A DNA stretch of 43,854 nucleotides from an uncultured Clostridia bacterium (GTDB taxonomy: Bacteria; Bacillota; Clostridia; Lachnospirales; Lachnospiraceae), in assembly GCA_948472945.1 (NCBI GenBank), contig CAOKVX010000020.1, forward strand, positions 1-43,854. The letters are read 5' to 3'. Position numbers and translations under genes: made by a program. Each line of letters opens with the position of its first letter. Position 1 is the first letter of the stretch. Below the pieces are notes generated by a model. The model saw only the letters and a program-made list of their open reading frames with translations. It had not been told where the DNA came from and ran no database searches. Shown here one piece after another: positions 1 to 43,854 of the stretch.

Positions 1-64
1 GTTGTTTCCTCTTTTGTATCTATAATATAGCATAATCCCCGGATAAATTCAAGAATAAATTCCG

Positions 65-526
65 TTAATGCAAACCGTTAGGAAAGTAATAGACTGCTGC
101 CCTCTGTGGCTCTACAGGCTTGAAATAATCGTCTGGGTTTTCTCCGGCTTCTATTAATTCCTGTCTGCATTGCTCTATACGCTGTAAAAGTTCTTCCCGG
201 CTCTCCCCGGTTATTGCCATCACATCATTTAAAGAGAAATACTCATGTTCATTAAATGCAGATGCAAGGCTCATTCTCAAACCACTGTAGATAGCTTCTA
301 ATGACATCCGTTCCTGTTCTGCATGAAAGCCCTGCTTCTTCTCTGCCATTCTGCTTGTGCCGTCCGCAAGGTCATTACACACAAGCATATAAAGATATTC
401 ATTGACACTTGCCCCTATTTCAGAACATATTTTCTTTATCCTGTCTTTTTCGCCTTTGGGAATAACAAAGTTTATTCTGTCGTAATGCTCTTTGATATGC
501 TGATTTTTATATGATGTTCGTGTCAT
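65..526 (-). CDS. Ribbon-helix-helix-like protein, mobile-element type
   Basis: 153 residues. Roughly residues 15-53 (beginning YDRINFVIPKGEKDRIK and continuing through SEIGASVNEYLYML) look like a ribbon-helix-helix (Arc/MetJ-type) DNA-binding unit: a short basic beta segment, then two helices. Proteins with this N-terminus are common in integrative elements of Clostridia. The C-terminal half (residues 60-150) is helical, acidic and not recognised. The ATG is preceded by GGGGCGAAG as ribosome-binding site. The gene lies downstream of rpsI on the same strand but beyond its terminator, so it should have its own promoter. Three tandem 11-bp repeats about 155 bp upstream are candidate operators. 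DNA binding is inferred from the N-terminal pattern only; the function is otherwise unknown. Confidence 0.6.
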   Translation of the reverse strand: MTRTSYKNQHIKEHYDRINFVIPKGEKDRIKKICSEIGASVNEYLYMLVCNDLADGTSRMAEKKQGFHAEQERMSLEAIYSGLRMSLASAFNEHEYFSLNDVMAITGESREELLQRIEQCRQELIEAGENPDDYFKPVEPQRAAVYYFPNGLH

Positions 527-680
527 AGCTTCGCCCCTTTGCTATCTATGATATTTTTTGAGAACCTGCATGATAAGAAACATATAAACAGAGATTTTAA
601 CTGCAAATTCCCTTGTTTACTGGCTTTTAAGCATTTTAGCAAAGTCTTACGCAAGACACAACACAGAAACTATATATAAA

Positions 681-713
681 TGGTGCTGTACTGGTGTTGT
701 AGTGGTGCTATAT
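681..713. repeat. Three tandem 11-bp repeats upstream of the RHH-like gene
   Basis: Units are TGGTGCTGTAC (681-691), TGGTGTTGTAG (692-702) and TGGTGCTATAT (703-713), in exact 11-bp register. An 11-bp period places each copy on nearly the same DNA face, as in operators of ribbon-helix-helix repressors and in iterons. The array lies in the 299-bp gap between the RHH-like gene and rpsI. Nothing else was recognised in the gap apart from the rpsI terminator. Confidence 0.6.
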
Positions 714-749
714 GGCAAAATTTATGACGTTTTATAAAAATTATTGAAC

Positions 750-799
750 ACTTAGAAAATAAAGAAAACCCCCGAAAATACTGGACTTCCGGGAGTTTT
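750..799 (-). terminator. Rho-independent terminator after rpsI
   Basis: AAAACCCCCG (765-774) pairs with CGGGAGTTTT (790-799), a 10-bp stem with one G-U pair. On the minus strand it is followed by a T-rich tail (750-764). It lies 26 bp past the rpsI stop codon and closes the rplM-rpsI operon. Confidence 0.85.
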
Positions 800-825
800 T
801 AAAGCTTTTTGAAATTGTAGTAAAA

Positions 826-1218
826 TTATCTCTTCGAGAACTGTGGTGCACGTCTTGCCGCTTTCAAGCCGTACTTCTTTCTTTCTTTCATTCTTGGGTC
901 ACGTGTAAGGAATCCGGCTTTCTTAAGTGAAGGACGGTTCTCTGCGTCGGCCTCAATAAGCGCCCTTGAAATACCGTGGCGGATTGCGCCGGCCTGTCCT
1001 GTGAATCCTCCACCTTTAACGGTAGTTATGACATCGTATTTGTCTGTTGCTCCTATAAGCTCAAGCGGCTGACGAACGATAAGCTTCAAAGTCTCAAGAC
1101 CGAAATAATCATCAATATCTCTTTTATTTATAGTAATCTTTCCTGAACCAGGTATAAGATATACTCTTGCAACACTGCTCTTTCTTCTTCCTGTTCCGTA
1201 ATACTTTACTGTAGCCAA
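826..1218 (-). CDS. rpsI: 30S ribosomal protein S9
   Basis: 130 residues, the normal family length. The C-terminus ends [17 protein letters not shown], the S9 tail that reaches the P-site tRNA on the small subunit, and the N-terminal [14 protein letters not shown] is equally typical. It follows rplM with a 26-bp gap, forming the conserved L13-S9 operon. A good Shine-Dalgarno (AAGGAGG) precedes the ATG. A strong terminator follows. Confidence 0.98.
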
Positions 1219-1244
1219 TTTAATATCCTCCTTTCAACCTCTCA

Positions 1245-1685
1245 TTAATATTTCTCTGAAATTTCTAAAACTTCCGGTTTCTGAGCCGCATGCGGATGCT
1301 CCGGTGCAGCGTAGATATGAAGCTTAGTAATCATTTCTCTTCCAAGAGGTCCTTTAGGGAGCATTCCCTTGATAGCATGTTTAAGAACATACTCAGGCTT
1401 CTTCTTAAGCATATCTTTCAAAGTAGTCTCTTTCATACCGCCTACATACTCTGAATGGCTGTAATAAATTTTCTGCTCAAGCTTCTTACCTGTAACCTTG
1501 ATTTTATCTGCATTAATAATAATTACATAATCACCTGTATCAATATGTGGTGTGAATATAGGCTTCCTCTTTCCTCTCAATACGCTTGCAACCTCTGCTG
1601 AAAGACGGCCTAATGTATGATCTGTAGCGTCAACTACGTACCATTTTCTCTCAATTGTGGATGGACTAGCCATAAAACTTTTCAT
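1245..1685 (-). CDS. rplM: 50S ribosomal protein L13
   Basis: 146 residues. The start [20 protein letters not shown] is the usual clostridial L13 N-terminus, and GAGGAGG lies 9 nt before the first ATG, so the first rather than the fifth-codon Met was kept. L13 is an early assembly protein of the 50S subunit. The gene is first in the rplM-rpsI operon, with a consensus sigma-A promoter (1795-1823) and a short structured leader. In related genomes truA usually lies directly upstream; here a CAZyme gene and a MITE intervene. Confidence 0.98.
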
Positions 1686-1788
1686 CCTTTATACCCTCCT
1701 CAAAGTAAAACTGAATCTACACTGTCAAACGTGATATATTACTGAATCTTACCGGGGCTTTGGTCGATTAGCACGTATCACGCCACAT
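1686..1788 (-). ncRNA. Probable L13-type autoregulatory leader
   Basis: The transcript from the 1795-1823 promoter has a leader of about 100 nt before rplM. GTGATA and TATCAC (plus-strand 1731-1736 and 1776-1781) close a stem-loop domain, and a GAGGAGG ribosome-binding site follows. Location, length and a single closing stem match the L13 leader described in low-GC Gram-positives. The match rests on context and this one stem; a covariance-model search was not possible. Confidence 0.5.
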
Positions 1789-1794
1789 TTTGAT

Positions 1795-1823
1795 ATTATA
1801 TAACATGTCGCCACGCGTGTCAA
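1795..1823 (-). promoter_or_regulatory. Sigma-A promoter of rplM-rpsI
   Basis: On the minus strand TTGACA (1818-1823) and TATAAT (1795-1800) are separated by exactly 17 bp (1801-1817). Both hexamers match consensus perfectly, as expected for a ribosomal protein operon. Confidence 0.9.
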
Positions 1824-1879
1824 CAATTAAATTTGTTCTTTTAAATTTTCATCAGTTCCTCTATAAACTGTGCCGGAGC

Positions 1880-2073
1880 TAGCTCAACGGCGCCAATTTT
1901 AACCCGTTTCGAAAACTGCTATTTTGCGCGAAATTTTCGACCAAGGATGGTTAATTTTGGCGAAATACAAGGCTGGAGGATGCAGTCTTGCTGACGCAAG
2001 ACAAGAACGAAAAACACAGTAGTTCGCCAAAATACGCCGTCCTCGGCGGGTTCAAATTGGCGCCGTTGAGCTA
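1880..2073. mobile_element. MITE-like element, complete copy 1 (194 bp)
   Basis: The ends are 27-bp inverted repeats with one mismatch: TAGCTCAACGGCGCCAATTT at 1880 and its complement ending at 2073. The inner arms also pair imperfectly, converging on GTCTTGC-tgac-GCAAGAC in the centre, so the whole element folds into one long hairpin. There is no ORF of note. The ends are TA, and a TA target duplication may be included. A second copy at 31551-31725 is nearly identical except for an internal deletion of about 19 bp. The element lies between the rplM promoter and the 3' end of a secreted glycosidase gene. Confidence 0.8.
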
Positions 2074-2141
2074 AACTTATATTAAAACGCTTCCATAAAA
2101 TATTATTTTAACCTATTGTTATAGTGGGTTATATGTTGCCG

Positions 2142-5100
2142 TTATTTTATTTTCACTGATTTTGCCAGTGAGCCTTTTTTCAAAAACTTTTTATACGCTT
2201 TTATCTTTTTTTTCGGCGCCTTTACTAGTGCTTTTTTCGATATACCTTTAAATGCTCCGGAACCGACAGATTTTAGTTTCTTACTTTTTCTTAAATCTAT
2301 TGTCTTCAGCTTTTTGTCATTTGCAAATACATTTTTCCCGATTTTTGTAAGCGATTCGCCCGTAACGGCCGAAACAAGTTTTTTACAGCCGCTGAACGCG
2401 CCGTCTTCGATTTTTTTAACATATTTTCCAATCTTAACCTTAGTAACCTTTTTGTTGTTTTTGAATGCATTCTTTGCAATGCTTACAACCTTATAAGTAT
2501 AACCGTCTTTGGAAACAGTGTCCGGTATCGTTACGTTTCTTAGCTTTTTGTTTGCGGCAGTCTTATTAACTGTTACGGTTCCTGTTTTCTTATCAGCGTT
2601 GACCGAAACAATCTTATAGGAGTTCTTTTTTGCCGTAAAAGAACTTCCTTTTTCGGGAACCGGGGCAGGAGTAGGAGTTACCGCCGGTTTGTCCTCATTG
2701 TTTTTAGGAGCTTCTTCTATGGCGGTGCCCCCGACAAATACGGGAGTTACAACAAATTTGCTGAAATTCGGCAGTGAATTTACAATTGGTATATTTCCCG
2801 GTTTGTCATAATAAAAGCTGCTGTAGCTTCCGCTTGTCTCTTCTATAGGGTCCGCGTCCCTCCAGTCGGGAAGTCCTGCGGCTTTTGCCTGTCCATCGTC
2901 AAGCCCTTTCATAACCTTCCAGCTGTTATCGTTGAATATTTTAATTTTATTTTTACCCGCCTTCAAATCAATATATACTGTTTTTTCCTTGAATGTATCG
3001 CGGGAAATTGTATTGATGAAGAAGTATCTTTCAGCCTCTCCGTCGTTTACTTTGATATTGGCAAATTTATCAATTATTTTCGTATTGTAGCCATGTGTTC
3101 CAAAAATCTCATCGTTTGAATGGAATAACTGCATGGCATATCTGCCGGCCTCCGGTACGGAAACTTCAAATTCAAGATATTTGTCAACGTCGTTTTCCGC
3201 ATTTTCATCCCCCGAAAGGCTGCGTCCCACAACATAAGAAATCTGTTCGCCGTCAGGGGTAAGTCCGGCATCTGCAATCTTGTCAACCTTGTTTTGGGAT
3301 GCATATGGCTCTGCACCGTTTAACAGTCCTGCGTATACAGTATCCTTATAATCCTCATTCCATCTTACGGACCAAACGTCATATTCTATATCTGTCTGTT
3401 TTGCACCCGCAGGAATCGTATCAACTGCGTCAAATTCCTGAGAATATTTTTTCCCTTCGCCCCACTCTTTTGCGTTCAGGCTGTCAAGCAGTATGTCCAC
3501 CGAAGCGTCGACGTCAATAATATTCACGCCTTTTTGCAGATATATGGCGGCCCCGGTATTCATCCAGGTACCTTTTGTATTGGTAACGCCGATTTCTTTT
3601 TTATTACCGTCAAACACCCTTGCTGCATTACCGATATATATGGATGCTTTTCCTGAAGAATCTGAGCGGTATCTCAAATCAATATTATAAAGCCCGCTCT
3701 TTTCTACGATGACTTCAAACCGGACTCCGCCGCCGTCTTTCACACTTTTTTTGTTAAGCCCGTTTACATAACCGTTTCCTGTATAACCTGCGGCATCATT
3801 TTTAATTTGCACGGGATTCTCTCCCGGATGAAGGGCGTTAAATGCAAAGTCGCCTTCTTCCGCCTCGAATACTTTATCGTACACCGTGGTATCTTTTCCG
3901 TATTCCCCGACAGCCGTAACGTGCAGGGCGTCCTGCATAATATTGCCCTCAGATGTCCGCGAATCTCCCATAATTGTTATGCTGTGCGTTCCTTTTTCCC
4001 AGTCCACATATCGGGTATAGATGGCAGTCCACTCTTTTTCCATTGTGTTTTTAAGTATCATATCAGATTCTTCGCCGTCAATTGTCAGCAGCTGCATACG
4101 GTTTACAGGCTTATGTTTCGTTTCATTTCCCCGGTCCATTCCAACCTGATTTCCGTATATGAATTCAAGCTTATATCTTCCGGCCTGAGGAACTTCCACT
4201 TCATACTCAATACCTCTGTTTTCATTAAAGTTGTTAAGTCCGCTGCCGCCAATTTGATTTTTGTCGTCTGTCGCTTCACTGACACGGGGACCTGACAGAA
4301 AATATTTTGCGCTTGTCACTACCCCAAGTCCTGTTCCGATTCTCTTTGCTTCCTCTGCCTCGTATATTGCGTGAAACGGACCGGTCTTTAGCTTTCCTAT
4401 TTCTTCATTTTCCTGTGCGGGAGTTACGGTCAGCCTGTATCCTGTGGAACGCAGTATATCATTCATCTCAATTATAAGGTCCCCATCAGAGAGTGCAACG
4501 GCGCCTTCGAGTACGGTTTCCGGTTCGCTTGCGCTGTTAAAACCCTTGAAATATGCGGCGTCTATTTTTACGTGAACCTTTTTGGCACCGGCAAACGTAT
4601 CTGTCCGGTCAATATCCTGCATAATAATCTTTGCATCCCCGTCTTCACTGCCAAGGCCAAATAGAGCGGTTGCCTTTCTGGCTTTTTTATCAATTGTTGA
4701 AACTCCGTATAATCCTGAATATTTATCGTCTGTAGTTATCTTTAATCTCTGGCCTTCCATGTCCGCATACCATTTATAAAGCCACCATGCGCTGTTTGCC
4801 TCATTTGCATCGGCCGCAAGGTCGTTCAGGTTATCTGCCTGATGCCAAAACGGCAGGCAGCCGTAAGCCTCTGCGTCCTCGAGACGTCCCATCCAACTTA
4901 CAAGCGCACCCGGAACGCCGCATTCGTCGGATTGCGCAATTTCGTTTATGACAATCGGAGGGGTATCGGCCGGAATTTTATTGACGTTCACATTATTTAC
5001 TTTTCCGTATGGCTCGTCTTCATTCCCCTCGCCTGCGAATATATTCCTGAGATGGGAAAATTCGTCGATATCGTTTTTGTATCTGTTTTCATTTCTTTCA

Positions 5101-5867
5101 AGCTGATGCCATGTGATGACGTCAGGCAGCGCTTCGTTGTCATAGAGATAACTAAGCCATGTATGCCAGCCGTCCCACTGCCACTGCGGCGGGACATGTG
5201 TCCATGAATACTCCGCAGGGTTCATGCCGCCGACCGTTGCCAGCGGGTCGACTTCTTTGATTGCCTTATAGTATGCCTCAAACACCTGTCTGAAATCTTC
5301 GCCCTCAATCTTGCTTCTGTTTGAGTCTCCCTCGTTAATAGGAAGGTAGACAAGCGCCTTGTCAATATTAAGGCCCAGATCGTCAAGTCCTGTTTCGGGA
5401 TTGTGATGGTGTTTTTTCTTCCAGTTATTCTTCCATTCCGTAACATACGGAACAATTACCTCTTTAAACTGTACGACATAGTCCTGATAAAACTGCTTAG
5501 GCCCAAATATAGCATAAAAGTTGCTGTTATACATCTGAACCATCTGACCGCCCGATTCAAGAAATGTTTCCGCTACATCAAGGGCGTCCGCATACGGGTG
5601 TTCTGTGCCAAGCGCCCCCTTTGTGGCAAGCACTTTAGGCTTTAACGGCGTTATCAGGTTCATGGTTGGAACATCTTCACTGCTTATTCCGTAAAGAAAA
5701 CCTGACGCACCGTGCATGATTTCACCCAGTTCGTCCGTCATATCAATATTCATTGTAGGTGCATATGTGTTTTCTGCCGCCGCAGTCTGCGGTCTGCCGC
5801 CGGCCGTCGGCAATGCCACGGCTGCAATTAGCGTATACGCTAAAACTTTCTTTAAAAGCTGGCCCAT
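2142..5867 (-). CDS. Secreted modular glycoside hydrolase (clan GH-A-like, GH39-type) with carbohydrate-binding and BspA-type repeat modules
   Basis: 1241 residues, beginning with a signal peptide (residues 1-31, AAVALPTAGG...TAAAE). The catalytic region (about 40-390) looks like a TIM barrel. LPINEG (Glu179) and PPIVINEI (Glu309) fit the acid/base and nucleophile of retaining clan GH-A enzymes; GH39-like is the best guess and the substrate is not visible. Three jelly-roll, CBM6/35-like segments follow (about 505-665, 680-810, 830-1020; each starts near YEAEEA or FEAEEG or has VPEAGRY). A Pro/Thr linker then leads to a lysine-rich LRR_5/BspA-type repeat domain (about 1090-1241). There is no LPXTG motif. 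AAGGAGG precedes the ATG. The gene interrupts the usual truA-rplM neighbourhood and is flanked by MITE sequence, suggesting insertion. Paired direct repeats upstream may be operators. Confidence 0.8.
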   Translation of the reverse strand: MGQLLKKVLAYTLIAAVALPTAGGRPQTAAAENTYAPTMNIDMTDELGEIMHGASGFLYGISSEDVPTMNLITPLKPKVLATKGALGTEHPYADALDVAETFLESGGQMVQMYNSNFYAIFGPKQFYQDYVVQFKEVIVPYVTEWKNNWKKKHHHNPETGLDDLGLNIDKALVYLPINEGDSNRSKIEGEDFRQVFEAYYKAIKEVDPLATVGGMNPAEYSWTHVPPQWQWDGWHTWLSYLYDNEALPDVITWHQLERNENRYKNDIDEFSHLRNIFAGEGNEDEPYGKVNNVNVNKIPADTPPIVINEIAQSDECGVPGALVSWMGRLEDAEAYGCLPFWHQADNLNDLAADANEANSAWWLYKWYADMEGQRLKITTDDKYSGLYGVSTIDKKARKATALFGLGSEDGDAKIIMQDIDRTDTFAGAKKVHVKIDAAYFKGFNSASEPETVLEGAVALSDGDLIIEMNDILRSTGYRLTVTPAQENEEIGKLKTGPFHAIYEAEEAKRIGTGLGVVTSAKYFLSGPRVSEATDDKNQIGGSGLNNFNENRGIEYEVEVPQAGRYKLEFIYGNQVGMDRGNETKHKPVNRMQLLTIDGEESDMILKNTMEKEWTAIYTRYVDWEKGTHSITIMGDSRTSEGNIMQDALHVTAVGEYGKDTTVYDKVFEAEEGDFAFNALHPGENPVQIKNDAAGYTGNGYVNGLNKKSVKDGGGVRFEVIVEKSGLYNIDLRYRSDSSGKASIYIGNAARVFDGNKKEIGVTNTKGTWMNTGAAIYLQKGVNIIDVDASVDILLDSLNAKEWGEGKKYSQEFDAVDTIPAGAKQTDIEYDVWSVRWNEDYKDTVYAGLLNGAEPYASQNKVDKIADAGLTPDGEQISYVVGRSLSGDENAENDVDKYLEFEVSVPEAGRYAMQLFHSNDEIFGTHGYNTKIIDKFANIKVNDGEAERYFFINTISRDTFKEKTVYIDLKAGKNKIKIFNDNSWKVMKGLDDGQAKAAGLPDWRDADPIEETSGSYSSFYYDKPGNIPIVNSLPNFSKFVVTPVFVGGTAIEEAPKNNEDKPAVTPTPAPVPEKGSSFTAKKNSYKIVSVNADKKTGTVTVNKTAANKKLRNVTIPDTVSKDGYTYKVVSIAKNAFKNNKKVTKVKIGKYVKKIEDGAFSGCKKLVSAVTGESLTKIGKNVFANDKKLKTIDLRKSKKLKSVGSGAFKGISKKALVKAPKKKIKAYKKFLKKGSLAKSVKIK

Positions 5868-5943
5868 ATTATTTCCTCCTTATTCATCAACAATATTATA
5901 AATATATTTTAATCTATTTGCATTTATAAAGCTTATAATATTT

Positions 5944-6016
5944 TGATTAAAACTGGTATGATATTGATGGAAATAAAGTTTGTATCATACTGATTAAAAC
6001 TGATACGATATCAATG
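5944..6016 (-). promoter_or_regulatory. Paired 26-bp direct repeats, candidate operator of the glycosidase gene
   Basis: The segments 5944-5969 and 5991-6016, both beginning TGATTAAAACTG, match at 22 of 26 positions; all four differences are transitions. Their period is 47 bp. They lie 77-149 bp upstream of the ATG. Inside them, GTATGATA and TATCATAC form a further inverted pair. A weak -10 (TATAAT on the minus strand near 5890) lies between them and the gene. Two direct half-sites upstream of a sugar-hydrolase gene would suit an AraC-type or other activator, but the regulator is unknown. Confidence 0.5.
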
Positions 6017-6060
6017 AACAATACAACTGATAATTGTATAAACTTCAGGCCAATTTTCAA

Positions 6061-6166
6061 ACTATCGTTTTATAGTTCCGGCCAATGTCGATATGTCTTG
6101 GTTTTAGTGAACCCGTTTCAAATTGGCGCCGTTGAGCTAGGTAAAATATTAACTTTAAACGATAGT
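6061..6166. repeat. Inverted repeat enclosing a MITE remnant
   Basis: ACTATCGTTTTATAGTT (6061-6077) and AACTTTAAACGATAGT (6151-6166) are near-perfect inverted repeats. Inside lies 6109-6139, which ends AATTGGCGCCGTTGAGCTA, identical to the right terminus of the MITE at 1880-2073. A possible eroded left terminus (GGCCAATTTTCAAAC) lies at about 6049. The stretch occupies the gap between truA and the secreted glycosidase gene. Confidence 0.6.
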
Positions 6167-6175
6167 CCTGTTCCC

Positions 6176-6916
6176 TCACTCCAAATACTCTATCCTGACA
6201 AGCGTCAGCCCCCTGGCCGGCGCTGTATTGGGCGAATGTACTCTCTTTCCGGCGGCCAAAAGCTTTGGAATCTTTTCAGGAGCCATACGCCCCGTCCCGA
6301 CGTCAAGCAGCGTTCCGGTCAGCATCCTGACCATATTGTAGAGAAATCCGTTTCCGCTAACTGTAAGTACAATCTCGTCGCCGTCCTCGTCTATATCAAA
6401 TGAATATATTATCCGCACAGTAGATTTGGCTTGGGTATGGGATGAGCAAAAGTTTCTGAAATCATGCCTGCCGACAAAATACGCCGCTCCCTCCCTCATT
6501 TTGTCTATGTCAAGTTTGCGGTGAAAATGATACGAATTTCTTCCCTTAACCGGCAAATTAAAATTTCGGTTAAGAATCCTGTATTCATATGTCTTGATAC
6601 TGTCGCATTTTCTCGGATGGAAATCCGGTTCCACCTCAAATGATTCCTGTATTACTATGTCGTCTGGAAGCATTCTGTTAACAGCGAAACTTATCTTTTC
6701 CGGAGGAATCTTTGTCCCAGTGTCAAACACAGCTACATTACCCTCTGCATGTACCCCGGCGTCAGTCCGGCTGGCTCCTATAACTTCAATTTCCTCTGAC
6801 AGAAGTTTTGAAAGCGCCCCATTTAATACCTGTTCAACTGTAACCGCATTCGGCTGCATCTGCCAACCGTGATAATTTGTTCCGTCATACGCAACTATAA
6901 GCATAATTCTTTTCAT
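6176..6916 (-). CDS. truA: tRNA pseudouridine(38-40) synthase TruA
   Basis: 246 residues from the chosen ATG. GASRTDAGVHAEGNV holds the catalytic Asp (Asp52), and the N-terminal IVAYDGTNYHGWQ is diagnostic. It isomerises uridines 38-40 in the anticodon arm of tRNAs. The start at 6916 (MKRIMLIVAYDG) is preferred over an ATG four codons upstream because GGTGG lies just before it and family members begin this way. It lies 271 bp after ecfT, consistent with the conserved ecfA1-ecfA2-ecfT-truA order. Confidence 0.96.
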   Translation of the reverse strand: MKRIMLIVAYDGTNYHGWQMQPNAVTVEQVLNGALSKLLSEEIEVIGASRTDAGVHAEGNVAVFDTGTKIPPEKISFAVNRMLPDDIVIQESFEVEPDFHPRKCDSIKTYEYRILNRNFNLPVKGRNSYHFHRKLDIDKMREGAAYFVGRHDFRNFCSSHTQAKSTVRIIYSFDIDEDGDEIVLTVSGNGFLYNMVRMLTGTLLDVGTGRMAPEKIPKLLAAGKRVHSPNTAPARGLTLVRIEYLE

Positions 6917-7067
6917 TTCATCCACCATAATTAATATTTCATCTAAATATTACTGTATTTCTGTAAGTGACAATATCGTTATGTTTCCAAGGTTAGAAAG
7001 TCAAAATGCCGTTCCTGTTTACATAATAAGGAATTTGACCTTCAACGCAGGCACGCTTGCGCTGATT

Positions 7068-7113
7068 GCCGCCCGCTGCGGCGCTAAGCTCGAAAACCCC
7101 CGCTAAGGGCGGC
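7068..7113. repeat. GC-rich hairpin in the ecfT-truA gap
   Basis: GCCGCCC (7068-7074) pairs with GGGCGGC (7107-7113), in a patch clearly richer in G+C than its surroundings (about 7045-7120). The rest of the 271-bp gap shows nothing recognisable. There is no U-tract in either direction, so a terminator is not supported; it could be a small repeat element. Confidence 0.4.
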
Positions 7114-7187
7114 GGCTGCAAAACACCTGCTTATAATATTGTCTTATATTACACAACTAGCGTACTATATTATTATTTTTCTGTTAT

Positions 7188-8003
7188 TCAATATCCTATA
7201 AAATCCACTTGTCCCGAAGCAATTATCAGCGCAAAATAAAATATAACAATAACATATCCCGCAAAATCCCTGAAAGAATACTTAAGCGGCTTCAGCTTCG
7301 TCCTGTTACTTCCGCCGTGATAGCATCTGGCATCCATCGCAAGCGCAAGGTCGCCAGCCCTCTTCGTCGCCGATACAAGCAGCGGCACAATTATTGAAAT
7401 AATATTTTTCGCTTTCTTTACAAACCCCCCCTGCTCAAAATCCGCTCCTCTGGCAGACTGTGCCTTAGTTATTTTTTCTGCCTCCTCCATAAGAATCGGA
7501 ATAAAGCGCATCGACAGCGACATCATAAGGGCAAATTCATGCACCGGTATTTTAATCCTGTTCAGGGGTTTCAAGGCTTTCTCGATACCGTCAGTAAGCT
7601 GATTTGGCGTTGTCGTGTACGTCAGCAGCGAAGAACCCATTATCAGATAAATAAGCCTGAGAACCATAAACACCGCCTTTTTTAATCCACTCCGCGTTAT
7701 ATGCACACTGCCGATTGTGAATACGACGTCAATTCCCGGAGTGAGAAACAAACTAAATACCGCTGTAAAAATAATAAGAATTATTACCGGCCTCAGTCCC
7801 TTTAGCATATATCCGACCGGAATACGCGATATTTTTATCATCAACGCCAGATATAAAGACGCAATCAAATATACCTCAGCCGTGCTGTATGGAAACAGTG
7901 ATATTATAAATAATATAGTTCCGGCCAGCTTAACCCTTGGGTCAAGTTTATGTATGACAGACTGTGCCGGATAATATTTTCCTATTGTCACCTCTTTTAA
8001 CAT
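7188..8003 (-). CDS. ecfT: Energy-coupling factor transporter transmembrane protein EcfT
   Basis: 271 residues with hydrophobic segments near residues 27-60, 68-90, 105-125 and 245-265. The family's coupling motif appears as SARGADF (about 180-190), and SVIHKLDPRVKL at the N-terminus is also typical. EcfT joins the two ATPases to interchangeable S-components that bind vitamins or metals. Its ATG overlaps the ecfA2 stop by one base (TAATG), implying translational coupling. No S-component gene is in the window. Confidence 0.95.
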   Translation of the reverse strand: MLKEVTIGKYYPAQSVIHKLDPRVKLAGTILFIISLFPYSTAEVYLIASLYLALMIKISRIPVGYMLKGLRPVIILIIFTAVFSLFLTPGIDVVFTIGSVHITRSGLKKAVFMVLRLIYLIMGSSLLTYTTTPNQLTDGIEKALKPLNRIKIPVHEFALMMSLSMRFIPILMEEAEKITKAQSARGADFEQGGFVKKAKNIISIIVPLLVSATKRAGDLALAMDARCYHGGSNRTKLKPLKYSFRDFAGYVIVIFYFALIIASGQVDFIGY

Positions 8004-8857
8004 TATGACTCCTCGCTAATAAATCTAAGTATTTCTGCCGCGGCTTCCTCAGCCGTCATAATATCAGTTCTGACAGGTATTCCGGCCTCTCTGAGTCTTT
8101 CAATAATATACATCCCCTCAGGAATATCAAGCCCAACTTCCCTCAGGCTTCTGTAGTCTGCAAACACCTCTTTCGGAGTTCCGTCAGAATAGATTTTTCC
8201 CTCGGCCATTACGACAACTCTGTCCGCATATTTTGCTACGTCCTCCATATTATGAGATACAAGAATAACTGTAATATTATTTTCACGGTTAAGCCTGTTT
8301 ACAAGCTCAAGTATATCGTTCCTACCCTTTGTGTCAAGCCCGGCCGTAGGCTCGTCGAGAATAATTACCTCTGGCTTCATTGCAAGTATACCGGCAATCG
8401 CGACCCTTCGTTTCTCCCCGCCGGAAAGCTCAAGCGGAGACACGTCTAGAAGCTCGTCGCCTATTCCTACCATTTTTAGGGCCTCATACGATGCCACATC
8501 CGTATCAAGGCTACTCATGCCAATGTTGCGTGGTCCGAATTTCACATCCTCTATAACACTTGTCTCAAACAACTGGTACTCCGGATACTGGAACACGAGC
8601 CCAACCCTGCCGCACAGATTTTTTAGCTGATAATCGCCGTCAAATATATCTTTTCCATCAAAATATATAGTGCCTGAGTCCGGTTTTAACAAACCGTCAA
8701 GCAGCTGTATTAATGTAGACTTTCCCGACCCGGTATGCCCTATAATACATACGTACTCGCCCCTATTTATTACAAGGTTTATATCGTCCAGAGCCTTTCT
8801 TTCATAAACCAATCCTTTGCTGTATGTATAATTAAGATGGTCAACAATTATCTGCAT
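8003..8857 (-). CDS. ecfA2: ECF transporter ATP-binding protein EcfA2
   Basis: 284 residues. Walker A GHTGSGKST (40-48), Q-loop VFQYPEYQLF, ABC signature LSGGEKRR (from residue 144) and Walker B VIILDEP. The middle gene of ecfA1-ecfA2-ecfT, it forms the ATPase heterodimer with EcfA1. It lies 37 bp after ecfA1 and overlaps ecfT by one base. Confidence 0.95.
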   Translation of the reverse strand: MQIIVDHLNYTYSKGLVYERKALDDINLVINRGEYVCIIGHTGSGKSTLIQLLDGLLKPDSGTIYFDGKDIFDGDYQLKNLCGRVGLVFQYPEYQLFETSVIEDVKFGPRNIGMSSLDTDVASYEALKMVGIGDELLDVSPLELSGGEKRRVAIAGILAMKPEVIILDEPTAGLDTKGRNDILELVNRLNRENNITVILVSHNMEDVAKYADRVVVMAEGKIYSDGTPKEVFADYRSLREVGLDIPEGMYIIERLREAGIPVRTDIMTAEEAAAEILRFISEES

Positions 8858-8894
8858 GACAAAAACTCCTCAAAAATTATAAAAATTTTCATCC

Positions 8895-9755
8895 TTAACA
8901 TCCGTATTGCCTCAAATTTTCCAAAATACAGCTTACAAGCTCATCAGGCGAGAAAACGTCAGCCGGAATGTTTATATTGCCATTCCTCAATATATGCGCA
9001 ATACGCGTTACGGCGGGCAGTCCCAGTCCATATTCCTCAAGCTCCGGCGCTCTCTCAAATATATATGAGGGACTGCCCTCCATAACTATTTTTCCTTTAT
9101 TCATTACGAACACTCTGTCAGAATGAATTATCTCCTCCATATAATGAGTTATCAGTATTATATTTATTCCCTCTTTTTTATTGAGCTTTGTAACTGCGTC
9201 TATAACATCGCGTCTTCCTGCCGGGTCAAGCATCGCTGTCGGCTCGTCGAGTACTATACACCTTGGCCTCATCGAAAGCACGCCCGCTATCGCAACCCTC
9301 TGTTTCTGGCCTCCCGAGAGATGGTTTGGCGAGTCGCTTCTCCTTTCAAGCATGTCAACCGTCATAAGGCTTTTGTTGACGCGCTCCCATATTTCCTCAG
9401 TCGGAACTCCCATATTTTCAGGGCCAAACGCCACATCCTCCTCTACGACATCAGCGATAATCTGATTGTCGGGATTTTGGAATACCATCCCGGTCGTCTG
9501 TCTTATCTTTAAAGTATTCAGCTCGTCGGATGTGTCAAGGCTGTCAACCCATACCGTACCTTCAGTCGGAGTTATGAGCGCATTAAGGTGTTTTGCAAGC
9601 GTTGATTTACCGGAGCCGTTGTGTCCTATTATTGATATAAATTCTCCCGGTTTTATATCAAAGTCCACGCCGTCCAAAGCCCTCTCTATGGAGACAACAT
9701 TATTGTTGTTGTCGCGGCGGTTATATTCAAATGCAACATTCCTTGCCTTAATCAC
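8895..9755 (-). CDS. ecfA1: ECF transporter ATP-binding protein EcfA1
   Basis: 286 residues. Walker A GHNGSGKST (44-52), Q-loop VFQNPDNQI, signature LSGGQKQR (from residue 146), Walker B CIVLDEP and H-loop ILITHYMEE. The start is GTG with AAGGAGGAG just upstream. It is first in the ecf operon; the 413-bp spacer before it holds the rplQ terminator, so a separate promoter is likely. Confidence 0.95.
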   Translation of the reverse strand: MIKARNVAFEYNRRDNNNNVVSIERALDGVDFDIKPGEFISIIGHNGSGKSTLAKHLNALITPTEGTVWVDSLDTSDELNTLKIRQTTGMVFQNPDNQIIADVVEEDVAFGPENMGVPTEEIWERVNKSLMTVDMLERRSDSPNHLSGGQKQRVAIAGVLSMRPRCIVLDEPTAMLDPAGRRDVIDAVTKLNKKEGINIILITHYMEEIIHSDRVFVMNKGKIVMEGSPSYIFERAPELEEYGLGLPAVTRIAHILRNGNINIPADVFSPDELVSCILENLRQYGC

Positions 9756-10119
9756 CTGCTCTCCTCCTTACCCATACTTTTTATACTAATTTACCTAAAC
9801 TTAATACATACTGTACAGTATATAATATTTTATCTGATTCTTTTCAGTCACATATATATTGCCTATATCTAAAACATACTTCACATCAAACATTACAGTA
9901 TCTTCGCCGCTGTCTATTATATAATGATGCAGCCGGCCTTCATTAAATACGTATTCGTCATAAATATTGAATCCTATATTTAACAACACAAAATATAAAA
10001 CATAAAACTGAACCATATAATATAAAGCCATATAAATTCTTAACCATATATACCGACAATTAAAATATATAAAAGAATTATATACTTTTTAATTAAACTA
10101 TTCCTGTATAAAACATCAA
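9756..10119. other. AT-rich spacer between rplQ terminator and ecfA1
   Basis: Very AT-rich, with no recognisable gene. A 76-codon minus-strand ORF (9801-10031) lacks a ribosome-binding site and is low-complexity in Tyr/Ile/Val, so it is not called. Several TATAAT-like stretches exist, but no convincing -35/-10 pair for the ecf operon could be chosen. Confidence 0.5.
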
Positions 10120-10152
10120 AGGCATGAAAATAATAATATTATTTCCACGCCT
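10120..10152 (-). terminator. Terminator after rplQ (end of the ribosomal super-operon)
   Basis: On the plus strand 10120-10134 pairs with 10138-10152, a 15-bp stem with two G-U pairs in the RNA and a 3-nt loop. A moderately T-rich tail follows on the minus strand. It lies 17 bp past the rplQ stop. Confidence 0.8.
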
Positions 10153-10168
10153 GTATTAATTCGGAATA

Positions 10169-10708
10169 TTATTTTACAAGTTCGATAATAACCTGCATTG
10201 CCGCATCGCCCTTGCGAGGGCCAATCTTAACGATTCTTGTGTAACCGCCATTTCGGTTTGCATACAAAGGTGCAATGTCGTCAAAAAGCATATCAGCCAC
10301 GTCAACACGTTTCGTATTCTTTTTACGTCCCGCGGTCTCGGCAGGAACTTCAGTAACCCCATAGAGCACCTTATTCATCTGTCTTCTCGCATGCACACGT
10401 GAAGGCTGTTCTTTCTTAACTGTCTTCTCAACTTCGTCGTATACTGCAACCTTTCTGCCGTCAACAACTTCCTTTACCTTTTTGCCGTCTTTATCTTTTC
10501 TTGATACTTTAGTCTTAACAGTCACCTCGTCTACGTTGTCTTTCTCACGTACAGCCATTGCTATTAAGCCCTCTGCAATTTTACGAATTTCTTTTGCTTT
10601 AGCCTCTGTAGTAACAATTTTTCCATGATAGAGCAAACTTGTTACCTGACCGCGAAGCAAAGCCTTCCTTTGGCTGGATGTTCTGCCAAGCTTTCTATAA
10701 CCTGCCAT
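10169..10708 (-). CDS. rplQ: 50S ribosomal protein L17, with internal insertion
   Basis: 179 residues, against roughly 115-130 in most bacteria. The core is normal: [20 protein letters not shown] at the N-terminus and [20 protein letters not shown] near the C-terminus. The extra length is a charged insertion at about residues 57-105, rich in Lys, Asp and Val (including [19 protein letters not shown]). L17 lies by the peptide exit tunnel on the 50S subunit. It follows rpoA by 24 bp and is last in the super-operon. Confidence 0.97.
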
Positions 10709-10732
10709 TATCTGCTTACCTCCTATAATATT

Positions 10733-11695
10733 CTAATTCTCATCACCAAGATTAAGTGATAAGCCAAGTTCTTTAAGTTTTGCCAAAACCTCATCGAGCG
10801 ACTTGCGTCCAAGATTACGGACTTTCATCATATCTTCAGAAGTTTTGTTACATAATTCCTCTACTGTATTAATACCTGCACGCTTCAGGCAGTTATAAGA
10901 ACGAACCGATAATTCAAGCTCATCAATGTTCATCTCAAGAACCTTCTTTGTAGTATCAGGCTCCTTGTCGTTCATTATCTCCACATTTGAAGCTGCGTCC
11001 GATAAATCAATAAATGAATTTAAATGTTCACTGAGTACTTTCGCCGCAAGGCTGACCGCTTCATCAGGTCCGAGCGTTCCATTTGTATACACATCAAGCG
11101 TGAGCTTGTCAAAGTCCGTAATCTGACCTACACGCGTATTTTCAACTGTGAGGTTTACGCGCTCAACCGGAGTATAAATGGAATCAATCGGAATAACGTC
11201 TATAGGCATATCCTCTGTCTTATTCTTATCAGAACCGACATATCCCCTGCCGTTAGTAATTGTCATTTCTATGAACAGTCTGCAATTAGCACCTCCGCTG
11301 AGCGTGGCTATAACTAAATCCGGATTGAGAATTTCGATATCCTGATCAACCTGAATATCACCAGCAGTTACTACACATTCACCCTCAGCCTCGATATATG
11401 CAGTCTTAGTTTCATTAGTTTCACTATTGTTCTTAATCGCCAAATTCTTAATGTTCATTACTATCTCTGTCACATCTTCCTTTACTCCTTCAATGGCAGC
11501 GAATTCATGAACAACTCCATCAATCTTAACCTGACTTACTGCGGAGCCAGGCAATGATGACAGCATAATTCTTCTCAGCGAGTTACCCAAAGTTGTACCG
11601 TAACCTCTTTCCAAAGGTTCTACTACAAAACGTCCATATCTCTTGTCCTCAGAAATCTCAGCAATTTCTATTTTTGGTTTTTCAAAATCAAACAT
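10733..11695 (-). CDS. rpoA: DNA-directed RNA polymerase subunit alpha
   Basis: 320 residues. The N-terminal assembly domain includes [20 protein letters not shown]. The C-terminal helix-hairpin-helix domain (about 245-315) includes [19 protein letters not shown] and the [15 protein letters not shown] helix, which contacts UP elements and activators. Its position between rpsD and rplQ is the conserved alpha-operon order. Confidence 0.98.
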
Positions 11696-11733
11696 TTTCG
11701 GCCCCTCCTTTTGGGTGTTGCAAGAGCTGCTAA

Positions 11734-12333
11734 TTATTTAGAATACAACTCGACGATAAGCACTTCATTAATTGGAACATCTATCTGAGTTCTTGTCGGC
11801 ACTTCCTTGACTACGCCTGACAAATTCTCATGATCTGCATCTAACCACTCAGGAACAAGCCTTGAACCTGTCACCTCAAGTATATCTTTGTATCTCTGTG
11901 CACTCTTATATTTTTCCTTTACTTCTATCACATCTCCGACCTTAACCTGATATGATGGAATATTAACCGGCTTGCCGTTTACAAGCACGTGCTTATGTCC
12001 TACAATCTGTCTCGCTTCTTTTCTTGTCCTGCCATAGCCGAGGCGGAACATAACATTGTCTAATCTGAGCTCAAGCAATATCAAAAGGTTTTCACCTGTA
12101 GTGCCATACTTTAATTTCTGGGCTTTTTTAAAGTTGTTGCGGAATGGCTTCTCAAGAACTCCATATATAAATTTAGCTTTCTGCTTTTCTTTGAGCTGAA
12201 GTGAATACTCGCTCGGCTTTCTTCCTTCTCTAGCATTCCTGTTGGACTTTTTATCAATTCCCAAATATGTCGGTTCGAGACCTAAAGATCTGCATCTTTT
12301 AAGAACCGGTGTCATATCTCTTGCCATTTTCAA
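11734..12333 (-). CDS. rpsD: 30S ribosomal protein S4
   Basis: 199 residues, with the S4 RNA-binding domain at about 85-155 ([34 protein letters not shown]). The N-terminal region lacks the zinc-binding cysteine set. S4 nucleates the 30S body and in several bacteria represses its own operon by binding mRNA. Here rpsD lies inside the alpha operon downstream of rpsM, so a leader bound by S4 could lie before rpsM, where alternative hairpins are visible. Confidence 0.97.
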
Positions 12334-12359
12334 TATCCTCCTACATCTTATATAATCAA

Positions 12360-12758
12360 TTAAACTCTTCTTCTCTTAGGTGGTCTGCATCCATTGTGAG
12401 GTACCGGAGTAACATCTTTGATACTTGTCACTTCTATTCCGCAGGCCTGAAGTGCACGAATTGCAGCCTCCCTGCCTGAACCAGGTCCCTTGACCATTAC
12501 TTCAACAGATTTAAGACCATGAGGAATTGCAGCCTGTGCAGCAGCTTCAGCTGCCATCTGTGCAGCGTATGGAGTTGATTTTCTTGAGCCCTTGAATCCA
12601 AGTCCTCCGGCACTAGCCCATGAAATTGCGTTTCCCTCTGTATCAGTCAGAGTTACAATTGTATTATTAAAAGATGACTGAATATGCGCCTGTCCACGGT
12701 CAATGTTTTTCTTGACGCGTTTCTTAGTCGTTTTCTTTGCTACTACTTTCTTAGCCAT
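12360..12758 (-). CDS. rpsK: 30S ribosomal protein S11
   Basis: 132 residues, with a lysine-rich N-terminus and the signature C-terminus [28 protein letters not shown] is the start of the conserved core. It sits on the 30S platform near the E site. It lies 19 bp after rpsM and 26 bp before rpsD. Confidence 0.98.
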
Positions 12759-12777
12759 GATGAGATATCCCTCCTAT

Positions 12778-13146
12778 TTATTTCTTCTTATTCGCCACAG
12801 TACGCTTTGGTCCTTTTCGAGTCCTAGCATTTGTCTTAGTTTTCTGTCCACGCACAGGAAGACCCCTTCTGTGACGAATGCCTCTGTAACAACCAATTTC
12901 CTGTAATCTCTTGATGTTGAGCGCTATCTCCCTGCGCAAATCACCTTCAACAACCATAGTTTCATCAATGACTTCACGAAGTTTTGCAACATCCTCGTCA
13001 GAGAGGTCCTTGCAGCGAATGTCAGGGCTAACCCCTGCCTTTTCAAGAATACGTTTTGAACTGGTTCTTCCAATTCCATAAATATAGGTAAGACCTATCT
13101 CTACACGCTTTTCTCTTGGTAAATCTACACCACTAATACGAGCCAT
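12778..13146 (-). CDS. rpsM: 30S ribosomal protein S13
   Basis: 122 residues. [20 protein letters not shown] opens the protein, and the basic tail [13 protein letters not shown] reaches the P-site tRNA. GGAGGTG precedes the ATG. A 291-bp spacer, unusually long for this operon, separates it from rpmJ and contains alternative hairpins. Confidence 0.98.
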
Positions 13147-13302
13147 GTGTGTTTTACACCTCCGATATATTTAATAAATGTCCCGATTATGTAATGAATG
13201 TAACCGGATTGCTCCACAGTTGTCCAAACTTAATCACACCATTACCCCAGCCGCTTTAAACCGTAATAACAGCAAATATGTGAGAGTTACATATGCAGTT
13301 AC

Positions 13303-13430
13303 CAGCAATACAAAATGGACGGTATTGCTGAGGCAGTTAATCACGCTGCCCACGATATCACAATACCATAGATTATTCATCTATGACTGCAACACAAAAA
13401 GCACGAATAAACAATCTGCCCCTAGGCAGA
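13303..13430 (-). ncRNA. Candidate structured leader upstream of rpsM with competing hairpins
   Basis: Read along the minus-strand RNA: a CTGCC/GGCAG stem (13416-13429) just after the rpmJ stop; CATAGAT/ATCTATG (13367-13385); then GGTATTG (13361-13367) pairing with CAATACC (13321-13327) around a GGCAG/CTGCC stem (13332-13350). The strand CAGCAATAC (13322-13330) can instead pair perfectly over 9 bp with GTATTGCTG (13303-13311). The same segment therefore has an upstream and a downstream partner, the layout of a switch. The E. coli alpha operon has an S4-binding leader at the same gene position. The pairings are visible in the sequence; the S4 role is inferred. Confidence 0.45.
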
Positions 13431-13437
13431 ATAACAT

Positions 13438-13551
13438 TTATCCCTGTACCTGTTTGTGTCTAGGGTTTTCACAGATTACCCTGATTTTACCCTTTCTCTT
13501 AATAACTTTGCATTTCTCGCAAATAGGTTTTACTGATGCTCTAACTTTCAC
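13438..13551 (-). CDS. rpmJ: 50S ribosomal protein L36
   Basis: 37 residues, starting at GTG with GAAAGGAGG upstream: [20 protein letters not shown] and then a [14 protein letters not shown] stretch. It is the zinc-binding form with Cys11, Cys14, Cys27 and His32. It lies between infA (104-bp gap) and rpsM (291-bp gap), the usual infA-rpmJ-rpsM order. Confidence 0.97.
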
Positions 13552-13655
13552 AGTAACACCCTCCTTTCAAAAAGTCCGTTTCCTAGTGTAACACAATAGC
13601 AAAACAATTTCAAGGACTTTATTGGATTTTAATATTTATAGTTTCTTTCTTTTTC

Positions 13656-13874
13656 TTATTTATCTCTCCATATGATTCTACCTTTTGTCAAATCATACGG
13701 CGACAACTCTAAAGTCACCTTGTCGCCCGGAAGAATTCTTATATAATTCATTCTGAGCTTTCCGCTAATGTGTGCAAGTACCTTATGTCCGTTTTCCAGC
13801 TCAACCTGAAACATCGCGTTTGGGAGCTTCTCCACAACAGTACCCTCAATTTCTACAACATCTGCTTTTGACAT
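13656..13874 (-). CDS. infA: Translation initiation factor IF-1
   Basis: 72 residues, a single OB fold (S1-like) covering the whole protein: [20 protein letters not shown] at the start and [11 protein letters not shown] at the end. It binds the A site of the 30S subunit during initiation. It starts 3 bp after the map stop codon, so the two are probably coupled. The KOW-domain gene found between map and infA in many Clostridia is absent here. Confidence 0.98.
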
Positions 13875-13877
13875 ACA

Positions 13878-14666
13878 TTACCTCCTATTCATTTCCTGTT
13901 CAACTGTAGTGCCTGTTTTGACTGATAGCAGCTCAGGCTCGCCTTCCGTAATAAGAACGGTATTTTCATAATGGGCGGAATATTCTCCGTCCCTTGTCAC
14001 AACCGTCCAGTCATCATCCAGAAACCAGACATCTTTCTCGCCCGCATTAATCATCGGCTCAATGGCAAGCGTCATACCGGGTTTAAGCTTTATTCCCCTG
14101 CCAATCTGTTTGAAATTAGGAATCTGCGGCTCCTCATGCATGTGTGTGCCTATTCCGTGGCCCACAAGCTCCCTTACTACGGTAAAACCTCTTTCTTCAA
14201 CATATTTTTGAATAGCTTTCGATATGTCATAAAGATGATTCCCGGCTTTTGCATATTTGATTCCCTCAAAAAAACTGTTTTTCGTGACGTCTATAAGCTC
14301 TTTTGCCCTGTCCGATATATTTCCCACGGCATATGTCCTTGCAGCGTCCGAATGATATCCTTTAAAAATTACCCCGCAGTCAAGGCTTACTATATCTCCG
14401 TCATGCAATTTTCTTTTTTTACTCGGGATTCCATGTACCACCTCGTCGTTGATTGATACACACAGTGATGCCGGATATCCCTCATAATTAAGAAATGACG
14501 GCTCACAACCGAACTTTTTAATCATCTCGAAAGCATGTCTGTCAAGTTCATATGATGAAATTCCCGGCTCAATAATTTTAGCAAGTTCTTCGTGGACGGT
14601 AGCCAGAATATTTCCCGCCTCCCGCATCAGCTGAATCTCATGCTTTGATTTTATTGTTACTGCCAT
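13878..14666 (-). CDS. map: Type I methionine aminopeptidase
   Basis: 262 residues. All metal and catalytic residues can be placed: His79 (VVHGIP), Asp96 and Asp107 (LDCGVIFKGYHSDAARTY), His170 (VGHGIGTHMHEEP), Glu203 (AIEPMIN) and Glu234 (HYENTV). It removes the N-terminal Met from nascent proteins. There is no SEC-C zinc finger at the N-terminus, so it is the short type I form. It lies 66 bp after adk and 3 bp before infA. Confidence 0.97.
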   Translation of the reverse strand: MAVTIKSKHEIQLMREAGNILATVHEELAKIIEPGISSYELDRHAFEMIKKFGCEPSFLNYEGYPASLCVSINDEVVHGIPSKKRKLHDGDIVSLDCGVIFKGYHSDAARTYAVGNISDRAKELIDVTKNSFFEGIKYAKAGNHLYDISKAIQKYVEERGFTVVRELVGHGIGTHMHEEPQIPNFKQIGRGIKLKPGMTLAIEPMINAGEKDVWFLDDDWTVVTRDGEYSAHYENTVLITEGEPELLSVKTGTTVEQEMNRR

Positions 14667-14732
14667 AACTTACATCTCCATTGTCTGTCAATATGAGTCC
14701 ATGTGTACAGAATCATGATTCACTCTTTCCGA

Positions 14733-15374
14733 TTAACCAAGAATCTTTATAATAGACTCAAACACTTCCATCATCTCTGCGGTTCCGTCAACAGTTTTGA
14801 GAATGCCTTTATTATTGTAGTATTCGATAAGCGGCTGTGTCTGCTCATGATATACAGAAAGTCTGTTTTTAACTGTTTCAGGTTTATCGTCGTCGCGAAG
14901 GATTAGTCCGCCGCCGCATTTATCGCATATTCCCTCTTTCTTAGGAGGAATATGTTCTATGTGATATGTGCCGCCGCATTCCACACACGCACGTCTTCCG
15001 GACATACGTTTTACGATATTTTCGTCAGGCACATCTACGTCAATTGCATAATCGACTTTCTCTCCAATCTCCCCGAGAGCCTCGTCAAGCGCCTTGGCCT
15101 GAGGTATCGTTCTCGGAAATCCGTCAAGAACATAGCCATTCTTCGCATCATCTTTCGCAACCCTGTCTACCACAAGGTCTACTACAAGTTCATCGGGAAC
15201 AAGCTCGCCCTTATCCATATATGTCTTGGCCTTTTTGCCAAGCTCAGTTCCCTCCTTAATATTTGCCCTAAATATATCTCCTGTCGAAATATGCGGGATA
15301 GAATATTTCTCAGCTATCATCTTTGCCTGCGTACCTTTACCTGCACCCGGCGCCCCAAGCATAATAATCTTCAT
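14733..15374 (-). CDS. adk: Adenylate kinase (zinc-lid type)
   Basis: 213 residues. P-loop GAPGAGKGT (7-15), FPRT motif (DGFPRT) and a LID domain with Cys130, Cys133, Cys150 and Cys153 in two CxxC pairs, which bind structural zinc in Gram-positive enzymes. It interconverts ATP+AMP and 2 ADP. It lies between secY and map as usual, after a 181-bp structured spacer. Confidence 0.98.
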
Positions 15375-15466
15375 GTTTTCTCAATCCTTTCCACAATAGC
15401 AGCATTTTATTAATCCGTCAGAAAAACACGCTTTAAATGCTCCTAACCGTTACCCTAAGTCAGTAA

Positions 15467-15547
15467 GAGTAGCCTGCCCTATTACTCGGTCACGCTACTC
15501 ACATACCGTAACTGCGGAGCATTATCATTGGATAATGCTCCGGTTAC
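15467..15547 (-). ncRNA. Strong stem-loops in the secY-adk spacer
   Basis: CGGAGCATTATC (15515-15526) pairs with GATAATGCTCCG (15531-15542) with a 4-nt loop, and GTAAC/GTTAC (15508-15512 with 15543-15547) extends the stem. Next along the RNA, GAGTAGC and GCTACTC (15467-15473, 15494-15500) form a second stem. No U-tract follows, so a simple terminator is unlikely. It could be a processing site, attenuator or leader for adk-map-infA. Confidence 0.45.
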
Positions 15548-15555
15548 AATTAATC

Positions 15556-16896
15556 TTAGTCATTTAAAAATCCTTTGTAATTACGAACCAGCATCTGTGA
15601 TTCAATCTGCTTGATAGTCTCAAGTACGACGCCGACAACGATTATCAGCGACGTTCCGCCGAAACCTACGTTGGCATTGAATACCCCCGAGCAGAATATA
15701 GGAACTACAGCTATTATAGTAAGCCCAACGGCTCCAATTAAGATTATATTGTTCAGAATTCTTGTAAGATAATCTGTCGTTGGTTTTCCAGGCCTTATAC
15801 CGGGAATAAATCCGCCGGCTTTCTTTAAGTTAGCTGACACCTCCACAGGATTAAAGGTAATATTAGTGTAGAAATATGCAAAGAAAATAACCAGCGCAAT
15901 ATAAACTATAAGACCAAGCGTATATTTAAATTCACCAAAATTCTTAAAATTACACCAGTCGCTCTGGTTACAAACCTTCAATATCTTCTGCCACAGGCTT
16001 GCTCCCTTTCCTGAAGCCGGAGCTATACCTGCAAAGTTTGATATTACAATAGGAAGAGAAAGCAGCGAGCTTGCAAAGATAACCGGAATAACTCCCGCCG
16101 TGTTAACTTTGAGAGGTATAACGGATACCTGTCCGCCAACCATTTTTCTTCCCTGAAGTTTCTTGGCATACTGTACCTTTATATTTCTTACGGCATCCTG
16201 TAAAACTATGATAAATACTACCATTGCAACAACAATGGCTATTATTACAACTGCTGCGATGAGACCGTTTGTCGTAGCCGACGCTCCCTTGACAAATGTC
16301 TCGTATAAATTACCAAAATCCTCAGGCATTCCGGAAATAATATTGAACATAAGTATTATTGAAATACCATTTCCAACACCCTTAGACGTAATCTGTTCTC
16401 CAAACCACATGAGAATAGCAGAACCTGCTGTAAGTGATACGACCATTACAGTAACGCTTGTAAAGCTGATTCCATCCTGCAAAAGATTCTGGTTGCCAAA
16501 TCCAATTGCCATAGCCGTACCTTCAATAACTGAAAGTCCTATTGTAAGGTAACGCGTAAACTCTACAATCTTCTTTCTTCCATCCTCACTGTCTTTCTGC
16601 ATTTCCTCAAGCTTAGGAATTGCAATAGTAAGGAGCTGCATGATGATTGAGGATGTAATGTATGGAGTAATACTAAGGGCAAATATCGACATCTTAGTAA
16701 AAGAACCACCCGTCATAGCATTAAAAAAGTTGAGAGCGCTTGTCTGTTGTGAAAACCACTCTGCAAAATAATCTCTGCTCACACCCGGAATAGGAAGCTG
16801 GCTTCCTATTCTCACAATTATAAGAATGATAAAAGTGTAGAGCAGACGTTTTCTGATATCTTTGACTTTGAATGCATTACGAACTGTCTCCAGCAC
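15556..16896 (-). CDS. secY: Protein translocase subunit SecY
   Basis: 446 residues with about ten membrane segments. IRIGSQLPIPGV near the N-terminus and the cytoplasmic loop RPGKPTTDYL towards the C-terminus are family hallmarks. It forms the membrane channel through which the secreted enzymes encoded in this window would be exported. It lies one base after rplO in the spc section. Confidence 0.98.
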   Translation of the reverse strand: MLETVRNAFKVKDIRKRLLYTFIILIIVRIGSQLPIPGVSRDYFAEWFSQQTSALNFFNAMTGGSFTKMSIFALSITPYITSSIIMQLLTIAIPKLEEMQKDSEDGRKKIVEFTRYLTIGLSVIEGTAMAIGFGNQNLLQDGISFTSVTVMVVSLTAGSAILMWFGEQITSKGVGNGISIILMFNIISGMPEDFGNLYETFVKGASATTNGLIAAVVIIAIVVAMVVFIIVLQDAVRNIKVQYAKKLQGRKMVGGQVSVIPLKVNTAGVIPVIFASSLLSLPIVISNFAGIAPASGKGASLWQKILKVCNQSDWCNFKNFGEFKYTLGLIVYIALVIFFAYFYTNITFNPVEVSANLKKAGGFIPGIRPGKPTTDYLTRILNNIILIGAVGLTIIAVVPIFCSGVFNANVGFGGTSLIIVVGVVLETIKQIESQMLVRNYKGFLND

Positions 16897-16897
16897 C

Positions 16898-17338
16898 TTA
16901 AATCACCTCAGCTTTTCCACCAAGAGCCTGAATTTTTTCTACAGCGCTTGCACTGAATGCGTTAACCTTAACGTCAAGCTTCTTAGTTAATTCTCCATTT
17001 CCAAGTATCTTAACTCCGTCTTTAGGGTTTCTTACAATACCTGTCTCAATTAATGTGTCAACCGTAACTTCATCACCATCGTTAAAGATGTTAAGTCTGT
17101 CAACATTGACTCCAACAATTGTCTTAGAGTTTATACACTTAAAACCTCTTTTTGGCAAACGCATATATAATGGCAGCTGACCACCCTCAAACCCAGGTCT
17201 TGTTGCACCTGAACGAGCTTTCTGTCCCTTATGGCCTTTACCTGCAGTCTTACCATTTCCTGAGCCGTGTCCACGGCCTACCCTGAAACGGTCTCCATGT
17301 TTAGAGCCGTCAGCTGGTCTTAACTCTGATAAATTCAT
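16898..17338 (-). CDS. rplO: 50S ribosomal protein L15
   Basis: 146 residues. The glycine-rich basic N-terminal region includes [20 protein letters not shown], followed by [20 protein letters not shown], both typical. It is an assembly protein of the 50S central region. It lies 28 bp after rpmD and one base before secY. Confidence 0.98.
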
Positions 17339-17366
17339 TGTTGCACCTCCTAACTGTTATCATGTA

Positions 17367-17549
17367 TTATACTTCTTCAACCTTCACCAGGTGCCTTACC
17401 TGCTGAATCATTCCTCTTACAGACTCATTGTCCGGCATTTCAACTGTCTTATTGAGTTTCCTAAGCCCTAGGGCCTCGACAGTTTTTCTATGCTTCGGCT
17501 TAGCGCCGATAGTTGATTTAACTAATGTTATATTTAACTTGTTTGCCAC
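17367..17549 (-). CDS. rpmD: 50S ribosomal protein L30
   Basis: 60 residues from a GTG start, reading (M)ANKLNITLVKSTIGAKPKHR. An in-frame TTG five codons upstream is rejected because it overlaps the Shine-Dalgarno TTGGAGG, which lies at proper distance from the GTG. L30 is a small beta-alpha protein on the 50S surface. It lies between rpsE and rplO. Confidence 0.96.
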   Translation of the reverse strand: MANKLNITLVKSTIGAKPKHRKTVEALGLRKLNKTVEMPDNESVRGMIQQVRHLVKVEEV

Positions 17550-17581
17550 TTGAAACACCTCCAAATTGTACTATCGTCAAA

Positions 17582-18091
17582 CTAGTTTAAAACTTCTTCA
17601 ACAGATATTCCGCGAAGCCTTGCAATCTCTTCAGGCGTCTTCAAATGGCTGAGTCCATCTATAGTTGCAAGAACAACATTCTGCTTGTTGTTTGAGCCTA
17701 ACGACTTTGTACGGATATTTTTAAATCCTGCAAGCTCCAATACGGCACGAGCAGGACCGCCTGCGATAAGTCCGGTACCTTCCGGAGACCTCTTTAACAG
17801 TACTGACGCACTTCCGTAATTTCCTGTGTAATCATGCGGTACGCTGCCGTTTTCATTGATAGGAACCTCAATCATCTTCTTGATTGCATCTTCCTTACCC
17901 TTGCGGATAGCTTCAGGAATTTCTGTAGCTTTTCCAAGTCCTGCGCCAACATGACCGTTCTTGTCACCTACTACAACAAGAGCAGTAAAACGCATGTTAC
18001 GTCCACCTTTTACAACTTTTGTTACTCGTTTGATGACAACAACGTTATCTTCCAATTCCATATCTTTCGTATCAATAATTGTACGCTTCAT
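17582..18091 (-). CDS. rpsE: 30S ribosomal protein S5
   Basis: 169 residues. The dsRNA-binding-like N-terminal domain ends with the loop GNGHVG-like [18 protein letters not shown], and the C-terminal domain contains [15 protein letters not shown]. It is involved in decoding accuracy and is a known site of spectinomycin-resistance changes in other bacteria. It lies 16 bp after rplR. Confidence 0.98.
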
Positions 18092-18107
18092 GAATTCTCC
18101 TCCTCGC

Positions 18108-18476
18108 TTAGAACTTAAGCCCGGCTTCTCTAGCTGCCTCAGCTAATGCCTGAACCTTTCCCTGATAGATATATCCTCCTCTATCAAAAACAACGTTTGT
18201 TATCCCTTTATCTAATGCTTTCTTTGCAATAACTTCACCCAGCTTTGACGCTGCCTCAACATTATTAGTTTTCTCAAGCTGTGCCTTAACATCTTTTTCA
18301 AGAGTAGATGCTGCAACTAAAGTATTGCCAATTGAATCATCAATAATCTGAGCATACATGTGATTGTTGCTCCTGAATACAGCCAAACGTGGTCTATCTG
18401 CTGTTCCTGCGAAACGATTACGAAGCCTGTTGTGCTTTTTAATACGAACTTCAGCTCTTGATTTCTTACTTACCAT
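18108..18476 (-). CDS. rplR: 50S ribosomal protein L18
   Basis: 122 residues. [20 protein letters not shown] and [20 protein letters not shown] match the 5S rRNA-binding L18 family. It lies 19 bp after rplF and 16 bp before rpsE. Confidence 0.98.
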
Positions 18477-18495
18477 CGTTTTTTCACTCCTTTAA

Positions 18496-19038
18496 TTATT
18501 TTTTACCTGTCTTACCAACCTTACGTCTGATTACTTCGTCGGCATACTTGATTCCCTTACCCTTATATGGTTCAGGCGCTCTCTTCTCACGGATTTCAGC
18601 TGCGTACTGACCAACTCTCTCTTTGTCAATACCCTTAACAATAACCTTGTTCTGGTCCTCGACAACAACTTCCAACCCTTCCGGGTCTTCCATTTCTACA
18701 GGATGTGAATATCCAAGTGAAAGAACTAACTTTTTACCTTGTTTAGCTGCTCTGTAACCTACACCATTGATTTCAAGAACTTTCTGGTATCCTTCGGTTA
18801 CACCGATAATCATATTATTAAGTAACGTCCTTGTCAAACCGTGTAATGACTTCATTCTCTTTAAGTCATTAGGTCTCTTTACTTCAATTACGTCTCCGTC
18901 CCTTGTGAGCTCCATCTCAGATGGGAGCGTTCTCTCCAAAGTTCCCTTTGGCCCTTTAACAGTCACTTTATTATTTTCTGCAATATCTACAGTCACTCCT
19001 GCAGGTACCGCGATAGGCATTCTTCCGATACGTGACAT
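18496..19038 (-). CDS. rplF: 50S ribosomal protein L6
   Basis: 180 residues, the usual two-repeat L6 fold. The start [15 protein letters not shown] and the C-terminal [20 protein letters not shown] are signatures. L6 supports the factor-binding site at the base of the stalk. It lies 52 bp after rpsH. Confidence 0.98.
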
Positions 19039-19090
19039 TTCGCCTTACCTCCAATTCTTAAATCTGCCGGATGCTGTCATCTGTGTGGGA

Positions 19091-19492
19091 TTACCATACA
19101 AATGCAAGCACCTCGCCGCCAACATTTTCTTTTCTAGCCTGCTTGTCAGTCATAACTCCCTTGTTGGTAGAAATGATTGCAATTCCAAATCCTCCTAATA
19201 CGCTAGGAAGTTCCTCCGTGTTTGCATATACCCTGAGTCCCGGCTTTGATATTCTCTTAAGGCCTGAGATTACTTTCTCATTCTTATCAGCACCATATTT
19301 TAATGTAATATGGATTGTATTAAAACCACCGACTTCAACTATTTCATATTTCTTTATATATCCTTCTTTCAGAAGAATCTCAGCTATAGATGTCTTCATC
19401 TTAGAAGCAGGTATATCTACTGTATCATGCTTTGCAGTATTTGCATTTCTGATTCTTGTAAGCATATCTGCAATTGGATCACTCATTGTCAT
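19091..19492 (-). CDS. rpsH: 30S ribosomal protein S8
   Basis: 133 residues. [20 protein letters not shown] opens the protein, and [20 protein letters not shown] is the conserved C-terminal signature. It is a primary 16S rRNA-binding protein of the platform and in some bacteria represses the spc operon. It lies 26 bp after rpsZ. Confidence 0.98.
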
Positions 19493-19518
19493 TTAATTTG
19501 CCTCCTTCCGACCTATTC

Positions 19519-19704
19519 TTACCAGCTTGATTTCTTAACGCCAGGAATCTGTCCCTTGTATGCTAACTCACGGAAACAAATTCTGCAGATTCCATATTTT
19601 CTTAAATAAGCATGTGGACGACCACATATTCTGCAGCGGCTGTACTCTCTAGTAGAGAACTTTGCCGGTCGCTGCTGCTTTATTTTCATAGAAGTCTTTG
19701 CCAT
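19519..19704 (-). CDS. rpsZ: 30S ribosomal protein S14, zinc type
   Basis: 61 residues. Cys24, Cys27, Cys40 and Cys43 (CRICGRP and CRICFREL) form a four-cysteine zinc site. This is the short zinc-dependent S14 (type Z); the zinc-free paralogue is about 90 residues. No zinc-free backup copy is in the window. It lies 15 bp after rplE. Confidence 0.98.
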
Positions 19705-19719
19705 GAATCTTCCTCCTAA

Positions 19720-20259
19720 CTATTTTTTGAATGGCATTCCGAACTCTGAAAGGAGTTCACGGGCCTCTTCGTCTGTGTTAGCTGTAGTTACAAATATAAC
19801 ATCCATTCCTCTTACCTTGTCTACCTTATCATACTCGATTTCAGGGAAGATTAACTGCTCCTTTATACCGAGGGCATAGTTACCCCTGCCGTCGAACGCA
19901 TTAGGATTTACTCCACGGAAGTCACGAACTCGTGGAAGTGCAAGGTTGATAAGACGGTCAGCAAAATCATACATCTTCTCACCGCGAAGCGTTACTTTGC
20001 ATCCAATTGGCATACCTTCTCTGATTTTAAAGTTTGCGACTGAATTTTTAGCCTTAGTCGTCACTGGTTTCTGACCGGCTATTATCTCTAAATCGCTCAT
20101 GGCTGAATCGAGAACCTTTGAATTTTCCTTTGCTTCTCCGACTCCCATGTTGATAACAATTTTATCTAACTTTGGCGCCTGCATTTTATTAGCATATCCG
20201 AACTTTTTAACTAAACTGTCAACTATCTCGTTCAAATACTGTTCTTTTAATCGTGACAC
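19720..20259 (-). CDS. rplE: 50S ribosomal protein L5
   Basis: 179 residues. [18 protein letters not shown] and [20 protein letters not shown] are the family hallmarks. L5 binds 5S rRNA and contacts the 30S head. It lies between rplX (22 bp) and rpsZ. Confidence 0.98.
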
Positions 20260-20281
20260 TTTAAGTACCTCCTCTCACAAA

Positions 20282-20587
20282 TTAGTCAATAACCTCGCCT
20301 GTTGCTTTTGCGTAGCGGACTTTCTTGCCGTCTACAAACTTAAATCCAACGCGGCTGGCCTTTCCTTTACTCACATACATTACATTTGAAACGTCAAATG
20401 CAGCCTCCTGATTGACAATTCCACCCTGCGCATTAGACTGGCTTGGCTTTGTATGCTTTGTCACAGTGTTGATACCCTCAACAGTAACCTTACCATCTTT
20501 AACAGCGATAACTTTACCCTCTTTACCTTTGTCTTTACCGGTAATAACTTTGACGGTATCGCCTTTCTTAATCTTATTCATTGCCAT
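20282..20587 (-). CDS. rplX: 50S ribosomal protein L24
   Basis: 101 residues with an N-terminal KOW motif: [21 protein letters not shown]24 initiates 50S assembly on the 5' domain of 23S rRNA. It lies 13 bp after rplN. Confidence 0.98.
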
Positions 20588-20600
20588 TTAAGAGCACCTC

Positions 20601-20969
20601 CTATAATACTTCCGGCGCAAGTGAGACAATCTTCATAAACTGCTTTTCTCTCAACTCTCTGGCAACCGGTCCAAATATACGTGTTCCTCTCGGATTCTTA
20701 TCTTCTTTTATTATTACTGCAGCATTCTCATCAAATCTGATGAATGAACCGTCCGGACGTTTTGTTCCCTTAACAGTACGAACAACAACTGCCTTTACAA
20801 CATCACCTTTTTTAACCACGCCGCCAGGTGTTGCATCTTTAACCGAAGCAACGATTACGTCGCCCACCTGAGCGTACCTTCTAGTGGAGCCGCCTAACAC
20901 GCGGATACAGAGCAGTTCCTTTGCACCAGTATTATCTGCTACTTTAAGTCGTGATTCCTGCTGTATCAT
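20601..20969 (-). CDS. rplN: 50S ribosomal protein L14
   Basis: 122 residues, the exact family length. [20 protein letters not shown] at the start and [20 protein letters not shown] near the end. It lies at the subunit interface. It lies 25 bp after rpsQ. Confidence 0.98.
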
Positions 20970-20994
20970 ATTCTTACCTCCATCTTATCGCCAA

Positions 20995-21252
20995 TTACTT
21001 AGCCTTCTCAATGATTTCAACCAGTCTCCATCTCTTGTCTTTTGATAAAGGTCTGGTCTCCATAACTCTGACTCTGTCTCCGATACCACATTCGTTTTTC
21101 TCGTCATGAGCCTTTAATTTATAAGTTCTCTTTACAATCTTATTGTAAAGTGGATGTTTTACATTATCTACTACTGCAACCACAATAGTTTTGTCCATCT
21201 TATCGCTTACAACCTTACCTGTACGCACTTTTCTAAGATTTCTTTCTTCCAT
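20995..21252 (-). CDS. rpsQ: 30S ribosomal protein S17
   Basis: 85 residues, OB fold. [20 protein letters not shown] and [20 protein letters not shown] are typical. It is a primary 16S rRNA-binding protein at the bottom of the 30S body. It lies 26 bp after rpmC. Confidence 0.98.
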
Positions 21253-21278
21253 TGAAGAATTCCTCCTTTCTACACAAA

Positions 21279-21485
21279 TCAGTCAGCAGCCTTAGTCTCT
21301 GAGATAACAGTCTGTATTCTTGCAATCTGTTTTCTCACTTCTTTAATCCTGCTCGTATTATCCAACTGGTTTGTTGCGTTCTGGAATCTTAAATTAAATA
21401 ACTCCTTTTTAGCAGCTACTAAATCATCATTCAGTTCCTGAATTGACTTTGACCTTAATCCACTTAATAACTCTTTAGTTTTCAC
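21279..21485 (-). CDS. rpmC: 50S ribosomal protein L29
   Basis: 68 residues from GTG, reading (M)[24 protein letters not shown] three codons upstream is rejected because it abuts the Shine-Dalgarno AAGGAGG; the chosen GTG is 8 nt from it. The protein is a two-helix hairpin at the tunnel exit, where trigger factor and SRP dock. It overlaps the rplP 3' end by 11 bp. Confidence 0.96.
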
Positions 21486-21912
21486 TGCCCGCACCTCCTT
21501 CTAAGTCTGCACGGGAAACGATTTTACACTTAACAGGCAACTTGTGAGTTGCAAGCCTCAACGCTTCCTTCGCCGTCTCCTCAGCCACTCCGGATATTTC
21601 AAACATAACGCGGCCTGGCTTTACTACTGCTACCCAGTACTCTAACGAACCTTTACCGGAACCCATACGGGTTTCTGCCGGCTTAGCTGTAACCGGTTTA
21701 TCCGGGAATATTTTAATCCAAACTTTACCGCCACGCTTTATATAACGTGTCATAGCAATACGGGCTGCCTCAATCTGGTTTGACTTAATCCATGCAGGCT
21801 CAAGCGCTACGATACCATAATCACCGTATGTTATCTTGTTTCCTCTTGTCGCCTTACCTGTCATTCTGCCGCGGAACTGCTTACGACGTTTTACTCTCTT
21901 AGGCATTAACAT
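21475..21912 (-). CDS. rplP: 50S ribosomal protein L16
   Basis: 145 residues. [20 protein letters not shown] is the standard Firmicutes N-terminus, so the first of two nearby ATGs is kept. That ATG overlaps the rpsC stop codon as TAATG, implying coupling. L16 helps shape the A-site tRNA region. Confidence 0.98.
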
Positions 21913-22574
21913 TATTTATCGCTCCCTTCCTTTTTATTGTTACCCTTAGTAGGAAGTACTTCACCGTGGTAAATCCACACCTTAATACCCATCTTACCAT
22001 AGGTTGTATCTGCCTCTGCAAATCCATAATCTATATTCGCACGAAGCGTCTGAAGAGGAATTGTTCCCTCACTGTAATATTCTGTACGAGCCATATCAGC
22101 TCCGCCGAGACGTCCCGATACCGCCGTCTTAATTCCCTTGGCTCCGGCTTTTGTAGCCCTGCTCATGGCCTGCTTCATCGCCCTACGGAAAGATACACGC
22201 TTCTCAAGCTGAAGAGCTATGTTCTCAGCAACAAGCTGAGCATCGTTGTCAGGTTTCTTAACTTCCTTGATGTCAACTAACACCTTTTTCTCTGTAAGCT
22301 TGGCAATTTCTTTCTTAAGCTTCTCAATCTCTGAACCGCCCTTACCAATTACCACACCCGGTTTTGCAGTATGGATAAAGATTTTCACACGGTCTGAAGA
22401 TCTCTCTATTTCAATCTTAGCAACACCTGAGTTATATAACTTTTTCTTTAAAAACTCTCTTATTTTATAATCTTCAATAAGATTGTCAGCAAAATCTTCC
22501 TCTGCATACCATCTTGAGTCCCAGTCTTTTATTACACCGACCCTCAAGCCGTGAGGATTAACTTTCTGTCCCAT
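21912..22574 (-). CDS. rpsC: 30S ribosomal protein S3
   Basis: 220 residues. [20 protein letters not shown] opens the protein, and a type II KH domain ([18 protein letters not shown]) occupies about residues 40-110. It lines the mRNA entry channel. The C-terminal tail after about residue 208 is short and charged. It lies 11 bp after rplV. Confidence 0.98.
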
Positions 22575-22585
22575 GATAGCCCTCC

Positions 22586-22975
22586 TTATCTTTCATTAAG
22601 CACGATTGTAATATGACTCATTCTCTTCTCTATACGATAAGCCGTACCACGCGCCCTTGGTCTGATTCTCTTCATTGTAGGACCTTTATTAGCGTAACAC
22701 TCTTCAATATAAAGGTTCTCCGGATTCATACCATTATTATTTTCAGCGTTAGCGATTGCTGATTTTAAAAGCTTCTCTATAATGCTTGAACCATATCTTG
22801 GGTTGTATGCAAGTATTCCAAGCGCTGTTTCTACATCCTTGCCTCTGATTGCATCTAAGACGAAACATGCTTTCTGCACAGAGATTCTGGCATATGATAA
22901 CTTTGCGGATGGTCTTGTATCCTTTGTTTCATCATTTCTGTTTCTCTTAATCTGAGATCTATGTCCCTTTGCCAT
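22586..22975 (-). CDS. rplV: 50S ribosomal protein L22
   Basis: 129 residues. [20 protein letters not shown] and the tunnel loop region [20 protein letters not shown] identify it. An N-terminal extension of about 22 residues ([20 protein letters not shown]) precedes the core, as in other Lachnospiraceae-like proteins. The extended loop lines the exit tunnel. It lies 31 bp after rpsS. Confidence 0.97.
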
Positions 22976-23006
22976 GGATGTAACCTCCTTTCAATATTTA
23001 CCGGTT

Positions 23007-23285
23007 TTATCTTCTACCCTTCTTTTCGTCTTTACCATGTCCCCTGTAGGTCCTTGTCATAACGAATTCGCCGAGTTTATGTCCAACCATGTCCTCTGTT
23101 ATATATACAGGTACGTGCTTTCTGCCATCATGGACTGCGATTGTGTGTCCAACCATCTGTGGGAAGATTGTGGAACGACGTGACCATGTTTTTATAACCT
23201 GCTTGTCACCTGCTGCATTCATTGCATCAACTTTCTTAAGCAGATGCTCGTCTGCAAATGGTCCCTTCTTTAATGAACGTGCCAT
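23007..23285 (-). CDS. rpsS: 30S ribosomal protein S19
   Basis: 92 residues. [20 protein letters not shown] and [20 protein letters not shown] are signatures of this 30S head protein. It lies 14 bp after rplB and 31 bp before rplV. Confidence 0.98.
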
Positions 23286-23299
23286 TGTGTACCCTCCTT

Positions 23300-24145
23300 C
23301 TACTTAGATAACGCTTTACCGTCTCTTCTTCTGACGATATATTTGTTAGACTGCTTGTTCTTCTTTCTTGTCTTAAGACCAAGAGCCGGTTTACCCCACG
23401 GAGTAACAGGACCCGGACGTCCGATTCCGGCCTTACCTTCACCACCACCGTGCGGATGGTCGTTAGGGTTCATAACAGAACCGCGGACTGTAGGACGGAT
23501 ACCCATATTTCTCTTACGTCCAGCTTTACCTATATTGATAAGCTCATGGTCTGCATTTCCAACCTGACCGATTGTAGCGCGACAGATTATAGGAACCATT
23601 CTCATCTCTCCCGACGGAAGTCTGAGAGTTGCATATTTGCCCTCCTTAGCCATCAGCTGAGCGCTGTTTCCTGCAGCACGTACAAGCTGTCCGCCTTTTC
23701 CCGGATAAAGCTCAATATTGTGAATCTGTGTACCAACCGGAATGTTCTGAAGCGGCAGGCAGTTTCCTACGCGAATCTCCGCATCAGCTCCGTTCATTAC
23801 CTGCTGTCCAACCGTGAGTCCTATCGGTGCAAGAATATATGCCTTTTCTCCATCAGCGTATGCGATAAGAGCTATATTTGCAGTACGGTTTGGGTCATAC
23901 TCGATTGTCTTAACAGTTGCCGGAATCCCGTCTTTTTTCCTCTTAAAATCAATAATTCTATATTTTCTTCTGGAACCGCCGCCTCTATGTCTGACGGTAA
24001 TTTTACCTTGATTATTACGGCCCGATTTCTTCTGCAGTGAAACAACAAGTGATTTTTCAGGCTTGCTTGCAGTAATTTCCGAGAAATCAGAACCTGTCAT
24101 ATGTCTTCTCGAAGGTGTATATGGGTTAAACTTTTTTATTCCCAT
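23300..24145 (-). CDS. rplB: 50S ribosomal protein L2
   Basis: 281 residues. The C-terminal [20 protein letters not shown] contains the conserved His/Gly loop ([12 protein letters not shown]) near the peptidyl transferase centre. L2 is needed for subunit association. It lies 31 bp after rplW. Confidence 0.98.
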
Positions 24146-24176
24146 TATTCTTTGCTCCTTTCTTCGGGCTAACTAA

Positions 24177-24476
24177 TTAAAGGCCCTCAAAAATTTCTAT
24201 ATCTGCACTGTCTGAAGTCAATGTTACGATTGCCTTCTTAGTCTTGGCTGTCTTTCCAACAGCGTTTCCACGTCTGCGCTTCTTTCCGTCAAGGTTCATC
24301 GTGTTGACACGTGCAACCTTTGTTCCCGCAAACATTTTCTCCACCGCTTCTTTAATCTGAGTCTTAGTTGCGTCCGTATGAACTGAAAACGTATATTTCT
24401 TATCTTCCATACCAGCCATAGACTTCTCTGTAATAATTGGAGCGAGGATTACGTCATAATATTTCAAATCTGCCAT
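24177..24476 (-). CDS. rplW: 50S ribosomal protein L23
   Basis: 99 residues. YYDVILAPIITEKSMAGMED and MNLDGKKRRRGNAVGKTAKT are typical. L23 is the main docking site for trigger factor and SRP at the tunnel exit. Its ATG overlaps the rplD stop codon by one base (TAATG). Confidence 0.98.
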   Translation of the reverse strand: MADLKYYDVILAPIITEKSMAGMEDKKYTFSVHTDATKTQIKEAVEKMFAGTKVARVNTMNLDGKKRRRGNAVGKTAKTKKAIVTLTSDSADIEIFEGL

Positions 24477-25120
24477 TATGCATACACCTCCTCGATGTTT
24501 TCAACAGCTTTCTTGGCAATGACTATTGTGTCATACTTGAGAATGTCGTACACGCTAATTGTTGCCGATACAGAAGCGTCGTCCACCTTTACAAATGCGG
24601 TCTTAACATTCTTTAAGTTGGCTGCGGATTTCATAACCTTCTCATCCACATCATCAAGCACAATAACAGCTTTCTTAGTGTTAAGCGCTTCAAGCATTGA
24701 AACAATCTTCTTTGTCTTGAACTCGTCAACCTTAATGTCGTCTACAACAATAAATTTCTTTTCATTTACCTTAGAACTAAGCACCGACTTCATGGCCGCC
24801 GCCTTTTCTTTCTTATTCATCTTAAATGAATAATCCCTAGGTACAGGGGCGAATACAACTCCTCCGCCTGTCCACTGAGGAGACCTTGTCGAGCCCTGCC
24901 TTGCATGGCCTGTTCCTTTCTGTCTCCAAGGTTTTCTTCCTCCGCCTCTGACCTCTGAACGTGTCTTGGCTTTCTGTGTTCCCTGTCTTTTATTTGCAAG
25001 CTGTAATGTAACAGCCATATGAACTAAATGCTCATTTTCCGGAGCGGCAAATATAGTATCGTTAAGTTCCATTGAACCAACTTCTTTGCCTTCCATATTA
25101 TAAACAGATACGTTTGCCAT
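24476..25120 (-). CDS. rplD: 50S ribosomal protein L4
   Basis: 214 residues. RSEVRGGGRKPWRQKGTGHA is the tunnel loop, followed by RQGSTRSPQWTGGGVVFAPV. In E. coli L4 represses its own S10 operon through the leader; here both the rpsJ leader and the rpsJ-rplC gap show RNA structure. It lies 25 bp after rplC. Confidence 0.98.
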   Translation of the reverse strand: MANVSVYNMEGKEVGSMELNDTIFAAPENEHLVHMAVTLQLANKRQGTQKAKTRSEVRGGGRKPWRQKGTGHARQGSTRSPQWTGGGVVFAPVPRDYSFKMNKKEKAAAMKSVLSSKVNEKKFIVVDDIKVDEFKTKKIVSMLEALNTKKAVIVLDDVDEKVMKSAANLKNVKTAFVKVDDASVSATISVYDILKYDTIVIAKKAVENIEEVYA

Positions 25121-25145
25121 CTGTGTTTTCCTCCTTCCTGAAAGT

Positions 25146-25778
25146 TTAGATAGCCTTTACAGATTCTTTCAAAACTACTGTAGACTTTCTCGGTCCAGGT
25201 ATTGCACCCTTGACAAGAATAAGATTGTCTTCAGTATCAATTCTAACTATTTCTAAATTCTGAACTGTCACCTTGACAGCGCCCATCTGTCCAGGCATCT
25301 TCTTTCCCTTGAATACCTTGCTAGGGTCTGAGCAGGCGCCGTTTGAACCTGCATGCCTATGGTATTTTGAACCGTGGGTCATAGGTCCTCTAGACTGTCC
25401 GTGTCTCTTAATTGCGCCCTGGAATCCTTTTCCCTTTGACTTGCCTGTAACGTCAATCTTATCGCCTACCTCAAAGATATCTGCCTTGATTTCCTGTCCG
25501 AGCTCATACTCGCCTGCGTTTTCAAACTTGAACTCTTTCATAAGCCTCAGGCATTTCACTCCCGCCTTGTCCAAATGTCCTTTGACAGGCTTCGTAACCA
25601 ACTTTTCCCTGATGTCCTCAAAGCCGACCTGAACCGCTTCGTAGCCATCGTTCTCGACAGTTTTAATCTGTGTTACGTAGCAAGGACCTGCCTGCAGTAC
25701 CGTAACAGGAATTAACGTACCGTCTTCAGCGAAAATCTGTGTCATTCCGATTTTCTTAGCTATAATTCCTTTCTTCAT
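25146..25778 (-). CDS. rplC: 50S ribosomal protein L3
   Basis: 210 residues. [20 protein letters not shown] opens the protein. [20 protein letters not shown] carries the Gln that is methylated in other bacteria and the loop reaching the peptidyl transferase centre. It is separated from rpsJ by 212 bp, where most S10 operons have a few tens of bases. Confidence 0.98.
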
Positions 25779-25990
25779 GCTTTCGCACCTCCTGATAATC
25801 TACAGCGGATTACATTGTGAACATGCAATCATTCTAGATTGACAAATCTCTTCCGCTTTTTGTTTATAACTTATCGTCAGAGTTCATCATAAATATCTTT
25901 ATATCAACTATGAACGAAGTTATCCTTAATAAATACGCAAATAAATTCTTTTCCTTATTATTAATCAAATTATAATATTATTTTTTTAGT
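25779..25990 (-). ncRNA. Structured 212-bp spacer between rpsJ and rplC
   Basis: On the plus strand GCGGA (25805-25809) pairs with TCCGC (25852-25856). Within this are GATTACAT/ATGCAATC (25808-25815, 25823-25830; one G-U) and AGATT/AATCT (25836-25840, 25845-25849). The first inner stem competes for two bases with the closing stem. The structure ends about 25 nt before the rplC start, where it could influence translation. The upstream half of the spacer is very AT-rich. Confidence 0.35.
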
Positions 25991-26314
25991 TTATTTGCTT
26001 TCTTTCATCTTGATGTCAATCTTTACACCTGCCGGCATCTCAAGCTTTGCGAGCGCGTCAACAGTTTTCTGTGTCGGTGCTATGACATCAATGAGCCTCT
26101 TATGGGTTCTCTGCTCAAACTGCTCTCTGGAGTCCTTGTACTTGTGAACAGCTCTTAAGATTGTCACTACTTCCTTTTTAGTAGGAAGTGGTACAGGTCC
26201 GCTCACCTTTGCTCCGCTTTTCTTTACTGTGTCAATAATTTTTCCGGCCGAATAATCTATCAACTGATGATCATACGCCTTAAGTGTAATTCTCATTACT
26301 TTTTTGCCTGCCAT
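25991..26314 (-). CDS. rpsJ: 30S ribosomal protein S10
   Basis: 107 residues from the ATG at 26314 ([20 protein letters not shown]). An open frame continues 26 codons upstream but is not S10-like, and AAGGAGG lies 11 nt before the chosen ATG. The C-terminus is [21 protein letters not shown]10 belongs to the 30S head and also to the NusB/NusG antitermination complex. It is first in the super-operon. Confidence 0.97.
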
Positions 26315-26600
26315 AAAAATAGCCGCCTCCTTTTCGCACTTTAATTTCAGCACGACAAGTGGTGACTGTACACTTATCCGTGTGTGTCGCACCTACATGC
26401 AAAAAAAATATTTTTGCATCAGGACGCCTTACACGTTTATCTGCTCTAAGACAGAATGTATAATCCGTACAGTGACTTGTCGTCATGTTTTGGGCGATAT
26501 CTTATCACCTCTCCTGACATTCGCTCCACGAAAAACCCACCTGCCAAGAGGCTTTATCCAGTGGCAACCTCCGCTTCTTCGCTATCATGTCACACAGCAT
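26315..26600 (-). ncRNA. Structured leader of the S10 operon
   Basis: About 285 nt separate the expected start site from rpsJ. A long-range stem joins CGACAAGT and ACTGTAC (plus-strand 26353-26360 and 26365-26371) with ACTTGTCG and GTACAGT (26475-26482 and 26467-26473), enclosing about 95 nt. Inside is a hairpin formed by TGCAAAAA and TTTTTGCA (about 26398-26419). A further TGCCA/TGGCA stem lies near 26540-26570. This closed-domain design fits a regulatory leader, perhaps for L4 feedback; the ligand is inferred only from family precedent. Confidence 0.45.
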
Positions 26601-26605
26601 TTCAG

Positions 26606-26634
26606 ATTATACACTATGTTTGTTTATAATGCAA
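26606..26634 (-). promoter_or_regulatory. Sigma-A promoter of the S10 super-operon
   Basis: On the minus strand TTGCAT (26629-26634) and TATAAT (26606-26611) are spaced by 17 bp. It would drive rpsJ onwards. The -35 overlaps the last codons of a small upstream ORF. Confidence 0.8.
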
Positions 26635-26779
26635 GAGTTTTTTTGGGGAAGTTTGCAATTTTAAAGTCCTTTGTCCTTACTTCTTTTATCTGTTCTAATC
26701 CAGCCATTACTAACTCTCGAACTTCTTTCTTTTGTTCATACAAAGCTCTTTGGTAATTTTCTTTTAATGTAACAGCCAT
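26624..26779 (-). CDS. Small protein of unknown function, 51 residues (possibly truncated)
   Basis: Reads MAVTLKENYQRALYEQKKEV and continues RELVMAGLEQIKEVRTKDF before a changed tail (KIANFPKKTLAL). The helical Glu/Lys-rich pattern is reminiscent of small antitoxin-like proteins, but no family is claimed. A weak AGGA lies 11 nt before the ATG. The stop codon falls inside the rpsJ promoter spacer, so the 3' end may have been replaced when this DNA joined the ribosomal operon. Confidence 0.35.
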   Translation of the reverse strand: MAVTLKENYQRALYEQKKEVRELVMAGLEQIKEVRTKDFKIANFPKKTLAL

Positions 26780-26966
26780 ACAATCAATCCTGTCTTCCTT
26801 TTATCAGTATTCCCTTCGACCCAAAGTTTGTTCTTCTTGCTTAAATGATACCTTAATCAAATGATATTTTCAACAGTTTCGTATCCGTTGCTATTATTTA
26901 TCGGAATCTAGGATATGAGTCGTTTATCGTGCATTTTTGCATTGTCACTACGATATCCCCTTGATT

Positions 26967-27386
26967 TTATTCTGAATAAACCATTTTAAACATTCCGGGT
27001 CCATCCCATTCACAAGGTCTTTCTTCAAAGCCCTTTTTCTGATAAAACAAAACTGCCTCTTTTGTGCTAATCAACTCCAAACTCACTGCCCAAGCGGGGG
27101 CAATTGTTTCTTTTATATATCTTTCCAAACAACCCATCAAAATTGTTCCCACACCCATTGATTGGCACGTTGGTACGACCACAAAATCTTTGATATAAAA
27201 GGACATTCCGCCATCACCAATCAATCTCACCATACCAGCCGCTCGCCCATTTTCATAAGCCGTAAATGTTGCAATCGTATTTTCTAAAGCCTTTTTAACC
27301 TGTGCGATACAAGGCGGCTCCCAACCAACGGAGATATATAGCTCTAAAAACAACTCTGGTGTTAATGTATTTACCTGTACTTCCAT
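26967..27386 (-). CDS. GNAT-family N-acetyltransferase
   Basis: 139 residues. The acetyl-CoA loop is CQSMGVGTILMG (Q-x-x-G-x-G, about residues 74-85), preceded by the beta-4 strand YIKDFVVVP and followed by LYQKKGF-like FYQKKGFEERP. It transfers an acetyl group to an unidentified amine. It is the last of three GNAT genes in a row on the minus strand, separated from the next by a scrap of another coding sequence. There is no good Shine-Dalgarno before the ATG. Confidence 0.85.
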   Translation of the reverse strand: MEVQVNTLTPELFLELYISVGWEPPCIAQVKKALENTIATFTAYENGRAAGMVRLIGDGGMSFYIKDFVVVPTCQSMGVGTILMGCLERYIKETIAPAWAVSLELISTKEAVLFYQKKGFEERPCEWDGPGMFKMVYSE

Positions 27387-27400
27387 TGACTACACTAAAT

Positions 27401-27508
27401 TTAATGCTCCCAAGTCTTAATAAATTCTATCAGTTCCTTTATATCATCAAAATTATCATAATTCCCAATCCCCTTTTCATCATATTCTGTATCCCTTCTG
27501 ATTGTTTG
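27401..27508 (-). pseudogene. C-terminal scrap of an unidentified gene
   Basis: A 35-codon open stretch with no start codon. It ends DNFDDIKELIEFIKTWEH then a stop, and overlaps the end of the GNAT gene at 27480 in another frame. The well-formed acidic helix and normal codon use suggest the end of a lost gene rather than chance. It would be evidence of rearrangement within the GNAT cluster. Confidence 0.3.
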
Positions 27509-28004
27509 TTACTAATTTCTTTTTCATGTATTGCTTCTCATACTCTTTATATCCGTATTTTGTATAAAAAGCATAGGATTCAAACCACTGCTCTCTGGGA
27601 GTTCCAAGATGAATTTTTATCGTTTTTTTCCCTATTTGTTTTATATAAGCTTCTGCCGTTCGGAGAAGCTGCGTTCCAATCCCCTCATGCTTACGGTCAT
27701 ATTTCACAAATAATCTGTGCAGCCAAACTTCATCCGTACCATCAATAGAACGATACCCGACACTGCCGATTACCCGGTCATTTTCATCGACTGCCAGCCA
27801 GAACATATCGCCATTTTTCATATAATTCTTTTTTATATCAAGCAAATCACTGTTTAAGCCCGGCACTCTTCCAAGAGCATTTTTTGCTTCTAATATCATG
27901 AAAATCATATCATCTCTGTATCTATCTTCATAAGCTATGATTTGCAAATCGCCACCTCCAACACCTTGTTTCCTATCCCGCCTTTCATACTTTTTAATAA
28001 ACAT
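27480..28004 (-). CDS. GNAT-family N-acetyltransferase
   Basis: 174 residues from the first ATG. The CoA-binding loop is KHEGIGTQLLRTAE, preceded by EVWLHRLFVKYD and followed by ESYAFYTKYGYKEYEKQY. A TTG at 27947 (20th codon) has a better Shine-Dalgarno (GGAGG, 6 nt) and would remove the odd N-terminus (KYERRDRKQGVGGG), so the true protein may be 155 residues. It begins 2 bp after the upstream GNAT gene. Substrate unknown. Confidence 0.85.
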   Translation of the reverse strand: MFIKKYERRDRKQGVGGGDLQIIAYEDRYRDDMIFMILEAKNALGRVPGLNSDLLDIKKNYMKNGDMFWLAVDENDRVIGSVGYRSIDGTDEVWLHRLFVKYDRKHEGIGTQLLRTAEAYIKQIGKKTIKIHLGTPREQWFESYAFYTKYGYKEYEKQYMKKKLVTNNQKGYRI

Positions 28005-28006
28005 TT

Positions 28007-28453
28007 TTATCCTTTCTCCATATACACAAACCTCAATTCCTCCGTAACCTGTTTCTCGTCAAATATTTTATAGCCAAGTTTTTGATAAAGCGCTATATTC
28101 TTTGCGCTTCTGGTACTGGTAAACAACTCGTATCTTTGGTTCGGGTATTCATTTTCTATTTCCAAAAGAAGTTTTGTTCCTATTCCTTTCTTTTGCATTT
28201 TAGGATGCACCATCAATTTTCCGATATAAACAGTTCCGCCGTCTTGATATGCCCTAACAGAACCTACGATAACCTCTCCATCATATAGTGCCTTTAAAAT
28301 AGCTCCTTTTTGAAATTCATCATATACTTCCTCTAATGTTTGCTTTAAAGGTGGAATATCCATATTACCAAAAAGTTTAGCTTCACTTTGATAAGCCAAA
28401 TATTGTAATTTAAGTATTTCTTCCAAATCTTCTTTCTGTGCTTTTTTTATCAA
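28007..28453 (-). CDS. GNAT-family N-acetyltransferase
   Basis: 148 residues from a TTG start with GGAGG 8 nt upstream. VYIGKLMVHPKMQKKGIGTK carries the acetyl-CoA loop (Q-K-K-G-I-G), and IALYQKLGYKIFDEKQVTEE is the usual C-terminal motif. It is first of the three-gene GNAT series. The three sequences are clearly different, so they are not recent duplicates. Confidence 0.88.
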   Translation of the reverse strand: MIKKAQKEDLEEILKLQYLAYQSEAKLFGNMDIPPLKQTLEEVYDEFQKGAILKALYDGEVIVGSVRAYQDGGTVYIGKLMVHPKMQKKGIGTKLLLEIENEYPNQRYELFTSTRSAKNIALYQKLGYKIFDEKQVTEELRFVYMEKG

Positions 28454-28502
28454 AATCTCATACCTCCGTCCTAATCATGACAACAGATTTCAAATTCGCA
28501 CT

Positions 28503-28790
28503 CTACTTTGTTTTAACAATTTCACGCCCATACAAAATACAAATGAACCTAATAATAATAAAGAATCCCCAGAACTTAACCCCTCTGACTGTCTTTACAT
28601 TTACAATATGCTTAAAATTCCACGATGTAATAATATCGCATGCCGCAAGTATTGCTGCCGCAATATGCTGACAGTCATCAAAACTTTTCTGTTTCAAAAT
28701 CCCAAAATCAATAAACTTCCCAGCTAATTAAACGGTATCTTCATTTGTCTCAATTATATTATAATATATCTTCTCCAAATAATCCAATTG
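28503..28790 (-). pseudogene. PIN-domain toxin-like gene, interrupted and truncated
   Basis: The conceptual translation runs LDYLEKIYYNIIETNEDTV, stop, LAGKFIDFGILKQKSFDDCQ, then HIAAAILAACDIITSWNFKH and IVNVKTVRGVK. The DDCQHIAAA and WNFKHIVN motifs are the C-terminal half of PIN-domain ribonuclease-type proteins, common as type II toxins. An in-frame TAA lies at 28728-28730, a second stop lies just upstream of 28790, and the N-terminal catalytic half is missing. After GVK the sequence no longer resembles the family. The gene is dead; no intact antitoxin partner is adjacent. Confidence 0.65.
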
Positions 28791-29332
28791 AATCTATACT
28801 AACATAAGCGGACACCAAAAAGTAGGTATTTACTCATGTCCACTAACAAAAATCCTTGGCTTTTTAGGCAGCACAACGGCAATATATGCATACATTGGTA
28901 CTTAGACGGCACATTTTGCCGCCTAATGTATGTCTGCAATTAAATCAAGAACGTGCCCTAAATGAATACAGAAATATGCCCAAGCCACTTAAAATATATT
29001 TTAAGAGATAGCCCTGAAATTAAAAACTGCCTTATGGCGTTCTCCCCTAAAATATGTTATACTTACATCCGGGATTGACAGGCAAACACCGCGCAGCAGG
29101 TTTGGGACATGCCCTAGTGTCTTTTTAGCAAGCGCGCCCTAAGATGCTGGGTATTATATACGCTCCGCTTCGGTCAGGGTAAAGCGAACATCCCGCGGAT
29201 GTTCAGCTTCGCAAAATTCCAATACCAATGGCGGCTTGGGTCTACACTCAGATTCGGTCAGTCATGAACAGGCGTCCGACGGACGCTTAGAACCGTTACT
29301 CGCGGGAATAAAATAATTTGGAGGAACTCACA
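28791..29332. other. Non-coding stretch with several inverted repeats before the methyltransferase gene
   Basis: No gene seen. CATACATT (28889-28896) and AATGTATG (28925-28932) enclose an inner GGC/GCC pair. GAACATCC/GGATGTTC (29186-29204) and GCGTCC/GGACGC (29272-29286) are compact hairpins in the likely leader of the following gene. The motif TTCGGTCAG occurs twice (about 29169 and 29253). GCCCTAA-like words recur from 28950 to 29140 without clear periodicity. No convincing promoter was found. Confidence 0.4.
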
Positions 29333-30193
29333 ATGTGGATGTGTAACAACTGGAGAGACTATGAAATTATAGACGCGTCATGCGGTGAAAAATTGGAGAG
29401 ATGGGGAGACTATACTCTAATAAGACCCGACCCGCAGGCCATTTGGAATACAAAAAAAAGCCATGAGGGCTGGAAACACCCGAACGCACATTACCACCGC
29501 AGCAGCAAGGGCGGCGGCTCGTGGGAGTTTATAGATCTGCCGAAACAGTGGCAGATTAGTTATAACAATTTGACTTTTCTGTTAAAACCGTTCAGTTTCA
29601 AGCATACCGGTCTGTTTCCCGAACAGGCTGTAAACTGGGATTATATGACGCAGAAAATTCAAAATGCAGGTAAACCTGTGAAAGTGTTGAACTTGTTCGC
29701 ATATACCGGAGGGGCTACAGCTGCATGCGCGGGCGCCGGCGCATCTGTCACTCATGTCGACGCATCAAAGGGGATGGTGACATGGGCAAAGGAAAACGCC
29801 GCCGCATCAGGCCTCGCATCCGCACCGATAAGATATCTGGTAGACGACTGCGTAAAATTTGTCGAAAGGGAGATTAGACGCGGCAATCATTATGACGGAA
29901 TATTGATGGACCCTCCATCCTACGGACGCGGTCCCGGAGGAGAGGTATGGAAGATTGAAGAGAAGATTCACAGCCTTGTAAAGCTATGTTCCAAATTATT
30001 GTCAGAACAGCCTCTTTTCTTCATAATCAATTCATATACGACAGGCCTGCAGCCAGCAGTTCTTTCCTATATTATAAACACAGAGATAACAAAATACCGG
30101 GGCGGAAAAGTTAAAGCCGACGAAATAGGCCTCCCGGTATCATCAAACGGACTTTCATTCCCGTGCGGGTGCAGCGCAAGGTGGAGCCTTTAA
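29333..30193 (+). CDS. Class I SAM-dependent methyltransferase, RlmI-like
   Basis: 286 residues from the ATG at 29333; GGAGG lies 8 nt upstream, and an in-frame TTG at 29318 lies at the Shine-Dalgarno itself. SAM motif I is VLNLFAYTGG (118-127), HVDAS (141-145) follows, and the catalytic-type motif is MDPPSYGRG (192-200). This matches COG1092-type 23S rRNA cytosine-5 methyltransferases, but the N-terminal PUA domain of RlmI is missing. The target base is unknown. It is transcribed opposite to the ribosomal cluster, alone or with the downstream genes. Confidence 0.88.
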   Translation: MWMCNNWRDYEIIDASCGEKLERWGDYTLIRPDPQAIWNTKKSHEGWKHPNAHYHRSSKGGGSWEFIDLPKQWQISYNNLTFLLKPFSFKHTGLFPEQAVNWDYMTQKIQNAGKPVKVLNLFAYTGGATAACAGAGASVTHVDASKGMVTWAKENAAASGLASAPIRYLVDDCVKFVEREIRRGNHYDGILMDPPSYGRGPGGEVWKIEEKIHSLVKLCSKLLSEQPLFFIINSYTTGLQPAVLSYIINTEITKYRGGKVKADEIGLPVSSNGLSFPCGCSARWSL

Positions 30194-30439
30194 GAGACGG
30201 CGTTATAACAATAGTAATCCGTTAACAATATTGCTAAACTGTTTGACAACATACAGAAACCTGTCGGCGAAATTACAAGAATACGTTGGCGGCAGCCACC
30301 CCCCTTGGTGCTGTCGCATTAAGCCGCATACCTGCAAGATAAAGTATACTAAATCTCGCATTTACTACAATATCTTGTATTATATGCGATTAGAGCGACA
30401 GCCTCAGGTCAAACAATGAAAAACCGATAGGGAGATTAT
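30194..30439 (+). other. Intergenic region with competing stems upstream of the zinc-ribbon gene
   Basis: GCGGCAG...CACC (about 30290-30300) pairs with GGTGCTGTCGC (about 30307-30317), a stem with one bulge. Further on TCGCAT/ATGCGA (about 30356-30389) enclose TACAA/TTGTA. GCAAGATA (about 30334) could instead pair with TATCTTG inside that second hairpin. No clear promoter could be fixed; TATACT at 30345-30350 has no good -35. Confidence 0.35.
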
Positions 30440-30540
30440 AAGGGTGAAAGAAAAAAGAAGAAAGGGTAAAATGCAAACACATATCTTTCACCCTTTGTGT
30501 TTGCGCCTCAAATGAAAATGCAATCATTTTCGCTTGAGGC
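30440..30540 (+). promoter_or_regulatory. Candidate RNA switch: two exclusive hairpins and an SD-sequestering hairpin
   Basis: Segment A, AAGGGTGAAAGA (30440-30451), pairs over 12 bp with A' TCTTTCACCCTT (30484-30495). Segment B, GCAAACACA (30473-30481), lies in that loop and pairs over 9 bp with B' TGTGTTTGC (30496-30504), which abuts A'. With no linker, both stems can hardly form at once, so they are probably alternatives. B' is directly followed by GCCTCAA (30505-30511) pairing with TTGAGGC (30534-30540), nested with GAAAATG/CATTTTC. This last stem hides the only GAGG before the start codon. All stems are exact matches in the sequence; switching and the ligand are inference. Confidence 0.5.
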
Positions 30541-30552
30541 TTGGTGCAAAAT

Positions 30553-31530
30553 ATGAAGAAATTTATTTGTCCAAACTGCAGAACTGCGATGTCATTAGAC
30601 AGTTCAGACGGGACGCTCACCTGCGTTTCATGCGGAAATTCAATTCCCATAACTGATTTTGAACATCATGAATTTGGAAATATTAAAAACAGCCAATATA
30701 TCAAAAAATATGCTGCAAAAAATAAGGACTTGCATACAGACGGCTTCACCACGGAAAATTACGCGGACTCCGGCACAAATACATCCATAAGTCCCGTTTG
30801 CTACATTCCGTTTGAACTGAACTCAGACGACGTCAAAACCTTTCTTTGTAAAAAACCGTTTGGAAAATTGTTTTTTACAAAGAACTTCAAACGCGTTGTA
30901 ACGGAACAGTTATTTGAAAAAATATATGTTCCGGTATGGTCACATAAAATTTTGGCAAAGGGCTCAATCAACGCCGCATGCACCGAATTTGACAGAGACG
31001 CCACCAACTACTATGACGTTGAAAAACACGCGCAGCTGCTGTTTGAACAGTTCAATACGGTTGCAACTACAATGAACGGCCCGCTTCATATAGAATCACT
31101 ATTTCCGTACAAATTAGACGGCGCATTATATGCGAATGAATACGAAGATAAAAAAATTAAAAAGAAAGACGGCATAATAACTCTTGAAGCTGACATACCG
31201 CCGGACAGATATGAAGATAACATAAAAAAATACGCGGACAGGGCTTCAAAGGACAAACTCAACACTCTTCTATCAGGCTACTCGTCGGCGCACAACAAAA
31301 TATTTAAATGCGACTCCAATGTATTGGCAACTAAACTCATTTATCTTCCCGTTTGGAAGATACCTTTTGGCACAAAGGACGCATCCGAATGCATGTACGT
31401 CAACGGCCAGACCGGAAAGAGCTCGGGAAAACTGCCAATTAGCAAAATGAAATCCACTGCATTTATCTTGCTTACATTTATTGTAATTTTTGCCGCTTTA
31501 ATATCTGCCGCATATTTTGCCGGACTATAG
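30553..31530 (+). CDS. TFIIB-type zinc-ribbon membrane protein of unknown function
   Basis: 325 residues from the ATG at 30553; TTG or GTG at 30541-30546 are alternatives nearer the GAGG. The N-terminal zinc ribbon is CPNCRTAMSLDSSDGTLTCV plus SCG (Cys6, Cys9, Cys24, Cys27). A soluble middle region (VPVWSHKILAKGSIN, LIYLPVWKIPFG) resembles YgjV/TFIIB-ribbon proteins of Firmicutes, and a single C-terminal membrane helix (about 303-322) anchors it. The ribbon would face the cytoplasm. It lies before a TPM-domain protein, a pairing seen in other Firmicutes. The leader carries a possible RNA switch and the 3' side a MITE. Confidence 0.7.
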   Translation: MKKFICPNCRTAMSLDSSDGTLTCVSCGNSIPITDFEHHEFGNIKNSQYIKKYAAKNKDLHTDGFTTENYADSGTNTSISPVCYIPFELNSDDVKTFLCKKPFGKLFFTKNFKRVVTEQLFEKIYVPVWSHKILAKGSINAACTEFDRDATNYYDVEKHAQLLFEQFNTVATTMNGPLHIESLFPYKLDGALYANEYEDKKIKKKDGIITLEADIPPDRYEDNIKKYADRASKDKLNTLLSGYSSAHNKIFKCDSNVLATKLIYLPVWKIPFGTKDASECMYVNGQTGKSSGKLPISKMKSTAFILLTFIVIFAALISAAYFAGL

Positions 31531-31550
31531 TCTATAGTCTGTACACCACA

Positions 31551-31725
31551 TAGCTCAACGGCGCCAATTCAAACCCGTTTCGAAATCTTTGACCGAGGAT
31601 GGTGAATTTTGGCGAAATACAAGGCTGGAGGACGCAGTCTTGCTGACGCAAGACAAGAACGAAAAACACAGTAGTTCGCCAAAATACGCCGTCCTCGGCG
31701 GGTTCAAATTGGCGCCGTTTAGCTA
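31551..31725. mobile_element. MITE-like element, complete copy 2 (175 bp)
   Basis: It begins TAGCTCAACGGCGCCAATTC and ends with the complement AATTGGCGCCGTTTAGCTA. It matches copy 1 (1880-2073) nearly base for base, except for about 19 bp missing after the left CCCGTTTCGAAA and scattered substitutions. The same central hairpin GTCTTGC/GCAAGAC is present. It is inserted 20 bp after the stop codon of the zinc-ribbon gene, between it and the TPM gene. Confidence 0.8.
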
Positions 31726-31803
31726 AATAATCATTCGTATTTGGGAATTATTAGTACAAAAATTTTGGAATTGCCTATCAATATAAAAACTTAAGGAGCG
31801 CTT

Positions 31804-32595
31804 ATGAAAAAAAATAAGACTTGCAAAATAATTATTATAGCATTTTTGTTAATCATAATAACAGCCATTTCACCACAGAACGCCTCGGCACAGGATTTAT
31901 CATACAATCTCTCGTCAACGATACTTCCTGTAATATCTGACAAGGCGGAAATCCTGACCGACTATGAGGAGGTAACTATATTAAACAAATTTACCGAGCT
32001 GCGCGATGAGAGCGGTTTTCAATTTATCTTTATGACCGTAACAGACACCGACGAATATACAAAGGGAGACGAAGTTGAGGCCATGTACAATATGAGGCAT
32101 GACGTTTTGTACGGGACAGGCACGGTACTATTTCTTATAAGCACAGACAGCGACAATCTGATATGCGAAGTGCAGGCCTACAGTCAGGCAAGCGACATTC
32201 TGACGCACGAGGTCTGCTCTTACATTAACGGAAAACTGAGAAAATACGTTGAGGACGGAAATTATTTCGACGGCGTAATGAAATTTTTTGACTACTACAA
32301 TCAGGCGTACAGCAAAACACTCGATATGTCGGATGAAAACAAACCGGCCGAGGACAATTCGGTTTTCTCTTACACTATAAACCATGCGACAACCTCAATA
32401 TTAATTGCCGCCGTGTCAATGCTGTTAACCGTGCTTTTATACGTATTTATATTTACCGCAAAAAATAACTACGGTGATGACGAAAAAGCAAAAAAATTAT
32501 CTCATGAATCCGATATCTTTGCAGGCAATATTTCTTATAAATACATGCTTACTTCAGACAGGATAACATATATAAGGAGCAGGGTTACAAAATAA
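31804..32595 (+). CDS. TPM-domain membrane protein
   Basis: 263 residues. An N-terminal signal anchor (about 8-29, IIIIAFLLIIITAI), a TPM-type extracytoplasmic domain (about 40-175; VISDKAEILTDYEEVTILNK and later FLISTDSDNLICEVQAYSQA), a second membrane helix (about 197-220) and a charged cytoplasmic tail. TPM domains are proposed to act in membrane protein quality control or as phosphatases; which applies is unknown. AAGGAGCG precedes the ATG. It probably works with the upstream zinc-ribbon protein. Confidence 0.75.
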   Translation: MKKNKTCKIIIIAFLLIIITAISPQNASAQDLSYNLSSTILPVISDKAEILTDYEEVTILNKFTELRDESGFQFIFMTVTDTDEYTKGDEVEAMYNMRHDVLYGTGTVLFLISTDSDNLICEVQAYSQASDILTHEVCSYINGKLRKYVEDGNYFDGVMKFFDYYNQAYSKTLDMSDENKPAEDNSVFSYTINHATTSILIAAVSMLLTVLLYVFIFTAKNNYGDDEKAKKLSHESDIFAGNISYKYMLTSDRITYIRSRVTK

Positions 32596-32644
32596 GAGGA
32601 TGCCTCTTACCATGATTTTAATTAACCATATTTGAGGCATCCTC
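32596..32644. terminator. Perfect 11-bp inverted repeat between convergent genes
   Basis: GAGGATGCCTC (32596-32606) and GAGGCATCCTC (32634-32644) are exact complements around a 27-nt AT-rich loop. They lie immediately after the TPM gene stop and 55 bp from the GH127 stop on the other strand. The U-tracts are weak, but position suggests a shared terminator. Confidence 0.5.
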
Positions 32645-32699
32645 CACGATTCTTCCTTAACATATAATATCAGGGGGTAAATTACGTTAAATACAGAGT

Positions 32700-35600
32700 T
32701 TATTTTACTTTTTTGGCTGTAACTTTGCTCCATTTTCCGTAAATAACTTTACTTCCTGTATTTTTATATGCCCTTATTCTAACAAAATATTTTTTGCCTG
32801 TTTTAAGTTTTTTAATTGTATAGGCAGTAGTCTTTGCTTTTTTAATTTTCTTAGTTTTTGTTAAAGCCTTTTTAAATGACTTTTTAGTAGAATACTGTAT
32901 CTGATATCCCGATATTTTATTTACTTTTTTCCATTTAATCGTTAATGTTTTTGATTTTTTGGAAAGCAGTTTTGTAATCTTTGTTTTTGCAGGCTTAGCC
33001 GTAGCAGTAATACCCGTGTTATTATTATCATCAATGATGGTTACGGGATTATTATTTACCGGATTCTCCGAAACAGGATTATTTACCACGGGAGTTTTAT
33101 TATCCGCATCATCCTTTAAAGACTGGTATTTCTTTTCAGCATCAATCAGTACATTGAAGTTGTGTACAAGAGCCTTCTGGTCGTCTGTAAGTCTGTCGTA
33201 TGCTTTTCTTGCAGCATCGATAAGCGCCTTTGAATCGGCAGTGTACTCCACATTACCGATAGCGTTTATTTTTTCTATTACGGCGCCGGAAGCATTTGCA
33301 TCATTTTCTTCTTTGTCAGGGGAAAGGATATGGTCTTTGACGGCATTGATTTCACGCTTGTTAAGCACGCCTTTAATCATTATAATATCATCTACTTCAC
33401 CGCTGTATACTCCATCCCAGTAATTTGCGCCAAAATATGCCATAGCATTATCTCTGTCAAGTATATTAGGCGCAACATCTCCGCTGGCAATCAGTTCTCC
33501 GTTAAGATAAAGCTTTCCAAAACTAAGTTCAGTCGGCGATGCTCCTCCTTTTACCGTAAATGCAACATGCTGCCATTCGCCTGCTTTGTATGCATTTGCC
33601 GCGTTCATTGAATATTTTGTTCCGTCGTTAGACCATACTTTTGCATCAAACGTAGCGCTAACCCAATATTCCGGATTGGTAAATGTACCGCCGCAGAAGA
33701 TAGGGTCATACTGGCCCTTTATCTGATCAGGTTTCATCCACCAGGATATTGTATAGTTTTCACCAATGCCTTTGGTTTCGCCGAGCAATAACCCGTATGC
33801 ACCTGTCAGTTTGAGGGCTTTATTGTATTTTCCTTCTGTAAATACAGGTGTTGACTGTACCGGAGCAGGGTTTTTATACCCCCCGCCGGATACGGTTACG
33901 GCGTCTGATAAAGTATCATCAAATGAGAAATATTTGAATACATCTAATTCTACAGCAATTTCGACGTCCTTTTTAATAGCCAGGGTATAATTGCTAACCG
34001 TAGCATGGTCTTCGCCATAAACTTTCAATGATACAAGTGTGTCATCATCAACAAGAGCGAATGTCTGCGGCAGACTGTCATCAACCAAAACATCATCAAT
34101 ATATAGTAATCCGAACTGGTCGCCAAGTTCAAAATTCAAAGAAGCTTTATCGGCGTCGGCAGGTACAATAACTGTGAAATTAGTATTATCATTCTGAGTT
34201 GTTGTTCCATTTTCCGCGGTTATACCTTTAACAGATGCATTGCTTGAATATTCTGTGTTGACACTTTGTTCACCAACCAGACGGGCTGACTGGGCTCCGT
34301 TTATGCCGGCAAACGTAATAGGAACAACATCAACAGTTTTTTGGTCAGTTCCTGACGAAACCGTTATTGTTTCCGCGGCATTTGTTACGCTGTCAGGAAT
34401 TTTAACGCGTATCTTGTATAAGTCATGTTCGCCGATATAGTTTAGAGTTTCCTCTGATAAAACAGTATTACCGGAAGTGATTTTTAATGTTTTTCCGTTA
34501 TCTGCTTTTGCAAGCTGCAATACAAGATAGTTAGTTTGATTTTTATCAACAATCATTCTATAAGTAAAGAAACCATTTTCATTAGCATAACGCGATGGGG
34601 CATTAAGGTCAGGGTCGGCCTGATTTCCTGTGGAAGAAGTTCCGTTATTATCCTGAATCTGATGAACTGCATCTTCCTCATCCTGTACCCTGTACCCGGC
34701 ACGGAGTCCGTCAACCTTAGTTCTGCCGTCCCTGCCGTCCTGCTTTTGTTTTAATATCGCATCACGGTCCGGGTTGGTGCCTATACCTGAAAAATACCAG
34801 TAAACACCATATCTCTGGTCGTGTATTGCATAATATGGTGAAAATTTCAGAGTTTCTCCGGTGCTTGTAAGAGTAGTGTTATTTAAAGTAAAGTTAAGTC
34901 CGTCTCCTCTTACAAGGTAATTATTGATATTTTCCGCAAAGTAATCCACGCTCAAATCGTTCAGTATCAAAGTTTCTGATTTAAGTATGCTTCTCTGTCC
35001 GTCTCCGGGATTGGCAGTGTCAGTTCCGACTCTTTTATTTTCAGGAAGCGCAACCCACCATCCGCAGGAAGAACGCTTTTCCATTAAATCATCTTTTCCA
35101 AGTTCAGCAGCCAAAACAATAGGACCATATTTGAATGCCAAAGTATTTTCACTGTCAGGAAGATTATGTGCAACGACTTTCATAGGAAGCTGAATGCTTA
35201 CGGTATCTCCATTGTTCCATGTTCGTTCTATGAAGGCATATCCGTCTGTAATTTGCGTATTATAAACGCTGTTGTTGACCTTTATGACTGCATCACCCGC
35301 AAGCCAGTCAGGAAGACGGAGAGCAAGTGAAAATGAAGCGGCGTCCGAAGTATTAATTGTAAAATTTGATATATCGGTATTTGGCATGTCTGTTTGTTGT
35401 GTAAGCGTTATATTTTTTTCACGCCAATTCAGGGTCGAACTTAGATACTGGTTAACTACAAGCGTGTTATCCTTATGGAAATAAATACTGTCGCCAAGTT
35501 TCGTAAAGTTCTCAAGTCCTGTACCGGTGCAACACCAGAAAAGGTTTTTATTTACATCCGGGTCGCTGTATACTTTATAATATCCGGATGCCATCGGCTG

Positions 35601-36845
35601 GAAATAAGTTGTTGTGGCATTTGCAGGGTCAACAGATGCCATAATTGAGTTGATAAATGCCGTTTCATAGAAATCGGCATATTTTTTGTCACCGGTAATT
35701 TTGAATAACCTACGGCTTAACAATAAAAGATTGTGGACATTACATGTTTCGTTATTACACTGTGTACGCTGTGCGTCAAGTGCATAGTCATCCCGAAAAT
35801 GTTCCCATTGACTGTTTGCACCCGTGATATATGTGTGCCTTTCGTTTACCATGTCCCAAAACGATTCTGCATAATTCAGATACCGTGCCGAATCCTGAGA
35901 ATTAAGGCTTTCACTTAAAGTGCCTACACGATTAACGATACCAAGGTATTTTGGTATGGTAGTGTTTGCATGTTTATTTGTGAGTACGTTTTTTGTACCT
36001 TTTGCTACATCTTCAAATAAAGTTTCCTGGTCAAATAAATGGGCGGCTGTAAGATGCGTTTCTTTCTTTGTGATTTTGTAAAGCTCATACAGACAGTCGT
36101 TCATTCCTCCAAATTCAACATTAAGAACTTTGTTGCGTGTGGCCTGATTCCATGAACTTGCACGGTTATAAACCCAGTCTCCAAGTTTGGAGCCCAGAGT
36201 TTTAGCAGGTTCATACCCGACGTAATTATACGAAGCAACAATACCCGTCATCAGTTTGTGCATATTGTACCAGGGAACCCAGTGGCTTCCATTTATCTTT
36301 CCTTCCACGACATCAAACTGATATTCTTTATTGGAAGGGTCGTTAATAATTGTTCCAAAAACGAACCCTTCTTTATAACCTGTTCCTTTTGTACTGTTCT
36401 GACATTCCAACAGACCGTCTATCAGCGTTTCCACTCTTGTTTTCATCCACAAACGGTCCGATTCCTTTGGGGCAGTCAGATATGCCTGTGCACATGCGGT
36501 CAGATAGTGGCCGAGGGTATGTCCGGCAATCTGAGTTGTCTCCCACCCGGAATATGATTTTGCGCCATTTGTCGAAAGTCCTGCGAGTTCACGATATCTG
36601 GCTAATAATTTGTCAACATTAAAAGTTTTCAGGAAATCAATGTCTTTTTGCGCAACATTTACATAATAAGGGTCTGTCACTGTGACGTCCGACATTGGAA
36701 AATCACTTAATCCTGCAAGTACTCCTGTACCGGAGGCTGTGTCAGCTTTTGCTGCAGGAGCCGACACCCCGCCAAATATACTTCCGGCTGTCATTGAAGC
36801 AGCCATGATGATTGACGCTGCTCTAATAATTATTTTCTTTTTCAT
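32700..36845 (-). CDS. Secreted GH127-family beta-L-arabinofuranosidase-like enzyme, multidomain
   Basis: 1381 residues with a signal peptide (1-34, ending APAAKA). The alpha/alpha-barrel catalytic domain covers about 45-640. CNNETCNVHNLLLLSRRLF gives Glu366 and Cys368, and NLFWCCTGTG gives Cys438 and Cys439. These match the zinc-bound Glu-Cys-Cys-Cys centre of GH127 (and the related GH146), where the first of the paired cysteines is the nucleophile. Further on are a beta-sandwich region, a LamG-like concanavalin fold (about 970-1172), a helical FIVAR-like segment (about 1190-1250), an Asn/Pro/Val linker and a lysine-rich FN3-like domain (about 1282-1381). It lies 72 bp after the GH43 gene, probably in one operon. 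GH127 versus GH146 cannot be decided by eye. Confidence 0.85.
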   Translation of the reverse strand: MKKKIIIRAASIIMAASMTAGSIFGGVSAPAAKADTASGTGVLAGLSDFPMSDVTVTDPYYVNVAQKDIDFLKTFNVDKLLARYRELAGLSTNGAKSYSGWETTQIAGHTLGHYLTACAQAYLTAPKESDRLWMKTRVETLIDGLLECQNSTKGTGYKEGFVFGTIINDPSNKEYQFDVVEGKINGSHWVPWYNMHKLMTGIVASYNYVGYEPAKTLGSKLGDWVYNRASSWNQATRNKVLNVEFGGMNDCLYELYKITKKETHLTAAHLFDQETLFEDVAKGTKNVLTNKHANTTIPKYLGIVNRVGTLSESLNSQDSARYLNYAESFWDMVNERHTYITGANSQWEHFRDDYALDAQRTQCNNETCNVHNLLLLSRRLFKITGDKKYADFYETAFINSIMASVDPANATTTYFQPMASGYYKVYSDPDVNKNLFWCCTGTGLENFTKLGDSIYFHKDNTLVVNQYLSSTLNWREKNITLTQQTDMPNTDISNFTINTSDAASFSLALRLPDWLAGDAVIKVNNSVYNTQITDGYAFIERTWNNGDTVSIQLPMKVVAHNLPDSENTLAFKYGPIVLAAELGKDDLMEKRSSCGWWVALPENKRVGTDTANPGDGQRSILKSETLILNDLSVDYFAENINNYLVRGDGLNFTLNNTTLTSTGETLKFSPYYAIHDQRYGVYWYFSGIGTNPDRDAILKQKQDGRDGRTKVDGLRAGYRVQDEEDAVHQIQDNNGTSSTGNQADPDLNAPSRYANENGFFTYRMIVDKNQTNYLVLQLAKADNGKTLKITSGNTVLSEETLNYIGEHDLYKIRVKIPDSVTNAAETITVSSGTDQKTVDVVPITFAGINGAQSARLVGEQSVNTEYSSNASVKGITAENGTTTQNDNTNFTVIVPADADKASLNFELGDQFGLLYIDDVLVDDSLPQTFALVDDDTLVSLKVYGEDHATVSNYTLAIKKDVEIAVELDVFKYFSFDDTLSDAVTVSGGGYKNPAPVQSTPVFTEGKYNKALKLTGAYGLLLGETKGIGENYTISWWMKPDQIKGQYDPIFCGGTFTNPEYWVSATFDAKVWSNDGTKYSMNAANAYKAGEWQHVAFTVKGGASPTELSFGKLYLNGELIASGDVAPNILDRDNAMAYFGANYWDGVYSGEVDDIIMIKGVLNKREINAVKDHILSPDKEENDANASGAVIEKINAIGNVEYTADSKALIDAARKAYDRLTDDQKALVHNFNVLIDAEKKYQSLKDDADNKTPVVNNPVSENPVNNNPVTIIDDNNNTGITATAKPAKTKITKLLSKKSKTLTIKWKKVNKISGYQIQYSTKKSFKKALTKTKKIKKAKTTAYTIKKLKTGKKYFVRIRAYKNTGSKVIYGKWSKVTAKKVK

Positions 36846-36917
36846 AGAAAAATTCTCCTTTCAGACGGGGTATTTATAATCGTTCCACCCTGTCCTTAAC
36901 AAATGTCCGGCGGACGC

Positions 36918-39179
36918 TTAAGACCGTATGGCTGCTTTCTTAACCTTTGAATATTTACTGTACACTTTCTTTCCGTTCACGGTTTTATAAGCTTTCATCT
37001 TAAAGTAGTAAGTCCTGCCTTTTTTAAGCTTCTTTATTGTCACTTTTGTAGTCTTTCCCGATTTAACAGTCGCTTTCTTGGAAAACTTACCTTTCTTTGA
37101 ATTTGACATGTACACCACATAACCTGACGCGCCTTTAACCTTTCCATACGTAAGCTTAACTTTATTTGAAGATGCTTTTGCGGATTTAATAACCGGCGCT
37201 TTGACTTTCACATTATTATCATTCTGTACAGGCGCGGGCGCCGCTGACGGTACGGGGCCGGACGTTACCTGCTGCACCGGAGGCACAGACGGCTGCGGTT
37301 GCTGCTGTACCTGTTTTGTCTCAAACTGCCATGTATCCAAATTAAAGAGTTTCGTATCTTCATATCCCTTAAATATAAAATACAAATCGTGGATACCGGT
37401 AACTTTTTCTTTAATGTCTATGGCAAATTCACGGTACTCGTTAGTTCCGCCCGTATTTGTTATCGGAACGCTTCCAATCATCTTTTCAGCATCTGAATCA
37501 TAATCGGTCCATATCTCAATCGTACCTCCGACAGTCGCTGCTTCAGGATTGAACCTTTCCTTGCCCTCGGAATCAAATACAGGGTCCTCCGCTTCAGTTC
37601 CCTCTCCGCAGGCGGCGCTTACCTTAAATTTTATCGGTCCTTCATCGCCAAAGTCTACCTCGCGCACTTTAATGAAATCATCGTTGTCTATGTCCGTGAC
37701 AACAACTCCGTACAATGCCGCTGATTTCCAGAAGGCTTCTTTGCCGGTCACCGCATCTATGTCGGTACACTGCATCTTCGCCTTCGTCTTAACACCTTTT
37801 CCGGTTCCGTTAAATCCGCCTTCCGGTCCGTTAAGGTTTGACGCCCAGCATATAGTCTCCGCCTGATTGAGCTCATACGGATTCAATGTCCCAATGGGTT
37901 CCACGCTGAAAAACGGTTTTCCTTTCGTTTTGTCCTCCATTCCCTGAACCATATACGCCTTAGTGTTTTCATCGGTCTCTCTTACTACAAGGTTATTTTC
38001 ATCATATGAAAATTCCTTTACGCAGACCGAACGGTTTGAACCGTTACCGCCTACGAGCATCTCGTTGAGGTAGAAAAGGTAATTTTTTCCTTTAAATTCC
38101 GCAACGCCCGGGTGAATACACGAATAACCGTTCTCCCTGTCCATAAGGAGAGCCCTGTATGTCCAAGGTCCTATCGGAGTAGGCGCGGTAGAATATTCAA
38201 CAGTCTCGCCCGGAGTCCTTCCACCTACAAAGAACATGAAATAATCGTCAGTTTCAGGATTTCCGTCTTCATGCTTGAGTACCCACGGGCCTTCCTCGAA
38301 TGCAGAACGCTTTCTCTCAGAGCCTGCAGGCTCGGCAGGGAATTTTCCGGTTGTGTTTTTTCCCTGCGACGGCTCGCCGAACGACTCGTATCCCTCGTCT
38401 CCGTATGTCTGCCAGCTGTGCAGTCCCGGCCTTACCTCTCCAAGTATTTTATTATCTTCACGGGAAAATCTTGCGTCAAGCGAATTTTCCTCCTCAGACA
38501 AAACTCCGTCGCCGTCAGTGTCCGGGTCGACATCAAGCATGTCGTTTGTAAGCTTACAGTAACGGATATACGGATTACCCCAATAGAGATATACATCATA
38601 GTTTGCATAATCCTGCGGATTGCCGTGGTCTTCAATGTATACTGTAGGGTCTATATTTCCACCGCCCCATCCTCCGTCAATCAGATATTTGCCCGGAGTT
38701 GCATCTTCAAACGGCCCCCAAGGATTGTCCGCCACGGCCACGTCAATTTTAGTTCCGTTAAACGGAGCAAACATAAAATATTTTGTCACCCATGTTCCGT
38801 CCTCCTGCTGTATCGGCATAGATACAACCTGCTCCGCCCATGCCCTCCAATTTTCCTTGCTGCTGCTTTCCTTGTCAAATGTCTCGGCATGTCCAATCTG
38901 TCCCATATCGGTCCAGTTAATCATATCTTTTGACGAATAGCACCGCCACTCATTCATATAGCTCCAGTCATCATACGCCTGCTCTTTCAGCTCGTCCCTA
39001 GTTGTGTACACATATATTGTGTCTCCAACAACAAGCGGCGAAGGGTCCGCGGTGTACGTAGTCTGAATTATCGGATTCTCGGCATCCGCCTCTTTCGGTG
39101 CAATTGCCAAGCCCGCCGAAGCAACGGCAAACGCCAGCGACAAGGATATTACCCTGTCAGTAAGTTTTTTTCTGCTCAT
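36918..39179 (-). CDS. Secreted GH43-family glycoside hydrolase with CBM6-like and FN3-like modules
   Basis: 753 residues from the ATG at 39179 (MSRKKLTDRVISLSLAFAVA), chosen because GGGGGAA lies just upstream; an ORF start 15 codons earlier lacks one. Signal peptide about 1-33. The five-bladed propeller has catalytic residues Asp45 (TYTADPSPLV), Asp177 (GGNIDPTVYIED) and Glu296 (FEEGPWVLK). An EF-hand-like loop DPDTDGDGVLSEEE (residues 218-231) is inserted inside the catalytic domain. A CBM6-like domain (about 435-635; NQAETICWASNLNG) follows, then a Pro/Gln/Val linker and a lysine-rich FN3-like C-terminus. Family members act on arabinans or arabinoxylans; the exact substrate is not determined. 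Confidence 0.85.
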   Translation of the reverse strand: MSRKKLTDRVISLSLAFAVASAGLAIAPKEADAENPIIQTTYTADPSPLVVGDTIYVYTTRDELKEQAYDDWSYMNEWRCYSSKDMINWTDMGQIGHAETFDKESSSKENWRAWAEQVVSMPIQQEDGTWVTKYFMFAPFNGTKIDVAVADNPWGPFEDATPGKYLIDGGWGGGNIDPTVYIEDHGNPQDYANYDVYLYWGNPYIRYCKLTNDMLDVDPDTDGDGVLSEEENSLDARFSREDNKILGEVRPGLHSWQTYGDEGYESFGEPSQGKNTTGKFPAEPAGSERKRSAFEEGPWVLKHEDGNPETDDYFMFFVGGRTPGETVEYSTAPTPIGPWTYRALLMDRENGYSCIHPGVAEFKGKNYLFYLNEMLVGGNGSNRSVCVKEFSYDENNLVVRETDENTKAYMVQGMEDKTKGKPFFSVEPIGTLNPYELNQAETICWASNLNGPEGGFNGTGKGVKTKAKMQCTDIDAVTGKEAFWKSAALYGVVVTDIDNDDFIKVREVDFGDEGPIKFKVSAACGEGTEAEDPVFDSEGKERFNPEAATVGGTIEIWTDYDSDAEKMIGSVPITNTGGTNEYREFAIDIKEKVTGIHDLYFIFKGYEDTKLFNLDTWQFETKQVQQQPQPSVPPVQQVTSGPVPSAAPAPVQNDNNVKVKAPVIKSAKASSNKVKLTYGKVKGASGYVVYMSNSKKGKFSKKATVKSGKTTKVTIKKLKKGRTYYFKMKAYKTVNGKKVYSKYSKVKKAAIRS

Positions 39180-39604
39180 AACATGTTCCCCCTTAAGTTG
39201 ATTTCCGCAGCCTTTCTCCGACACAAGACTTATATACTGTCTACTGTCGTCACACTGCAGAGTACCTGACCTTCCACAATTGACTAATTGTTATAATAAT
39301 CCAAATAAGCCATATATGCGGCAAACTCGCAATATTTTTGATATATATTTTATAATAACATTTCTTATATAACTTTTTCAATGATGTATACATACCAATA
39401 AATTAACGTATTGTAATATATGCGGCGCACGGCAGCCAATTGACGTATTCTTATATATATGGTAAATTATTCAAGAAAGCCTCCGATTAAATTTTTGGCA
39501 GGCTATATTATTATTCTATTTATATAATTTGATTTAGGAGCAGAACCACATTCAATTTATTTAATTTGAAAATATATATAGATTTGAGGTTAGGTGCAAA
39601 CATT
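39180..39604. other. Divergent promoter region between GH43 and the AraC regulator
   Basis: This AT-rich region contains the regulator's promoter. ATATATGCGGC occurs twice in direct orientation (about 39313 and 39418), and CAATTGACTAATTG (about 39279) is a near-palindrome; both are candidate regulator sites. A -10-like TATATA lies about 50 bp before the GH43 start. An AGCCT/AGGCT hairpin lies near 39480-39505 in the regulator's leader. Confidence 0.4.
39440..39468 (+). promoter_or_regulatory. Probable sigma-A promoter of the AraC-family gene
   Basis: TTGACG (39440-39445) and TAAATT (39463-39468) are spaced by 17 bp. The start would be about 130 bp before the ATG at 39605. One copy of the ATATATGCGGC repeat lies just upstream. 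Confidence 0.5.
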
Positions 39605-40372
39605 ATGCTTAAAACTATGCATGCAGGCTATCTGGCTGAACATCCCGCAGATTTCAGCTGCCATATCGACAATTTCCATGATTATTGGCTTATCACAAAC
39701 ACTCTTCGTGAAGCTGAAATTATAATTGACGGCACATGGACTTATATGCCGCCAAACCAAATAATTATATTCCCTCCATGCACTCCCGGGGATTACCGGG
39801 CGTTTAACGGGCCATTCATAAACAATTGGGTTATGTTTAAGACTGACGAACAGTATATTACTAACACAACCCTCCCTTATGCAACGCCAATACAGGTATA
39901 TGTTCAGGATATGATAAACTATTTATTCCATATGATTGCAACTGAAAACTGCTTTGACAACGAGTACCGCTCACAGTCTATTAATCACCTGTTCCACCTC
40001 TTGTTTTACAAAATGAACGAATGTATGTCATCGGAAAAGTCTACACTAACCGGGGCGCTAAACCGTATACGATTTGATATGCAAAGCAATCCAGCCTACG
40101 ACTGGTCCGTACCGGACATGGCAAAACAGCTTAATATCAGTGTGGGATACATGCAGAGTATTTACAAAAAAACTTTTGGCATATCATGTATGGAGGATGT
40201 ATTCAGGCAGCGCATTGAACTCGCAAAAAATTATATAATACAAAGCAGCTACTCAATTGCCGAGATTGCCGAAATATGCGGTTACAAAAGCACAGAGCAC
40301 TTTTGCAGGCAGTTTAAGCGTATCACCGGGAAAACCGCGTCGCAGTACCGCTCAGAATATAAGCCGTTATAG
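39605..40372 (+). CDS. AraC-family transcriptional regulator
   Basis: 255 residues from the ATG at 39605. The N-terminal region (about 1-100) looks like a cupin sugar-sensing domain (WTYMPPNQIIIFPPCTPGDY). The C-terminal double helix-turn-helix (about 155-252) includes WSVPDMAKQLNISVGYMQSI and SIAEIAEICGYKSTEHFCRQ then FKRITGKTASQYR, the AraC signature. It is divergent from the GH43-GH127 operon and convergent with the GH27 gene, so it probably activates the locus in response to a plant sugar. A TTG at 39566 is a longer alternative start. Confidence 0.9.
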   Translation: MLKTMHAGYLAEHPADFSCHIDNFHDYWLITNTLREAEIIIDGTWTYMPPNQIIIFPPCTPGDYRAFNGPFINNWVMFKTDEQYITNTTLPYATPIQVYVQDMINYLFHMIATENCFDNEYRSQSINHLFHLLFYKMNECMSSEKSTLTGALNRIRFDMQSNPAYDWSVPDMAKQLNISVGYMQSIYKKTFGISCMEDVFRQRIELAKNYIIQSSYSIAEIAEICGYKSTEHFCRQFKRITGKTASQYRSEYKPL

Positions 40373-40376
40373 CCAA

Positions 40377-40402
40377 ATACCCCGCGGCGAGCCGCGGGGT
40401 AT
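40377..40402. terminator. Bidirectional terminator between the AraC gene and GH27
   Basis: ATACCCCGCGG (40377-40387) pairs with CCGCGGGGTAT (40392-40402) around a 4-nt loop. The very stable stem lies 5 bp after the regulator's stop and 23 bp before the GH27 stop on the other strand. U-tracts are poor in both directions. Confidence 0.65.
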
Positions 40403-40424
40403 GCCCAAACTGCACAGCGCTTTG

Positions 40425-41690
40425 TTATCCTGTTATTTTAACAAGCGCCGAACCGTGCTTTGGTAAACGTATATTTTTATCTGCCCTGACCGGCTCGCCG
40501 CTCCAAATTTCTTCCCCGTCGCCTTGAAGTCCGGACAGCTTATTTATATTGACGTCCATTTCATCCTCAGAAATATTAAATACAGCCACGTATTTATCAG
40601 TTCCATTATTGTCCTCAGACATCCATACGATTACCTCGTCATCCGCCGAGACCTCTCTGGCGCCGTGCGAATTATCAAGAAGATAAAGAGCCTTACTGTT
40701 TGTAAGGAGCTTAAACGTAAAATCATCCAGCTTTGTAAGCTCCGCGCCAATCATAAGAGGCGAACGGAATATACACCACAGAGACATCATCGTAATCTGT
40801 TCGTCCTCCGTAAACGCGGTCTTTCTCTCATCTCCAAAGCCTTTTCCAACATACCCGAGCGGCAGCATGTCACAGTCGGGAAAGCTTCCGTCCATAACAT
40901 ACTGCTGCCAATTTCTGCAGCGTTCAAACATATTGAGGAGAAGCTCCCATTTGTCCCAAAAATCATCAGTGATTCTCCACATTTCAGAATTTTCCCTGTA
41001 AAATTCCGCCATCTCAGGCTTTGCAGGACCCGGAGAAAGACTGAGGACAATATCCCTGCCGCACAGCTCAATCGCTTTGTGAAGCATCTCTATCTCACGC
41101 TTTGCGGACACGGCATCCATGCGGCATATATCGTCGCATTTGATAAAATCAACCCCCCATGAAGCGTAGAGCTCCATAAGAGAATTATAATAAGTCTGCG
41201 AGGCTTCGTCATCCGGGTTAACTCCATACATATCAGGGTTCCAATAGCAAATTGAATATGGATTTGCTATCTCATTCGCGGTCTTATCAGCGCCAAGAAT
41301 TGCAGTGTGTTCATGAGCTGCAGCCCTCGGTATTCCCCTCATAATATGTATTCCGAACTTGAGCCCAAGCCCGTGTACATAATCAGCCAGAGGGCCGAAA
41401 CCTTTTCCACCCGCAGATGAAGGAAATCTGTCAGGACACGGCATAAGCCTCGAATATTCATCCATCTCTACCTTCCAAAACGGAATATACTGATGCCTGT
41501 CGCGCTGCGTACCCGCGTCATAGCTGTACCATTCTATATCGACAACGATATATTCCCAACCATATTCTTTCAGATTTTCAGCCATATAATCCGCATTGGC
41601 CTTTATCTGTTCCTCATTTACGGTTGTATCATAATAATCATAGCTGTTCCAGCCCATAGGCGGCTTCTTTAACAATAATTTTTTACTCAT
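40425..41690 (-). CDS. GH27-family glycosidase (alpha-galactosidase or beta-L-arabinopyranosidase-like)
   Basis: 421 residues with no signal peptide, so probably cytoplasmic. PPMGWNSYDYY is the GH27 N-terminal motif. Asp186 in DFIKCDD is the expected nucleophile and Asp243 in WRITDD the acid/base. A C-terminal beta domain covers about 320-421. The usual substrate-binding DDCW motif reads DIEW here (Asp51, Ile52, Glu53, Trp54), a change in the pocket that contacts the C4-C6 side of galactose. With GH43 and GH127 neighbours, action on a pentopyranoside such as beta-L-arabinopyranose is plausible but unproven. The leader contains a nested hairpin. Confidence 0.85.
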   Translation of the reverse strand: MSKKLLLKKPPMGWNSYDYYDTTVNEEQIKANADYMAENLKEYGWEYIVVDIEWYSYDAGTQRDRHQYIPFWKVEMDEYSRLMPCPDRFPSSAGGKGFGPLADYVHGLGLKFGIHIMRGIPRAAAHEHTAILGADKTANEIANPYSICYWNPDMYGVNPDDEASQTYYNSLMELYASWGVDFIKCDDICRMDAVSAKREIEMLHKAIELCGRDIVLSLSPGPAKPEMAEFYRENSEMWRITDDFWDKWELLLNMFERCRNWQQYVMDGSFPDCDMLPLGYVGKGFGDERKTAFTEDEQITMMSLWCIFRSPLMIGAELTKLDDFTFKLLTNSKALYLLDNSHGAREVSADDEVIVWMSEDNNGTDKYVAVFNISEDEMDVNINKLSGLQGDGEEIWSGEPVRADKNIRLPKHGSALVKITG

Positions 41691-41719
41691 TATAACTTTA
41701 TCCTTTCATTTTAAGTCTC

Positions 41720-41759
41720 AGGACAGTCAAACTCCGCAGCAATGCGGATATATTGTCCT
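41720..41759 (-). promoter_or_regulatory. Nested hairpin upstream of the GH27 gene
   Basis: AGGACA (41720-41725) pairs with TGTCCT (41754-41759), and inside it TCCGCA (41733-41738) pairs with TGCGGA (41743-41748). It lies 30-69 bp before the ATG. It could be a palindromic operator or a leader stem; no U-tract follows. Confidence 0.4.
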
Positions 41760-41929
41760 ACATAATTTTGTATATATTATGATATCACGAAACAAAAAAA
41801 CAGGCAATATATACATCACTCCAAAATAAATAAACTACAATACTATATTCCTTATATAATTTTTTGTCCTATCAAAACAAGTTGGGCCCTTTCTCTGTTT
41901 ATCAATTTGTCGCCACAATTTAACTACGA

Positions 41930-42256
41930 TTATTTATTTATGCTATCATTTAATCTTTTTCGGCTTCTGTCCGTCCACGATGCATTATCCCGAATCAGCT
42001 CGTCACAAAATCCAGCAACATCTTTTCCCGTAACATCAAGTACGGAAAGGCCATTTGCAGAGGCTTCGGCAAATAAATCAGCTAAATTATATTGCGTTTG
42101 CAGCGTGTCCATTCCGCTTCCTCCTGCAAAGCTCCATATATATTCATTCATTTTACCAAACACAAACTGATAATCTTCCGGTAGAGAATGAACAGTTGCT
42201 AAATGTTCTTTATATATTTTTTTATCTTCTTTAAATTTTTTTATTAAATTAAACAT
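41930..42256 (-). CDS. DUF1048-like protein, copy 2
   Basis: 108 residues. Helical, with KEHLATVHSLPEDYQFVFGK and the family-like motif FCDELIRDN near the C-terminus. It is paralogous to the adjacent upstream protein. The start overlaps that gene's end by 8 bp; GGGGAAAGG precedes the ATG. Proteins of this family occur beside PadR regulators and may modulate them; the mechanism is not known. Confidence 0.75.
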   Translation of the reverse strand: MFNLIKKFKEDKKIYKEHLATVHSLPEDYQFVFGKMNEYIWSFAGGSGMDTLQTQYNLADLFAEASANGLSVLDVTGKDVAGFCDELIRDNASWTDRSRKRLNDSINK

Positions 42257-42608
42257 AGTCCTTTCCCCTTTTTACAAAATATTCTTCTATCTCCCGGTTT
42301 AACTTATCCCGTTTTGTTTTTCTGTTTATATTAGATGCACGAATCAATTCATCACAAAATTCTGCCGCGTCATCTCCAATAATATCCGAAACAGTTTTCT
42401 TCGATGCCACGCCCTCCTCAAACAAATCCAGAAGCTCTGAAAACAGTTCCGTATTGCACGAATCACCGCCGTAATTATACATATAACTGCGTATTTTTTT
42501 AAATGCCGCATAGTAATTTCCCGGTAATGCCTTTGCTCTTTTTGTTAATTGGTGATAAAAATTTTTTTCTTCCAAATCGCCTAATATTATTTCAAGAATT
42601 GATTTCAT
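42249..42608 (-). CDS. DUF1048-like protein, copy 1
   Basis: 119 residues. LTKRAKALPGNYYAAFKKIR is the conserved core, followed by DDAAEFCDELIRASNI, matching the second copy's FCDELIR. It overlaps the padR-like gene by 17 bp and copy 2 by 8 bp, so three genes form one tightly coupled operon. AAAGGAG precedes the ATG. The function is unknown. Confidence 0.75.
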   Translation of the reverse strand: MKSILEIILGDLEEKNFYHQLTKRAKALPGNYYAAFKKIRSYMYNYGGDSCNTELFSELLDLFEEGVASKKTVSDIIGDDAAEFCDELIRASNINRKTKRDKLNREIEEYFVKRGKDYV

Positions 42609-42939
42609 TACTGTTTTTCTCCTTTAACTGATTGAGTTTTGACACAACAAATCCCCACTTTTCCCAAAACTTTGCGAGTTCTTTTTCACCTGCTTCATTC
42701 AGTTTGAAGAATTTGCGCGGCGGTCCCATTTCTGACGGTTTTTTTGTCGTTTCAACCAGCTTATTTTTTTCAAGCCTGATTAAAATAGTATAGACGGTTC
42801 CTTCTACCACATCCGCAAATCCAAGTTCATTCAACTGTCTGGTAATTTCATATCCATAGGTTTCCCTGCGGCTGATGATTTCAAGCACACAACCTTCAAG
42901 AATACCTTTCAACATTTCTGTTAAATTTTCCGTAATCAA
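42592..42939 (-). CDS. PadR-family transcriptional regulator
   Basis: 115 residues from a TTG start. The winged helix includes CVLEIISRRETYGYEITRQL and VVEGTVYTILIRLEKNKLVE with the PadR wing TTKKPSEMGPPRKFFKLNEA. It is first in an operon with two DUF1048 genes. The promoter carries an inverted repeat spanning the -10, fitting autorepression. The effector is unknown. Confidence 0.92.
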   Translation of the reverse strand: MITENLTEMLKGILEGCVLEIISRRETYGYEITRQLNELGFADVVEGTVYTILIRLEKNKLVETTKKPSEMGPPRKFFKLNEAGEKELAKFWEKWGFVVSKLNQLKEKNSNEINS

Positions 42940-42968
42940 CGCCCCCTCTATATTGTATAACTAATATG

Positions 42969-43019
42969 CAGTATTACTTACTACCGCTATATAGTAACAC
43001 TGAATAGTATATTTGTCAA
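42969..43019 (-). promoter_or_regulatory. padR operon promoter and probable operator
   Basis: TTGACA (43014-43019) and TACTAT (42991-42996) on the minus strand are spaced by 17 bp. CAGTATTACT (42969-42978) and AGTAACACTG (42993-43002) form a 9-of-10 inverted repeat that covers the -10 and the start site, a natural position for a PadR autorepressor dimer. Confidence 0.7.
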
Positions 43020-43053
43020 GAAATAATAAAACTGTCTGCACACTCTTTTACAT

Positions 43054-43230
43054 TTAAGGCTTTATACACCTGAAAGTTCTCTTATTCACCAGCTTTTTTA
43101 AAAATAAAAATACCAACATTACACAACCCATAATGCCAGTATGCAAATTTAGTAATATCTCCGTTATTTCATCCGGCTCAAAGTTTCCTACAATTCTAAA
43201 ATACATATAACAACTGTTTTTATTTTTCAT
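43054..43230 (-). pseudogene. Truncated DUF4279-like (immunity-type) protein
   Basis: 58 residues from the ATG at 43230 (AGGACGGG upstream). The first part, MKNKNSCYMYFRIVGNFEPD plus EITEIL, resembles the N-terminus of DUF4279 proteins, which occur in polymorphic-toxin immunity clusters. The remainder (HTGIMGCVMLVFLFLKKLVN) does not, and full members are more than twice this length. A deletion or frameshift after about residue 28 is likely. Confidence 0.45.
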
Positions 43231-43256
43231 TTTGTCAACCCGTCCTAAAATTATAC

Positions 43257-43523
43257 TTATGAATTCCACTCATCCTCAAAGTCACAGTCATCGGTATCGA
43301 CAAACCCCTCCAGCCACCCGACACATTTCCCTACAGGATAATCGTCGTACGAAAAACACTCCTTGGGATAATCACAAAATCCGGGCAGCTTGTAATAAAA
43401 TTCTAGTGCCTCTTTTTCTTTCTCCTCTGAACTGTATGCTCCCAACAACTTAGATTCATCTCGAACATCACCCTTTTTACCAAATTCATACTCATGAAAC
43501 AATATATATACCTTTTCCTCCAT
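43257..43523 (-). CDS. Small acidic protein, immunity-like
   Basis: 88 residues from the ATG at 43523 (GAGGGG 7 nt upstream), reading MEEKVYILFHEYEFGKKGDV then LLGAYSSEEKEKEALEFYYK and GFVDTDDCDFEDEW. A short VYILFHEYE strand, an S-S-E-E-K helix and an acidic C-terminus are seen in a family of small Firmicutes proteins often found among toxin immunity genes. No toxin gene is in the window. It ends 26 bp before the start of the truncated DUF4279-like gene. Confidence 0.6.
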   Translation of the reverse strand: MEEKVYILFHEYEFGKKGDVRDESKLLGAYSSEEKEKEALEFYYKLPGFCDYPKECFSYDDYPVGKCVGWLEGFVDTDDCDFEDEWNS

Positions 43524-43619
43524 ATGTAATCCCCTCTTTAAAATCAAAAAACTCCAAAGCAATATTTATTATCAAGTACTGATAAGTAGCATTATACTTA
43601 TGTTCATACATATTAATAA

Positions 43620-43854
43620 TCAATCATCCCTGTTAATTTTCCCTTCCTCAAACACGACATGTACATCATTTTTAAAGTCAATAAATCTCCAAAACTCTCT
43701 ATTTCCTTCAGAATGAATAAAAATATTGATATCTGTTTCATTTTCAAGCTTTATAAATATATCGCCAACCTCACTTGCAAAAATGTCCAGAACTTTCATC
43801 GGCAGCATTGGTTTAATAATATCCTCGGCGACCTTATCAAATCTATTATTGCCG
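43620..43854 (-). CDS. Partial immunity-like protein running off the window
   Basis: The reading frame is open to the right edge. It covers at least 77 codons, including GNNRFDKVAEDIIKPMLPMK before the first internal Met, and ends FEEGKINRDD. The beta-rich, acidic sequence (IFIKLENETDINIFIHSEGN) resembles small immunity proteins, but no family is assigned. The real start lies outside the window. Confidence 0.5.
   Translation of the reverse strand, partial: GNNRFDKVAEDIIKPMLPMKVLDIFASEVGDIFIKLENETDINIFIHSEGNREFWRFIDFKNDVHVVFEEGKINRDD

Follow-up and report, generated by a model that had tools for sequence, protein, structure and literature searches.

The hairpin array found in the window, by which we mean the whole 43,854-nucleotide stretch of Lachnospiraceae DNA analysed here, is a real structure, and the 109 nt at 30442-30550 of the forward strand (GGGTG...GGTGCAAA) are one copy of a dispersed element of about 110 bases, not a riboswitch of a zinc gene. 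Judging from a comparison of its copies, we regard the element with moderate confidence as a mobile translation-initiation cassette, in which a split Shine-Dalgarno (SD) sequence would be rejoined by folding and translation would be relayed from the native SD of the gene. Its mobility is well supported, and so is selection acting on the element in cis; the split SD is likely, and a relay that hands ribosomes on from the native SD is a plausible model.

The copy in the window

Three stems, all on the forward strand, constitute the array, and sequence as well as folding against shuffled controls agree with the first-pass annotation on each of them. Stem A (12 bp) connects its 5' arm at 30440-30451, which encloses a GTG at 30444-30446, with its 3' arm A' at 30484-30495. 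Stem B (9 bp) connects 30473-30481 with B' at 30496-30504 and contains A' in its loop. Hairpin 3 follows at 30505-30540; its pairing is kept among copies, its sequence is free. The segment 30430-30545 folds with -37.5 kcal/mol (z = -5.05), and stem B together with hairpin 3 (30467-30556) gave z = -5.38; none of 200 shuffles was equally good in either case. As the order is A-B-A'-B' and A' abuts B' with no linker in between, full A and full B must on geometric grounds exclude each other, which is what had been proposed. In the window, the computed energies are -35.6 kcal/mol for the A state and -30.0 kcal/mol for the B state, and if 30432-30460 (the GTG region) is held open during folding, the window adopts the B fold instead of the A fold. 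Among 28 copies, the A state is the stabler one in only 18, two of which (L029, L030) owe this to a misalignment of stem B in the alignment A3 introduced below.

The signals for translation are arranged around these stems. The native SD of the passenger gene, GGGAG at 30430-30434, lies outside the element and, as read by eye, the GTG at 30444-30446 stands at SD distance from it. The upstream ORF opened by this GTG (30444-30515, read by eye) is in frame with an ATG at 30471; by eye, its frame is not conserved among the copies. The internal SD half, AGAAAGGG (consensus AGAAAGGR), is located at 30459-30466, and the proposed second half is the GGTG at 30543-30546, the GG of which precedes the ATG of the gene by 8 nt. 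A second upstream ORF (30512-30556) begins with an ATG inside hairpin 3, and its stop overlaps the ATG of the gene as ATGA. The passenger gene itself (30553-31530) encodes, by eye, a zinc-ribbon protein with a C-terminal membrane segment, and its zinc-ribbon Pfam matches score under their curated cut-offs; its start is likely ATG 30553 and not TTG 30541 as given in the ORF list. Hairpin 3 had been thought to bury the SD of this gene, a GAGG. The hairpin is there, but GAGG does not qualify as a conserved signal: in diverged copies it is replaced, while AGAAAGGR and GGT stay.

Other structured segments were noticed in the window. A 131-nt hairpin at 30280-30410 (-46 kcal/mol), for which no second copy was found within the window, lies between the upstream gene and the element. 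A long imperfect palindrome occurs twice, at 31551-31740 and at 1880-2075 (86% identity; -83 kcal/mol over the 171 nt of 31555-31725), and probably represents a second dispersed repeat family. An S10-Clostridia ribosomal protein leader (RF03136, 58.5 bits) is found on the reverse strand at 26477-26587, upstream of an S10-like ORF; it is the only match of Rfam 15 in the whole window. Within 30200-30700, a search with E-values up to 10 gave four hits of 10.2-17.9 bits compared with gathering scores of 50-98, and 20 further loci with copies gave none. The Rfam search suggested by the first-pass annotation thus returned no family matching the array.

Copies and their conserved parts

At the DNA level, the source genome contains 10 matches (eight of them longer than 100 nt) with 73-100% identity, which terminate on the ATG codons of unrelated genes. 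Two of the 10 genomes searched in the genus possess the same DNA, and at family level 22 of 299 genomes match, some of them at 96% in other genera; in this latter search only the two best candidates per genome were scored. A covariance model (R1), which was built on an alignment of 28 copies (A3), detected nine matches in the own genome, 23 in G284 and 15 in G140; in five named genomes, it found 43 (D16-51), 22, 20, 16, and 10. R1 matched 32 of 397 family genomes and 30 of 334 genera, counts which include class II or shorter relatives in G108, G089, G301, G144, G193, and G096 (see below). In a class-wide draw under strict filters, 1 of 391 genomes matched, namely the source genome alone. A pattern scan of genomes listed mostly Lachnospiraceae names, both MAGs and isolates, among them D16-51 and Mobilisporobacter senegalensis; searching phages, plasmids, and viral contigs for the element gave zero matches. 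Copies cluster by genome: in a test with 51 copies from seven genomes, from which the G284 copies had dropped out, the nearest neighbour came from the same genome in 25 cases, compared with a mean of 9.2 and a maximum of 18 for shuffled labels.

For the statistics given below, 147 distinct copies possessing GGT..ATG were collected. They originate from 85 model hits (nine antisense palindrome hits being excluded) and 99 pattern hits, which gave 163 rows after de-duplication; 16 rows had no GGT..ATG in the window of the script and were dropped (L018, L035, L037, L096, L112-L118, L122, L157, L164, L232, L242). Of the latter, L018, L037, and L115 still end on an ATG by sequence, L164 and L232 do so with 3-4 extra nt, and L035 does so beyond its enlarged hairpin 3.

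The position relative to the start codon can be determined without bias from the scan of named genomes with a pattern taken from the middle of the element, which fixes neither end. The ATG was found 9-11 nt from the start of GGT in 92 of 97 distinct copies, and at exactly 10 nt in 82. Counts derived from model hits are slightly biased in this respect, as the ATG makes up 3 of the 118 positions of R1. For the 147 copies, which were pre-selected for a GGT 5-9 nt before the ATG, the spacing between GG and ATG is 8 nt in 126 cases, 9 in 12, 7 in 8, and 10 in 1. An ORF of at least 60 codons, or one running off the locus, follows 135 of these copies, and a shorter one follows 12. Copies lacking a gene start at their end are L094, which opens no ORF, and L157 and L242, which have no ATG; L094 and L157 look like orphan copies. 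One further copy, L155, has lost its left half.

The downstream genes, to which names were assigned by eye on the basis of the N-terminal protein sequences, are unrelated: they comprise trpA, mnmG, iscS, miaA, murG, tsaD, RlmB, aroB, lspA, yicC, feoB, parA, and others, and have no common metabolic or stress theme of the kind expected for a riboswitch. Two of them, murG and tsaD, are essential in other organisms. At locus L083, the neighbours aroB and lspA each carry a copy of their own. A same-strand ORF of at least 100 codons ends not more than 150 nt upstream in 80 of 138 copies, so that many copies may lie inside operons. Since copies precede many unrelated genes within one genome, the zinc-ribbon gene is a passenger, and a control specific to this gene is not supported.

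The stems are maintained by compensatory changes. In A3, 90.8% of the pair cells are standard pairs; two-sided changes affect 14 of 36 pairs (shuffle mean 7.5), and 35 cells are changed on both sides compared with 11.6 in shuffles. The covariation score exceeds those of all 500 shuffles and of all slid versions, and hairpin 3 contributes most two-sided changes (9 of 15 pairs). The first-pass annotation had suggested looking for covariation among orthologous zinc-ribbon leaders; it is observed here across paralogous insertions instead.

The fold survives in diverged copies. For this comparison, 48 copies were used, i.e. the 41 having less than 85% identity to the consensus, minus the short forms L009, L010, and L120, plus 10 of 13 further loci; for one copy (L258) the script picked a wrong SD. 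The region between the SD and GGT folds into a pair of directly adjoining stems in 38 of the 48 copies and into a three-way junction in another 5, giving a total of 43 compared with 4.8 for dinucleotide shuffles. In G357, the layout is kept with a new stem B sequence (GCCACA/TGTGGC), in four G140 copies a GUGCA/UGCAY stem closes the junction and clamps SD and GGT together, and L303 has a foreign hairpin in place of hairpin 3. The motif RAAGG is located 50-90 nt before GGT in 138 of the 147 copies, most commonly at a distance of 82 nt (73 of 147). The conserved parts are AGAAAGGR, stem B, hairpin 3 (irrespective of its sequence), and a GGT located some 8 nt ahead of the ATG. Note that B' and the 5' arm of hairpin 3 are prescribed by the scan pattern; consequently, their invariance in pattern-found copies is uninformative. 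Stem A is no better than shuffled in the old copies L051, L070, L077, and L121 and persists in the G140 subfamily, the run-length control for this stem being weak, as shuffled loops alone reach runs of about 6.

Insertion sites and relatives of the element

Filled and empty sites can be compared directly. The yicC site is filled in G005 and empty in all eight readable sister genomes (G000, G001, G002, G004, G006-G009), and G003 gave no match for this site. The empty site of G002 reads GTATGAA^TAATG, the filled one ATTGAA^[element]^TAATG; according to this alignment, the insertion point ...GAA^TAATG lies 2 nt before the ATG and behind the native SD, and no loss is visible. At aroB, the filled site and the closest empty relative have by eye an equally long SD-ATG spacer; at lspA, the filled and the empty spacer differ by one. 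The bounds of the element follow from a tandem pair in D16-51 (L306), where a second element has inserted into the first: GGTGTAAA|GGGTGAAAG...GGTGCAAA|TTATG. The element is consequently GGGTG...GGTGCAAA, and its GTG replaces the ATG behind the native SD; in the pair, the GTG of the second copy stands at the ATG position of the first.

A readable left edge was available for 99 of the 147 copies. Of these 99, 70 contain an SD core in the 16 nt that directly precede the element, and 16 of 99 contain one in the control interval -45..-29; the distance between native SD and element varies from 0 to 12 nt. At the two positions left of the insertion point, A is favoured, with frequencies of 0.90 and 0.87 (99 copies). 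To the right, TT is favoured and found in 72 of 147 copies; the background is AA 67 and TT 64 of 355. With GGGTGAAAG at one end and GGTGCAAA at the other, the element lacks the terminal inverted repeats of a MITE, and at the filled and empty yicC and aroB sites no target-site duplication was seen beyond A bases that cannot be assigned.

In our analysis, we found no mobilising enzyme. Single-stranded DNA transposition of the IS200/IS605 type, with CAT as target on the other strand and hairpins as ends, was considered and rejected: the Y1 transposase (PF01797) occurs in three of five genomes searched, and there were no matches in D16-51, which has 43 copies, or in the own genome. We also looked for an autonomous copy with an internal gene; the partial matches inspected were internal deletions, truncations, or enlarged hairpins. 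That the distance to the ATG is fixed and the distance to the SD varies suggests that initiation sites are recognized. A far-reaching reading, which is in our opinion unlikely, sees here a new class of mobile elements with the start codon itself as target: since such sites are read by the initiating ribosome, insertion may proceed via mRNA bound in an initiation complex, followed by reverse transcription, and the inserted element would replace the initiation region of the gene by an RNA-folded split SD to which ribosomes are relayed from the native SD.

Several variants and relatives were encountered. A sister class (class II) consists of hairpin A and hairpin 3 and has neither an internal SD nor stem B. 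All 20 class II hits that were fetched with R1 end on an ATG, such ends being favoured by this model, and 17 are followed by an ORF of at least 50 codons. A native SD core is found at most 14 nt upstream in 15 of 20, and GGAGG stands 5-8 nt before the ATG in 16 of 20, which marks the place after hairpin 3 as an SD site. These loci (L313-L332 in G089, G301, G193, G144, and G096) are about 84-89 nt long and mostly contain a TTTGAAAG hairpin. Short relatives in G108 end with GTTAACAAA or similar and have no SD; L113, L116, and L117 are not at gene starts, and L118 is doubtful. Possibly, they are a third class or an ancestor. Internal deletions between AAAATGCAA/GTGCAAA repeats (middle of L020, L299-L301, L294, L295) leave the SD of the element close to the ATG of the gene. 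Hairpin 3 is enlarged by about 60 nt in L101 (1296-1476) and by about 190 nt near 1500 in L035; its base and GGT..ATG remain. Another intergenic Lachnospiraceae repeat (L041-L043, L052) shares the hairpin core AAATGAAAATGCAAGCATTTCCGCTTGG.

Proposed initiation by a split Shine-Dalgarno, alternatives, and precedents

We propose that the element inserts in sense direction 2 nt upstream of start codons and would keep the gene translated by means of its own initiation module. The internal AGAAAGGR and the terminal GGT(G) would be the two halves of one long SD, and stem B and hairpin 3 would fold in between, thus bringing the halves and hence the ATG together: as stem B abuts hairpin 3, the strands with both halves leave at one point. 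This corresponds to a split ribosome binding site, in that the SD is too distant from the AUG and a structured spacer of two abutting stems shortens the gap. The 3' tail of the Firmicutes 16S rRNA, which we take to be ...GAUCACCUCCUUUCU-3', pairs with AGAAAGGAGGUGAUC, and AGAAAGGA and GGUG are its two adjacent halves. A pattern search for this tail in 12 genomes found nothing, so that the match to the anti-SD is putative; GGT(G) can form only 3-4 bp. Both the pairing of the anti-SD with the two halves and the way in which the element moves are what we infer. Stem A, the competitor of stem B, contains the GTG of the element, which occupies the place that the gene's ATG formerly had behind the native SD. 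Initiation by a ribosome at this GTG would open stem A and release B'; the freed B' would form stem B, the split SD would assemble, and the native SD would in this way pass translation on to the gene. Loss of the spacer structure should lower translation, as the compensatory changes suggest.

Other explanations have to be weighed against this proposal. Exclusive stems beside a start codon and compensatory changes could belong to a riboswitch or an autoregulated leader sensing a ligand or protein for the zinc-ribbon gene, and the notion of an RNA device acting at the level of translation is retained from the first-pass annotation. A ligand, and zinc or membrane stress in particular, is not: within a single genome, this block stands in front of many unrelated genes, no aptamer-like core is evident, hairpin 3 can be exchanged for a foreign hairpin (L303), Rfam gave no match, and GAGG is not conserved. 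We therefore rejected the zinc or membrane-stress riboswitch and consider a ligand- or protein-sensing leader of the zinc-ribbon gene very improbable. Equally improbable is a post-transcriptional regulon, in which one RNA-binding protein (e.g. of the CsrA type) controls all bearing genes. One element before many genes and a conserved GGA-containing loop would suit it, but the gene sets differ between species and are by eye without theme, and the precise insertion into scattered genes resembles transposition; such control might at best be a use acquired later.

If the element were a passive palindromic repeat similar to MITEs or REPINs, its hairpins would serve transposition only and the genes would be translated despite the insert. 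Its shortness, high copy number, clustering by genome, and lack of coding constraint fit this picture; the diverged copies, in which SD, stem B, and hairpin 3 persist and, in L051, L070, L077, and L121, stem A is being lost, do not, nor do the deletion forms that retain the SD before the ATG or the presence of copies at murG and tsaD. We thus judge a passive repeat to be rather improbable. The overlap of the consensus frames as ATGA brings up a further scheme, in which ribosomes would pass from the native SD to the GTG-started ORF and via coupled short ORFs to termination and reinitiation at ATGA, the stems having only a tuning effect. Indeed, 83 of the 147 copies possess an ATG-started upstream ORF whose stop is at most 12 nt away from the main ATG. 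Against such a relay of leader peptides, the first short ORF shows no codon-position bias (55, 43, and 56 substitutions in 86 close copies), an ATG follows the SD within 14 nt in only 108 of 144 copies, all of which had been chosen for having an SD, 18 have no ATG, GTG, or TTG there, and in 12 of 147 the 50 nt ahead of the gene contain no ATG. These numbers make this scheme an improbable one, too.

The split-SD cassette, which we prefer, has relatives among known systems. MITEs, REPINs, and bcr-type repeats are short, non-coding, and hairpin-forming, and occur in many copies and lineage bursts, as does the element. Unlike these repeats, it showed neither terminal inverted repeats nor a clear target-site duplication, its target is the start codon, all collected copies are in sense direction, and initiation signals are carried along. 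Rickettsia palindromic elements and mobile bypassing elements are likewise small mobile palindromic inserts tolerated by the host gene; they are located within reading frames, where they are either translated or skipped, whereas the element precedes the start codon. In Beggiatoaceae, TAACTGA repeats stand only a few nt from the start codons of unrelated genes, and a translational role is suspected; they differ from the element in being tandem heptamers with little SD character and without precise insertion of a defined folded element (PMC4679880). The nearest precedent for a shortened distance between SD and AUG is found in phage T4, where RNA structure reduces this spacing from 27 to 11 nt in gene 25 and from 22 to 5 nt in gene 38 (PMC3014915). 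In both systems, an intervening RNA structure brings, or would bring, a distant SD near the AUG; the T4 sites described there are gene-specific, in contrast to a dispersed mobile element (PMC3014915). Moreover, the element has two stems plus a competing one, and GGT(G) would act as the second part of the SD.

A search of the open-licence literature yielded no description of such an element. The components, hairpin repeats that are small and mobile on the one hand and split SDs on the other, have been described before; their combination in an element directed to start codons has not, as far as we have searched. A mobile element with start codons as its precise target, bringing along the signals by which the gene stays on, would form a type of transposable element that is absent from the literature searched. 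The family illustrates that translation initiation regions, including those of housekeeping genes, can be replaced wholesale. Its roughly 150 natural variants lend themselves to testing split or structured ribosome binding sites, and the element may serve as a portable translational part for Lachnospiraceae, which are major gut bacteria.
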